64,000 bases of DNA from Hexactinellida sp. DTS-2022 (taxonomy: Eukaryota; Porifera; Hexactinellida): positions 2,728,001 through 2,792,000 of the forward strand of contig JAPNXP010000006.1 in NCBI GenBank assembly GCA_028753945.1. Reading direction: 5' to 3'. The position numbers and the translations under genes were made by a program. Below the pieces are notes generated by a model, which had not been told where the DNA came from, searched no databases, and was given only the letters and a program-made list of their open reading frames with translations. Shown piece by piece: positions 1-64,000 of the stretch (positions within the stretch are counted from its first letter, which is position 1; the number at the start of each line of letters is the position of its first letter).

Positions 1-483
1 CTATTTTCCTTTGAGAGTTTTTTTTGTACACTGGGAACCGCATTATCAGGGCGCATCAATGCGATGCTCATTCTGTTACACACATACGAACGAAGGCTAA
101 TTAACTTAAAAATTGGGGCCGATTGAATGGATATAGCTATGCGGTTTCCACTGTATGAATGGAGAGGATAGGGCGGCTGTGTGGGGAAAAAGGAGGAGGC
201 CCCAAAAATAATAATTGGTTAATAAAATCAAAACTGATTGAAAAAATAGTTTACATTTTACTGATCTTATAAATATATGTATATCTCTTTCTAGACATTC
301 TCCAAGTTTTAAGTATGATACATTTGAAATAAGTTAATCGTTGTGATTATTTCTTTTAGCTATTATATTGGTAGGCTAGTAACCATAAGTTGTCAGAAAT
401 CTAGGATATATTATAGAAATTCAGGCGAAATAAAAAGGTTTAGACATTTTTAAAAAATCTTTTATTTCGTAACAACAAAGTTT
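1..483. other. AT-rich noncoding DNA
   Basis: No supportable gene or element. The stretch is AT-rich with short homopolymer runs and no long open frame. It may contain the edge of an old element, but I see no terminal repeats. Confidence 0.5.
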
Positions 484-795
484 GTTAGAAATATTTTGTT
501 TGTATTATTTTGTTAATCGTAATCAGATAAGGTAAGTGCTGGCAATTGACGTAATTGACACTGTGTATTATAATTTCGTTTGTGGGCAATACAAAGTTTA
601 CTTTAATTAAGTAATAGGTAACAAACTTACTTAACTTGACAACAAATTTGGTTTAAAATATTTTGTTAGTATTATTTTGTTAATGTAATCAGATAAGGTA
701 TGTGTTGACAATTGAAGTAATTGACACTGTATTAGAATTTCGTAGGTTGGCTGTGAAAATTTAATAACTATAAGTAATAGCTAACAAAGCTACAT
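484..795. repeat. Imperfect tandem duplication, period about 166 bp
   Basis: Two diverged copies of one block follow each other. Each carries a TATTATTTTGTTAAT-like stretch, then AATCAGATAAGGTA, then AATTGACACTGT, then a TAAGTAATAG box. The copies begin near 484 and 650. No coding capacity is seen. Confidence 0.75.
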
Positions 796-842
796 AATTT
801 AAATGTTACTATTATATTTATTATTATTCTATTTAAGAAAGT

Positions 843-1007
843 GGGAAGGGGAGAAAAAGAAATGGCGGGAGATATTCTTTTGGAAGGAGGGGGAAATTCT
901 TACCCTGAGGGGCTTATTGAGGGGGACGATGAGTAGGAGGAGGAGGAGGAGGGAGGACAGGAGGAGGAGGCTGTGGCGAAGGAGGGGGGTTTTGATGGGG
1001 GTATTAT
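843..1007. repeat. Purine-rich (GGA)n tract
   Basis: The + strand is almost entirely G and A, with a (GGA)n core around 930-990. It is low-complexity polypurine DNA that could form triplex structures. The open frame across it (Arg/Glu-rich) follows from composition and is not a gene. Confidence 0.8.
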
Positions 1008-1309
1008 AATAAATTATTTAATGTTGTGTTTTTTTATTTAGTTTATGTATTTATTATTAGGTTTCGTCTTTATATTAATTTAGTATGTTTATTCTGTTTG
1101 TTTGTAATAGTTGTTTTTGTTTTACTTAATTAAAGTTGTGTCTCGGCAATTTTTAGTATTATAACCATATGGTGAATTGGGAAATTAGTAGATTAGGAAA
1201 ACTAGTCAAATCAGATATACATTGGAAATTGGGCGTTTAAGTTGCTATAATTATCAGTAATTTAAATTAATTTAAAAGAGATACTTATTGTAGATAGAAT
1301 ATAACATAT

Positions 1310-1740
1310 AGTGAGACGTTCAAAACAGGTATTCACTCAGAAATTGTTATATACCAGCGTCTCAAAAGAATACAAAATAGCACATCTATGTCTCTGGTTT
1401 ATCTTACTATCGTCTCAAAATTGTTAGAATCTTTTATTCATAATAAAAAGTAAATAAGCGAAAAATTACTTTTATAGTAGCGTCTCAGAATATCACTGTA
1501 TACTTTCTAATAGCACATCCATGGTTTGGTAATGCAATGTCTCAAAATCTCACGCATCTCAAACTTAAATTAAATTCATAATAAAAAGTAAAAATAAGCC
1601 AAAATTTCCTTTTATAGCGTCTCAAAATATCACTGTATAATTTGTAATAGCACATCCATGGTGTATTAAGTGTATCACATAGGCGTCTCAAAATCTCACG
1701 CGTCTCAGAATATCATGCAACAGACCTATTACAGTTCCGA
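1310..1740. repeat. Tandem repeat with GCGTCTCAAAAT and AGCACATCCATGG boxes
   Basis: At least two full units of about 140 bp (roughly 1434-1572 and 1573-1720) plus partial flanking units. Each holds CATAATAAAAAGTAA, then TTTTATAG, GCGTCTCA, AATATCACTGTATA and TAGCACATCCATGG. A diverged copy of the last part occurs at 58033-58140, so the family is dispersed. Noncoding. Confidence 0.75.
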
Positions 1741-2326
1741 TTGTCCGAATTCGTCCTTATTTTACAAACTTGGGCCCTTTGGGAGCAACAAAGTGGCTCA
1801 AATGTGGGAAAACCGTCCTTTTTTTCGAAAATCCAGCAATTCCGACAGAAAATTTGACTTTTTGATATTAGCACCTTCCTAGAGTAACTCAAGGGGAAAT
1901 GGTAGAATGGATTTAACCGATTCAAATTTTAGTAATCTTTATCAATTCTTCAAAACTAAGCTTTTAGTACTATATTATTCTCTATGGGAGCTTAAATATA
2001 GAATTTCAAAAAATCAGTACTTAGAAGCCTTATATTAGAGTGCTAGCAGTATTAAAATAGCCTATACACTATGTCCTTATAGTTTAGGAAGTATTAGCTT
2101 ACTAGGATAAACGAGTAGTTAGTTATAGATACTCACTAATGCGTTTATAGTTGGAACCAGCGATAATACAAGGTTCCCATTGACTTTGAGGTTACTAGCG
2201 TTATTAATTAAGACACAAAAAACACAAAATGGATAGTTATCCAGAAAAATATATAACTAGGGGATGAACAAAGTGTCGTGGCACCATGGGTATTTTGATG
2301 AAGTTTACGCCCATGGATGGTGTAAT

Positions 2327-2503
2327 CAGTGGCGGCGCTAGCCCGGTGCCACTGGTGGGACACAGCCTGCCTAAGGTGGGGCATAGCCTACCTCAGGTGG
2401 GGCACACTAACATTAATTTAGGCTTGTGCCCAACCTCAGGTGGGGTAGCTCAAATTCAGGTGGGGCACAGGCCCCACCTGGCCTCACCCCCCGGCCGCCC
2501 CTG
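2327..2503. mobile_element. hAT-type MITE, CAGTGGCGGCG family
   Basis: A GC-rich 177-bp block begins CAGTGGCGGCGCTAGC and ends CCGCCCCTG. The flanking 8-mers GGTGTAAT (2319-2326) and GGTGTGAT (2504-2511) match at 7 of 8 positions, as expected for an aged hAT 8-bp TSD. Inside are several CTCAGGTGGGGCAC repeats. The same family recurs at 10676-10810, and its terminus matches the right end of the hAT relic at 9922. Open frames here are byproducts of composition. Confidence 0.85.
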
Positions 2504-2931
2504 GGTGTGATCAACAAAGTGCGTAAAATTGTGAGACTATTCAAGCGTTCCCCTCTTAGAAAAGAAGTTCTGCAAACGTATATACGAGAGAAACATCTGA
2601 ATGGATTACAGTTATTTCTGGATTGTAAGACCCGTAGGAGCTCACTTCTAAACACAGTGGGCATTTGGGTGGGAAAAGGCTACTTTTTTGTAATCCCAAA
2701 TCACTTAATCATTTCCTCCATTGAAATTCAGCATACGGTACTTTAAAACATAGGAATATAAATTTTCACTCATATCTAACCATAAAATTGTTGTTATGGT
2801 GATGATTGCCAAAGCATTTGAACATTAGGAATTTAATTTTGCGGTTTATCAAAATGACTAGGTACATTGGCAATGAACCTAATCAGTTTGAATCATTGCG
2901 ATTTGAATCAATGAATCATTGCGATATAATA

Positions 2932-3235
2932 TCAGTGACGGATTTAGGGGGGCACAAGGGGCACGTGCCCCCCGTTGAAAAAATTGCCAATAAAATAGGT
3001 ACAAAATAAGGTGATGCAACCGAAAAATATTAGAGCAGGGTTTCATACAGGGGGTTGTAGGGGGTCATTTGCCCACCCCTGCTTCTTCAAGTGCCCCCCT
3101 AGAAAAACCACTTACACTAAGAAGTTTAATTTATGCCCCCCCCTTAAGAACATCGTATTCAAGAGTGCCCCCCTTGAGAATTTACATAACCCAGAAAGCC
3201 CTCCTTGTATGCAAATCCTGTATGAAACACTGTAG
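2932..3235. repeat. Degenerate G/C-run repeat, probable hAT-type fragment
   Basis: It begins CAGTGACGGATTTAGGGGGG, a typical hAT MITE-like start, followed by several runs of GGGG/CCCC and TGCCCCCC boxes. I could not find a matching right terminus, so boundaries are approximate. Confidence 0.45.
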
Positions 3236-3494
3236 AGTACACCACGCAGCTTCCAAGAAGGCTATAATTTAGTCTTTCTTAAAAATAATGATAATTAAAA
3301 GTTTGTATAAATAGGTTATTTGAGCGTGTCTAATCTAAAATAATTTCAGGCGGGATACACCCAAGATCCCCTTGGTTCGCCCGCTCCGGTGCCTACCCCT
3401 TATACAATCCTGGATCCCCCCCTGATATGTATAAATTACTAAATTGATTGATTGATTTCAGGTATATTTTATAACTATATCTATATAAAGTTGT

Positions 3495-3526
3495 TTGTGT
3501 GTGTGTGTGTGGTGTGTGTGTGTGTA
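3495..3526. repeat. (GT)n microsatellite
   Basis: About 15 GT dinucleotides, interrupted once by GG. Confidence 0.95.
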
Positions 3527-3587
3527 TGTCCTCACATCTCCTCTGAGAGTTCTCAACAGATCTGAACCAAATTTTGTAAGTCACTTA

Positions 3588-3772
3588 CAGGGTTTCATCC
3601 AGGCGTATGCAACGCGCCTGGAGGCGCGTAAATTTGGATGAAAATTTTTCTAGGCGCGCGAAAATCGAGAGATGCTCCCATAGACTTAATACAATATGAG
3701 TAATTTAGGCGCGTGGGAGCGATCTCAAACTGAATCTAGGCGCGCGGGAAATTTAGTCTGGATGAAAGCCTG
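3588..3772. mobile_element. hAT-type MITE with perfect 8-bp TSD
   Basis: 185 bp with terminal inverted repeats CAGGGTTTCATCCAG and CTGGATGAAAGCCTG. It is flanked by GTCACTTA at 3580-3587 and 3773-3780, an exact 8-bp target duplication. The interior repeats the box GGCGCG on both strands. No coding capacity; it would depend on a hAT transposase supplied in trans. Confidence 0.92.
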
Positions 3773-3780
3773 GTCACTTA

Positions 3781-5723
3781 TGTGCTACCCAACCACCCTG
3801 AATAAGGAATTTTTAGAGACACCTATATTTCTCGCGTAGTTAACTCAAAATATGTGATTTTTTTGGCACCTTCCCATACATTTCAATGGGAATTATCAAA
3901 AGTTCACAGTGCTGCTAGAAAAACATTTCAAACGTGCAATCTAAGTTTTAGTGTATGAGGAATCCAAATATGATATTTTAAAGTCAATATAATGCATAAT
4001 TTCCAATTTATCACATGCATATTTTTCACACTTTGCGAGGGTACCGACCTTGACCTATCAGATTGCAGAGTTTTCACATTATATTGACTCTAGTTTTATT
4101 GGTCTATAATTCAATGGGTCAATTGTGTATGAAATAAAACAACAATTGAATGTCCCTTGCTATAGCTGACATGATTTACCAATAAAATTTCAGCTTGCAT
4201 TGAGTTGTCAATAGTCTCATTCCTATGGTCCCCGTAATATAAATACAACTGTTTACAATATTGTTAACTTCTGTCATATCCGTCATATTAGATATCCGTC
4301 ATATTTCAAATCATAAACTCATTATAATAAATCCCATGGATTTGAATACCGCGGCGAAGCTCGGGCACCCGGCTAGTATTGTATAATTCTGTATATGGAG
4401 TGCAGAGCCGTGCCACTAATACAAACTGACCAGGTCAAACCTGGGCAAAATTATTCCAGGCCAGGTCTCATTACCTTGCTGAGTTTCAAAACAAATAATA
4501 AGATAATGTTTAAATAAACTAGTATACTTTTCTAGCGAAAACTCAAATAAAGGAAACCATGATATTAAGAGTTTAATAAAGGGTGTTCCTTATAGGAAAC
4601 TGATAAATCACTATAGAACATCTCTATAGATTCTCTGAATACTTCTAACTAACCTCATAACTTAGCCAGCCTAAAAATAGCTAAGAATTTATTCATTCAA
4701 GTGCATATTGAATTGTTTTGTCTAGGTATGGATTCTTTTAATATACAGTTATGGGCGTCTATTCAATATAACAATTACATTGTCAAGCAATTACTTAGTT
4801 TCTAATTGTTCTAGAATGTTCTCTAGCTCAATTCAACTATATAAAGGCCTAATCTTTCCAAGCAGTGAACAATAACATGTGATTTCTATTTTCTTCAACA
4901 AATATGAAGGGGAGAGCGTCTGAGGTAGGGATGTATGAATATTTATTTTAGTTTTAAGATTCTTTCTCTATTATTAGTAGAAGTTCGGTGTTTTTTTGCT
5001 TTTTTCTAACTGATTTTTAACTGTTAGTGGTATAGAACTTGTAGAAAAAATTTGAGCTCTTAACCTATCTTGATTTCGTCAAACTCCGTGACATTAGCCC
5101 TCAAACACCGGCATTTAAATTATATTGAGAAAAAGGCCATAAAGAATCCCCACATGATTAAATTTACGAAGTAGTATTCGATAACTATACCATCTAACTT
5201 AAAATGGATTCATGATGTTACTAGGAAGTTGGAACTAAGCTCTAGCTTATTATTTTACTACAAAGTTCATGGTTTCATTTCTGAAATGACACCACCATAT
5301 ATGGGTATGTAAATTTATAGAAGAGTGACCATTTGGTTACTAGTCTCATTTGTTCTCCCAATGAGTTTGTAATGGGATATTGATGTGAATAGATGGTTAG
5401 ATCTAAGCTCTAGAGTTTATACTTTAGTTGATATAAATTTTGCTGTGTCATCAAAATTGGGCACATTACATGCCCTATAGGGACCATTTTGAAAACGGAG
5501 CGTGTTAGGGTCCCAAAATGTATTATGAACGGATAGGAAGTCGAGTATTGCGAGCATTTTGAGACGTAAATTTGATTCTAGCTGCTCGGGTGACCGATAC
5601 AAAAAATGGACAAGAAAACGTACCCTCGAATGAGATTATAGACCATAAATGTTAAGATTTTCACTTTTTGCATATTTTTTTGATCAATTGTTGTTTATTT
5701 TCGTCAGTGATTGCTAGGATAGA
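3781..5723. other. Noncoding AT-rich DNA
   Basis: I see no supportable gene. The only recognisable item is a short Helitron-like 3' end at about 4348-4376. The rest is AT-rich unique or very old sequence. Confidence 0.5.
4348..4380 (+). mobile_element. Helitron-like 3' terminus (solo)
   Basis: The GC-rich stretch ACCGCGGCGAAGC..GGCACCCGGCTAGTATT ends in CTAGT after a short hairpin-capable region, the arrangement of Helitron 3' ends. Similar ends with GCGAAGCG and CTAGTA occur near 41508-41545 and 50430-50512. No Rep/helicase gene is present. Confidence 0.4.
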
Positions 5724-5731
5724 GTAATGAT

Positions 5732-5898
5732 CATAGGCGTCGTAAACCGCCCGGGTGCCCGGAAATGTCCGGGCGGGCCGAAGGGATTGTCCCTATGCTA
5801 CTAACACTAAACTCCGAGTTTACCCGGAGTTTACCCGGACATTACCCGGAATTTCCGGGCGGGCCGAAGGAATGACCTTTGCATTTACGACGCCTATG
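5732..5898. mobile_element. hAT-type MITE, CATAGGCGTCG family
   Basis: 167 bp with inverted termini CATAGGCGTCGTAAA and TTTACGACGCCTATG. It has an exact 8-bp duplication, GTAATGAT, at 5724-5731 and 5899-5906. The interior carries CCGGGCGGGCCGAAGG twice and palindromic CCCGG motifs. A related element is at 9139-9284. Confidence 0.92.
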
Positions 5899-6186
5899 GT
5901 AATGATACCACCAATTCTACCATTGGTGAGGAATACAGTACTGATAATAGTTCAAAGTGGAGAAACCAGTGATCCGCTGTACAAAATAGCTCATAACTCT
6001 GAAAATACGCGTGGACGAGACTCAAGACCATATACAAACGTTAGTTATGGTCCTTCGGCAGTGTTTGGTACAAAAAAAAAATGGGTCATGTTGTCTTTTG
6101 GAGCGAAATTTCCGCTTTGTATTTGGCTTCTATATTTGACAAATAAATTTATAACACGAAAGATTGTGTTGCTGGTAAAATATTTC

Positions 6187-6284
6187 GTCCAGAAAGATGT
6201 CGCCTAAGTGATGAACGTTTCGAACAATTTATTTTCATTAATTGCAACCAAGAAAAGTATAGTATAGTTAAACTAGGTAATTTA
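6187..6284 (+). pseudogene. hAT transposase C-terminal fragment
   Basis: One frame reads FRPERCRLSDERFEQFIF, which resembles the end of hAT dimerisation domains (usually RRxRLSDxxFExLxFxxxN). The frame is open only briefly, and upstream coding is not recognisable. Treated as a short relic; the family call is from memory of the motif. Confidence 0.5.
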
Positions 6285-6379
6285 TGATAGAAATAATATT
6301 TAATAATAATTATCGTTTTCTGTGAGAATTTTTGTTTAATTTGGTAATTGCTAAATCGTATTTGTTTTTGTATTTGTAA

Positions 6380-6476
6380 TTTAATTTGAATCTATTAATT
6401 TAGGCGTAATTGTATTCGTATTTGGTTTCTGCTCAGTGTATTTGTATTTGAAAAATGTATTTGAACCCCACCCCTG
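6380..6476. repeat. TATTTGTATTTG repeat ending in hAT-like CCACCCCTG
   Basis: Irregular repeats of GTATTTGTATTTG end TTTGAACCCCACCCCTG, a hAT-like right terminus. The same repeat flavour occurs in 12101-12876 and at 19130-19219, so this is the end of a dispersed nonautonomous family. The left end is not recognised here. Confidence 0.5.
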
Positions 6477-6608
6477 TATATCACTGTGCTGCACATGTTC
6501 TTAATTTAGTTCTCACAGATAGCTGCTGTTCTTGTTTGGAAGCTAATTCTTTTTTGGTGTAGTAGAAAAGACATACGTATGTATTTTTCACTAACAGTCA
6601 CCTACGGC

Positions 6609-7779
6609 TTGTTGAACTTTCTAACGCTCAGGATAAATGCAATGTCCCAATTTACGCTTGAAGAAGCTGTGTGTTACACGATGGGCATCACGTGTTGATG
6701 CTGTAAGTACACTAATGAAAATTTATCCAGCAAAATTTTGTACGCCCTGGAAGTTATTGAGGCGAAGGAATCAAAAGCTATTAAAACAGCAGATTGTAGT
6801 GGACTTATTACGGAACTGATGAAATTTGAATTTTGTTGGGTTTATTTATTTGGGAAGATTTACTGAGACTAGTAAAGTCCCTCTCCGATTATCTGCAGTC
6901 TTAAAAAATGGATATGCTACATGCATGGTGCAGAACTAATTTTGACAACCATAAAGACACTTCGGGATCGGAGAACGAAGAATGTTTCAAGAAATTACTT
7001 GAAGAAAGTAGCAAATTTGCCTCAGAAGTTGGAATTGAACCTGTATTTGAAATGCCAAGGGAATTAAGTAGGGATGATGCAATTACTGATCCAGAAAAAA
7101 AATTTAGGATCAATTTCTTTTATACTATTTATGATACATGTTTATTGCAATACGAACCAGGTTTGATGACTTCCATCTAATTGGCAGGAGATTTGCGGTA
7201 CTGCTGCCAACTCATTTTGAAGATGAAGATGCCGAAAGCTGCTTGAGTCAATTGGCTGTCTTGTATAGCGTTGACATTGATCCACTACATACAATATCTG
7301 AGTACAATATTTATAGAAGAATGTACTATGATTTCTGGCAATATTCTACTGATTCTCCGGGAACTTTAGAAGAAATGTGTAAATTCCTTGTCTTGACTGG
7401 TTTTGAAAAAGCATTCCCAAACTTGTCTATACTCTTAAGAATCTCAACACTCTTCCAGTATCTACTGCTGGTGTAGAAAGAAGCTTCGATAGGTTAAATT
7501 TGATAAAAACATATCTGAGATCAACAATGCATCAAGAAAGGTTCTCAAGCCTTGCTCTGCTTTCTATAGAACATGAACTAGCTGATTCTTTGGACTATGG
7601 TGAAGTAATTTCCACGTTTGCTCAAATGAAGACTAGAAGAAAGAATTAATAGTTTATTAGATTAGAATTTAGTGCTATATTTAGGGAATAGTAAATTAGG
7701 TAATATTTTAGAGATTATCTATTATAATTTTTTTTCTGTAGGCTTTGTCCGCTTGATAAAAATCCTGGTTACGCCACTG
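6609..7779 (+). pseudogene. hAT transposase relic hAT-A (ZMYM1-like)
   Basis: Three frames must be joined to follow the protein. The order is LCVTRWASRVDAV (the TRW-S-R motif of ZMYM-type hAT proteins, near 6650), a middle region at 6908-7400 (FKKLLEESSKFASE..DFWQYS) and the C-terminal dimerisation motif LPVSTAGVERSFDRLN..KTYLRSTMHQERFSSLAL at about 7450-7560, with a stop near 7649. Frameshifts lie near 6695, 7145 and 7430, so no protein is made. The right terminus is probably GGTTACGCCACTG ending at 7779. The left terminus was not found. Confidence 0.75.
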
Positions 7780-8607
7780 TGTTCAGTGTACTGTATCCGG
7801 CACTCCAGATAGCTGCAACATTCCCGGTATCAAGTGCTTCTGCTGAAAGGTCATTTTCCGTAATGAAGAGAATTAAGACTTGGCTACGAGCTGCTAAGAG
7901 TAATTGTCGTCTAAGCTATCTTGCCGTGATCAATATGAACATTGAGGAAACAAGCAAGATTGCCGACCAAGACCAGGCCTGGGGTAATAGTAATATGTAA
8001 TAATAATTGTATTAGTGACGATTACATTTTAGAAGTAATAGTAATAGTAATAAGTAATAGTGTTTCAAATAGGATGTAATAGTAATAGTAATAGTAATAG
8101 AACCTATTGTAATAGGAATTATCTATTACAATTCTATAACTTCGGACTGGCTTATTTGATTTTTCGTGAAGAAATAGGAAGTTGTTGAAATAAAATTAAG
8201 GCAAGATGATTATCGTTTTGAATTTGTCACTTTATTAAAATTAGTTGTTTTATTGAAATTAGTTGTTTGCTTAGATTAGATAATATGTTTTGTTCATGGT
8301 TCTTGCCAGGATTTTTTGTTGTAAGGGTACATGAGAGTGAGATATTACTTAATGTCAATGTTTTAATGAAACCTTCAAAAAATAATACGACATGTCACTG
8401 GCGCCCAACTTGCCATTCTGGGATGGGGCCCCCATCTCGAGATTTTTCCTGGGATGGGAATGTATGGATTCCCATCCCGAGAATCTGTCGAATGGAGGAA
8501 ATCTGCGATTACTTACAAACACAATTAAGGAGATGGAATGTCGATTTCAGGAAATCAACTATGGCAACATTTAATCTATTACTATTTCTAAATATACTGT
8601 AAGATGC

Positions 8608-9120
8608 TATCTATCCAAATCCGAAAGAAAAATTTAATTCTGACATTTCTTAAACCTTTTGACGCCACTAGAGGTCAAAATCGCAGACATTTTGTAAAAA
8701 ATAATCCGCAAAAATTTCCTGGGAGTGACCTTTGAATACCATAGCATATCTCAAAATGCATAAGTCGTGGAGCGAAATCTTTCCCTAAAAAATGATCCTT
8801 ATTAGTTGTTCTTGTGATTATGCCGTGTCGATTTTCAACTTTAATACAAAGTTATAGAGTTAATAATTATATAATGCCAAAATTCTCATAAAATCGAGTT
8901 ATTATTTGAAAATCTATAGAATAAAGAATTTAATCTATATCGTAAATTCTGTGCGGCATAATTACTTCTAATAATATAGTAGAGTTAAACTTGCACTTAT
9001 AATAGAACTTCCGCCAAATAGAGTAAATAGCTAGAATTTATATTGACGAGTATGGATTCATTATTAGGCTATTTTAAACTATTGATATCTAATTTAAATT
9101 TTCAATTTAGAGAATTGTGG
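8608..9120 (+). repeat. Dispersed noncoding repeat R2, copy 1
   Basis: This block is similar in inverse orientation to 41885-42575. Shared landmarks include AAAGTTGAAAATCGACA, TTTGACGtCACTAnAGGTCAAAAT, ATTTTCAAATAAT-like and AAATGATCCTTAT-like stretches. There is no open frame or terminal repeat that I can see, so its class is unknown. Confidence 0.65.
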
Positions 9121-9138
9121 TTATGCTGTTATATATAA

Positions 9139-9284
9139 CATAGGCGTAGCACGCGGTCCGGCTGGTCCGGCAATGGCCGGACCAGTTTTAATTTATTCTA
9201 CTATATTATATAGGAAGGTCCGGTTATGGCCGGACCACTTTAACTGTTTGGCCGGAGAGTTTTCAGAGCCGTGCGACGCCCGTG
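9139..9284. mobile_element. Short MITE with GGCGTAGCACG ends
   Basis: CATAGGCGTAGCACGCGG at the left faces CCGTGCGACGCCCGTG at the right, and the interior repeats GGTCCGG/CCGGACC several times. It resembles 5732-5898. No convincing target duplication remains, so the boundaries are approximate. Confidence 0.6.
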
Positions 9285-9953
9285 TTTTCCTATTAAATAT
9301 TAGCACAAATCAAGTGAGTCCCCATCCCGACATTTTGGAAACTTGGGCGCCACTGCATGTGAATAAAGGGTACAATAGCATTCAAGAAGGGCATGCACCT
9401 TTTGATAGAGGCCTAGCGAGAACCTTGGTTTTGTTTGTGTGGGATAATCATTTAAAATAATAAACTTCAGACATTCTGAATCATAGCAAAGTCTTAGTAA
9501 ATGTCTAGTAATTTGTAATAGTAATAGTAAAAGTAATAATAAAAGTAATAGTAATAGTAATATATTACATATTATAATAATGTAATTGTAATAGTAATAG
9601 TAATAGGAAGAAATATAAGTAATAGTAATAGTAATATATTACATTTTAGAGTAATTGACCCCAGGCCTGACCCAGACACCGTGATAGATCATTTCGAAAA
9701 AAGGGGGAAATCTTCGGATCGAATTAGACTAAACAGGGTATTCTGTAATTGTTTGTATGCTTTGAGTTGCGATAATGTAGTGAAATACCAAAAATCTAAA
9801 TTATTTATCTTGTCTATATTTTGCCACTGACAAATTTTATGTAATCTTTCTTGTGAAGCTCCCAAACGGGGTGGAGAGATAATCTTGTGGGCTTTACCCT
9901 CCCCCCCGTAGCGCCGCCACTGCCCCACACTCATGACATTTTTTTCCCACAAA

Positions 9954-9991
9954 ACAATAAGCGCCAAGCGCTTATTCGAAGCCATACGGTA
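9954..9991. mobile_element. Solo terminus of MITE family M2
   Basis: CAATAAGCGCCAAGCGCTTATTCGAAGCCATACGGTA matches the right end of the M2 elements seen complete at 49216-49477. The remainder is missing or diverged. Confidence 0.6.
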
Positions 9992-10675
9992 TGTACGTAG
10001 TATAGCCGACTAGTTGTTCAAATTAACATAACTACGGAACGAAGGAAGGTAAGGAGAAACAAACACGAAACGAAATTAAATTATAATTGGACATGACACT
10101 AACAAGAAACATTTAATAAAATGCATTCTCAAGAATTGTAGTCTATTAATGAATAAAGCTGGGAAATGTAAATTGTGAACCCGCAAAGCAACAATATACC
10201 AGAATACATTTAATTAATGAGGACAACTCAAGCTTTCACTAAATAAAAACGAGAAATAATTGTGATTTAGATAGATACATGATGATTAGTATATGTCCTC
10301 ATTAGATACAATAAGTAACCGGACCCATAGCCAGTGGGGGCTGAGCCACCCCCCCCATGCAATACCCATAGCCCCACCCACTATCACTTTCTGGCTACAG
10401 GCCTGTATCAGCGGTTTATCTAGGATTTTCTTGATCGGCACTTTTTTCATAAAAGTTACATTTTTATGGCACCCTAAAGGTGTCAGCCATAATACAATAT
10501 CGGTATAATTCAATGCTAAAGCATTATTTGAAGGTAAAATATATGTACGGTACCCTAACTGGGATTTATCCAGGAATTTCTAATGTCAAAAAATCTTGTG
10601 AGAGACCTTGCACCAAATTAAGTGCCAACCCGGCACCCAAATGGAATCACACTGCAAGCACTTTTGCACTTCAAC
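9992..10675. other. Noncoding stretch with GC-rich repeat fragments
   Basis: No gene. At 10320-10410 a C-rich block (AGCCAGTGGGGGCTGAGCC, then ACCCACTATC) looks like a degenerate hAT-type fragment. The rest is AT-rich. Confidence 0.45.
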
Positions 10676-10810
10676 CAGTGGCGGTGCTAGCGCGGTACCA
10701 CTGGTGGACACACTAACAATAATTTAAGCCAGTGTCCACCTCAGGTGGGCATGAGGTGGGGCACGCTCAAATTCAGGTGGGGCATAGGCCCCACCCTCCC
10801 ACCGCCCCTG
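10676..10810. mobile_element. hAT-type MITE, CAGTGGCGG family, copy 2
   Basis: It starts CAGTGGCGGTGCTAGCG and ends CCACCGCCCCTG. The internal CTCAGGTGGGCA and CTCAAATTCAGGTGGGGCA blocks are shared with 2327-2503. Flanking octamers ACTTCAAC and ACCTCAAG match at 6 of 8, consistent with an old 8-bp duplication. Confidence 0.8.
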
Positions 10811-11015
10811 ACCTCAAGCGATGCCTGGATGGCACCTAAAAGTGCCGGTCAGGCACTTGGATAAACCCCTGGGTATTCAATCATAATGCACATACAATAA
10901 AATAATAGAAAAGCATTCTGTGCGATAATTGAATAAAAAATGATTAAAATCCCTACTTTTCGAAGCCTCATATACATATCCATTAACTTAACATAATGAA
11001 TCTAGCCTAACAGTA

Positions 11016-11618
11016 CTAAACTACGGTATTATCGAATAGCTGATGCTCTTCCAGTAGCTTATTAACAGCACTTAAATTAGTACTCATAGAGTTAATATAA
11101 TGCTCTATGTCTTTAAACAGTTGTCCCCTGCCTCCTTCATCTCCTTGTATTAGCGTAGCTATGAGTTTATCCTTGCTAGGGGCTATGTTAACAAGCATAT
11201 ACACCAGACCCCGGATAATGAATCCATGGTACGGTTTGAGAGATAGTCCGTAGGCATAGTACGCATCTTGAGGGAGGGAAGTGTGATCCGAAGTTATAAG
11301 TTGAGATAGGAAATGATAAATAAACTCAACTGCTCGTTTCAACCATATCAAAGATAGGCATATAGTGGGATCTGGCTCTAAAGATTTATTGAGAATCAAT
11401 TTATGTACGAAAGTGTATTTAGTCCTGTCAAGTTCGTATCTCTGCTGTAATACATCAATACTCCCCACAACCGAGTCCTTAGCTCGAGATAGAACAGGCC
11501 CCAGTAGATCTGTGAATGTTATGAAGGTAGTACATGCATTCAGGAACTGTGATGTGGGTATAGGACTATTCTCTTCAACTGATTCGAAACGATTCTCGAT
11601 TTGTTTGAAATAATTCAT
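11016..11618 (-). CDS. Glycolipid transfer protein (GLTP) domain protein
   Basis: A single-exon 200-residue protein spanning essentially one GLTP fold, which in known members carries glycosphingolipids or ceramide-1-phosphate between membranes in the cytosol. Recognised blocks are FLNACTTFITFTDLLGP (25-41), IWLKRAVEFIYHFL (91-104, with Trp92 that stacks on the sugar in known GLTPs) and LKPYHGFIIRGLVYML (127-142, with His131 of the conserved YHG). The usual Asp/Asn/Lys head-group cluster, expected near 48-56 in KDSVVGSIDVL, looks altered: Ser and Val replace Asn and Lys, so ligand choice may differ. The length fits GLTP (about 200-210). The ATG at 11618 is the first in frame. It is flanked by transposon DNA but is intact, so probably a host gene. 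Confidence 0.88.
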   Translation of the reverse strand: MNYFKQIENRFESVEENSPIPTSQFLNACTTFITFTDLLGPVLSRAKDSVVGSIDVLQQRYELDRTKYTFVHKLILNKSLEPDPTICLSLIWLKRAVEFIYHFLSQLITSDHTSLPQDAYYAYGLSLKPYHGFIIRGLVYMLVNIAPSKDKLIATLIQGDEGGRGQLFKDIEHYINSMSTNLSAVNKLLEEHQLFDNTVV

Positions 11619-12100
11619 GCGAGTATTATTAATTAACTTAAGTTTCTAGTTGTAAGTTAATTAATGGGAGAACTAACTTGTGCAGTATCAAACCAATTAA
11701 ATCAGGAGTTCTTAACCTGGGGGAAATCAATTTAGACAAAAATTAATAACAATAATAAAACTTGAATAAAATAATGCCAATAAGCAGTTATAGCCATCAC
11801 ATTGATGCTAACCGTGCTAGTTGTTAGAACTTAGAATTATTATTATTATCTGTTAATAATCAAATTGATGTTTTGCACTATTGTATGCTAATTATGCAAC
11901 CAGCAGACAACTAATAAATTGTATGTTCAAGGCTACTATTTCCGTAAACAAATGAAGGGGAAAATCGGGTAGAGTGAACAGGCCAAAAGGGGAAATGACA
12001 TAAAAAGGTTAAGATCCCCTGATTTTTTATTACAAAAAGCCATAGTATACTATATAAAAGCCATTTCACCGCTTTGGACCAGGAATAAGATAAAGGTAGA
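11619..12100. other. 5' flank of the GLTP-like gene; no other feature
   Basis: AT-rich sequence containing the likely promoter of the minus-strand gene. A TTAATTAA-rich segment lies at 11625-11665, but no clear TATA element stands out. No other gene is supported. Confidence 0.4.
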
Positions 12101-12876
12101 CAGACATGGGGTCAAATACATATGTATTTGTATTTGAGAGTATTTAAATACTTTTTTTCAAGTATTTGTACTGTATTTGTAATTTAACCTTCTATAAATG
12201 AGAGTACAGTAGATATCGGATATAAGCACACCGGTTATAAGAACACATTGGATATAATAACACTATGTTGGAAAACGGTTGCCGTCTACCCTATATAATT
12301 TATGTCGGTTATAAGAACATGCCGGTTATAAGCACATCAAGTGCAGTTACCGAAGATGTGCTTATAACCGGCATCCACTGTATTTGTATTTATATTTAAA
12401 TACTATCAAAAGGTATATAAAATATTCAAATACTATAGTAATTATCACCCATGATAAGTTCATTTTATTCATACACGAGGTAATATAATATAAGTTTTAC
12501 CCAACAACAATGGCAAAAAGTCCCACTCATTGATCTCCAGATTTTTAATGAGCCTGAAGGCGTTGAAGGCAATTTTCATGGTTTGATTAAATCATCAAAA
12601 AGTGAATTTCATTTTCATCATTGTTCTATTAGTTAGAGACGGAGACGGGGGGATAGAGAATTTTGTTATATATAATAACCATGGTCCAGGCGGATCGTAT
12701 TAGAATATGTTGAATTAGCATCGGTTTTTGCAATTTGTATTTATAATTAATATATTCCAAGGTAGTATTTATATTTAAATACAGTCATCCAAGAGTATTT
12801 GTATTTGTATTTGAGAATTACACATATATTTGTATTTGTAATTAAATACTTTTCAAAGTATTTGACCCCGTGTCTG
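12101..12876. mobile_element. hAT-type element with TATTTGTATTTG interior
   Basis: Termini are CAGACATGGGGTCAAATAC and GTATTTGACCCCGTGTCTG. The interior consists of irregular GTATTTGTATTTG repeats at both sides. Flanking octamers AAGGTAGA and AAGGCGGG agree at only 5 of 8, so the insertion is old. It contains a nested Tc1-type MITE at 12207-12380. The same termini occur at 40307-40641. Confidence 0.75.
12207..12380. mobile_element. Tc1/mariner-type MITE M3, TA-flanked
   Basis: 174 bp between TA dinucleotides (12205-12206 and 12381-12382). Inverted termini are CAGTAGATATCGGATATAAG and CTTATAACCGGCATCCACTG, with repeated TATAAGCACACCGGTTATAAG-like boxes inside. A second copy starts at 63968 and runs off the window. 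Confidence 0.85.
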
Positions 12877-13287
12877 AAGGCGGGTAGGGCTTACAATCCC
12901 GGGCATAATTTCCAATCCCGGGATTTCGGGATTGACCAATTTGATAATCCCGGGATTAGAAGCAAATGCAGTTTAGGTAATTCTTCGAAAAAAAGTACTA
13001 AACTGGTATTATATAATTTAATGTTCTAAGTAACAGAACTTTTAGTAATAACTGAGTGAATTAATGATGTTGATAATAGTGGTTGAATGAGATGAAAATT
13101 ATTATAAAAATATGAAATTATTATATTACTATTTTTACTGTGCCGACTATACTTTATATAGTGGCCCAGTTCTAATCTTACTGCCTTTAATATTATTATT
13201 ATTTATCCGTAGACGGTGCCCTGGCCAGAGCTTAATAGTTGATGGGCTGAAACTTGACATGTAGGTGCGGTGTTACCGTCTAATTTG

Positions 13288-13661
13288 TAGGGGTGAAACG
13301 AATATACCGAATATTCGTTCGAAATGATTGAACGAATATTCGTTCGTTTGTAAACGAATATTCGTTACGATACGAATATTGGATTGAAACTGATATTGGT
13401 TGACTACTCTTGGACAACAACATTGGAGAGATCGTAAATATAAATTCCTACCTAAACTAGCTGATAATTAGTCTACTTGTGTCTAATACACAATGTAACT
13501 ATTATTGAACATTTGTAACATTAATAAAAACCTATTTTCCTATGTATTTTGTGTCTTGAAATTGATTTAATGCATAGTCATCCAAACGAACGAATATTAG
13601 AATATTCGTTCGTTTAGAAAAAGGTTCGTTCGTTACATTTAGAATATTCGTTTCAGCCCTA
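13288..13661. mobile_element. hAT-type MITE rich in ATATTCGTTCG
   Basis: Inverted termini TAGGGGTGAAACGAATAT and ATATTCGTTTCAGCCCTA, with an exact 8-bp duplication CTAATTTG at 13280-13287 and 13662-13669. The interior carries repeated CGAATATTCG palindromes. It sits inside repeat R1: the pre-insertion sequence ACCGTCTAATTTGCACCTGG is present uninterrupted at 53549-53568. Confidence 0.93.
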
Positions 13662-13669
13662 CTAATTTG

Positions 13670-13811
13670 CACCTGGAATTACGATTTCTTATTAACAAAT
13701 TTTGGACAAATTTGTTTGATTCATGCCATAAATGGGGGTAGAAATTTCTTTGTTTACTCACACTTCAATTTCAGTAAAAGTGTTAAATCTAATTATATTG
13801 TTTCAACTTGT
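13670..13811 (+). repeat. Dispersed repeat R1, copy 1, left part
   Basis: The sequence continues R1 between the hAT MITE and the MULE. It matches 53560-53860, including CACACTTCAnnTTCAGTAAAA and TTGTTTCAACTTGTAATAATTA. The right part of this copy resumes at 17605 after the MULE. Confidence 0.75.
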
Positions 13812-13828
13812 AATAATTACGGGATACA

Positions 13829-13996
13829 GACAATTCGTGACAAAGACAATTCGTGACAAGACAATTCGTGACAGAGACAATTCGTGACAGGACAATTCGT
13901 GACAGAGACAATTCGTGACAGGACAATTCGTGACAGAGACAATTCGTGACAGGACAATTCGTGACAGAGACAATTCGTGACAGGACAATTCGTGAC
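13829..13996 (+). repeat. Tandem array of GACAATTCGTGACAG, left MULE arm
   Basis: Eleven units of 15-16 bp, the last truncated, lie just inside the left terminus. Units alternate between endings CAG and CAGA. There are no spacers, so it is not CRISPR-like. Arrays just inside MULE ends often hold transposase-binding sites; that role here is inferred. Confidence 0.95.
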
Positions 13997-14063
13997 AATT
14001 TTAATATACTACATAGGACTCTCACTATAGACACGGGTCATAATGTATGCTCCCAATTGCAAA

Positions 14064-14323
14064 TACCGTATTTCTCCGAATAAGCGCCCGACGCTTATTG
14101 TTTTCGTGGACCAATTTAATCCTGATTTTTTTGAAAAATCCAGAAAATAATATTTTGGTGGGTTCCATTGGTTTTCAGCGACAGTATACCTACCGTAGTT
14201 GCCAAAATCAATGTAATTACTGCCCAGATATTTATTAATGTGTTATAATTTACTATACCAATGCCATTTTTATTGACCCAGCACTTATTAAATCCCCCGG
14301 CGCTTATTCGATTCAATACGATA
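14064..14323. mobile_element. MITE M2 copy inside the left MULE arm
   Basis: It starts TACCGTATTTCTCCGAATAA and ends CGCTTATTCGATTCAATACGATA, homologous to the free-standing M2 element at 49216-49477. The same copy is present in mirror image in the right arm at 17114-17371, so it has become part of the MULE's terminal repeats. Confidence 0.82.
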
Positions 14324-14490
14324 TTTATGTAACTTGAGACAAGCATACTGTTTGTTAACTAATTGAAAAAGGTAAAGTCTATTATGAATGATGTCTATGT
14401 TAATATGAATCTTAATGAATGTATATAATTGGTGTCATTGTGAGGCAAGTACGTATACTAATAATGATCAAGGAATGAGTCAAAGGAATT

Positions 14491-14871
14491 ATACCCATGA
14501 ACCTAATTGCGCACTAGCAAATTTTTGCTAAAAGTTGCGCACCTCTGGGTGTGCATTACGCAAACCAGATGGAGATCTGGCGACAACTACAATTCGTACT
14601 ATAGTTAATTAAAAATGAACACTTTTCAATCTGGTCATATTAGAGATAACTTGTAAATAGATTATAGAATCTATGTAGAGTGCCAAATATTTATCAAAGA
14701 ATTTAGAGTGACAAAATATACAATTCTTTCCTAATATGTATTGTTCAAGTAGTCAAATATGTTTATGATTTCCTTGTTATATACTACAATACCACTATAT
14801 ACTATAGTATACGTGCAACGAAATTCTTATCCACTGGAAATACAATATTCAAGATACTTTATTATTGATAT
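14491..14871 (+). promoter_or_regulatory. MULE internal 5' region upstream of transposase
   Basis: The 380 bp between the left arm and the start codon is unique within the element. It has an inverted pair at 14510-14552 (TGCGCACTAGCAAATTT and AAAGTTGCGCA). It presumably holds the transposase promoter; several TATA-like stretches occur at 14750-14815, but none can be assigned with confidence. Confidence 0.35.
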
Positions 14872-16929
14872 ATGAATTATATGGATATTCCTTGGTCTCT
14901 TTTTGCCAATACTCCCTTTGGTAGTGATTATACCAACATAAATTCAAAAGGTTTGGCCAATGAATCGGACATTGTTCAACTACGAAATAAAATCACTGAA
15001 ATGGACGCATTAACCTTCCGAGCGCTAGTTAAACGGAAGAAAACTACCCGATTATTACTGGCTAAATATTTAACTATTCTTCAAACAAACTCTACATCAA
15101 TAACCGATGCTTTCAGCATACTTATTGAAATTAGCGGCAATAGTGAAGTTGTTATTCTCAGAATTGTTCAAGAAGAGATTGGTGCCAATACGAGTGTAGA
15201 TCTCTTTGTTTTTGCAATATTGCAGGGTTTTCCACTTGTTTGGAAAGATACCCATTTATTTACAGAACTGAGAACTTTGATAGACCAAACTTTGATAGTT
15301 TATCTGGAACAACAAGCTCTAAATGATCAGGCTGCAGCAGTCAACTCAAGTATCATCGAAATACTAAGAGATTTGTCATCAAATGGTCAAAATGAAAAGA
15401 TCATTGAAAATGTTGACATTAGCTCAGAATCTGAATCTATTTTGGAAGATTGTATAAATCAAGATGAATCTACTTCGTACCTTGAACGTAGAGAAGAAGT
15501 TGATAATGAAACAGAAATGAAATTTTGCAAAACAGAGCGAGGCAAACCTTGCATTCTGGAAAAAGGTTATACATATACAAAGCATCGTGTCTCTTTAAAT
15601 ACAATTCAATGGCAATGTGTAGAGAGAAAATCATGTAGAGCAAGGATACACACCATTGATTCAAAGGTCGTTAAAAGGTCCAATGAACATACCCATGAAC
15701 CTAATTCTAAAATATTTCATTGTAATGAGGTTAAAGCCGGAATCAAACGAAGAGCAGCAGAATCTCAAGAGCCAACTCATTCAATTGTTGCCAGCAAGAT
15801 GTCGAAATTGGAGGAAGAATCTGCTGTTTCTCTTCCCAGGTTGGATAGTTTGAAGAGAACTTTATGCCGAGCGCGTAAGAAGGCAGAAAATGTCCCTTCC
15901 GAACCAACTTCACTAGATGAGCTTCAAATCCCAGAAGTTTATACAAGGACTAGTAAAGGCGAACCTTTCTTGTTGTATGATTCTGGCTCCGATGCTGAAA
16001 ACACAAGAATTATTATTTTCGGAACTCAATCCAATCTAGCAACACTGAATACTTCCAGTATATGGTTAGCAGATGGAACATTCAAGGTGGCACCGAAGTT
16101 ATTTCTTCAATTATATGTTATCCATGGATTAAAGGGGGGGCCAGATCCTTTCGAAAATGGACATATTTTGCCAAGCTTATTTGTATTATTGCCATCAAAA
16201 TCTGAGAACATATACAACATAATGTGGCGCAAAATAAAGGATTTATGTCCAACAGCTTGTCCTTCACACATTATCGTCGACTTTGAAAAGGCATCAATTA
16301 ATGCTTTTAGAGAGAACTTTCCTCACACAACAATCAAAGGGTGTTTTTTCCATTTGACCCAGAATGTGTGGCGGAAGATCCAAGAATTTGGTCTACAGTC
16401 GCGATATACCCAAGATCCTATTTTTGCATTAAAACTCAGGATGCTACCAGCACTTGCGTTTGCCACTCCGACGGACGTACCTGATTTATTTAGGGAGGTG
16501 TTTATGGAATTGCCGACAGAAGCATATGATTTGGCGATCTATTTTGAAACAACCTATGTTGGAAGACATATTTCAAGCTCAATTCATGTTCCAAGCATGT
16601 TTCCAATTGAAATGTGGAATAACCATCAACTGGTGAATCATGGTATTCCAAGAACCACAAACGCAATAGAGGCTTGGCATAGATCGTTCAACCATTTAAT
16701 GTCATGCCAACATCCCTCCATCTGGAAATTCATTAACCTATTAAAAAAAGAGCAAGGTCTGGTTGAAATTAAACGAGCATTTTATATGAGTGGAAGAAAT
16801 CCAGCTAAAAGGATGAAATATCAAGACCAAGAAAAGGCTCTAAAGATCCTGATTGACGGTTACCTAACCCGCCCGAAGTTAGAGTTTTTAAAAGGAATTG
16901 CTTACAGATTTGAATTCTCCTCACAGTAA
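14872..16929 (+). CDS. MULE transposase with FLYWCH zinc finger
   Basis: Intact 685-residue transposase. Residues about 218-275 form a FLYWCH-type zinc finger (GYTYTKHR, then WQCVERKSCRARIH, then a terminal HTH) that should bind DNA. Residues about 385-610 are the MULE RNase H-like domain. The catalytic triad is most likely Asp401 (in WLADGTFK), Asp470 (in IIVDFEKAS) and Glu600 (in TTNAIEAWH), with the expected CFFHLTQNVWRK block at 490-501. The N-terminal 200 residues are Leu- and Glu-rich and unrecognised. It is the only gene between the arms, ends 17 bp before the right arm, and has no frameshift. Function is inferred to be cut-and-paste transposition in the nucleus. Confidence 0.95.
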   Translation: MNYMDIPWSLFANTPFGSDYTNINSKGLANESDIVQLRNKITEMDALTFRALVKRKKTTRLLLAKYLTILQTNSTSITDAFSILIEISGNSEVVILRIVQEEIGANTSVDLFVFAILQGFPLVWKDTHLFTELRTLIDQTLIVYLEQQALNDQAAAVNSSIIEILRDLSSNGQNEKIIENVDISSESESILEDCINQDESTSYLERREEVDNETEMKFCKTERGKPCILEKGYTYTKHRVSLNTIQWQCVERKSCRARIHTIDSKVVKRSNEHTHEPNSKIFHCNEVKAGIKRRAAESQEPTHSIVASKMSKLEEESAVSLPRLDSLKRTLCRARKKAENVPSEPTSLDELQIPEVYTRTSKGEPFLLYDSGSDAENTRIIIFGTQSNLATLNTSSIWLADGTFKVAPKLFLQLYVIHGLKGGPDPFENGHILPSLFVLLPSKSENIYNIMWRKIKDLCPTACPSHIIVDFEKASINAFRENFPHTTIKGCFFHLTQNVWRKIQEFGLQSRYTQDPIFALKLRMLPALAFATPTDVPDLFREVFMELPTEAYDLAIYFETTYVGRHISSSIHVPSMFPIEMWNNHQLVNHGIPRTTNAIEAWHRSFNHLMSCQHPSIWKFINLLKKEQGLVEIKRAFYMSGRNPAKRMKYQDQEKALKILIDGYLTRPKLEFLKGIAYRFEFSSQ

Positions 16930-17113
16930 ACAGAAATAAATAAATAAATTCCTTTGACTCATTCCTTGATCATTATTAGTATACGTACTTGCCTCACAAT
17001 GACACCAATTATATACATTCATTAAGATTCATATTAACATAGACATCATTCATAATAGACTTTACCTTTTTCAATTAGTTAACAAACAGTATGCTTGTCT
17101 CAAGTTACATAAA

Positions 17114-17371
17114 TATCGTATTGAATCGAATAAGCGCCGGGGGATTTAATAAGTGCTGGGTCAATAAAAATGGCATTGGTATAGTAAATTATAACACATT
17201 AATAAATATCTGGGCAGTAATTACATTGATTTTGGCAACTACGGTATGTATACTGTCGCTGAAAACCAATGGAACCCACCAAAATATTATTTTCTGGATT
17301 TTTCAAAAAAATCAGGATTAAATTGGTCCACGAAAACAATAAGCGTCGGGCTTATTCGGAGAAATACGGTA
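17114..17371. mobile_element. MITE M2 copy inside the right MULE arm
   Basis: Mirror image of the M2 copy at 14064-14323, ending GAAATACGGTA. Having it at the same position in both arms means one arm was copied from the other after M2 inserted. Confidence 0.82.
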
Positions 17372-17438
17372 TTTGCAATTGGGAGCATACATTATGACCT
17401 GTGTCTATAGTGAGAGTCCTATGTAGTATATTAAAATT

Positions 17439-17588
17439 GTCACGAATTGTCCTGTCACGAATTGTCTCTGTCACGAATTGTCCTGTCACGAATTGTCTCT
17501 GTCACGAATTGTCTTGTCACGAATTGTCTGTCACGAATTGTCTCGTCACGAATTGTCTCGTCACGAATTGTCTTGTCACGAATTGTCT
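17439..17588 (-). repeat. Tandem array of CTGTCACGAATTGTC, right MULE arm
   Basis: Ten units on the complementary strand, with spacer dinucleotides varying (CCTG, CTCTG, CTCG, CTTG). The left arm has eleven. Confidence 0.95.
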
Positions 17589-17604
17589 GTATCCCAATAA
17601 TTAC

Positions 17605-18117
17605 GTATATGGATTTAACTTGTTAAATCTTACTCTATTGATTCTAATCGCGATAATTATATTGATTTAACTAATAAATTTCGGCTGGCTTCTATCTAAT
17701 TGTAGTATTACAATACAATGAATAAAATAAAATAATATAATATAAGGGATTTGTTGACTTTACTCAACTCACCGTGGATAACATTGCTAAATTAAATAAC
17801 TAATAATATAATTTATTATCAATACATAATGAATGAATGAATGGCATTAAACTCTAGATGGTTTATGATAGAAACAAACTTCAAATTTATCTACCGTTCC
17901 TTGTGACTCGGACCAATTAACAAATGGTTCTTGACACCTGAGGCGTTGATCACTGGCGAAAAAATCCCAAAAATAAAACCACAATGAAAAAAATCCAAAA
18001 TTGCAGCCTTTGCCGACAGCATGTTCCATTGGAGGCACTATCAATAAACCACCAACAAAATATAGTGCCCACCAAAGGAACATGCGTGGGCACAGGCTGC
18101 AATTTTGGATTTTTTTA
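17605..18117 (+). repeat. Dispersed repeat R1, copy 1, right part, with foldback H1
   Basis: R1 resumes after the MULE. It matches 58190-58635 in reverse orientation, and parts of 52210-52652 and 53860-53975. It ends in foldback H1: arms at about 17987-18041 and 18062-18117 (CAAAATTGCAGCC, then GCATGTTCC.TTGG.GGCACTAT and its complement) separated by about 20 bases. The open frames here are not genes. Confidence 0.8.
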
Positions 18118-18269
18118 GTGTGTTTTTATCGCAGAGAGCTTCGAAATTTGGTGCAGAGATAACAACATGATAAAACTATTTCCGCTTCCACAGATGTAGG
18201 AGGTACTGTGATTAGCATTTGATATACGTACCTTTTCAAACAAATTTCCTCTTCTAACTCTTTGCTCGC

Positions 18270-20560
18270 TATATTTAATTCGTAACAACGAAGATTATAG
18301 AGATGGCGATACCTCTTTATGGGTTTAAGGAAGTTTCGGTTGCTAATTCCAATTTCATGGCTACAGGCAGTGTTTCGGTGTCATTTACTTCAAAATACGA
18401 GTTTGAAATAATTGTATCTATCTCATTTACCGTATTTCTTTCTACAACTTCATTTTTATCCAATTTGGGAATAACCTCAGATAAAACGCCTTTACTACTC
18501 CTTTTTAAGTTTTGCTAAAGGGTTGATTAGAAAAGCAGCAATGACTGAAGCTTCGATATAACGTTCTTGAATACTTCTTTGGTTTATTGCTTCAATAATT
18601 TGATGAATATATTCTGAACCTGATGGAAGATAATTCTGGATTTCATAAGGTAAATCTTATCGTTGCATCAGCAGAGATAAAATTCGCATCTCGCTTATAC
18701 AAGGCCTCTATTGCTATCTTGATAGGATATAATGCTTGTACAACAAAATAACTCTTTGTGAACTATTCATCTAATAATTTAATTACAATATTTAGATCCA
18801 GTAGAGATTTTTGAACTGGTACGCTTATTTGAGGTATTCTCTCGAGCATATTTAGCACAGTGGGCATTTTCAGGGAGAGGTGGCAATAGGAAAATTATGC
18901 TAGCAGTATCTCTCAAATAAAGTATTTTGACATGAAGTTTATCGACCCTTGGAATAAAAATTATGAGACTGCTCATTAATTAATTGACGTCATTGGAATT
19001 TTTTCATTGGCTAATTCAATAAAGCGCTCCAGGGCCGTGCGAGCCTATTGATCCCTACCCAGGTCAAACCTAACTAGAGTAAGCATCAATGCTACCCATT
19101 GTTAAAAATTCTTCTATTATTAACTTCTTAAATTCAAATACAGATTCAAATACAGATACAAATACAAATTCGCAATTTCAGAAAAATCAAATACAAATAC
19201 GTATTTGGACCCAACCCTGGTGACATAAGGCCAAAGGATTTAGTTCTTTTATGCGTTTCTGCAAGCCATAGTGTCGTCCAGACCTGGAAGCAGCACCATC
19301 AAATCCTTGGCTTCTACACTTCTGTAAATCTATATTCCAAAATTTGGAATAGACTGGTTAAAATATCAAACAAACTTAAAGCACTACCGGATTCAATGGA
19401 AGTAAACTTGAGAAAATGCTGTACAACCTGCCCTTTTTATCTACAAAAAGGAGGCAAAACGAAAGCTGATCGACATGCGAAATGTCCTGTGTGGTATCCA
19501 ACAAAATTGAGTAGAAGTCTGCTTCCTGAACTTCAGCCAATACTTGTTGACAAGTCACTTTTGAAAGAGCATCAATGAAGTAATTCTGAATCAGTGGGTT
19601 TGTATACGTCTCATTACGATTTGAAATTTTCAGATGCTCAGAAAGAACTGAATCATATTTAGCCATTAATGTTAGTAACTCCAAAAGATTGCCTCTGTTT
19701 TGCATTTAATCCTCTTGGTGACCATGAAATGGCAAATTTTCAAATATAACGGTACATCTAGTAGGCGTTCCAGGATCTCCCGATTATGTAGAATTTCTTT
19801 TTTCTGGCTGAATTTTGCTGTGCAACAATAGTTTGTCCATGGTTGATTCCGTGCAAAAACATCTTCCATTCAGGAAATGCTCGTATATGGATCGAGGATT
19901 CGCTATGCTCTCTGATTTTGTTTGTTCCTTTTTGGTAATTAGAACATCCTAAATTTGGATTTGACCAGGTTGGTTAATAAATCTTGTTTGCTTTATCGGC
20001 AAAAAGCCTGCAGGGATGGAAAAACATGGCACTAGATTTTGGTCAGTAGATTTACTAATCCATTTGTGTTTTTAAACCCTTAGGTAATTTGTTATAATAC
20101 CAATCTGAATGAAAACACCGGGTTTTTTTAACAAGAGGGAAAAAGAAATCTTTCCAACCAATTCCTGGTTGACAAGGGCCATAGATAACAATTGCTGTTA
20201 ATAGTTGAGGTGTCATTGATGTAGAGATAAGATGAGCAGGATCCGTGGGGTACGTTTCTGTGAGGTTTAACAGTGGCACATATATTAGTTCTTAGTTCTT
20301 GAATTAGTGGGTTTGCAGATGTGAGAAAAATTTCATCAGATATATTTAGCTCAATTGGACTAGAATGCAATATTAATGAAATGTCTGCGCATTGTGTGCA
20401 AAGTTGGTTTGCAATAGTCTGCTGCTGTGATTGCGATCCAGAATGATTTGGCACTGAGATGTCAGAGGAGAATTCCACAGCTAATCTAGACTCTTTCACA
20501 GGGGAATCATTGTAAAATTCAATATGATGGATTGCCTTTTTGACATTAGAGTCGTCAAAA
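18270..20560 (-). pseudogene. TTF/ZMYM-type hAT transposase relic (antisense)
   Basis: Read on the minus strand, the order is a TTF-type zinc-finger motif GPCQPGIGWKDFFFPL with HSDWYYNKLPKG (about 20190-20080), then a middle block GNLLELLTLMAKYDSVLSEH with LIQNYFIDALSKV and YSILLDTTQDISHVDQLSF (19700-19440), then diverged C-terminal pieces around 18976-18780. Stops and frameshifts separate the blocks. A composite insertion at about 19030-19219 breaks it, and MITE M1 abuts the 5' end at 20615. Family call is from the DTTxDxSHxDQLS motif typical of ZMYM1-like hAT proteins. Confidence 0.75.
19030..19219. mobile_element. Composite hAT-like fragment inside the hAT relic
   Basis: The left end CAGGGCCGTGCGAGCC and the right end TTTGGACCCAACCCTG are both hAT-like but do not match each other. 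The interior has CAAATACAGATTCAAATAC repeats. It looks like two fragments fused. The left part resembles 4403-4440 (CAGAGCCGTGCCACTAAT). Confidence 0.5.
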
Positions 20561-20614
20561 TTATTTACGATATTTACTAAAGATATAATAATAGGAAAAA
20601 ATAGTCAATTTAAA

Positions 20615-20860
20615 TACCGTATTTATTCGAATAGTAGCCTAGGCAATTATTGTTTTTTACTCCATTTTTCGACCAATAATTTTGAGCAATTTACTAGAAT
20701 ATCACATTTTATTACAATTTAATTATGATAATCCGTTGATAATCGTATTGTGAGTTATATTAGGTGTAAATGTTTACTCCGGGTAGCAGTAATAAATTTT
20801 TATTTGCTACTTTAGGGGGGCGATTATTGGAGGTAGGCGATTATTCGAATAAATACGGTA
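20615..20860. mobile_element. MITE M1, copy 1
   Basis: Inverted termini TACCGTATTTATTCGAATAG and GATTATTCGAATAAATACGGTA, with the shared interior motifs AATATCACATTTTATTACAA, TTGATAATCGTATTG and TTTACTCCGGG. Other copies are at 23999-24258 and 35675-37109 (interrupted). The 23999 copy shows a TA target. Confidence 0.85.
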
Positions 20861-20929
20861 CTAATAAAAATACGGAGTAAGTAAAAGGGTATCAGATATA
20901 GGAGTAGATTTAAACTATAATATTAAAAC

Positions 20930-21605
20930 GCACGCGTCGGCGTCGCCAAACGACGCAGCAGCGTAACCTACTATTGACATAAAATTTAGGATTAACTTCA
21001 TTAGTGGGAGCGGTGCTCCCCCTGCTCCCCCATTGGCTGCGCTACTGACTGAACACACGATTGTTCTGCTAGGTGAACCTGAGGAAGTCCATGAGAGATT
21101 TCGGGAGCTCATCAGCATCTTCTCGCCCAGATATGAGACATCATGGCAATTTCCGTCTTCAGCGTCGATGAGTCTAAGAGTCTTGGGAGTCAACAAGTTT
21201 GTAGTGCTAGCTGAACCCCGGGGCCATTACTGCGTTGAGGAAGTGCGAAGAACCTGGTGAGCGCGCGATGATGCCATTATATATTGTCATCTTCTCATCT
21301 GCCAGTAACTTGGCCTTTAGCTCCTCAGTCACTTTTTCACACGTGGGAATGAAAACCTTGGTACGGCAGTATTCTTTGGCGTGACATTGTTTCCCCTCTA
21401 CCTCTCCCATCCCAGACATGATAACATTGATTTGGAGCTGTACGAGGAGTGTCTCCATATCGCTAATCAAGCCCAGACGCGTCTGCAGAGTATCGATATC
21501 CGTCCCGCGCTGAAGAGCTTCAGTGGCGTCGCCACAAATTGTAACTAAGTTGATACCAAATGAGGAGTGAATGCGCATACGAAGGTTGCTTGCTGTCACT
21601 GCACG
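20930..21605. other. GC-richer block with unassigned ORFs
   Basis: Base composition shifts to near-balanced G+C, unlike the surroundings. A 130-residue minus-strand frame (21207-21599) has no motif I recognise; it contains DMETLLVQLQINVIMSG and a Cys pair. A 75-residue plus-strand frame overlaps it. Possibilities are a retroelement gag fragment or a captured gene piece. I do not assign a function. Confidence 0.35.
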
Positions 21606-21979
21606 CTTTCAAACATCCATCTCGGCCACTTCGTCAATGTTAGTGGGGCAGCATAGCAATACAATTGTACAATTTTTGATACAAGCATGAAAATTTGCAC
21701 AGACATAGATAAATATATTATAAAAAGAAATGGATATGGAGGCATCACAAAATTTTAATATTTTCAAGATGGCGGCCAAAAATTTGACGGAAAGTCTCGG
21801 ACAAAAGCCCGCTCTCGCGAACACTTGTTAAATGACCTCGTAGAGTGTTTATATACGCATAGTTATTCTCAAATGACTGTGCGGTGAAGAAAGAGGGGTC
21901 ACTCGATAGAGAGAAACAATATTCGAGATGGTATGTGTTACATTCCAGCGTTGTCAAGGAATGTCCTCTCCCAAAGGTA
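21606..21979. other. Noncoding DNA
   Basis: No supportable gene. AT-rich apart from a short GC segment near 21770-21830. Confidence 0.4.
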
Positions 21980-21985
21980 TGCTGG

Positions 21986-22168
21986 AAATGGTTCGAAAAA
22001 CCAAAACGGAAAATTGTTCGAAAAACAAAATTAGGAAATAGTTCGAATTTTTTAGTGTTGCTGCACCATGAATATCAGAAATCCCGGCTTGAATCCATGG
22101 CCAACAATACAAAAATGAAAGTCGAACTATTTCCTATTTTGAAAAAATCGAACCATTTCAGTGACCCC
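21986..22168. mobile_element. Small inverted-repeat element (GGAAATGGTTCG family)
   Basis: GGAAATGGTTCGAAAAAC at the left faces TTTTGAAAAAATCGAACCATTTC at the right. The interior GTTGCTGCACCATG and CCCGGCTTGAATCCATGG are shared with the copy at 53372-53527. No clean target duplication was found. Confidence 0.75.
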
Positions 22169-22670
22169 TATAATTACTGGAAATCTTATGCTGATTACGA
22201 ATATCAGCATTAAACATTGATTAAACTTTAATTGACATAGTTAATTTGCTTTTGTACAATGTTATACTACAGTATAACTCGGTAAATACGTATTTCGGCT
22301 TTAGTAGGTACTAATTTTTCAACCATTTAGTAAATTTATATATATCTCAATATAATGTAAAGTCAGTTAGTCTGTATAAATCAAATAATCAATTTCGTGT
22401 CTTCTATTTCGGCTATTTTCCCTAATCTATTTGCACTTTCATGATATCAAATTGGTATCAACCGGTATTATTCGAATTGAAGATTCTTTGAAGCGTCCAA
22501 AAATTTTGTTAATAGTAACCGGAAATTCGCATTATCCGTATTCGTACTGATGAGGTTATACTGGATATAGCAATTTTTGAATTTGATTAGGATTTATTTA
22601 GTTTAAGCGCTCAAAAATATTTTAGACGAGAACATGCAGGATAAGGATTTTAAGAAACTATTGATGAATC
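22169..22670. other. Noncoding AT-rich DNA
   Basis: I see no gene, repeat terminus or RNA gene in this stretch. Confidence 0.45.
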
Positions 22671-23074
22671 TATAATATTAAAACTTGACTCTTGTGTGTT
22701 TGTTTGTCCAGGTTGCATTAAAGTGATGGGGGAATAGAAACTGCATTTATTAATGTGATATAAACTAACTTCCAAATGTATTAATAGGTAAACAAGTACG
22801 TATGCTGATTTCGAATTACGCATTTTTTAATTTTAATATGAATATTATTATTGTTGTTTACAAAAAAGGTAACAACTTAATGAAAATTCAAAATCACCCT
22901 AGAAATTTGCTTTCACGGGTATTATAGATAAACAAGTTAAAAGTATGGAAATGGTAGAAGGGATGTTTTACTAACTCTATCATCAATGGTTTAGTAGGAG
23001 TAAGGCCGCATAGCAGCAGTTAACTTGAGATGCGTAGCACCGATCCGTCGCAAAGCGAACTAGACCGAAGGCTC
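22671..23074 (+). repeat. Helitron-like nonautonomous repeat, copy 1
   Basis: It begins TCTATAATATTAAAACTTGA followed by TGTGTTTGTTTGT, and ends in a GC-rich block GGCCGCATAGC..GTAGCACCGATCCGTCG..GACCGAAGG. The whole layout matches 60467-60847. The TC start and GC-rich end suggest a Helitron-type element, but no terminal CTRR with a clear host T is seen. The class is inferred. Confidence 0.6.
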
Positions 23075-23430
23075 CTATTTAAAAAATAACGACTTATAAG
23101 AGTTTATAACTGCAACTATTAATAATCGATGATCACTGGGTAACTCGAATGGCAGGGGGCGTATCGAGCCATTTACCTGAAGGATGTAGTCCTCAATCGG
23201 CGCAGACTTTACAATATTTTTTCTTATAGTATAAGATCCACTATTTTCTGGAAATAGAAAACACCAGAGTTTTTTAAGGCCGATCTTGGTGTAAATTTTG
23301 ACCAAAAATTTCGGGTCGGCCGCGGCCGCTGCAGTGTTTCACCAAGGTCTCACCTTAAAAAAAACCCTGGAATACGCTGTATTGATTTCTATTAAAACAT
23401 GGATTAGATCTTTACATGCATGCCTATATA

Positions 23431-23587
23431 CAGTAGAACCTCGTTAATACGAGCACCAACGGACGATAAAATTTTATAAACCGGATTAATACCCATTGTA
23501 ACTTGTACGGACCTGATTCTGTGGAACTGTTTGTCGTCTTATCCGCGAAATGGTATTAAGCTTGTTCGTACAAACGAGATTCCACTG
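23431..23587. mobile_element. Tc1/pogo-type MITE, TA-flanked
   Basis: 157 bp, with termini CAGTAGAACCTCGTTAATACG and GTACAAACGAGATTCCACTG, between TA dinucleotides at 23429-23430 and 23588-23589. The GTAGAACC/GTGGAACC start resembles the larger element at 45625-46133. Confidence 0.85.
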
Positions 23588-23851
23588 TAATATGGAAATA
23601 TCCGTTGAATTTAAGCAAGGGCGCCCCGTGAACATTTTGAGTGGGGGATGTAACTTCTTGGGTTTGCCGACGAACATGCATTGGACATCGGTGCTATTCG
23701 TGGAGGCAGATAGAACAGTTTACCCACCGGTTTCATCAACAAGAATATCCGAAATTACTGTTAATCGATCAGTTTTACCGACGACCCAGGAATTACCGAC
23801 CAGATAGGCGAAAAGTGGGGGGGTGCAGCACACCCCGCACGTGATGCCCCT

Positions 23852-25765
23852 GTATAGTTTCAGATAATTATCCGCTTAACGTTAATCTCTTCAAATTACT
23901 TGGGCAAAGTAAGGAACTTTTATCACATGTGCCACATCCTACTGATAGTGAACGCTCCCTTTTCTTTTTATTCGATTTTGTGCACATAATAAAGTGTACC
24001 GTATTGCCTTGAATAGTAGCCGGGGCGATTATTGTTTTCTAGGCTATTTTCTGACCAATAATTTTTGTGACTTTTCGAGAATATCACATGTTGATACAAA
24101 ATATTAGTATTAGTCGGTTGGTAATCGTATTGCCATTAAAATTCAATAAATATATTTACTCCGGGCAGTGATAGTAAAATGTTATTTGCCAATTTGGGAG
24201 GGCGATTATTCAAGGGGGGCGATTATTCGAGGGGGGGCTACTATTCAAGGAAATACGGTATTAGAAATAATTCGGATAATTCAAAAAGACTTCAATTGTA
24301 CTTTCCTTTTTCCAAATTTTGAAGATATCCTCAACTCTAATTATCCAATGAGATTGTCTCAGCCTCTCAGGCAGTTTTTCAGGTAGATTTTTATTTTATT
24401 TCAAATTAGAGGTCGATATTTGTTGTACATCTGTTATATGTTTTATGTTTCATCAATATTTACATAGGACTTGAGGCGACAGTATAAATCTCAACAGTTT
24501 TCAGTTGCAAAACTTGCACCGAAGTTGACTTACAAGTCTTGTTGGCCATCCGCCCTAGAAAGGCAGAATGTGAGCCTTGCTCTGAGGATATTCGATGATT
24601 CAAATGTAGCTGCCCTTACTATTCATCAATCCAATGTAGACCAAATTGACCAGATACAGACTAATACTTTCATTAAACTGATTAGCCGTGTTTGGAAAAT
24701 ATTTAATATTAATACCCCTTGGAAAGGCTGCCGTATCAACGATCAGGATAGCTTGCCATTAAAGATTAATGACCCCCGCTTTAAGTTCTTATCCTCAATA
24801 GTTCGTTGGTTAGAAAACTGGAGACTATTACCATATCATCAAGGCAAATTAACACCTCAAACATTCACCAGCTTTCGGCATTCATGTCTAACGCTACCCA
24901 AACTGGTTGAATATTTAACTGGTGATTGTGGCTTTTCTTATGTGCTTTCTTCATTTGTTCAGAATGACCCTATCGAACATCGTTTTGGACTGTATCGACA
25001 GATGTCTGGATCAAATTATAATGTATCTGTTTGCCAGGTAATGGAGAGCGAAAGAACGTTGAAGTTATCCAATATCCTTAAACTTTATAAGCGGCAGACT
25101 ATTGTTCGAAAGGATAGGGCTTCCTTCAAGGAATTTCTAAATACATTCGTAATAGAACAAGATAACCCTACTGATTGTAGCGAGACTCAAGACTTAACAA
25201 TCTATTTATCAATCATCACAATGGACACAGTGGACCCAGATTTAGAAACACAACAAGCCTTGGCTTTTATTGCTGGTTACGCAGCCTTTTCAGCAATGAA
25301 AAAGTTGTCAAAAACATCGGAATTGTGCATTGATTGTACTTCGTTTCTATGTGAGGATAAATCTCTGGACGTTGAAGAAATTCAACCAACTTTTCAATTA
25401 ATTCATCTTTCAGATCGTGGTGGGCTGAAGTGGCCCTCGAAACAAGTTTTGAGTGCAGTTTTCACCCTATGGAAAATATTTGTCGATATCGAGCATTCTC
25501 CTCTTCTCCTGAAAGATTTTCTCATTTCACACTCACGAGCTAAACTAGTTCAGCTCACTATCCTTAAGCTAGAAAGTGAAGGCTGCGGCGATTGAACTTA
25601 TGAGTGTTCACATTGTTTCTATGAAGGAAAAGAAGTGTTACATGGAATATTAGTAATTGCAAGCAATTGTTTTCTCAATAACATGGCGAAGAACATCAAT
25701 TCGTATAGGATACAAAGCCATTCGAAAGAACCTAGAAGGAAGATCCTCAAACTTAGTTCGAAATA
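23852..25765 (+). pseudogene. P/THAP9-like transposase relic A, C-terminal half
   Basis: It begins within the RNase H-like region (DNYPLNVNLFKLLGQ, about 23856), runs to a TA site filled by MITE M1, resumes at 24261, and is probably spliced near 24380-24468 into a 374-residue open frame (24471-25595). That frame holds LTPQTFTSFRHSCLTLPKL, the family signature NDPIEHRFGLYRQMSGSN, LAFIAGYAAFSAMKK, a Cys cluster CIDCTSFLC, and DRGGLKWPS. A TGA at 25593 ends it, but the same frame continues with YECSHCFYEGKEVLHG to a TAA near 25765. That continuation resembles the C-terminal zinc-binding tail of the family, so the TGA is probably a nonsense mutation. The N-terminal THAP domain is missing. Confidence 0.85.
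23999..24258. mobile_element. MITE M1, copy 2, inserted in P relic A
   Basis: CCGTATTGCCTTGAATAG to CTACTATTCAAGGAAATACGG, flanked by TA at 23997-23998 and 24259-24260. Removing the element with one TA restores a continuous reading frame across the site (IIKCIRNN), which demonstrates the 2-bp TA duplication. Confidence 0.9.
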
Positions 25766-26173
25766 ATTATTTAATTTTGTATTCTTTATAGCTTTTTATT
25801 GTCTTATGCTTTATTAAAGAGGCTAATGTCTAATATATGCATTAAAAATTCCAGGAATTATTAACTTTTGACGTTTTACATACATCAGCTATGTAATGTT
25901 AGAATAACGACCTTAAAAAAACTCTACTTCCTCTTATCAACTGGTTCAAAGTAGTGAAAAGGCCTTATGTTCTAGTAGGCTATGGTTAATAGTAATCAAA
26001 TATTGATCACTATATATTATGCTAATTAGTGAAATAGATCATGTATCATGTGCGTTGGCTTCGGAGTATTGACAGAGCCATGGCTGTACCAATAATTTAC
26101 AGACAATCAGTATTTTCTATTTAAATATAAATGAAAATTGTCCCAAAAGGCCCTACCTATGATTACTTATAAC
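25766..26173. other. Noncoding DNA
   Basis: AT-rich, with no gene or clear element seen. The right end of P element A should lie here or further on, but I could not match its termini. Confidence 0.4.
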
Positions 26174-26392
26174 CAGGCTTGTCAAAAGGTCAGGTCATGA
26201 CCAGACCTGACCTTTGAGTGACCTGAACCTATTTTCTGAATGCCTTGACCTGACCTTTGAGTGACTTGAACCTATTTTCTGAATGCCTTGACCTGACCTG
26301 ACCTGTTTGAATTCTTTTCCACAAGACCTGACCTGACCGTAAATATTGTATATAAGACCTGAACTGACAATGCGGGACCTTTTGACAAGCTG
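26174..26392. mobile_element. hAT-type MITE with internal GACCTGACC repeats
   Basis: Termini CAGGCTTGTCAAAAGGTC and GGACCTTTTGACAAGCTG. Flanking octamers CTTATAAC (26166-26173) and CTCATAAC (26393-26400) match at 7 of 8. A unit of about 43 bp containing GACCTGACCTTTGAGTGAC and CCTATTTTCTGAATGCCTT is tandemly duplicated inside. Noncoding. Confidence 0.9.
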
Positions 26393-26517
26393 CTCATAAC
26401 CCATACTACCATTCTTTACCTCGAGGCTACGCCCCTATGTATGACATTATGATAACTGCTTTACCCTAGGTTAACACCTTTTATTGAAATTTGAACAAAG
26501 TTAAAATACATAGGAGG

Positions 26518-26763
26518 CTAATACAAAAATATTTCAGTAACTAAATAGTATGAATTGACTAAACTACATTTATTGATAGCTTTCCATAAGTTAATTATAG
26601 TACAATATGTCTTGACGCAGTTTGTAGGGTCTTTATATTCCTTTGTAGCTTTGAAACGATTTTCTACCAGTACAGGGTCGCTATTAGACAATATACGGAC
26701 TAATTGCAATAAGAGTTTGTATAGATAGAGTGATACCTCTGTCGTTAATACATAAAGTATCAT
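26518..26763 (-). CDS. Hypothetical 81-residue protein (doubtful)
   Basis: Short open frame with MILYVLTTEVSLYLYKL and a downstream TNCVKTYCTIINLWKA. It has a faint helix-rich likeness to small BORC/BLOC-type subunits (BORCS8 is the nearest from memory), not enough for an assignment. The region is not obviously part of any repeat in the window. An in-frame stop lies two codons upstream of the ATG. It may be a chance frame. Confidence 0.25.
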   Translation of the reverse strand: MILYVLTTEVSLYLYKLLLQLVRILSNSDPVLVENRFKATKEYKDPTNCVKTYCTIINLWKAINKCSLVNSYYLVTEIFLY

Positions 26764-27418
26764 GTGTCATTATTAGAAACAAATTCACTGAGATTGGGAA
26801 ATGTTAAGAGCTAGTACAGATTACAATAGTTATTATTCAAGCAAAATTAATTAATAATATTTTATACATTTGTTAATAACAAAGAGGGAAATTAGTCAAT
26901 TAAGATGAATGTTCAAAATGGGAAAAATCGAAAATCGGTCTGATATTTACGAACTTTTCACTTTAGCTCGAAAATATATTTGGGCGGTCGTAGAAATATT
27001 TTATTCCGAAACTTAGATAAATAGACAATTTAAAAACGAAAAATATTCATTCTCGCAATTGTTTGCATTAAGAAATCGGGAGGTTGAAATATTTGCCACA
27101 ATGAAGGGAGTTCGGTTTGAAAACTAGCTATAATCTATCAAATAATGTATAAGAATACACAAATATATTTTGAATTACCAAAGAATCAAGCATAATTAAA
27201 TTGAGTTACGTACGTTAACAATTGATATTTGTGCTTTCTCAGAAATTTAGTTCTCCAATTTTATGCATAACTTTGAGAGAATGTGTATGCATGATAAATT
27301 TAGCCAGCAAATGATATTAACATTTTCTAATCATTCTATATTGTAGAATCGAATGTATGCATTTAAATTACCATTTAGCTAATTAACCACTGCATTCTAT
27401 ATAAATACATTCAAATAC
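26764..27418. other. Noncoding AT-rich DNA left of P element B
   Basis: No gene supported. Short related stretches with GCATTCTAT occur at 27330-27400. Confidence 0.45.
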
Positions 27419-27425
27419 ATCTGGC

Positions 27426-29614
27426 CATAGCATTCTATACATAAGGCAATGGTGCTGATTGATGGACTTGGACCAGGGATTGGTTAGGTCAGTCAAATTA
27501 AATTTTGAGTAAAGCTTATTTACTGCTGGCATTTAGCATTGTGCATCCTAAACTAACCATTATAATTCATTCTACACCATTTTGCACCAAAAATGGTACA
27601 TATGAAGGAATGTCGAAAACTTGTGATTATCTAATTTTTAACCAACCATAATATTTATATATTATTTTACTAAGTTAAAACTTTTTTAAATCACTGTTAA
27701 ATTCATTTCAAGACACTATCTTCATCAGAAACGTTCCCCAACAGTACAATTCATTTGAAACTTCTAATAGCAAGTCTTGTGTTGTCCCAGGCTGCAAGTC
27801 TAATTATAAAAGCCAAGATGAGTCTACCTCCGCTTTTCATTTCCCAAGAGACCCGAAGTTACTTGAAGAATGGTTCAGGGCAATTCCACGGCCACGGAAG
27901 GACTATGAAACCAACAAGCAGATGAGGGTAAGTATCTATAATTTCTATTTATTGATTGCCATATTTACATTAGTTTCTTTAGGTATGCATTCGTCATTTC
28001 AAAGAAGATGACATCGAAAGGACCATATCCTACAATGACGGGGTTCATACTGTTACAGTTTCCAGAGAGAGAATAGCTCTGAAGAAGACAGCAGTACCCA
28101 GCATTTTTCCCAACTGTCCTTCCTATCTTTCTGAATTCAATTCCAAGCCAAAGAGACTATGCCTAGATGACAAAGAACGACTGCTGGTGGAGTCTGCATA
28201 CTCCAAGAGCATAACTGACAACGAAGGAACGGTGGATAAGTTCCTAGTTAATTCATATTCTGATCTTCTTTCTAAGCTAAATTTAATCGACCTACCAAAC
28301 GGCTGGATAACTACTGTGTCTAATAACACCCCTTTATCTTTTATAAAAATCGTTATTTTAAAAACCGGACCTTTCATCGACCGATCTGTATTAGTTAACG
28401 ATGATTTGTACATCAAAGCATTTGATAATAAAAACGTCACCATTCCAATCTCGCGAATTTTTATTAATGACACTCGCCAAGTTGAGACCATCCTCGATGA
28501 AGTAGATACATTTTCACACTTACTTCAAACTATTAACTCTCAAACTGAATGTTCTATTAACAACCATATAAAACTTGCTATCCATGAACTCGAAAGTGCA
28601 ATTCAGCTTGTTGATGGTGACTCGATAGACCTAGACATAGATGATTTACATTGCAGTAACGAATCTCTGAGTATTTCATTCCACTTTTTAGTTGGACAAC
28701 TGAGAAATTTGATAAATGCTAAAAGTCGTCGACGGTATAATATTTTAACTCAAGTATTTTCACTAAAAATTGATGGAATATCACTATTATCTACCAATCT
28801 CTCATCATAATGTATGAAATATTTTTGAAAATCGATAACCATTCACATTTAAGTAAACTATTTTACGAGTGATCCTGCCGTCGGAATTTGGTTCAGTTGT
28901 CACTTATTTTTGTAGAAGAAAAGTATAGTGAAATATGGAGGCAATGGTGTGTTTGTATGATTCCAAAATGGGTAATTCTAAAATTTTTTATACTACTGTA
29001 GCTAATTGTATTTTATCGAAGAAGGTTAGAAACTTTAATTCAATAGTTGTTGGTCGAGATAATAGCAAACTTAAAAAATTCAGTACATAATTCTTCTATT
29101 CTTATAGATAGCTTCCTGACATGCCGATGTACCAGTGCGCATCTACTACCATCATTTGACTGTATTCTCTACATTACTATCATTTAGACGAGGTCACGAG
29201 GAGCTCCACTAACACCTACAATCAAGCCGCTCATTCAGGACACATCGCAACCACATTCTCTCCCCTGTCGTCATAGATGTACTACTGCCTAACTGCTCTT
29301 CCTATAGAACTCAGATCACTATTCTATTAATTTACCTTCATACTACGTATTATCTTTGAGTGTTGCTTTTATACTTATTTAATGTTATGATTCGTATATT
29401 TATATATATAAAATACATGAAATAAAAAATATATCCTTACAATTCGTAATTTTCTTATAAGGGTGGTGGATTATCAATTATTTCCCTTCACATTGATAGT
29501 CTACATTAATTTAGAGCTTTATTGATTTAAATCTAAAACCAAAGTAACTGACCTAACCAATCCCTGGTCCAAGTCCATCAATCAACACCATTGCCTTATG
29601 TATAGAATGCTATG
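27426..29614 (+). mobile_element. P-type element B, internally deleted, 7-bp TSD
   Basis: 2189 bp with long inverted termini beginning CATAGCATTCTATACATAAG and continuing through GATGGACTTGGACCAGGGA. It is flanked by an exact 7-bp duplication ATCTGGC (27419-27425 and 29615-29621). Coding sequence corresponds to the N-terminal THAP half of a P/THAP9-like transposase plus a short stretch near 28930-29080 resembling its C-terminal tail (TVANCILSKKVRNFNS). The catalytic middle is missing. So this is a deletion derivative, analogous to internally deleted P elements. A diverged copy of its right terminus is at 37730-37793. Confidence 0.9.
27743..28810 (+). pseudogene. THAP-domain protein of P element B (no catalytic domain)
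   Basis: Two exons. Exon 1 (to 27927) contains CVVPGCKSNYKS and FHFPRDPKLLEEWFRAI; a 55-bp intron (27928-27982, GTAAGT..TTTCTTTAG) is followed by VCIRHFKEDDI, completing the C2CH zinc site of a THAP DNA-binding domain (Cys codons 27778 and 27793, then the Cys and His of VCIRH after the intron). About 275 residues follow, ending in ISLLSTNLSS with stop at 28808. The rest aligns with the region between THAP and the RNase H-like domain in relic C. There is no in-frame ATG in exon 1, so an upstream exon or a lost start must be assumed. If expressed it could bind element ends without cutting, like P-element repressors; this is inference. Confidence 0.72.
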
Positions 29615-30230
29615 ATCTGGCCTAGGCCAAACGCGTTTAGCGTATATTTTCCGGTTAAACTGGTTTGGCATTGGCTAAACGCCTGTAAACGCATTTGGCC
29701 TGCAACACAATTATTCCGTATTTCAATGAGTTATTATTTTCAAATTTATTGCTGATTTCAGAGATACCGGGAACTTCGTAATACAGGACTTACAACTGGC
29801 TATAATTAGCTAGGACTATGGATTACAAGTAGATGGTAGTATTTTTAGTAACCACAACATGTAATGAAAGAAACTCAATTTTAAATAACCACAATAAATA
29901 AATATACTTTGATGTATAAGTACTGCAATTAATTTTATTTAGTCAAGATTTGATTATTCGATAGTTGTATATCGCTTTCGTACTATTTTGCTCATTATTT
30001 TTAAATTATTCTTGACCTAATGCTAATTTCATTTACTCAGTTGGATAGACTACTAAGCTTAATTCACGATGCCAGATTGTTGTTCTGTGCCAAATTGTAA
30101 AAGTAATTATCCTGGATCAGAGAATACCTACACTGTCTTCTCATTGCCAAAAGATGCCGATCTAGCTAAAATGTTGTTGAAGCAGATATGTCGTGAGGAT
30201 GTTTCTGAATTACGAACAATTTATGTCTGC

Positions 30231-30729
30231 CAGGCTTGGGGCTGATTACGATTACAATCATAATCGATTGTAATCGATTACAACTTTTCATGTAATCATA
30301 ATCGTAATCATAATCAAGTTTTTTTGAAGGATCTAATCGTAATCACACACTAGTAATCAGCCTCAGGTATGGCACCAGACCCCCCCAAATTTTCACTCGG
30401 ACCCCCCAAATTTTGGACAATAACTTTAAATAAGGATATCGTTTAAGGGTTCACTGATCTCATTGCACCCCCAAAGATATATCCGGCCCCTACAAATAAT
30501 TATTGCTGGCTACCCCCATGCACACGTGCCTTATTTTTCGTGCATGAAACTCCGGGGCTTAATCGGAACGATCGTATTGCATCGTAAAGAAAAGGAAATT
30601 ATAATCAATTGTAATTGATTGTAATCGATTACAACATTTCGTGTAATCGTAATCGTAATCATAATCAAGCTTTTTCTGAAGGAAGTAATCGTAATCGTAA
30701 TCACTCACTAGTAATCAGCCCCAGGTCTG
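30231..30729. mobile_element. hAT-type element inserted in the THAP exon of relic C
   Basis: Termini CAGGCTTGGGGCTGATTAC and GTAATCAGCCCCAGGTCTG, with an exact 8-bp duplication ATGTCTGC at 30223-30230 and 30730-30737. Each side holds a copy of a roughly 125-bp module of TAATCGTAATC repeats (30240-30366 and 30600-30725) around a C-rich centre. Removing it rejoins the THAP codons ..TIYVCIKHF. Confidence 0.93.
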
Positions 30730-31000
30730 ATGTCTGCATTAAACATTTCAGAGAAGAAGATTTACTTTTGACCGTCGTAATACCGCAACCTGATGGTTCA
30801 GTGAAAACTGTTTCCAGACGGCCAACCTACCTACCTGGTTTTAATACCCGTATATTTGAATTCCCTACATATTCAAGGTTAAATGAGTAAAATGACGCCA
30901 TCCTTCAGCGATTGGATCTTGATAAGAAAGAGCAATGCTTCTTTCATCAGGTATTTAATGTTTATTTTGAGTAAGTAAAATCTTAATTAATCAAATACCC

Positions 31001-31072
31001 AAATTTCATGCAGTTAATGAATACAAATTGCAAATTGCCAGTTTTGCGATTTGCATGAACTGCATGAAATTC
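31001..31072. repeat. Inverted repeat around TTTCATGCAGTT
   Basis: ATTTCATGCAGTT is complemented by AACTGCATGAAAT about 50 bases on, with an inner ATTGCAAATTGC/GCGATTTGCAT pair. It could fold as a hairpin. It lies between the THAP and RNase H-like parts of relic C. Confidence 0.6.
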
Positions 31073-31187
31073 GTATAAATATTGTTATTCATGCATATTA
31101 GAGATTTCTGAACTGTGTCCTAAACGCATTTTCCTACAGTCCTTGTAGAACTGAATTATACACACTGCATATTTTTAATATACACAT

Positions 31188-31476
31188 CAGGGGCGGCGCC
31201 AGCACAGCCCCATTGGGGGGGGGGCGGACCAATGCACTGGAGGGGCAAACCCAATAGTTGTAAACGTTATAAACATTCTAAAATTCACATTCAAACCAAA
31301 ATCGATATTTTTTAATGACGAACTTAGTTAAATACTCTGTCCTATAATAGTATACGGTGGGGCATCTCAGCAAAACAGCTAATTATGGACTGCCTGTCCA
31401 TGGCGTATAGTATTTCCGCATTAACATTAAGTACTCCTATAACAGACAAGCGAGTTTCCCCCGTCGCGCGCCACTG
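31188..31476. mobile_element. hAT-type MITE, CAGGGGCGGCGCC
   Basis: Termini CAGGGGCGGCGCCAGC and GTCGCGCGCCACTG, flanked by an exact 8-bp duplication ATACACAT at 31180-31187 and 31477-31484. A run of G (31207-31216) follows the left terminus. Noncoding. Confidence 0.93.
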
Positions 31477-34400
31477 ATACACATACATAAGAACTCAATA
31501 ATTCTATTTAAATATATTTCTTTTATCAAGGGATTACAGATAGCAAGCTTGATTATGAACTTGAACTTGAAAGATTCGCTGTATCGACTTTTGAAGAATT
31601 TACTTAAAATTTCAAACTATACACTACCAGAGAATTGGTTCTTATGGTATGATTGGTATCCCTCTGATACAACTTCGAGGATATTTAAACCTCGGATCAC
31701 TTCTTAACGTTGAATCATATATCCTTATAGATTCAAGTCTTTGCGCAAAGGGTTAGTTTATATGCTTACATAGATTCTAAATTGGTTTCTATGTACCCGG
31801 AAATACTTACTACATTAAAATATATATCTACAAATAGTTTATATAGAAAATATTCGGCCTAATATGTTCGGAATCCCTTACTAACCGAAACCACTGTACT
31901 TTTTGTTGCAGCCCAAGGTCCATTTTTGATTGACACTCTAATTTACCCCTTCGTAAGTTAGAAATTTATAACACATTTATAAAATTCTTTCCTTTAGGAT
32001 TTTATGAAGATGTTCAGGTGGCTCTATCCCCGCAACAAGTTAAAGACATTCGTGAAATTGATTCATATATCAAAGATATTTCGAGCTACCATCAAAATTA
32101 TTCCCAAAAGAAATCAAACAAGCTATTGTTAATCTTCAATCTTCAATTGATAAGTTTGATCTTAATAATGAACCTGATACATTATTAACAATCCCCGTCT
32201 CCAATTTATATTATGCCAACTCGAAAATATCTTGCTTCCCAAGCAAAGATACAGATACAATGTGATTACTCTTACACTTTCTTTAAAGGCCCAACTTATT
32301 TCTCCTGCATGTTATAGTTTTCTTCAAACTTCTCAATGTCTTACACTTCCACATCAAAGTACATTACGAAATCTTACTTCAAAATCTGGTTTGGAATATG
32401 ATTTTAGAGAATTTCTAATTAAATCAACGGCGAAGTTTACTAAACAACAGCGTCAGCTCGTATTAAACATCGATGAGGTTTATGTACAGTCTGACTTTAG
32501 CTATAAAGGAGGAAAGATTTATGGCTCATCCAGTTCGAATGTAGAAGTAGCTTCAAAAACTGTACTTGCTTTCATGGTGACTAGCCTTTTCAATAAATGG
32601 AGTGAAATAGTTCTTCTATATCCACTTGCCTCTACGGATGCTAAAGAAGTATTTGAGATAGTGACGACTGTCATACCTGATATTGAAAAGTGCGATCTCA
32701 ATGTTGTGCTATTATGTTCAGACAACTTACCGCTAAATCAAAATTTATTCAAATTATTCTCGTACAAGCATATAATTGAACGATCAGTTCCCCATCCTTG
32801 TCACCCCAATCGTCCTCATTTTTGATTTTGTCCACAACATTAAATGTATTCGTAACAATTGGCTTAACCAATCGATCCTCAGTGTTGTTTTATTTTTCCT
32901 TCTTTTGAAGATACTATTAACTTGAATTTACCAGCTGCTGTATCCTGAGCATCCTTTGAAGAAACAGTATTAGGAATCAATACAGACTTGAGCACTCTTC
33001 CACCTTGAAGCAAGCATATAAATTGACCGCGAAGGTTTGCTGGCCTACCAATTTAGAGAGGCAAAATGTTAATCTTGCGTTGGATGTGTTTAGCGAATCG
33101 ACAAACGCTACCTTGAGGCTAAATAAACAAATTCAGGGTGCGCTATTGTAACTCAGACTCCTGAATTTCTAGATGTTATAATTCATATTTGGAAAATCTT
33201 TAATGTTAACAGTCCATTGAAAGGTAACCGCTTAAGAGATTCCTTTTCAAACCCACTCATTAATAATGATGAACGTTTTTCATTTCTTAGTAATGTTGTT
33301 CAATGGCTAGATACTTGGAAATTGCTACCTGGTAGGGTTGGAAAGTTAACACCCCAAACTTTCTCTAGTTTCAGACATTCTTGTTTAGTACTTCCTCAAA
33401 TAGTTAACTATCTTACAAGTGACACATGTGGTTTCGCTTATATTCTATCCTCCCGTCTTCAGAACGATCCCCTTGAACACCGTTTTGGCGTTTATCGACA
33501 AATGTCAGGTGCTCAGTATAGTATATCTGTCCTCCAAATTCTTGAAAGTGAGCGCAGACTAAAGCTTTCTTCAATATTAAAGTTATTTCAGAAGGATACT
33601 TCTGGAGAAATGTCACTTAAAGACTTTATTAAGACATTTACCTCGGAAGAAGAACCGGTTGAAATAACTCCATTAGAAGATTTCTTGTCGCTGTTGGACA
33701 ATTCTAATCCCCTTCCTGAAGTAGATGAAACTACTCTCCTTGCATTGGCATTTGTAGCTGGATACGCTGTCCATTCTACATTCTCTAAATACAAAGATAG
33801 GTGTGGGAATGCTTTGCTAGTTTAACCAAACAGAGAGATGATCATTTTGAAAATCAAGATAGAGTGAATCTACTCATTCAAATAACAGATCGAGGAGGAT
33901 TAAAGTATCCAGCAATGGAGGTTCTAGAATCGTGCATTCTCCTTTGGAAAATCTATACTGCAATTGAAGTTCAATCGATATTATTCAGCAAATTTAATTT
34001 ATTCTTGTATCTCTCTCTACTATCAAAATAGAAGATACATCATCTTTGACATAATTTTGGAGAAGTAATTGCGACTACTGTCTCAAGGTAAATGGGATCT
34101 ATTGAAGAAAATACTTTGTACCATCTCTAATTGCATTCTGTCAAATAAAGTTCGCAACTTAAATTCACTCAAAGTACTCAAATTTTCAAAACGAACTTCT
34201 AATATTGAGGACAACAGGAAATTAATAGAAATTTAAATCTTAATTAATATAATTGTTTCAGTATATGATTGAATACATATGTTATCAGTTTTGAGTGTCG
34301 GAGTTAATGATGAATACTCCTCTGTTTCAAAATTATCGTTATACAATACCATCTACTTCCCATCCATGGTCCAAAGTAGTTGTAAGTCCTGTATTACGAA

Positions 34401-34633
34401 GTTCCCGGAGATACATATAAGTAGTATTCTACGTATAATATGAATAATTCAAATTGATTAGAAATAGCTATTACTACATACACAGACAATCGAAACACTA
34501 ACCGAGTTCTGCTGATAGTTTTCTAGAGTCTGTACTAACCGAATTTAGATGAATACATTTTATTTAGTTGGGAATAGAAATTGGTGCGTATTATCCAGTA
34601 CGTATTAAAAGTTATTTTTTCTTTTTAGTTATT

Positions 34634-34915
34634 ATGACTTTGATTCTCAAACTTTGCCTTTTCTCCCGTGTCTCTCATTTACCTAATTCTCTTATCAATT
34701 TCAATAGTGTTAGTCGAATTACTCAGAATGATCCTATATTATCTATCTACACAAACAAGCTCCAAGAGTTTATGCTTAATAAACAATCGTCTAGAGGAAA
34801 TATGGTTGGTATCAATAAAGAACAGAGAGTTCGATATAATAATGAAGTGGAAAGACTAAAAAAATTATTTGGTAATGTCAAATTGGAGGTTTTCCCTCAA
34901 TTCAAATTTGAATAA
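34634..34915 (+). CDS. ATP5PF: ATP synthase-coupling factor 6, mitochondrial
   Basis: 93 residues. The ATG at 34634 starts a Leu/Ser/Arg-rich leader without acidic residues (MTLILKLCLFSRVSH..), which fits a mitochondrial presequence. It is followed by the factor-6 core: NDPILSIYTNKLQEFM (32-47), then RYNNEVERLKKLFGN (67-81) and the typical C-terminal FPQFKFE (87-93). Subunit F6/h lies in the peripheral stalk of the F1Fo ATP synthase and helps link F1 to Fo. The mature part is close to the usual 70-75 residues, though it stops right after KFE where many orthologues have a short extra tail. A polypyrimidine stretch ending in TTTTTAG at 34619-34627 could be a 3' splice site for a 5'UTR intron. 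It lies 220 bp right of P element C. Confidence 0.85.
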   Translation: MTLILKLCLFSRVSHLPNSLINFNSVSRITQNDPILSIYTNKLQEFMLNKQSSRGNMVGINKEQRVRYNNEVERLKKLFGNVKLEVFPQFKFE

Positions 34916-35674
34916 TGTGCTTTTATATTACTAAACTTCAAACTTACACAAAATACTTACGATTAACATATTTCTGACAATTCCCATCATATCGAATTAT
35001 GAATTTATATAAGTACTATGTTTTCCTCAACATGCTTTTTCAGAAATTTCTATATTTAGATAAGGCTCTTTTGTCAGCCAAAAATCAGATTAGTGTATTT
35101 TAAGAAATAGACAAAGTGCATTGGACTCCTCAGTAGTGGAACATTATAATGTACTAATTATTGTTACGGAGTGAAACTAGATAGTAGTACTTTTTTAAAT
35201 CAAATTTTCCTGATTTTTTGTGGGATCTTAACTAATCTATACTAAACTATCACAAAAATACTTAGTTAGCTTATTATATCAATCAGGCTTGCAAGAAAAA
35301 AGTTTAAAGCATTTCCCCTCTCAGAGTGAAGATACATGTCTAATACAGGCTCTGTAAATGGCTAAACAAGATGAATAAATACTGGTTTATATAGATTATT
35401 AGACAAATTGACCTACTTTTCATGAGCTTAATTGGTCATTAATAGCGCGCGTGATAATTTCTGGAAATTCCAACATTCCAGAAAATGTACAAGTGACAAA
35501 GAATCTCGGTCATTGAGACAAACTCTCTTCCAAGACCAAGAGTGTTGATTAATCAATCAATGTCCTGTCATGGATATTTTGGTACCCTTCCGGGGTCGGG
35601 GGGACCAAAATTTTTATGTAAATTTGGTTCTTCTGTCGAAAATTGGTCCCTCTGAGGTTTGTCTTTCATAAGTT
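34916..35674. other. 3' flank of ATP5PF and noncoding DNA
   Basis: No second gene is seen. A G-rich patch GGTCGGGGGGACC lies at 35594-35608. Confidence 0.4.
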
Positions 35675-35811
35675 ATCATATTTACTCGAATAGTAGTCTA
35701 GGCAATTTTCGCCATATTGGGACCAAAAAAATTATAAATTTTCGAGAACAACGCATTTTATTACAATTTATTATTATAGTCGGTTGATAATCATATTGAT
35801 TGAGAATTATA

Positions 35812-37020
35812 CAGTGCCTGGCCAAAAGTATTCGTACACCCGTGACCTTCGATATATAAGGCCTGAGTGCTGGTTTGAACCATGGATTACTTAAAGTGCA
35901 TTGAAAAATGGAGAATTGTTCTTTATCCCAATAATTAGCAATGATAGAGCTGAAAAGTGTATTATAACTATATAGGAATATGGTACCCAGGTATACATAG
36001 CACTCTCCAGAATTGTGATATGTCATCATCTGATGACGTAATGGTAATTTTGGTTGCGAATTATCTTGTTTTTCTAGCATACTTTTAACATAGTTAAACG
36101 CGTTATAAATGTTCAAAATTGGAACATGGTTATACCCAGAAGTAGTAAAATAAATATATCGAAATTATAAATGGAATGTTGACACATTCCTCGGTTGCCA
36201 TGGGAAATGTATATTTCCTAAAATGTGTCATAACTCAAAAACTATGAATGTTATGTAAACTAGGCTGGTACTGATCTGTCCGGAATAGGTAACTTCCTAT
36301 TCATTGATAATACATTTTATATGCCTAACTTCAATAACTTACCAAAATTACCATTACGTCATCAGATGATGACATATCACAATTCTGGAGAGTGCTATGT
36401 ATACCTGGGTACCATATTCCTATATAGTTATAATACACTTTTCAGCTCTATCATTGCTAATTATTGGGATAAAGAACAATTCTCCATTTTTCAATGCACT
36501 TTAAGTAATCCATGGTACACAAATTTTCGCTTAGCACTCAGGCCTTATATATCGAAGGTCACGGTACACCATATTTATTTTAGAAACTGTCTGGGTTCCT
36601 AACAACATACTAACGTTTGGGTTCTATAAGAATATAGCAATTATTTTAAATTTTAATTTCTATAGAGGTGGTAAACTCAGAATCTATATAATGAGCTAAT
36701 TAAATATTTAATTTCGGAGAATTATGAGGAAATTAAAATATACAAATCCTGATTTCGGATTTGAATTCCTCACAATCGAACTACTCAAAGTGCTAAATAT
36801 CTAATCATTAAGATCATTTTATACTGATATACAGCCTCATTCCCATTGATGCCACTTGCGCCACAAGTGGCACGTGGCAACGATGCTATGCCACTTGATG
36901 AATATTTTTTGAAAATGTCCTAAAATCAATTTTAAAAAAAATAGCCTTCAACATTCTGCTAGAAGAATAATGTGTCTGCATTAAAATACCTCTTGTTCCA
37001 ATATTTTTGGACAGGGAGTG
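35812..37020. mobile_element. Tc1/mariner-type nonautonomous element
   Basis: Termini CAGTGCCTGGCCAAAAGTAT and AATATTTTTGGACAGGGAGTG, between TA dinucleotides at 35810-35811 and 37021-37022. About 480 bp of its own sequence remains once the nested palindrome (35841-36563) is removed. It has no transposase. A local palindrome-rich patch with repeated GCCACTTG lies at 36847-36896. Confidence 0.88.
35841..36563. mobile_element. Palindromic element PAL, copy 1, 7-bp TSD
   Basis: 723 bp, starting CGTGACCTTCGATATATAAG and ending with its complement. It is flanked by an exact 7-bp duplication GTACACC (35834-35840 and 36564-36570). Two arms of about 270-300 bp are near-perfect mirror images around a middle of about 170 bp. 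Open frames on opposite strands (35682-36116 minus, 36321-36602 plus) give the same peptide because the arms are mirror copies; they are not genes. Related: 38182-39107, 62328-62977, fragment at 48915-49065. Confidence 0.93.
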
Positions 37021-37109
37021 TATTAGATAAATATGTTTACTCCGGGAAGCAGTAATAAATTTTATTAGCTAGTTGGGAGGGGGGAGGTACAATTAGAGTA
37101 CATACGGTA

Positions 37110-37729
37110 CACAATAATTAATTATAATCAACTTGATGGAAGATTAGATTTGGGAGGCTCAAGATCAAATACCAGACGTGTACCAATACCTTAAAGGCTT
37201 GTCACTGGAAAATTGATGCTGGGTCCCCCAATTTTACAGTGATAGTCCATATCTTGAAGTTTCCAATTTTTCCGAAAAATGTGTATAAACGTTTGAATGT
37301 TTATTACAATAATCACAATTCTCAGAAAATTGGTTGGAGATAAATCATCAAAATGTATTATCTTTGAATAGGAAGTTGAGGACGGGCTATCAATTGGATC
37401 CATTGACTTAGCTGTAGCTATATTTCTTCTAGAGATATGACCTCAAGCATTGAAATCACGTTTCCAAGGCAACAGAGGAAGGTGGTAACATTCCATACTT
37501 AATTCTGAAATATTTTATGCAAAATGACTCCTAGATGGGTTAGTCACATCAATTTGTTTTAAAAAGCGAAATTGAACATTATACATGCTTTCAAAGGTTT
37601 GGCATATTTAGCCTATTAGACAATACAGTGACGTCATTTCGACCAAGTGGCACCTCAAAAATATGCGTCTTGTACATGACCACCTTTATAAAAAACAATT
37701 ACATAAGTAGAAGCACCCTGGGTTGACTA
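37110..37729. other. Noncoding DNA
   Basis: No gene or element with recognisable ends. Confidence 0.4.
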
Positions 37730-37793
37730 TACTAATCAATCCCTTGTCCAGAAATTTGAGTGCGTATCATGGCATTATGTATAGAACGCTATG
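37730..37793. mobile_element. Diverged right terminus of a P-B-type element
   Basis: AATCAATCCCTTGTCCAGAA..CATTATGTATAGAACGCTATG matches the right end of P element B (29555-29614) with substitutions. Its other end is not found. It directly abuts P relic D. Confidence 0.65.
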
Positions 37794-37933
37794 GTTTAGA
37801 GGCTAGACTATATATCACTTCCACATTATCACACTTTAGAAAAACTTTATTATTCATTTGGCCTTGAAAATGAATTCACTAGTTATCTTATTCAGGCTAC
37901 ATCCTTTTTTTCTCAAGAACAAAAAATGTAATA

Positions 37934-38127
37934 CAGTCAGGTCTGCTTATTGTGAACAAGATTTCGTATGCTTAATATGAAGATTTTTTATTATGAACAA
38001 GCCCTATGGTCCCAATTTAACAACTTACATAGGGTTTGTATTGAATTGAGTTCGCTTATTATGAAGTCGCTTTATTATGAACACAATTTTTGGTCCCTTG
38101 AATGTTCATAATAAAAGAACCTGACTG
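37934..38127. mobile_element. Tc1/mariner-type MITE, TA-flanked, in P relic D
   Basis: Termini CAGTCAGGTCTGCTTATTG and CATAATAAAAGAACCTGACTG, between TA at 37932-37933 and 38128-38129. Internal TTATTATGAACAA boxes are repeated in both orientations. 194 bp, noncoding. Confidence 0.9.
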
Positions 38128-38181
38128 TAATTCAAATGGATGTAATGCGTATAAAATCAGTTATTTCTTACAAGGGTTGTA

Positions 38182-39107
38182 CGTGACCTTCGTTATATAA
38201 GGCCAATTCACGACTTAAAAAAATTGGACCATGGATGAGTTCGAAGTCCATTGTAAATAGAGGGTTCTTTTTATCTCGATTATTAGTAATGGTAGACCTG
38301 AAATATAATTTGTATATGGGAACATCCGAACATGATATCAAGGTATACATAGCACCTTTCAAAATTGTAATATGTCATCATCTGATGGCGTAATCGTCAA
38401 TTTTCGCGCGAATTATCATGTTTTAATGTCTGCTTTTAACAAAGTTAAGCGCTTTATAAATGTTCAACATTGGTACATGGTGATACCCAGATCTAGTTAA
38501 ATAAACATTTTATATGCCTAAATATTACTTTTTGATTTTATGAGATAATTAACTCGTATTCCGTATATGGTATGAGCTCATAAACTCAAAAATTATTGAA
38601 GTTAGGCATAGAAAATGTATTATCGATGAATAGGAAGTTACCTATTGCGGACAGATTAGCACTAGTCTAGTTTACATAACATTTATAGTTTTGGAGTTAG
38701 GACTCATTTTAGGAACTATACATTTGCTTCACAACCGAGGAATGTCTCAACATTCCATTTATAATTTCCATATATTTTATTTAACTAGATCTGGGTATCA
38801 TCACTATGTACCAATGTTGAACATTTATAAAGCGTTTAACTATGTTAAAAGCAGGCTTTAAAAACATGATAATTCGCGAGAAAATTGACTATTACGCCAT
38901 CAGATGATGACATATTACAATTTTGAAAGGTTCTATGTATACCTTAATATCATGCTCGGATGTTCCCATATAGTTACAAGTTATATTTCAGGTCTACCAT
39001 TACTAATAATCGAGATAAAAAGTACCCTCTATTTACAATGGACTTCCAACTCATCCATGGACCAAATTTTTTTTGTCGTGAATTGGCCTTATATAGCGAA
39101 GGTCACG
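38182..39107. mobile_element. Palindromic element PAL, copy 2, 7-bp TSD
   Basis: 926 bp from CGTGACCTTCGTTATATAAG to its complement CTTATATAGCGAAGGTCACG, flanked by an exact 7-bp duplication GGTTGTA (38175-38181 and 39108-39114). Mirror arms of about 400 bp share TATGTCATCATCTGATG and TATACATAGCACC motifs with copies 1 and 3. It breaks P relic D inside the codons after ISYKG. Confidence 0.93.
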
Positions 39108-40306
39108 GGTTGTAGTATTTTTGCCATAAATTTAACCCCGGAAGATCCGACAGACTGTTTTTGCGATTATAATTTAAAGTTTGCATAAAAAATGGTCTTA
39201 CATCGTTCGTTTACTTCCGTGTGGATCAATAACTGCTGGAAGAATATCCTCAATTATTAAATCCTACATTGTAGATTTTGAAAATTGTGGTTTACGGGTG
39301 CGAGGTATTTCAACAGACAATTACTCTTTAAACGTGAATATATTTACGCTTTTTTTACGCTGTGGCAAATTAGAAACACAAGTTCCACACCCATATGATG
39401 AAGACAGGAAACTTTTCCTAACTTTTGACTTCGTACGCATACTTAAAAGTATCAGTAATAACTGGCTTAAACTGAAAATTAATTAAATTTAAACAAAAGT
39501 TTCAATTCCCCGACCTATGAAATTTTAAAGTTTATTGTTGTAGTTTTCCACTTTCACTTTGTTCAGTATCTTTTGAGGATGTACGACTTCTTTATAATTC
39601 TGAGCGCGAGAGTTTTGCTAAACTAGCTCCTCATTTGACGGTAAAATCATGTTATCCTTCAAGCATTGAACGTCAAAATGTGAAATTAGTTTTAAAGGTC
39701 ATCAACGAACTGACATCTGCTGCATTATAAGTACAGAATAAACTGCGTGATCAACAATTCCAAAATTGTACATCAGAGTTTGTGAGTATTATTTTTAGTG
39801 TCTGGAAATTTTATTAATGTAAATACATCGTATAAGGACATACGTTTGAACGATGATTTATTTCGACCTTTACTTATAGTGACGATCGATTTTCTTTTCT
39901 AACTAAATTGTCTTTGGTTGGATGCTTGGCAGGCTTTGCTTTTTACTAGCTATAATCATACGTGTATTGCTTTACAGGAGATTACTAACTATCTAACTGG
40001 CTGTTGTGATTTTGATTACTTATTGATTTCATTTTTTAAAACAGATCCATTAGAACATCACTTTGGACTTTACCGAATAATGTCTGGCTCTAATCATCAT
40101 ATTTCCTACCTGCAAATTCTTGAGACTGAACGCGGATTTAAGGTTTCTTGTATCCTAAGTAGGTTCTCAAGCCAACATCTATCTAGGGAACAATCAATTC
40201 ACACCTTTATCCAGTCATTTTCATCTACAAGCTGTAATATCAAGAATCAGTTCTGCTTGGAGCCATTCCTAAATGGCATTCCCGATCTCTCAACCATACA
40301 TTGTAG

Positions 40307-40641
40307 CAGACATGGGGTCAAGCCCTTTCAAAAGGGCTTAAGCCCAAGCCCTTTTTCTAAAAAGCCTTTTTGAAAAAGGGCTTAAGTCCAAGCTCAAGCC
40401 CTTAATAAAGGGCTTAAGTCCGGGATTAAGTATTTTACTTTAGAAATCCATACCGTATTTTATTGAATAAGTGCCTTAAAAAGGGCTTAAAAGGGCTTGT
40501 AGCTCATCTATAAAGGGCTTGAGTCCAAGTCCGGGCTTAAGCCCTTTAATTAAAGGAGGGCTTAAGTCCGGATTCAAGCCCTCTCAAAAATGGGCTTAAG
40601 TCCAAAGAGCTTAAGCCCTTTGGGGCTTGACCCCATGCCTG
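40307..40641. mobile_element. hAT-type MITE packed with GGGCTTAAGCCC
   Basis: Termini CAGACATGGGGTCAAG and CTTGACCCCATGCCTG, the same start as 12101-12876. The interior is a dense array of AAGGGCTTAAG in both orientations. The flanks CATTGTAG and CATGATTGTAG are similar but not a clean 8-bp duplication. A fragment of an M2 terminus (TACCGTATTTTATTGAATAA) lies at 40452-40471. Splits P relic D. Confidence 0.82.
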
Positions 40642-40978
40642 CATGATTGTAGTAATAAAGTTATCCCCATTTAGCCTTTATTGCTGGTTATTCCACGCAT
40701 CAATACCTTAAACGATCTCAAAACGCTGATATTTGTTTTAATTTTCTAACAATTGATAAGACATTTATTACTCATCGAAGGTCTCTCTTATTTCAGATTT
40801 TAGGGTGACCTTGGTTCTCTCAAATATCCTTCTGAGCATTTCTTCGAGTCTATTCTTACTCTATATACTTTATTTCTGCTATCGAAAATGATCGTCAGTT
40901 AATGACAATACTTGTAGATGGGCCAGCTAGGAATACCTTGGTTGAGCTTTCTATAATTTACACAGAGGCAGTAGCGGA

Positions 40979-41400
40979 TCCAGGGGGGGGGGGGGGGGGG
41001 GAATGCATCCCCCCCACCAGATTTTAAGATGTATAATTTAGATAAAACTAATCAATAAACTCAATCAAAGCAGATGTTATTCGATCTTTGGTATTGTTCA
41101 TACTTATATACCTATTATCATATGCTGTTATTGTCACTAGTATTCTGCAATCTAGCTATTATATTCGTAGATCTCGTAGACCCTCTACATTATATGCACC
41201 TCACTTACTTCGACTGATTTTGGTAAATATCTTTTTAATTTATAACCGTTGTACCTTTATTCGAACTCGAGATATCGATATTTGAGCCCATCTTAGTCAA
41301 AAAAATTCCAGGGGGGATAAACCCCCCTGAACCGACCGAGTGATCGCGCGCTACGCGCGATCTAGATTCCCCCCAACAGAAATTTCTGGATCCGCCCCTG
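40979..41400. mobile_element. hAT-type MITE, CAGTAGCGGATCCAG
   Basis: Termini CAGTAGCGGATCCAGGGG and CTGGATCCGCCCCTG. A G-run follows the left end, and GATCGCGCGCTACGCGCGATC forms a palindrome near 41342. Related ends occur at 55785-56006. No target duplication is recognisable. The 65-residue frame inside is probably chance. Confidence 0.72.
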
Positions 41401-41504
41401 ATGATATTAACTATAGAATACCCTGAATTATGCCCCCCCCCGCGGGGGAGCAGGATTTAAACTAGGGGGAGCGACTGCCCCCTCTGACACCGCCCATGAA
41501 ACCA

Positions 41505-41545
41505 CATGCCAACCGCGAAGCGTGCTAGTAATACTATATATATTG
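41505..41545 (+). mobile_element. Helitron-like terminus fragment
   Basis: CAACCGCGAAGCGTGCTAGTA resembles the ends at 4348 and at 50430-50512 (CAACCGCGAAGCGG..CCCGCTAGTATT). CTAGTA after a GC hairpin suggests a Helitron 3' end. No other part is seen. Confidence 0.4.
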
Positions 41546-41884
41546 ACTTTTCTTCAAATTTTATTTTCACATTTAATCTGCGAGTTAGGCCAGATAAAAT
41601 AATTAATTGTTTATTATCCGGATTTTTTCAGAAAATACGGACGGCGGACGGAATTTTTATTACGGGATTTTTATTCAATGCACAAATTGAGGTTTCGTGA
41701 TTGAATCTTCGCCTACATGATTTCCGAAATTGCATGCTTTGATCAATCCAGTTTGGCTTAAATCAGTTTAGTTCTATTGGTGATTTATTATTCGTTTATT
41801 AATAAGGTGATATGGTCGTTGGTTTTCTATACCCGTAAACCCCAAAATTTTATTGCGTTTTTAGACATGACTTTTTGATAGGAA

Positions 41885-42575
41885 CAAATAACAGTATTAT
41901 CTCAATTCTCTAAAATTAAGATTTGAATTAGATATTGATAGTTTAATATCCATGGAAATTCTAGCAATTTTCTCTGTTTGGAGCAAGTTCTAATTTAGTG
42001 CCAATTTATCTCTACTCTATTAGTACAAAGTTTCCCGCCACACAGAATTTTCGATATCGATTTTATTCTTTTTTTCTATAGATTTTCAAATAATCACACG
42101 ATTTTAATAGAAATTTGGCATTATATAGTTATTTATCTATAACTTTGTATTAAAGTTGAAAATCGACATGGCTGGAAAAAGACTAGTACTGATAAGGATC
42201 ATTTTTGAGGGATAGTTTTTTTTCTCTCCGACTTAATACTTTTTGAGATATGCGAGCTATACAAAGGTCACTATTCGGAAATCTTGAGGAAATTCTTTTG
42301 TACAAAATAACGGCAATTTTGACCTTTGGTGACGTCAAAAAGGTCAGATAAATGTCGGAATTGAATTTTCTTTCACATGTGTACAGATAGCATGTCAATG
42401 AATAGATTGGAGTGCTTAAACAAGAATCCATCATTTTTATACATTTACCAATAATTCATGGATCTATCTCCTTATTTTGCACATCTCCCTTTCTTTGACC
42501 TTTAGTGACTTCCAAAAGTAAAAAATGTGCGAATCAAATTTTTCTTTCGGATTTGGATTGATAGCAAGCATGTCA
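41885..42575 (-). repeat. Dispersed noncoding repeat R2, copy 2 (inverted)
   Basis: Reverse-orientation relative of 8608-9120, with shared stretches such as TGTATTAAAGTTGAAAATCGACA and TTTTGACCTTTGGTGACGTCAAAA. The terminal part (42490-42570) repeats the CTTTGACCTTTAGTGACnTC module. No coding or terminal repeats seen. Confidence 0.65.
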
Positions 42576-43090
42576 AAATATAGCTAGTAGTGGTTTATAC
42601 AAGAAATATAGTATTTTGTTATATTTGTTAAATCTACGACCCTATCCCCTTTTTTTAAATCAAATAAGAATGCATAATATTACGTTATTAACCAATCTAA
42701 TATGCATAAGCCAAATCCTGGCTTATTAAATCGCATTAATTAATTAGTAGACATATACCTTGGCTACTACTACTACTATGTCACATGTAGGGTTTGCAAT
42801 CCCGGGATCCCGATACATTTTCCCGGGATTTGAATAACAATTTCGAGATTCAATAAGATCCTAGGAATTGATAAATGCTAGCAGTGTTTCAATGGTGTAA
42901 ACCATTGTAAATAATCACATAGAAATATTATTTCTGACATTAGGTAATAAGTAATAAGAATCAAAGAAGATTTCTAAAAAGTAGTTTGACTTAGTACATA
43001 ATCTATGCATTATTATAAATAGTAATATAATAATTATTTCAAATAATTCTGAATTAATAGTGAACACATACACGTATAATTAAATAGTAC
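42576..43090. other. Noncoding AT-rich DNA
   Basis: No gene. A short palindromic GC patch, AATCCCGGGATCCCG, occurs at 42796-42812, similar in style to 12895-12955. Confidence 0.4.
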
Positions 43091-43519
43091 TTAAGTCATA
43101 TTCACTAAAATTGGTATTCACCAAGATATTAAGTGTACAATGTACATATAAGTACATACTTAAAAGTACAAAACTTAAGTAACCTACTAAGTTAGAACAT
43201 TGTATTAGATTTCTAGTAGTACTTGCTTTACTTTAGGGGAAGTTTATGATTCTATTTTCATAATTTATTACCATTGGTTGTTGTTTTCTAAAGTTTCTGT
43301 TTTTTCTCAAGCACGCAAATCGCAGGAACTTCAAAGAGAATATTCTTTTTATGGTTAAACTAATACAGCAATTATTACAATAGCATTCCATACACTAATA
43401 TGCTATGCTATTAATTATAATTGAATAAATATAATTCAATTTCGTACTTGTGTACGTAGTACTTGGTTAAGTATGTACTTGAGTATAACAATATTTCTTA
43501 GTGAATACGACTTAAGTAT
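43091..43519. mobile_element. MITE-like element with CTTAAGTC ends
   Basis: CTTAAGTCATATTCACTAA on the left is mirrored by TTAGTGAATACGACTTAAG on the right. The interior carries TTAAGTATGTACTT-like boxes in both orientations. The target duplication is not identifiable because the right end merges with a tandem array. Confidence 0.65.
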
Positions 43520-43590
43520 GTACTTAACTTCTTAAGTATGTACTTAACTCCTTAAGTATGTACTTAACTTCTTAAGTATGTACTTAACTT
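43507..43590. repeat. Tandem 20-bp array TTAAGTATGTACTTAACTTC
   Basis: Four consecutive 20-bp units, each an imperfect palindrome, at the right edge of the element above and immediately before the MULE-RING relic. Confidence 0.92.
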
Positions 43591-44383
43591 CTTTACCCAA
43601 CGTATCTGGGCCAAAACTCAGAAGCTCGAGAATGTTCGTAATTTTCATGGTAATCCTGAAACTGCCAAGTTCATAAGAAATCTCATGGCAATACGATTTC
43701 TCCCAGCAAGTTTAATTCATCCAACCTATGCATTCCTCCAAGTACCGGATCTTACAAATCTAGAATCAGGCAAATTGGAGCAACTTCGTAAATACTTCAA
43801 GAAGATGTGGATTACACAAATAGATTCAGAGGAACTTTCTATCTATGAATCTGAAATTATTATCAATATTAAATGATGCGGAAAGCTATCACGCAAAGCT
43901 CAAATCCATCATTAAAACTCCTCATCCAAGAGTATGGAATTTCTAACAACTCTAAACAATATAATAGAAGACATAGATAATGAATTAGGGAGATCGAGAT
44001 TAGGTGATAGCATTTCTAGGGCGAGAAATCAAAGCATGATCAACAATGTGAGGTTGTTAATGAAAAGTTCAGATCTGGCGAGTTCACTCCTTGGCAGTAT
44101 CTAAATGCAATGAGCAACACTATTGGTGGTACCTTTACTTTAGAAGCAGGAATTGAATTGTCTGATACTGATGAGTTAGACGCTTCAGACAATGAAAGCG
44201 AGAATCCAGTAGTGGATAATATTTGTGTTGTATGTCTGAGGCCACGTACAACAACTTGGGTATTTCTACCTTTAAATACGCTAATTTTTGTGCAGCATGC
44301 AGCGAGAAAATAGAGGAATTGAATCAGACTTGTCCTGTGTGCCGTGCTCCAATTAACAGTCGATTCCAAATTAATATTTAGTA
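43590..44383 (+). pseudogene. MULE-like transposase relic with C-terminal RING finger
   Basis: Following the protein needs at least three or four frame changes (near 43875, 43935, 44046 and 44266). Order: FTQRIWAKTQKLENV, matching the HLTQNVWRKI block of MULE transposases; RNLMAIRFLPASLIHPTYAF; the AESYH.KLKSIIKTPHPRVW segment expected around the third catalytic residue; EVVNEKFRSGEFTPWQYL; an acidic linker DTDELDASDNESENP; and a RING-like finger, CVVCLRPRTTTWVFLP then NFCAACSEKIEE then CPVCRAPIN, ending near 44382. The N-terminal half, including two catalytic Asp, is not present. A RING on a transposase suggests a ubiquitin-ligase accessory function in the parent element; that is inference. 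Confidence 0.7.
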
Positions 44384-44592
44384 GCCATGCATTAGTATTT
44401 ATCACTTTTTCATTCATTTACACAGTATTTTAAAATCATAGTAGTAAGCTTTTCAGATGATGCAAAACATTTTGGATGAAGTGAAATCAACATCCTCTTA
44501 TTTAAGTTATTTTGATATCGGGATAAACTTTGTTCATTGCGTCACGTTGTGCTATTTCCCCAATCGGACATTGCTGTTTGGATTAAATTGGT

Positions 44593-44637
44593 GTAAGAGA
44601 TAATATATCCTTACAGAAAGGATATATTATCTCTTAC
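44593..44637. repeat. Perfect 20-bp hairpin
   Basis: GTAAGAGATAATATATCCTT and its exact complement, separated by 5 bases. It is isolated, 73 bp left of a 7-bp target duplication, with no T-run typical of a terminator. Confidence 0.85.
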
Positions 44638-44709
44638 CTATGGACCTCTCTAACTATACATCTATAAATTGCCGAAATTTAAAAAATCTGATTTTGACTA
44701 ATGTAGAAC

Positions 44710-46718
44710 CAGGGACTTCTTTAATATAGGGACTGTAAACTTCGTTTTACGGTAAAATTAGTGTAGGCCTAAAACAGTATTGTTACTTATTGATATCCCG
44801 TAATCCGCTGATGCTAGACACAGGAAATGTATTATTGTCGTATAGGAAGTCATATTTTGGGAGTCCAACGGTAATATTGGTTTATCGAAAATATTTGTGG
44901 AATGTAAGTTATGCGATTTTCACACCCTTCCATATATGGTAATATTGTTAAAATCTCGAGATTACTTAACTTTATACATATGAAATGTATCATTTTCGTA
45001 CAGGAAATCATATTTTGGGAGTCCAACGGTCATATTGGTTTATCGAAAATATTTGTGGAATGTAAGTTATGCGATTCTCACACCTTTCCATATATGGTAA
45101 TATTGTTAAAATCTCGAGATTAGTTAGTTTTATACATGTGAAATTTATTATTGGCGAATGGGAAATGGGAATTCCATTTTAGGGACTCAGTAGATCACAT
45201 TGATTTACCTAAGGCGTTCCCCTCAGCCTATATTATTATTTTGGCACTCCCCACAGGAGGATTGCCCCGGCCCTGTTTTGTAGTTTAGCTAATACTTACA
45301 TATCAGATATCTGTCATTATGTTGTTTATTAAAAAATCTTGATAAGTTTCTTTAAAATCTATATTTAAATCAATGTTGTCCAATAAAATGTATTAAGTGG
45401 TGATGAGAAATGGATTTAGGACTACATATTCTGGTAAAATTCAAAAGAATTTAATACTTTATACAATAATTTCCCAATCACTCTACTGTTATTCAACAGA
45501 CCGGCTAACTGGTTAATAAAATCTATAATCGTTAACCGATGTCAGCAACGGTAACCGGTTAACCGAATCCAGCCTTCTTGTTTTTTAATAAACAACATAA
45601 TGACAGATATCTGATATGTAAGTACAGTGGAACCCCGCGTATCGGGGCACCTCCGTCCAAGCGCTCAGCGCCCCGATACGAGGGAGTGCCCCGATACGCG
45701 GGGTTCTAAGAAAACTCCAATATGTTTGGTTAAAACAATTAAGTTAGCACCTAGACAACAAATCATACACATATAGTCAAAACCTAGAGTTAAGGCTGAT
45801 ATTTAAGCAGTACTACACATTACAATTTCACATTATACTTTACCTACACTAGGAGTCACAAATCTATGATATTCACGGAATTCTTTTTTTGAAAAACTCC
45901 CCCAATTACCTCAGCACGAGTCTCTAGCGTGAGTGGGTGACGCTTAGCGGCCATTACAAAGAATACTAAGCTGCTCAAAAGTAAAAAGCATGTTACTCAA
46001 GAGAAATAATCTTCGGTGGAGTGCCCCGATACGCGGGGTTATTTTTAATGGGAAAAAAACAAATTCCCAACCGACTGCCCCGATACGAGGGGTGCCCCGA
46101 TACGCGAGTGCCCCGATACGCGGGGTTCCACTGTATTAGCTAAACTACAAAACAGGTTCGGGGCAATCCTCCAGTGGAGAGTGCCAAAATAATAATATAG
46201 GCTAAGGGGAACGCCTTAGGTAAATCAATGTGATCTACTGAGCCCCTAAATATGAATTCCAATTTCCCATTCGCCAATAATATATTTCATATGTATAAAA
46301 CTAACTAATCTCGAGATTTTAACAATATTACCATCTATGGAAAGGTGTGAGAATCGCATAACTTACATTCCACAAATATTTTCGATAAACCAATATGACC
46401 GTTGGACTCCCAAAATATGATTTCCTGTACGAAAATGATACATTTCATATGTATAAAGTTAAGTAATCTCGAGATTTTAACAATATTACCATATATGGAA
46501 GGGTGTGAAAATCGCATAACTTACATTCCACAAATATATTCGATAAACCAATATTACCGTTGGACTCCCAAAATATGACTTCCTATACGACAATAATACA
46601 TTTCCTGTGTCTAGCATCAGCGGATTACGGGATATCAATAAGTAACAATACTGTTTTAGGCCTACGCTAATTTTACCGTAAAACGAAGTTTACAGTCCCT
46701 ATATTAAAAAAGTCCCTG
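44710..46718. mobile_element. Large palindromic element, 7-bp TSD
   Basis: Starts CAGGGACTTCTTTAATATAG and ends with the complement AGTCCCTG. It is flanked by an exact 7-bp duplication GTAGAAC (44703-44709 and 46719-46725). Arms of about 635 bp (44710-45343 and 45574 onward) surround a 230-bp loop. Each arm contains a direct duplication of about 160 bp (start near 44850 and 45010). The right arm has a pogo-type MITE at a TA site. Mirror-image open frames (44911-45123 plus, 46335-46517 minus) are byproducts of the arms. It carries no transposase. Confidence 0.93.
45625..46133. mobile_element. pogo/Tigger-type MITE, TA-flanked
   Basis: Termini CAGTGGAACCCCGCGTATCG and CGCGGGGTTCCACTG, between TA dinucleotides 45623-45624 and 46134-46135. 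GCCCCGATACGCGGGG boxes recur at both sides and inside. 509 bp, noncoding. It splits the right arm of the large palindrome; removing it restores the AAGTATTAGC that is complementary to the left arm. Confidence 0.93.
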
Positions 46719-46725
46719 GTAGAAC

Positions 46726-46999
46726 TTACAATAGTCCATTCAGACAAATGCAGAACTTACAAAAATTAGTTGGAAATTCGGACAAATGCATGCTACCGTC
46801 ATGGTTAGGAATAAATGCACTAAAAGAAACCTACAAACACGAGTTGGTATTTTCTTCGATTAAATGGGATGAACGTGATCGATTTCATGAATAGACACAT
46901 GGTCAAATTGATTGTTATTTATAGTCATACTATACATTGAATGGGATAATATAGAGTATGATGTATAAAATGCTACATATTTTAACGATGTAATGAAAA
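46726..46999 (+). promoter_or_regulatory. 5' flank of the MFS transporter gene
   Basis: The only non-repeat DNA between the palindromic element and the start codon. TATA-like stretches occur near 46917-46930 and 46950-46975. The TTCAGACAAATGCAGAACTTAC phrase is partly duplicated as ATTCGGACAAATGC. No defined element can be called. Confidence 0.35.
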
Positions 47000-48325
47000 A
47001 TGACCTTAGGAGAATTTCCTACTTACTTTTCAGTTGCTACATGCTACATAGGAATATTTTCAGCTGTTTTTATTGTGAGCTATCCATCACCAACTCAAAA
47101 AGAGCTCATTGATGAAGGTCTACTAGATTACTACACGCTTCCAATATTTGCATCAATTAACCATCTCACTCGAACCGTTGGACTACTTTTCGTTCCCATA
47201 CTTGTTCAATGCAACTTTGGTAGTATATATATCATAACAACAATGGGTTGTGTCATTGGGATGATTGGCTGGATTTGCATTCTTATGGCACGGTCCGCAT
47301 TACTGTTGATTGTTGGTTCAAGTTTTCTAGGATTCTATACAGGCGTATTAGCCTTATTTACTTTTACTTATATTCCAGAAATTTGTTTAGAAAGTCAAGT
47401 TAAAGTACTAAGTGGGGGAATGGGATTTTGCGTTAGAATCGCAGTTTTTTTCACTTATCTGATTGGGATTTGGATCACATATGATTGGATGGCGATAGTT
47501 GGATTATCCATGATATGCGCTTTCTGTGTATTATATCTTTTCAATCCAATTTCACCTCCATGGTATGTTCATCATAATTTGCTACACAAAGCCAAAGATA
47601 CAATAGAATATTTACATGCCAAAGAAGTGGATGCAGATTCTGAAATTCAGAAAATTCTAAATCGAATGCCTATTCGAAACGTTACTATCTTTGGTAAATT
47701 AAAGCAAATTGTGGGGTGGAAAGTATTAAAACAACTGTTGATCATGTCCAGTATTGGTTTTTTAAAAGAATTCAGGGGTCACGAAGCTATGGTATCCTTA
47801 TCTTCTCACATTCTAGAAAATCAAAATGCATTGGATCCCAAAGTAGCCTCACTCTTTTATCCTATTTTTCTCATTGTAGGAGCAGTAGTATCTCTTAGTA
47901 TTTTGAATCGCAGTAAATTGAAGTTTCAGTCAATGGTAGCTGCTTCACTTCAAGCCCTAGCCCATATATCAATGGCAATTTTCTACTTTATGTCTGAAAA
48001 TAAATTTAATTGTCAGGAGATCGATTTTCAGAGTCGAACATGTCAGCTAATCTCAATCTGGCCTATTGTGAATGTTGCTTTGTATTCTTTTTCATTTGCA
48101 ATTGGATGGGGATTGATTTATTACAGCCTAATTGGGATAATGTTTCAAACGCACAGACAATGGTCTTCTGCGGTTACTGACACCTTTACCAATTTGAGTT
48201 CTTACACTGTGATTCTGGCATTTTATTATCTACTTCACTCCATTGGAGGATTTTGGACATTCTTGATATTCTCATTTGAACACATAGTGACTATTTTCTA
48301 CATCTATTTCGCCATTAATGTGTGA
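47000..48325 (+). CDS. MFS sugar-porter-like transporter
   Basis: An intronless 441-residue membrane protein with about 11-12 hydrophobic segments and a central cytosolic loop (about 195-240). It fits the sugar porter branch of the major facilitator superfamily (SLC2/Tret1-like). FTYIPEICLESQVKVLSGG (124-142) stands where porters have Y-x-x-E-i..R-G; NPISPPWYVHHN (185-196) replaces the PESPRWL motif; ILNRSKLKFQS stands for the second GRR loop; and FAIGWGLIYYSLIGIMF precedes the last helices. Several signature residues are changed, so substrate specificity cannot be inferred. The ATG at 47000 gives a short N-terminus directly before helix 1. There are no stops. It is probably a host gene, perhaps retrocopied because it has no intron. 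Confidence 0.82.
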   Translation: MTLGEFPTYFSVATCYIGIFSAVFIVSYPSPTQKELIDEGLLDYYTLPIFASINHLTRTVGLLFVPILVQCNFGSIYIITTMGCVIGMIGWICILMARSALLLIVGSSFLGFYTGVLALFTFTYIPEICLESQVKVLSGGMGFCVRIAVFFTYLIGIWITYDWMAIVGLSMICAFCVLYLFNPISPPWYVHHNLLHKAKDTIEYLHAKEVDADSEIQKILNRMPIRNVTIFGKLKQIVGWKVLKQLLIMSSIGFLKEFRGHEAMVSLSSHILENQNALDPKVASLFYPIFLIVGAVVSLSILNRSKLKFQSMVAASLQALAHISMAIFYFMSENKFNCQEIDFQSRTCQLISIWPIVNVALYSFSFAIGWGLIYYSLIGIMFQTHRQWSSAVTDTFTNLSSYTVILAFYYLLHSIGGFWTFLIFSFEHIVTIFYIYFAINV

Positions 48326-48579
48326 TTTGCAGAGGATATTGGTACCAATTTATCGCTTGCTTACAATTGATATAATTATTATCATATTCCTAGTTATTAC
48401 AAATCATCAAGTAACTGTTCCTCCATAAAAATTCCATTAATACAGTACTCACAATTTTATATACTACATACTTAAATGAATGATATTATATTTGATGATC
48501 TGAAGAATTGTAATTAGGTTGAAACAGAATAAGAGGATTGTTAATTATAAAACAAAAGGTCTGAAACCCTTGTGCTAGG
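48326..48579. other. 3' flank of the MFS gene
   Basis: AT-rich sequence; the polyadenylation signal is not obvious. No other feature. Confidence 0.35.
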
Positions 48580-48735
48580 CAGGGTTGGGTTCAATTATAA
48601 TTTTCAATCTCAACTACAATTACAATTACAATACAATTATAGGGATTTGTGTTTTTTCAATTACAATTACAATTACGTATGTCAAAAACGTAATTAATTG
48701 TAAATAAATAAATTACAATTATAATTGAACCCACG
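48580..48735. mobile_element. hAT-like MITE of CAATTACAATTA repeats
   Basis: CAGGGTTGGGTTCAATTATA on the left mirrors ATTATAATTGAACCCACG on the right, with TACAATTACAATTA repeats between. The right end is imperfect and no target duplication is clear. Confidence 0.6.
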
Positions 48736-48914
48736 GACTACTATAATACCGGACGCGACAAAGCCAAACCACAGTCAAAAATGCATAGGCTGAACATTGT
48801 ATGACTGAAATATGGTCAATTCTGTTTGTTTAGTCACTAAATTTGGTATCTAACACAATCTTTGGGCGCTGAATTCAAAAATGACAATTTCAAGATTCAA
48901 AAACTCACTCCCCG

Positions 48915-49065
48915 CCCGTGACCTTCGTTATATAAGGCCTTACTACTCCGAACCATGGATTACTTAAGGGCCATTGATTATTAGCCGACATATCTTTATC
49001 CAATAGATATAATGACAGACCTGAGAAATGCTTCTATACTATTAAAACACAAGGCTGGGTATATA
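48915..49065. mobile_element. Fragment of palindromic element PAL, copy 4
   Basis: CCGTGACCTTCGTTATATAAG and about 140 bp following match the left arm of the PAL elements at 35841 and 38182. It is cut off at 49065 by the mariner-like element. Confidence 0.8.
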
Positions 49066-50077
49066 CAGGTATCCCTCTTTTTACGCGGTAGATGCGTTCC
49101 TTCAAAAGCCCGCGGTAAAGGAAATCGCGTAAAAAAACGGTTCATTCTCATAGTAACACATATTAAAACATTAGATGCGTTTCCAAATATTATCAACATC
49201 GAATAAAATTTTAAATACCGTATTTCCCCGAATAAGCGCCGGGGGCTTGAATAAGCGCCGGGTCAAGAAAAATGACATTGGTATAGTAAAATTAAACACA
49301 TTAGTTACTAAAGGTGTGTTATTACATTGATTTTGGTAACTACGGTATGTATACTGTCGCTGAGAATCATTAGATCCCACCATAATATTAAATTCTGGAT
49401 TTTTCAAAAAAAATTCAGGACAAATTGGGTCCACGAAAACAATAAGCGCCGGGGCGCTTATTCGGGGAAATACGGTACCTAGTGTTTAAGCACTCAAAAA
49501 TCCAACATCCGGACCTCTCAGATAGCCTAGGTTCCCGTGTGTATGTTAATTCCATGGGAATTCCCATGGGATTTCCAATATGGTTTTGAATGGAAATTAT
49601 TTTAACCTATGGGATTCCTAAAAGAAAACAACTTGTGAGAATACTTGGGAATTCCCACAGAAAAGGAAATTGTGTTGTGAAGGGAATTAAAATTCCCTTC
49701 ACACCGCAATCCTACACCTTCGGGTACCTCCCACAACTGGGTATCTCTAGTGTGAATAGTGAAGCAAATGTGTATTCATTTGACCGATAATATATTTGGA
49801 TGAACTTAATATACGACAAATACATATTCCTAACTATCTACTATGAAGTACTATCTCTAAATCATCATTTTTTTTTGGAAATGTAGAACCGCTTTGTTAT
49901 GACTAAATCTTAAAAATTATCGAAAATATCCATAAAAAAGAGAATTTATTGAATGAAAATAATAGATAAACGGCGTAAAACGAGTTGAGGATCGCGTAAA
50001 AAAGTTTTGGTCATAAAAAATTGTTCCGCGTAAAACGAAATCGCGTAAAAAAAAACCGCGTAAATCGAGGTATTTCC
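49066..50077. mobile_element. Tc1/mariner-like nonautonomous element
   Basis: It begins CAGGTATCCCTCTTTTTACG after a TA and ends with ACCGCGTAAATCGAGGTATTTC, an inverted match. CGCGTAAAACG and CGCGTAAAAAAA boxes occur near both ends. The right terminal CTGTA is lost. The interior includes a full M2 MITE (49216-49477) and a TGGGAATTCCCAT palindrome at 49553-49572. No transposase. Confidence 0.75.
49216..49477. mobile_element. MITE M2, complete free-standing copy
   Basis: Inverted termini TACCGTATTTCCCCGAATAA and TTATTCGGGGAAATACGGTA, with an internal second AATAAGCGCC box at each side. The same family is embedded in both MULE arms, appears solo at 9954-9991 and as a fragment at 40452. Confidence 0.9.
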
Positions 50078-50644
50078 GAATTGATTGAAGAAACTGGACG
50101 GTTTCCAAATGTAATTTTTGGCAAATAGGGGTAACTTTTGGCACCCGCCAACAAGTTGAGGTTTCCACTCAAAAATTTTCACACCTCGACAAGTTTTGAC
50201 GTCATTGTCACATTTCGAGAACCCTGAAAATTCACTTAATCGCACATAATTCGCGCCCTTTAAGATATAAAAATCTGAAAATTTAATAGAACATGTACAT
50301 TAATGATGCGTACACGTTGGTCACACCAGATCGCCACAATGCTGACTCATTATCGCATGATGACGTAATCATTAAAATTTCACTATTTTAGGCCTATTTA
50401 CGCTTTATAATAAATATTAGGAGTATATAAACCACACACCAACCGCGAAGCGGTTAGTGTGTTGTTGTGTTCTGTCGCGAAGCGACCTAGCAAGCGAAGC
50501 CCGCTAGTATTATGTAAAACAACAATAAATATTAGAAGTTCAACTTGTAAAAAATATTTTGATTAAACTTGTTAAATTTACACTATTGCTTAAACTTGCT
50601 ATATTTATATTGATTCCACCTGTGAAATCGAATAGGCTTCTATT
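50078..50644. other. Noncoding DNA with Helitron-like end
   Basis: No gene. At 50436-50512 the stretch ACCAACCGCGAAGCGGTTAG, then GCGAAGCGACC and CCCGCTAGTATT, resembles a Helitron 3' end. The last 100 bp (50545-50640) are a diverged piece of repeat R1. Confidence 0.45.
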
Positions 50645-51925
50645 TTCTAATTCAGGGGTTCGCAAACTTTTGCAGCATACCGGCCACATTTAGGTAAGGA
50701 CATATCATTATCGGCCGCATCTAAAAAATTGTTTTTTTCGTATTAAACTATTGGCTTATAGCCTTACTATACGTATAAGAATCACTAGCGGATCCAGAAA
50801 TGTTCATAAGGGGGTGTCCAAGAAACAAGGTGAGCGAATTATAAGGGGTCCAGAATTTTTTTGGAAATTAGCTAATAAACTGTATACAAGTTAATTAATT
50901 GATTTGTGGTTAGAGTAAATAGTAAGTTATATGGCAATCCTAGGGTATTAGATTCTAAAACAAAATCTATCAAATTTAAAGTATTAAAGCATTAAAAAAA
51001 ACCTCACAGACGGGATGGGAGTGTGCTCCTTCTGATTGCACTTCCCCAATGTTTAATTTTAATAACTAGAATTTCAATATTCAAATTACATTTTATCTTA
51101 GTGTAATATAATTTAATTAATGTTTGAATTGTGAAGACTTAAAATGTTTAAATTAATTAAAGATTAATTATTACAGATAGAATTAGGAATATGTGTAGTA
51201 TTTACATTACTATTTGAATAATAGAATTCATTATTGACATCATCATCGACTGTAAAATGTTCCAACTTCCAAGTGTGTTCATTGCACTTGTATGAAACAC
51301 ATATTCACTTACAAACCAATTAATAACAGTCATTATCTAGCAGATAGTATTATGTAATATAGTCTATAGTATTCAAGTACTATAGAGTAATTACAAATTA
51401 CAATATGAAGAAGATGGCTGATTTACATAAAAAACCGTTAATAAAACGTAGAATAGATTAGCGACCTAATAATTTTAATTGATAAAAAGAAAGAACATCC
51501 TTAGGAGAATACAACCTCTATATTTTCAATAACTAATATGAATTATAAGAGAGTCACTGGACCAGAATACAAATTTCGATATAACTGATGAACAAAAGCG
51601 AAATTGAGAATTCGGGCTTCGAGGTGATCATCTCCAGAAAATTCTATATCTCCTGTCCAAATGTGAAATCTCTATCCCTAATGGTCTAGTCAGACCATCG
51701 CGTACGGCCGGCCGGAAGTCCGGCAGAGGTAAATTTAGTAGTGTGCACTTATAGTATAAAACTATAGTAGGACCCTACTATAACGTTTTTTACTAGAAGA
51801 AGCACACTAAAAATTCCTTAAATGTATCAAAAATAAAAATTGTCCTCGTAGAACATGTTTAGGCATTGCTGCTACCGGCCGCACTAAAGAGGCAATCCGG
51901 CCGCATGCGGCCTAAAAAGGCGAGT
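50645..51925. mobile_element. Degenerate hAT-like element (CAGGGGTTCGCAAAC end)
   Basis: The left end CAGGGGTTCGCAAACTTTTG followed by CCGGCCACATT is a hAT-like terminus. At the right, CTACCGGCCGCACTAAAG..CCGGCCGCATGCGGCC repeats the same subterminal motif in reverse. The middle is AT-rich without an open frame. The right terminus itself is not identified, so the extent is approximate. A related fragment lies at 63840-63920. Confidence 0.45.
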
Positions 51926-52209
51926 TTTCCATAACAACAACAGAATATGTGATTACTATATTTACTTCTGCGTATATTCTTGCACATTGGATATATGACA
52001 TATTAAATTATAATTAATTCGCTCTGTTTAACTTAAAGAGACGGTTCCGATTAGATTATTGGGGTTATCGAGTGCGCTGAATTCATATATTATAGTGAAA
52101 TTCAATTTAGATTAATAATTATTGCAAATAATTGAACTTAAATTTATTTTGCTGTACATAAGAATGGTGTTAAATTATTATACTGATTAGCTAAATTTCA
52201 TTTATCTCA
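51926..52209. other. Noncoding AT-rich DNA
   Basis: Nothing recognisable. Confidence 0.4.
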
Positions 52210-52651
52210 GAAATGATATAAGATAGAAACAAACTTCCAATTTATCAATTGATCCTTATGCCACGTAACACCTCTACAAATGGGTCTTGACACCTTGAGG
52301 TGATGATGACATCGTCAAAAAAATGTGTTTTCACAATTTTGTGAATTATATAATTCGAATGAGTTGGTTGGTGTTGGGATATCACCCAACACGCACATTA
52401 AAAATGCTGAGTCATCACCTATTATAATTTACACAAACTTGAATATCTCTATAATGAAGTGAACTAAATGGAAACTTTCACCACTCTAAGGGTCGTAGCC
52501 TTCTGAAACACCTTTCTGAAATAATTTAACACCTTTATAATGATGATGACTTGGCGAAAAATAAACCAAAATTGCAGCCTGTGCCGACAGCATGTTCCTT
52601 TGGAGGCACTATCAATAAACCACAATCAAAATATAGTGCCACCAAAGGAAC

Positions 52652-52652
<1 letters not shown>
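52210..52652 (+). repeat. Dispersed repeat R1, copy 2, with truncated foldback H1
   Basis: GATAGAAACAAACTTCnAATTTAT and TGGnTCTTGACACCT are shared with 17860-17940. The H1 hairpin at 52571-52652 (arm ATGTTCCTTTGGAGGCACTAT, complement with one mismatch) is complete in its inner 21 bp. The outer right arm is missing because the CR1/L2-like 3' tail begins at 52653. Confidence 0.75.

Positions 52653-52680
<28 letters not shown>
52653..52680. repeat. (AAT)n microsatellite, LINE 3' tail
   Basis: About nine AAT units on the + strand, at the exact 3' boundary of the LINE fragment. Confidence 0.95.
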
Positions 52681-52682
<2 letters not shown>

Positions 52683-53249
52683 ATTTTAAAGCGCAGATTC
52701 CATACAAATATGTTCAAGTGCTCTGTACAATAGGTAATACATGCGTATGTAGATTAGACAGTGAGTATGTCTGTGAAACTATTGTGTTTGTATGTATGCA
52801 ATGTTAAAGAGATGTGTTTTAAGAAGGTTTTTGAATACATCGAGGGATTGAGATTGCCTAATCTTGGAGGGCAGGATATTCCATTCAGTGGGGGCGGCGA
52901 AGGAAAATGAACGGCTGCCGTGTGTCTTGGATAATCTGATGGGAAGATGTTCAAGTAGGATAGCGTTGTTTGATCTTAGTGTTCGATGCGTTTGCTTGAC
53001 CTTAATTAGCTCAGTGATGTAGTCAGGAGCCATATGGTGAATGGCTTTAAAAGTAATGATGAGGATTTTGAAGATGTTGCGGTACTTTACAGGCAGCCAG
53101 TGGAGTTCGAAGAGGAGGGGATAGGATGGTGTGAATCTGGATGTGTTGTGAATTAGTCTGGCTGCGCTATTTTGGACACGTTGGAGACGGGAAATGAGTG
53201 TAGAAGGGTGGCCATAGAGTAAGGAGTTGCAGTAGTCCAGACGTGATGT

Positions 53250-53329
53250 GACGAGTGCATTGACAAGCGTCTCACAGGCGTTGTGTGAACGACGAGTGCA
53301 TTGACAAGCGTCTCACAGGCGTTGTGTGA
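53250..53329. repeat. 41-bp tandem duplication in the LINE
   Basis: GACGAGTGCATTGACAAGCG..GTTGTGTGAA occurs twice in a row (start 53250 and 53291), nearly identical, so recent. It shifts the LINE reading frame. Confidence 0.93.
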
Positions 53330-53371
53330 AAGCGTTGTCTGAAACTTGGCAGGTAAGTGCGGAGTAGTATG

Positions 53372-53527
53372 CTGGAAATGGTTCGAAAAACCAAAACCGG
53401 AAATTGTTCGAATTTTTCAGTGTTGCTGCACCATGGATATGAGAAAATCCCGGCTTGAATCCATGGTCCAACAATACAAAAATGAAAGTCGAACTATTTC
53501 CTATTTTGAAAAAATCGAACCATTTCC
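53372..53527. mobile_element. Small inverted-repeat element, copy 2 (GGAAATGGTTCG)
   Basis: Closely matches 21986-22168, including GTTGCTGCACCATG and AAAATGAAAGTCGAACTATT, and ends AATCGAACCATTTCC. It lacks the extra repeat present in copy 1. Confidence 0.78.
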
Positions 53528-53544
53528 GTAGTACCTGCGGAGTG

Positions 53545-53975
53545 ACCGTCTAATTTGCACCTGGGTTTATGATTTTTGATCAAATAGTTTTAACACCTAT
53601 TTAAACTAATTATGGCTCATTACATGAAATAATTAATATTTAACTTGATAAAATTTATATGTACGGATAGAGAATTAAATTCTACAGCTTTTGCCAAATC
53701 ACAAATGTTCAATTTGGCCTAGGTTTGTGCCATAATTGGGGTACCAATCTCCTGTGTTTCCTCACACTTCAGATTCAGTAAAACTGTTAAATCAATTTCC
53801 ATTGTTTCAGCTTACGATAATTCTATTGAATCTAATTCTATTGTTTCAACTTGTAATAATTATATTGATTTAACTTGTTAAATCTTACTCTATTGTTTCA
53901 ACTTGCGATAAATATATTGATTTAACTTATAAATTCCAGCTGGCTTCTATTTAATTGTAGTATTGTAGGGAAACT
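53545..53975 (+). repeat. Dispersed repeat R1, copy 3, with MULE and hAT empty sites
   Basis: It runs ACCGTCTAATTTGCACCTGG through CACACTTCAGATTCAGTAAA and TTTCAACTTGTAATAATTAT to CCAGCTGGCTTCTATTTAAT. It matches both sides of the MULE and hAT insertions in copy 1 without either insertion, so it acts as a paralogous empty site for both. An internal module TTGTTTCAACTTG(T/C)nATAAT is repeated three times. Confidence 0.82.
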
Positions 53976-54246
53976 AACTGATGCAATAGTAGCAAGCTTG
54001 AGTTTCATAAATTATAACTTGAGGTAAAGCTAATTACAACTAATCTTACTGCTAGATATAGATAACTAATGCCTACTCAATACTGGTTATGTATTTACAC
54101 TCTAAGGTGTATCTACGCTGTAGGTCTTACCTGACATCAGGTACCCCTCCATTCAGTCGAAATCGTACCTCTTTGGTTTCTTCTTATCTCTAGAGGATCT
54201 CCTTACTGGAGGCCCTTCTCCCTCAGCCCCTTTTTCTGTGGTTTCT

Positions 54247-56200
54247 TTAATACGGTCGTATTCCGATACCGTTATCTCTGGTTCGTATACTTCGTGTGTC
54301 CGATGTGTTGTCTTTTAGTACTAAGTGATCGGCTAGCCCCCTGGGTATAACTTTGCAATTATCCACATGAATCCATGAGGCTTTCCCTCCTTCTCGTTCG
54401 ATTTTTACATTCGGATACTTGAAGTCTATAACGTTGTACGGCCCCTGATATACCGGATCCAATCCGTCTTCTCTTGTGAAGTTCCTGAGGTATACCCTCT
54501 CTCCTGGTTGTAATGACATTCGGGTTGTAGAAGTCTTTCGGTCGTAGAAGTTTTGTAGGCCTCCTTAGCTTGTTCCGTGTTTACCTTGCCAGTTCCCATT
54601 TCTCGCTAGGCGTGCCGCCTCCGGAGTTAGGCTCCTCTACTCTCCAGCTCTCTTCGGTCCCCGCCGGCTTAACTTCGGCAGCTACATCGATTAAAGAGCG
54701 AAACCTAGTACCGTACATCAACTCATGCGGGGAATATTTTGTACTTGCATTTTGCAGCGAATTATGGGCGAAAGTTTCTATTTTCATGGGGATAAGAGGT
54801 TCTCTCTTTTTGGGCGTGCCTTTTACTCTCCGCGCAACACCACAAGCTAAACAATAGTCTTCGATGGTCTTTCTCATCCGAATCCAAAAGAATCGTTCTC
54901 TTATGTAATTCAAACTCCTCCGAGCTCCTGCTGTGATAATCTGTGAGCCATTCCTGTAATTTCCTTTTGCAACACTCTGGGCGCTACTAATGCCTGCTTC
55001 CTACACAACCTTCCATCTCTGTCCAATCGCATACCCTCTTGGTTCCGGTAGGGCCCCGACGTTATCTTAATCCTCCCACCAAGCTGTTCGATGGCTCTAC
55101 GAATATCCGGGTCCCTGCGCTGCTCTTCTGTCAATCTATTTTGCACTGGTGTTATCTCGTCGATTAGGTAAAAACCTCTCCTAATGTTCTTCGTCCTCTA
55201 TCGCTTCGTCTCTTTGCGCCGGGAGTCGGCTCAAGAAGTCTGCCGCCCCCTTATCTACGCCCCGTCTGTACTCAATATCGTAGTCATATGATTCCAATTC
55301 GAGGAGCCAACGAGCGAACTTGTTACGGGGATCTCTTTGCTGACGCAGCCAGGTAAGTGGATTGTGGTCAGTTATCACAACTATCTTCTTAGCAGCCCGT
55401 AAGAATGTCCGCCACTTTCGGACTGCCGCTACTATGCCCCATGTTTCGAGTTCTCTGGCTGAATACCTCTGTTGCGCAGGATTCAGACCTGCGGAGTAGA
55501 ACTCTATAGCTCTCCGTTTCCGTCCGTGTGCTTTTGCGATAGAACTGCCCCTACGGCTTTACTTGAAGCGTCTTTCAATATAAAATGGTTCACCCCATCT
55601 GGGGAATGCGAGATTTCGAGATTGTTGTATCAACCGACTCTTCAATTGGGAGAAACTTGTTTCGCACTCTGACGACCATTCTCAAGGAATATCTTTCCCT
55701 GTTAGACGGTGCAATGGCTGTGCAAGCTCAGCTATGCCGGGGACATACTCTCGGTACCAATTGATCAATCCCATAAACCGCCTACAGTGGCGGATCCAGA
55801 CATGTTGAAAAGGGAGTCTGGGGGGTAACCCCCCAGATTTCTTTTGATTTATATACACTCAGAAGTAATTTTAAACGCTAATTTCTTTATAAGGAGCCAT
55901 AATTCAAACTCGAGGCTGAAGTTTCTTAATTATTTTGTCAATATCAGCCTAAATTTCAGTCAATTTCAGTTTCGAAGGGGGGGGCCCTCCCCTGGATCCG
56001 CTTCTGGCTTAATATCCTTCTTGTAACTTGATCGGGGCTAGGATCCTATGCGTGACAGTGTAGCTGGCAGAGGCCGCCGCCCTTTTTCCGACACCAAGTG
56101 ACCGAGGAACTCCACCTCCCTATACGCAAACCTACATTTGCCAACCCTCAGCTGATATCCAGCCCTGCCTAAACCAGTGAGAACACTGTTTAGATGTCCT
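54247..56200 (-). pseudogene. Gypsy retroelement relic, 3' half of pol (antisense)
   Basis: Minus-strand order: end of the RT domain (GYQLRVGKCRFAYREVEFLG, 56140-56085), MGLINWYREYVPG near 55770, RT thumb, RNase H with DHNPLTWLRQQRDPRNKFA (55375-55320) and FLSRLPAQ, then the integrase N-terminal zinc region ending NYIRERFFWIRMRKTIEDYC and CLAC (54913-54840). Directly after KREPLIPMKI it jumps to NSLQNASTKYSPHELMYGTR, so the DDE catalytic core of the integrase is deleted. The C-terminal beta domain (QPGERVYLRNFT, 54510) follows. Stops are scattered, and a hAT MITE sits at 55785-56006. No LTR recognised. Confidence 0.88.
55785..56006. mobile_element. hAT-type MITE in the Gypsy RT
   Basis: Termini CAGTGGCGGATCCAGACATG and CTGGATCCGCTTCTG; GGGGGGTAACCCCCC palindrome at 55819-55833. 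Flanking octamers do not match clearly, so the target duplication is decayed. Related to 40979-41400. Confidence 0.78.
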
Positions 56201-56667
56201 AGAACTTTAAACAGTTATATTCATATTATTAGTCTCTATTATCATTATTAGTTATTATTCTTGTTAAATGTTGTCTCATATGAATTGACTTACTATTTCA
56301 AATTGTATGGAATGGTGATCACTAGATTCTAGAAGTATTATATTACAATTGTAAGTGTATAAATAGAAAAAACTAATTTAAACTTTAAATTATCCTAAGT
56401 ACTAGTTGGAAATACTCATCTATTGATGACATTTTGAAATCTATAATTCACTGTTGTATAAATTTGTAGGCCCAAATAAAAAAAATTACAATTTTCTAAA
56501 CAAACTATGAGAAAATTGGAAATTTCATGTAAAATTTACAAATATAAATTTCATACCTTTTGGCCTAAAATATGGGATATTCCTAATCCACTTTATCCCC
56601 TCTTTCAATCAAAACAAAGATCAAGTCAATCGAGCTTGTATAAGTGGGTCAAATTAGTATTTGAAGT
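56201..56667. other. Noncoding DNA between Gypsy relic and MITE
   Basis: No gene or element recognised. AT-rich. Confidence 0.4.
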
Positions 56668-57313
56668 CAGTAGCGTAGCAATAGGCGGTTCATTGAACCA
56701 GGGCCCCCGATGTCTCGGGGGCCCCCAAAGGCATACCTGCCAACCTATTTGTGTCATATCCCTGTACAGGGCTCCAATTTTCCCCTGTACATTGGCCAAA
56801 ATCCCTATATACCTCCCAAAAATTTTTCTCGCTCGCTGCGCTCGCTCGTCCAGGTATTACTATACACTTACATATAAAAATATCACTTTGGAAGGGAAAA
56901 AGTATTGAATTATATATTGTACAGGGATTCCCTGTACACTTGTATAAGTATATAAACCAACTTGTGCCTTTATGTGGTCAATGCAGAATGCATGCACAGA
57001 ATATACTACCATATATAACTCTAGACATTTTTTGGCATTATTTGACTAAAATCCCTTTCCGCCTGTACAGAACAGCCAAAATGGTTCAAATCCCTGTACG
57101 GTTGGCAGGTATGCAAATGTTCCAAAATTCTCCAGATGCAGATTTACTTCAATCTACTTCGTCAAAATGCGGGAATGCCATTTCGAACCCAAATTTACCC
57201 AGATGCATGCCGCGAACTGCCTTAAAATATACTACTCCAATTTGAACTTGTGGGGCAGGGGCCCCGGCACATACTTTTGAACCGGGGGCCCCGAAACCCT
57301 AGCTACGCCACTG
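56668..57313. mobile_element. hAT-type element, CAGTAGCGTAGC, perfect 8-bp TSD
   Basis: Termini CAGTAGCGTAGCAATAGG and CCCTAGCTACGCCACTG, flanked by an exact 8-bp duplication TTTGAAGT (56660-56667 and 57314-57321). Subterminal GGGGCCCC-type palindromes are at both sides. It contains a nested element at 56733-57113. The open frames within are byproducts. Confidence 0.92.
56733..57113. mobile_element. Nested MITE with CATACCTGCCAACC ends
   Basis: CATACCTGCCAACCTATTTG faces GTACGGTTGGCAGGTATG, with CCCTGTACAGG boxes repeated in both orientations inside. No clear target duplication. Confidence 0.72.
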
Positions 57314-57321
57314 TTTGAAGT

Positions 57322-58032
57322 GTGCTAGTTTGAATTTTTGCTAACTTCACACTCGTTATGTTAGGGCCTTCCAAAGGTGGTGAATGCAAACATTCGTATT
57401 TCCCCTGAAATCACTAAAGAGAGCCTAAGTTTTAATCCGATGCATAAAGATGTTGTAACCCACACTACAGAATTTGTGTCGGCTGAAAATGAGATGGAGG
57501 AAAAATCATCTTGATATCCCAGTAAGAGTGTGACTACACAAAGTTTAATAGACGAAGCACTAAAGCTGATTTCAGAACAATTGAAATAATGTTACAGTTC
57601 TGAGACAAGTAGTTATGCTTGTGGTATACGCGAAATTTTTCTACCGTCGTTCAGAGGGAAGAGGGCTAAAGAAGGTGACTTGTTTTCAGTGTCATGGTGA
57701 AGGAAAGTACGCAGAAGATTGTGTTAATCAGAGAAGTTTCAAAAGGGACTTGCGTTAATTATCACGTTAATTATCACCTTGAAAAGTGTGTGGATTCCTC
57801 AATTAAATAGGAGGACAGTTTTCTTTAGTAATTCCATTTCGTGTGACGTGAATCTAGAAAAAATTATTCATACTCTTCTGAATTAATTTCCAAATTGGAA
57901 TATAAATAATTATAATTTATTGATTTATTGATTTATATGATCTGATTTGATTTATTGATTGAGTGTTGTGATAGTTGTAGTCTTGTAGACGAGATAAGGA
58001 GAGAAATTAATGACTTGTATAATTGAGCCTCA
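57322..58032 (+). other. Mostly noncoding; possible gag zinc-knuckle remnant
   Basis: Near 57670-57725 one frame reads VTCFQCHGEGKYAEDCVN, a CCHC-like knuckle with the His replaced by Lys. Around it are stops. It may be a retroelement gag remnant. Otherwise nothing is seen. Confidence 0.35.
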
Positions 58033-58140
58033 AAATACAAGTATAATTTGTAATAGCACATCCATGGTTTATACAGTGTATTACATAGACGCTCAAATTA
58101 CTGTAGCGCCTGAAATACCACACAACAGGCCAATATAAGG
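58033..58140. repeat. Copy of the 1310-1740 repeat unit
   Basis: TAATTTGTAATAGCACATCC followed by ATGGTTTATACAGTGTATTACATAG and CACACAACAGGCC matches 1636-1735. This shows dispersal of that tandem family. Confidence 0.75.
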
Positions 58141-58189
58141 TCAAAACCCAGTCTTCTCAATGTGGAGAATTTTATATCGAATATACTAC

Positions 58190-58635
58190 TCGAATTTAAA
58201 AAAATTGCAGCCTGTGCCGACGCATGTTCCTTTGGTGGCACTATAACTTGTTTGTGGTTTATTGATAGTGCCTCCAATGGAACATGCTGTCGACAAAGCC
58301 TGCAATTTTGGATTTTTTTCGCCAACTCATCAAAGTGTCAAGAACCATTTGTTAATTGGTCCGAGTCACAAGGAACGGTAGATAAATTTGAAGTTTGTTT
58401 CTATCATAAACCATCTTGAGTTTAATGCCATTCATTCATTATGTATTGATAATAAATTACTATATTATTAGTTATATATTTTAGCAATGTTAACCCACGG
58501 TGATTTGAGTTTAGTCAACAAATTCCTTATATTATATTATTTTATTTAATCAATTGTATAGTAATACTACAATTAAATAGAAGCCAGCTGGAATTTATAA
58601 GTAAATCAATATTATTATCGCAAGTTGAATCAACT
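58190..58635 (-). repeat. Dispersed repeat R1, copy 4, with foldback H1
   Basis: Reverse complement of 17620-18117. The H1 hairpin arms are 58201-58243 and 58263-58321 around a roughly 20-base loop; differences between arms keep the stem mostly paired. It abuts the Gypsy relic at about 58640. Confidence 0.8.
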
Positions 58636-58744
58636 TAAACCCACCCCCAGACCCTCATCGAGCTCTACAAACCTTGTGTAGGACAGACGGCACAAGGTGA
58701 AGAAATATACGTATTTTCTATCGACTAAATAACGCAGGGAATGA

Positions 58745-60387
58745 AGCTAAGGCCCCATGGACATGATTTGCAGCGTATTAGTGGGACAGTTACTGGAATC
58801 CGTACAACCTGCTATTAAAGAGTGGCTCAAGAAGGATGAGAATACAGAGCTGACCATCACCAAGAGTAGGGAGTTTATTCGGCAGGGTTAAAGTAGTGCT
58901 GGCAGAGAAGGGCTACAAATACGACACAGGTTATCGCGATATGGGGCGTATCGCTCTGATGAGAGAACAGGAGGATAACCTGGGGACGAAGGAAAGGAAA
59001 CAACAGAGGGGTATCACACCAAAGATTCCCCAAGAGAGGATATCTTGAAGGTACACCAATATCCGCGAAAAGTTATGACCACCGAAGAAACTACAGTGGA
59101 ACCACCAAAAGAAATTCCAGGAGCACAACCTCAGGTCCTAAGTCTCGTTGTTTCATTTGCGGATCAGACAGACACCTTATAGCGCGGTGCCCCAGCAAGC
59201 GTTGCCCCCGATGTGGTGAGATAGGTCATGATATCTACCAATGCAAGAGCCGCAAGGAAGACGTCCTAGTTGCAACGGGTGAGGGGAAGGATTATCCAGA
59301 AGCGGCGGTAGTGGTACAAGTCCAATTCAGCGGTAAACCGATTGAAGTTATGCTGGATACTGGGGCCCAACCTTCGGTCATCGATAAGGGTACGGTGGAG
59401 AGATTGAAGTTAGCTTACCAAACAATGAATAGCAGAGTATACGGAGTTGGGAGGTTACCGATACATGTATGCGGTACGATGCAAGTGGAGATAGACATCG
59501 GAGGTAGCAGGATTATAAACCATCAGGTGGATATCCTGGATACCAGTACGGAAACTGTCATCCTAGGGAGAAATTTTCTGGCTCACTTTAGCGAAGTCTA
59601 CTTCGACGTTAAGGGTTTCAGGATTAAGCTAGATGAGTAGTGGTTGGAGACGCGGACGCTACTACAAGGAGGAAAAGCCTTGGCGCGTGCGGAAGTGGTA
59701 GAAATAGAATCCCCAGGCGAGCAAGATCAGGTTTTCGATATAGATCCGGAGCTATCTCACGATCAACGAATGGCAACGTGGGGTATATTGAGGAAAGACA
59801 AAACCGGTTTCGCAGTCAACCCCAAGTCCCCTACAGAGGTGCACGGAGTTGAACACCGGATAACCCTCATAGATCATCGTCCAATCAAATACCGCCCATT
59901 AAGAGTCTCTCCCTATACTGAGTCTGAAGTCTCTAGAGTCTAGACAGATAGAAGAAATGCTTTCGAATGGGATTATCAAACCGTCTGAGTCCCCATGGGG
60001 GAGTAGAATTATACTAGTGCGCAAGAAGGACGGATCTCAAAGGTTCGCGGTAGACTATCGCAGTCTGAATTCGGCCACGAAGAAGGACGCGTACCCGATG
60101 CCGGACTCAAAAGATATATTTAAAAGGCTGGAGGACAGCAGTATTTCTCTACCCTTGACTGTGCATCAGCCTATTGGAGTATCCCGGTTAGAGAGAAAGG
60201 TAAGGAAAGTACCGCATTCGTATCAACTAGGGGACAATTTGAATTCAACAGGATGCCGTTTAGACTGTGTAACTCACAAGCTACATATCAGAGAGCAGTG
60301 GATAATGCCTTGAAGGGAATCTCCAATGCACAAGCATTCGTAGACGACACGATTGTGCATTCTAGCGACTTCGAGGCACATCTAGGA
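58745..60387 (+). pseudogene. Gypsy retroelement relic, gag end to reverse transcriptase
   Basis: Gag C-terminus (SREFIRQG, frameshift, KVVLAEKGYKYDTGYRDMG at 58885-58945), then two CCHC knuckles CFICGSDRHLIARC and CPRCGEIGHDIYQC (59152-59240), then an aspartic protease with LDTGAQPSVID (59354-59387) and ILGRNFLAHF. An in-frame TAG at 59638 separates it from WLETRTLL and the RT region. RT blocks are NGIIKPSESPWGSRIILVRK (59965-60024), FAVDYRSLN, RMPFRLCNSQATYQRAVDNA and the catalytic box AFVDDTIVHSS (60334-60366). Frameshifts lie near 58888, 59935 and 60140. It is cut by a hAT-like element at 60388. Confidence 0.88.
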
Positions 60388-60466
60388 CAGTGGTTCCCAA
60401 CCTGGGAGGAATTCCTCCCTGGGGAGGAATTTGGCCATCCTAGGGGAGGAATTCCACCTACTTAGA

Positions 60467-60847
60467 TATCTATATTATTAAATCTCGATTGTTGTGTTTG
60501 TTTGTGCGTTAATCCGGATTGTAATAAAATGATGGGGGAAAAGAAACCGCATTTATAATTTTGATTGAAACTAACTTCCAAGTATCCTGAACACGAATTT
60601 CGCGTTTATAAATTTATAATACGAGTTTTGTTGTTGTTATTTACACAAATAGGTAAACAAATTAGTGAAAATTCATAATAAACCTAGAAGTTGGCTTTCA
60701 ACCGGTATTATAAGTATATAACTATGACAAATATTACTAATAAGGTAATCAATCGTTTAGCGAGGAGTAAGGCCGCGTAGCGGCCGTTAACTTGTATTGT
60801 GTAGCACCGATCTGTCGAAAGTGACCGAGATCGAAGGGCTCGTATTA
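60467..60847 (+). repeat. Helitron-like nonautonomous repeat, copy 2
   Basis: TCTATATTATTAAATCTCGA, then TGTGTTTGTTTGTGCG, ending GAGTAAGGCCGCGTAGCGGC with GTAGCACCGATCTGTCG. Same layout as 22671-23074. Class inferred. Confidence 0.6.
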
Positions 60848-60979
60848 TGAAATTTTCTGGATCACTTTGTCTCACTGAATGATTTAATCACTGAGTAATT
60901 AAAAATACCTAGTATTGATAATATTGACTGTTCTCATTAACAGTATTATTTATATTTTCACTTAGTTTTTCAGTAACCG

Positions 60980-61147
60980 CAAGGCCGCATTAAGGGGGGG
61001 GGGGGGGCTATGGGTGCTGCAGCACCAGGGCCCAGGGCCTGAGGGGCCATTAGGGGCCCGCGTAGCGTGCCTCAGACAGTATAAGACAAATAGGGGCCCT
61101 GAAATTTGGACAGTACCAGGGCACAGACGACCCTTAATGCGGCCTTG
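60980..61147. mobile_element. hAT-type MITE, CAAGGCCGCATTAAGG
   Basis: Termini CAAGGCCGCATTAAGGG and CCTTAATGCGGCCTTG. Flanking octamers AGTAACCG (60972-60979) and AGTAACAG (61148-61155) match at 7 of 8. A long G-run (60993-61008) follows the left end. 168 bp. Confidence 0.88.
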
Positions 61148-61349
61148 AGTAACAGTATTTCAATACCAAAATAGTACATTGTAGTGCTGGGGAGGAATTA
61201 TAGCAAAAATATATGTTAGGGGGTAATATCGTGACATTTGTTGGAAAAGGTTGGGAACCACTGGTTTAAACTATACAAATCACCACCAACTACCTATTAC
61301 ATAATTTAGATGCTAGAGTAAGAATTAACATGAAGTCAATATTCGGGAA

Positions 61350-61361
61350 TGGTATATAAAT
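61350..61361 (+). promoter_or_regulatory. Candidate TATA box for the integrase element gene
   Basis: GGTATATAAATG lies about 55 bp upstream of the ATG at 61410, a plausible core promoter position for a short 5' leader. There is no experimental support in the sequence itself. Confidence 0.45.
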
Positions 61362-62000
61362 GTGAGACTAGATTTCCTATTTATTCAATCATCCAATTGT
61401 TGTACTAAAATGCAAAATCATGAATTGCAATTTACTAATCTTGTAAATGCCAACAACAACATAAACAGCGTTCTCCTATCGCGCGAACAGTTCTCGGAGA
61501 TCGTCAATATCTTCTCTGCGCCATATCCCAATACTTCTGCAGCAGCTAGACAGCGTTTCTACAGGATACAGAAAAAGTACACCGTAAAGCATACCCAATC
61601 CTGTCAGATATTATACCAAAGTAGTTCTGATACCTCTACGCTGCTTCGAGTTCTTGCGAAGGAAGAACTTTTTGACGTATTCTCCCGCGTACACTGTGAA
61701 GGTGAGAAGCATCTAGGGAGAGATAGAATGGTTATCGAACTTAAAAAGCGATATTGTGGATACTCGAAGTCCGTAGTACAAGATTATGTCAACCTCTGTC
61801 AAGAGTGTCAACTTAAGAAGGGCAAAACGTATTTAAAGGTACCACTGTTAAACCTATTCACAGTCCAGAATTTGCATCGAGAGGTCAAGTTGATTTAATC
61901 GATTTCCAGAACACGGATCAAGCTAACAGACCTTATAATTTTCTTTTGGTGTACCAAGATCACCATACCAAGTTTCCGTAGGAGTTTGATGAACTTACAC

Positions 62001-62177
62001 CAGTGGTTCTGAACCTTTTCAAATTAACGGACCCCTGGTTGTATTAAAAAATATCTTGAGACCCAAAACATATACTAAGCGACCCAAAACATGTACACAT
62101 AATATGATACTATTATCGAGTAGGTACCTCGGCGGACCCCTTAAAATATTTCGCGGACCCCTGGTTGAGAACCACTG
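62001..62177. mobile_element. hAT-type MITE in the integrase relic
   Basis: Termini CAGTGGTTCTGAACC and GGTTGAGAACCACTG, with CGGACCCCTGGTTG repeated inside. Flanking octamers ACTTACAC (61993-62000) and ACCTACAC (62178-62185) match at 7 of 8. 177 bp. Confidence 0.92.
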
Positions 62178-62327
62178 ACCTACACAGACCATAGACTCCT
62201 TCTAAAGGAGTCTATGACACAGACAGATAATGAAAGTCCATTTTCTTCACCTTATTCTGCTAACAATTCAGGTATTCATGACTCACCACCAGAGTTGCAG
62301 GATTCTCCGGACTCCTATATGAGGGAC

Positions 62328-62977
62328 CATGGCCTACTTAATATACGGCTATATATGTCGCCGAGAAGGCCATAAAACAAAGAGGCCAGTTTCTAATTTT
62401 CAAAATGGAGAATTAATACATTTATATAGTCATTACCTAATAATGAATTAAGTGTTAATTATCTCAAAGATTATTGAAGTTAGGCATATAAAATGTATTA
62501 TCGATGAATAGGAAGTTACCTATTCCGGACAGATCAGTACCAGTCTAGTTTACATAACATTCATAGTTTTTGAGTTATGGCACATTTTAGGAAATATACA
62601 TTTTCCATGGCAACCGAGGAATGTGTCAACATTCCATTTATAATTTCGATATATTTATTTTACTACTTCTGGGTATAACCATGTTCCAATTTTGAACATT
62701 TATAACGCGTTTAACTATGTTAAAAGTATGCTAGAAAAACAAGATAATTCGCAACCAAAATAACCATAACGTCATCAGATGATGACATATCACAATTCTG
62801 GAGGGTGCTATGTATACCTGGATACCATATTCCTATATAGTTATAATACACTTTTCAGCTCTATCATTGCTAATTATTCGAATAAAGATCAATTCTCCAT
62901 TTTGAAAATTAGAAATTGGCCTCTTTGTTTTATGGCCTTCTCGGCGACATATATAGCCGTATATTAAGTAGGCCATG
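62328..62977. mobile_element. Palindromic element PAL, copy 3, 7-bp TSD
   Basis: 650 bp from CATGGCCTACTTAATATACG to its complement, flanked by an exact 7-bp duplication GAGGGAC (62321-62327 and 62978-62984). The interior (62470-62900) closely matches PAL copy 1 at 35900-36500. The outer about 60 bp differ (GGCCTACTTAATATACGGC instead of CGTGACCTTCG), so the termini were exchanged while the core was kept. Confidence 0.92.
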
Positions 62978-63567
62978 GAGGGACATCAGTAAAACGTGTA
63001 TTATTGCACAAGAGTCTGAGCTTGGCGCTGTTAATTATGACATACCTTTTAACCTTTACCTTGTTCTTCAGGATACGTTCATAACAGCGAGTATAACCCT
63101 TTCCAATACATTTCATCCATTCTAGCAGAAACTCCATATACCTGCCGCTGTTATCTAATCCACCACCTATGAGTTTCAAATCAATACCAAACTACATGAT
63201 GGGATGACATTGTCTTAAATATACCCGAAGTCGACAAGAGATCACCTTTCGACCCACCAAATATTCTTGGTGTTATCCTTAATCGTTCACAAGAGGGGTT
63301 TTATCGCATCGGTACAAATTCAGGAAGAATAAATCGACTTTACATTGGATCGGAATTCGATCTGACACACGGTCACTTTCTTTCGTCAGATGATGTACCT
63401 GACATAGAAGTCTCATTTAGAACTGCCGTATTTCGGGAATCGTTGAGCAATCGCAGACAATTTTGCAACTGCACTAGTGGCTGCCGTACCAATCGGTGCA
63501 GATGCAAAAGTGCTAATATTAAGCACAACTCTAAATGTCATAAGCAGTTAGCATGCCAAAATAAATA

Positions 63568-63967
63568 ACAAACGAAACCAGGTAAAATAGTTGCACACCT
63601 GATTTGTATTTCATTCTTTCAGGCTTCTATTTAATCTTGAATCTAGTTAGAAATATATTTAGAACACTGTATAAACTGCGGGAACTTCGGAGGGATATTA
63701 ATTATATGGACAGTTCGTTACCTGTCTGTAACTACTAAATCTTAGCAATAACTGTAGTAGATATCAATTTATTGATAAAAACCACCTGGCTTCATTGAAA
63801 ATACTAGTAAACATATCATGTCCATGTACCATGTAATGAGGGCCGCATACTTTCCGCAAACTTTTATTTATATCAGGCCACATAATCTTAACAAAATTTT
63901 CCTCAGGCCGCAAACAATATCGAGAATTTTTCGAAATTTATAACAAAACTATTATGTTGTTGTAATG
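63568..63967. other. Noncoding DNA at the right edge
   Basis: A short R1-like piece (GGCTTCTATTTAATC, 63623) and a hAT-like subterminal fragment (CCGCAAACTTTTATTTATATC with GGCCACATAA, 63855-63890) are visible. No gene. Confidence 0.4.
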
Positions 63968-64000
63968 CAGTAAATGTCGGATATAAGCACACCGGTTATA
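63968..64000. mobile_element. MITE M3, copy 2, cut by the window edge
   Basis: CAGTAAATGTCGGATATAAG then CACACCGGTTATA matches the left end of 12207-12380. The rest lies outside the window. Confidence 0.8.

What the first reader, a model, noticed from the sequence alone, without database searches (positions are those of the whole stretch)
13812..17604. Complete, apparently recent MULE with 9-bp TSD and a paralogous empty site
The sequence shows matching termini, a perfect 9-bp duplication AATAATTAC, near-identical 0.65 kb arms and an unbroken 685-residue transposase with a plausible D401/D470/E600 triad. Repeat R1 at about 53850-53880 carries the same sequence uninterrupted, so the exact insertion point and pre-insertion target can be read. 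Structurally complete MULEs are uncommon among animal genome relics, and this one may still be active.
Basis: partly seen in the sequence, partly recalled or inferred. Interest (0 to 1): 0.78.

Follow-up and report, generated by a model that had tools for sequence, protein, structure and literature searches.

The report
Foldback-type jumping gene in a sponge
This is a complete, cleanly inserted cut-and-paste DNA transposon of a known kind (a Mutator-like element with foldback-style repeated ends), in what is probably a glass sponge genome that holds many relatives of it; it is a good new example rather than a new kind of element.

Summary
Window 13821-17595 (3775 bp) is one transposon flanked by a perfect 9-bp duplication (AATAATTAC), with 670/649-nt inverted arms and an unbroken 685-codon transposase with FLYWCH and MULE domains; D401/D470/E600, C491xxH494 and W582 are in place. 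It is a Mutator-like element of the FLYWCH+MULE (Phantom/Muta) type with Foldback-type ends: an 8-nt terminal motif, then 11 and 10 tandem 15/16-nt units. It is not solitary: the 112-Mb genome, probably a glass sponge's, gave 43 matches to the arm; 16 of 20 loci that I read have both ends (11 with an exact 9-bp duplication). Related subfamilies carry their own versions of the unit. Both arms contain the same MITE-like insertion, so arms have been copied from one another and are a poor clock. Ordinary in kind; useful as a set for testing whether Phantom tandem repeats bind transposase.

The parts
13812..13820 (.). left copy of the 9-bp target site duplication AATAATTAC
17596..17604 (.). right copy of the 9-bp target site duplication AATAATTAC
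13821..14490 (+). left terminal inverted arm (670 nt), starting with GGGATACA
16947..17595 (-). right terminal inverted arm (649 nt)
13829..13997 (+). left tandem array: 11 units of GACAATTCGTGACA with period 15/16 (31-nt double unit)
17438..17588 (-). right tandem array: 10 units of the same word, period 14-16
14061..14326 (+). MITE-like insertion inside the left arm (28-nt imperfect inverted ends, 82%)
   Evidence: (I25); copies outside this family at 82-85%
17111..17374 (-). the same MITE-like insertion inside the right arm (99% to the left one)
   Evidence: (D4); right-arm limits mapped
14872..16929 (+). transposase ORF, 685 aa, single exon
14872..15498 (+). N-terminal extension of about 209 residues upstream of FLYWCH; no Pfam match
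15523..15696 (+). FLYWCH zinc finger (residues 218-275), presumed DNA-binding part
   Evidence: searches (E 6e-11; E 2.4e-3; E 5.5e-10) match solved FLYWCH domain 2rpr
16060..16365 (+). MULE transposase domain (Pfam stretch, residues 397-498) holding D401, D470, C491xxH494
16669..16671 (+). codon of E600, third catalytic residue; W582 lies 18 residues before it
16935..16940 (+). AATAAA just after the stop codon, a possible polyadenylation signal
   Evidence: read by eye
53826..53964 (+). paralogous copy of the interrupted host repeat, uninterrupted but lacking 4 nt at the target

Best explanation
A complete, structurally autonomous Mutator-like (MULE/IS256-lineage) transposon of the FLYWCH+MULE (Phantom/Muta) type with Foldback-type ends, in a probable glass sponge genome. 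Most likely mode of action: the transposase is made from its single exon; its FLYWCH finger recognises the repeated 15/16-nt word in both arms (inferred); several molecules bring the ends together (inferred); the D401/D470/E600 site cuts at the GGGATAC ends and joins them to host DNA with a 9-bp stagger, which repair turns into the 9-bp duplication (the duplication is shown, the chemistry is inferred from Muta1 and ISCth4). Arms gain and lose units and copy from one another during repair (variable unit numbers and the shared MITE-like insertion are shown; the repair route is inferred). Copies lacking the gene must be moved by a transposase made elsewhere (inferred). Whether this copy moves today is open.
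For: 9-bp TSD here, and an exact 9-bp TSD in 11 of the 16 other two-ended copies, with one of 10 bp, one of 8 bp, one of 9 bp with a mismatch and two with none (20 loci were read, 16 showed both ends). Pfam FLYWCH and MULE above their curated cut-offs. Catalytic and flanking residues have nearly the spacing of the experimentally active Muta1 (D214, D283, H307, W401, E419; PMC5225508): D401-D470 is 69 in both, D470-H494 is 24 in both, W582-E600 is 18 in both; D470-E600 differs (130 against 136). D401, D470, C491, H494 and W582 are invariant and E600 at least 90% in 34 aligned proteins, which I chose from the hits. The predicted fold (mean pLDDT 83, pTM 0.60) best matches ISCth4 transposase (6xgx_A E 2.6e-5, 6xg8_A 5.6e-5); the solved FLYWCH domain 2rpr is fifth at E 2.4e-3 and is also found by sequence (E 5.5e-10). 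Arrays of 4 to 19 units per arm in all 17 two-ended copies (up to two substitutions allowed per unit). An empty paralogue with the 9-mer uninterrupted.
Against: No expression, excision or polymorphism data. In this family no second full-length intact transposase was found among the scored matches: the C3 copy is frameshifted near residue 494 and its element is enlarged by other sequence; two of 16 other copies show no TSD. Binding of transposase to the units was not tested, and a search for co-variation between unit and transposase across 13 representatives was negative (Mantel r 0.14, p 0.18; FLYWCH part alone r 0.17, p 0.14). Placement in a tree with canonical Phantom proteins was not done. 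Whole-model similarity to ISCth4 is low (TM-score 0.21-0.27 by query length, 12-13% identity).
Confidence: 0.92

Rival explanations
1. A recently silenced relic: the copy looks intact because it is young or because its arms were homogenised, but its transposase no longer works or is not made, and any movement of the family relied on other copies.
For: It is the only intact full-length frame of its own family among the scored matches. Copies differ from one another by 1.73% on average in the arm (36 pairs with more than 200 aligned bases, among 11 elements), so the burst of the family is not brand-new. A sister subfamily has three loci with identical transposase stretches, which is where current activity is more likely.
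Against: Perfect TSD, arms 0.41% different inward of the array, and an open frame with all key residues.
Confidence: 0.4
2. A host gene derived from a transposase (domesticated FLYWCH protein) that happens to keep its old ends.
For: FLYWCH transcription factors of transposon origin are reported in animals (PMC10027918, passages); a long N-terminal extension is present.
Against: Intact ends, a perfect TSD and an uninterrupted paralogue show an insertion whose marks are still fresh; all catalytic residues are kept; domestication usually goes with lost ends and single-copy orthology (recalled, not from a call).
Confidence: 0.03
3. An assembly or annotation artefact: two unrelated repeats collapsed around an ORF.
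For: Long inverted repeats are hard to assemble (general knowledge).
Against: The same ends and arrays recur at 16 further sites, most of them with target site duplications, and the arms are not identical.
Confidence: 0.02

Closest known systems
Muta1 and Muta5 of Aedes aegypti (PMC5225508; passages, sections 6, 11 and 12)
   Same: FLYWCH+DDE transposase; 8-9 bp TSD; short terminal motif (10 bp in Muta1, 8 bp in Muta5) followed by nine subterminal tandem repeats (12 bp plus 3-4 bp spacers in Muta1, 15 bp in Muta5); many gene-less derivatives with variable repeat number; nearly identical spacing of D, D, H, W, E. The paper calls Muta1 a type 2 Foldback element.
   Different: Aedes transposases are 416-554 aa and Muta1 has two exons; here 685 aa, one exon, with about 209 extra N-terminal residues; arms here are longer (670/649 against 145 nt in Muta1), partly through a MITE-like insertion. 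Muta1 is shown to move in yeast; this one is not.
Tm1 of root-knot nematodes (PMC3169594; passages)
   Same: Phantom-type FLYWCH+MULE transposase inside Foldback-like arms with a variable number of about 14-bp tandem units; 9-bp TSD; gene-less derivatives.
   Different: Different unit sequence, asymmetric 7-bp outer motifs, 496-aa transposase; described there as inactive and decaying.
Phantom group of MULEs (group 20 of PMC6446971; passages)
   Same: MULE transposase with FLYWCH in some members, TSD 8-10 bp, TIR 18-613 nt or none.
   Different: Listed hosts are Platyhelminthes, Crustacea, Arthropoda, Tunicata and ichnovirus; the words sponge, Amphimedon and Porifera do not occur in the main text. 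Tree placement not tested here.
Galileo of Drosophila (P superfamily; PMC3688188, abstract and discussion)
   Same: Foldback-like long arms whose internal repeats hold transposase (THAP) binding sites; a working model for the arrays here.
   Different: Unrelated transposase (P element type).
ISCth4 (IS256 family) transposase, PDB 6xgx/6xg8
   Same: Best fold match.
   Different: Bacterial (recalled), 12-13% identity, whole-model TM-score only 0.21-0.27 by query length.

Membership tests
MULE superfamily | MULE transposase domain with DDE triad, CxxH and W | tested here: met
   Pfam PF10551 45.1 bits against cut-off 27.6; D401, D470, E600, C491xxH494, W582, spacing nearly as in Muta1
MULE superfamily | 8-11 bp target site duplication | tested here: met
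   9 bp here; 11 of 16 other two-ended copies exact 9 bp, one 8 bp, one 10 bp, one 9 bp with a mismatch, two none
MULE superfamily | long terminal inverted repeats (usual, not universal) | tested here: met
   670 and 649 nt
Phantom (subclass of MULEs) | N-terminal FLYWCH finger plus MULE domain (as stated in PMC3169594) | tested here: met
   note the extra 209 residues before FLYWCH
Phantom (subclass of MULEs) | groups with canonical Phantom transposases in a tree | not tested
   no canonical Phantom sequence was in hand; the named relatives outside sponges (firefly, seed beetle, aphid; FLYWCH+MULE) are 35-37% identical
Foldback-type element | long modular arms with short tandem repeats, variable between copies | tested here: met
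   4-19 units per arm over 17 elements
Foldback-type element | gene-less derivatives, some nearly palindromic | tested here: met
   L040 (1187 bp) and L042 (1039 bp) are two long arms with little between them; L041, L043 and L045 (656-756 bp class: 662, 756, 663 bp) are gene-less with unequal arms
Autonomous active transposon | transposase expressed and able to move the element | not testable with these tools
   no RNA, no second individual, no bench assay
Pack-MULE | captured host gene fragment | tested here: inconclusive
   only a MITE-like insertion was recognised in the arms; gene fragments were not searched for systematically

The most novel reading that the evidence does not exclude
The tandem 15/16-nt units are a multivalent transposase landing pad that has been kept throughout this lineage while each subfamily changed the middle letters of the word (common form GACNNNTNGNNNCA over ten consensus words), so that one sponge genome holds about ten transposase/array pairs, several with open genes, that recognise only their own ends. 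The N-terminal extension of the window's family would add a further contact or assembly surface.
Probability: 0.3. Interest if true: 0.6.

Novelty: new member of a known kind. Interest (0 to 1): 0.36.

Why it matters
Tandem repeats in Foldback and Phantom arms have been suspected to be transposase binding sites; PMC3688188 (2013; discussion) says that this was untested. Here one compact genome carries many related elements with open transposase frames, clear ends and distinct unit words, and the window's copy has uninterrupted paralogues of its target. That is a convenient natural series for binding and cross-mobilisation assays. It also extends Foldback-type FLYWCH MULEs to a probable glass sponge: the listings of my paper searches (an open-licence library only) and the passages that I saw of the Aphrocallistes vastus genome paper (PMC10282587: 'mule' 0 occurrences) showed no report of one there.

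Tried and rejected
Co-variation of unit and transposase: a Mantel test over 13 representatives gave r 0.14, p 0.18 (FLYWCH part r 0.17, p 0.14; remainder r 0.13, p 0.19), so no support. Seventeen loci had both a protein and a unit; I dropped L016, L021 and L028 as repeats of a subfamily already in the set and L030 (broken transposase, unit beginning with T) before the test; the near-duplicates L037/L038 and L036/L066 stayed in.

Idea that the N-terminal extension goes with array-type ends: rejected, because subfamilies without a match to the extension (for example L021, L022, L029, L032) have arrays too. Idea that convergent transposase pairs are two different cooperating genes: rejected for the two examined, which are inverted duplicates of one gene (L036 98.6%; L066 96.4%). 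N-terminal extension as a known domain: no Pfam family; its own search found one relative (P0001), though P0005 and partly P0003 share it by alignment; a separate model reached only pLDDT 60, so I ran no fold search on that model. Arm divergence as a clock: rejected because the arms copy from each other. Domesticated gene and assembly artefact: see rivals.
Full report
Anatomy. The element runs from 13821 to 17595 (3775 bp) between two copies of AATAATTAC (13812-13820, 17596-17604). The inverted arms are 670 and 649 nt. Each begins GGGATACA and continues as a tandem array of the word GACAATTCGTGACA at a period of 15/16 nt: 11 units on the left, 10 on the right; 19 of 21 units are letter-identical over 14 nt. 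Inward of the array the arms align over 491 bases with 2 substitutions and one 2-nt gap. The gene is one open frame of 685 codons, 14872-16929, ending 17 nt before the inner edge of the right arm, with AATAAA at 16935-16940 (by eye).

Protein. Pfam gives FLYWCH at 218-275 and MULE at 397-498, both above the curated cut-offs. In an alignment of 34 proteins that I chose from the hits, D401, D470, C491, H494 and W582 are invariant and E600 is at least 90% conserved. In the experimentally active Muta1 the corresponding residues are D214, D283, H307, W401 and E419, and changing any of them to alanine abolished transposition or cut it by 99.5% (PMC5225508); the spacings D-D (69), D-H (24) and W-E (18) are the same here, D-E is 130 against 136. 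An AlphaFold2 model (pLDDT 83, pTM 0.60) best matches the transposase ISCth4 (E 2.6e-5, low TM-score) and, at E 2.4e-3, the solved FLYWCH domain 2rpr. About 209 residues precede FLYWCH; they have no Pfam match and are seen in the nearest relatives (P0001, P0005, partly P0003, and the genome's own L011/L050 family, with weaker matches in L027, L030 and L034). They are modelled as a small helix-sheet part followed by a long helix (127-171), at mostly 65-82 pLDDT in the full model with a dip near 101-107, but only 60 on average when modelled alone.

Host. The window lies in a genome of 112.4 Mb in 18 contigs. A host gene about 2.2 kb from the element (11019-11627, minus strand) encodes a glycolipid transfer protein whose only named relative among 8 hits is from the glass sponge Oopsacas minuta (69%); 5 of the 120 listed transposase relatives are also Oopsacas proteins. 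I infer a hexactinellid host; no name was available. The gene's 5' end faces the element.

Family. The first 240 nt of the arm gave 43 matches, the two arms of one element counting apart (40 of 150 candidates were scored, so this is a lower bound). I read 20 loci from that list; 16 have both ends inside the stretch. Their lengths run from 514 to 7274 bp. TSDs: exact 9 bp in 11 of 16, 10 bp in one (in a simple repeat), 8 bp in one, 9 bp with one mismatch in one, none in two. Unit numbers per arm run from 4 to 19. Several copies lack the gene; L040 and L042 are nearly palindromic, L041, L043 and L045 have unequal arms. Two copies of 5342 and 5386 bp (L050, L051) belong to a sister family with 54-56% protein identity; one has an in-frame stop and the other a broken N-terminal part. 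The closest transposase copy, on C3, is 93% identical over 494 residues, then frameshifted, in an element enlarged to 7274 bp by inserted sequence. So the window's copy is the only intact full-length transposase of its own family among the scored matches.

Wider lineage. The protein matches 67 stretches (65 of 2170 candidates scored), of which 47 have no internal stop (some of these are still partial or frameshifted genes). I read the flanks (1.5 kb each side) of 26 further loci, L013-L038: 25 of 26 have at least one array of period 15-16 with four or more units (L027 does not). Each subfamily has its own word: GACTTTTCGTGACA, GACATTTCGTGACA, GACAGTTCGCTACA, GACAAATGGGTACA, GACATTTCGTTACA, GACAATTCGTAACA, GACAATTCGTACCA, GACAACTCGCATCA, and in L066 GACAATTCGCACCA. 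Over ten consensus words, written by me from the repeat finder's output, positions 1-3 (GAC), 7 (T), 9 (G) and 13-14 (CA) do not vary; single units do vary there, and the commonest form in L050 and the L030 form begin with T. Where ends were found they are GGGATAC or a close variant. In the GACTTTTCGTGACA subfamily L016, L017 and L018 have identical 1452-nt transposase stretches and different 9-bp TSDs: stronger evidence of recent movement than anything in the window.

Arms copy from each other. Positions 14061-14326 form a MITE-like unit with imperfect inverted ends. It occurs in both arms of the window's element (99%) and, whole or in part, in 14 of the 17 two-ended elements, and outside this family at 82-85%, including window 49212-49477 (40 of 892 candidates scored). 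I saw no match of it in the sister elements L050 and L051 (one search printed seven matches per locus, one search was capped, so this is not proof of absence). The simplest account is one insertion into one arm of an ancestor, followed by copying to the other arm. Hence low arm divergence does not date the insertion. Left-right differences within the 11 elements compared run from 0 to 3.5%; differences between elements average 1.73% over 36 pairs (range 0.43-4.0%).

Empty site. The element interrupts a copy of an abundant host repeat. All 40 scored paralogues of the joined flanks (of 2330 candidates in the first look) are continuous over 216-223 nt. Those that I examined letter by letter (L063, L064 and R1 at 53826-53964) lack four letters at the target. 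One paralogue, C16:3264751, has AATAATTACGTATAT uninterrupted and matches 175 of 194 bases without gaps. So the target existed in a variant of the repeat, and R1 is only an approximate empty site.

Mechanism. Shown: ends, 9-bp TSD, conserved catalytic residues, variable arrays, homogenised arms, gene-less copies. Inferred from relatives: cut-and-paste by a DDE reaction (Muta1, ISCth4) and recognition of the units by FLYWCH (by analogy with THAP sites in the repeats of Galileo, PMC3688188). A direct sign of co-evolution between unit and transposase was looked for and not found.

Verdict. It is a new member of a known kind in a little-studied host. What lifts it slightly above routine is the series of related elements with distinct unit words and open genes in one genome.

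Noticed in passing
G000:C13:451305-454058 (L066), C3:4095063-4097635 (L036); similar pairs on C3 (a second), C4, C6, C7, C11, C12, C18: Related MULE transposase frames occur as convergent pairs; in the two pairs examined they are inverted duplicates of one gene (96.4% and 98.6%), so the element contains a large palindrome over its own gene. The gap between the two matches is 42 nt in four of the pairs (C4, C6, C13, C18), as if one palindromic ancestor had multiplied.
   Followed up: partly
G000:C10:1598717, C5:1189398, C5:1246347 (L016-L018): Three loci with identical 1452-nt transposase stretches and different 9-bp TSDs: a sister subfamily (unit GACTTTTCGTGACA) that probably moved very recently.
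   Followed up: yes
L050:3593-4155 and L051:3623-4263: The sister elements of about 5.3 kb carry minisatellites of a 42-nt unit (GTACTTGTACTT...) next to the transposase.
   Followed up: no
L044:1599-3461: Two frames inside the 7274-bp copy on C3, one integrase-like by eye (no family search was run), apparently a nested mobile element.
   Followed up: no
window 13820 and 17605-17608, compared with the host repeat: The interrupted host repeat copy has four extra letters (CGTA or TACG) at the target compared with the paralogues examined; it could be the footprint of an earlier TA-targeting element. Shared by C16:3264751 and, with a change, C14:1635472.
   Followed up: partly
window 32181-32822, with frames at 24471-25592, 27986-28807 and 33130-33822: Piece of another transposase: TNP-like RNase H N-terminal domain (PF21787, E 3e-12); the neighbouring frames gave no Pfam match.
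   Followed up: no
window 58966-59637 and 61332-61895: Retroelement-like pieces: gag-type aspartyl protease with zinc knuckle, and integrase zinc-binding domain.
   Followed up: no
window 49212-49477: Free copy of the MITE-like unit that is also found in both arms of the transposon (84%).
   Followed up: yes
window 47000-48322: Sugar-transporter-like frame (PF00083), apparently an ordinary host gene.
   Followed up: no
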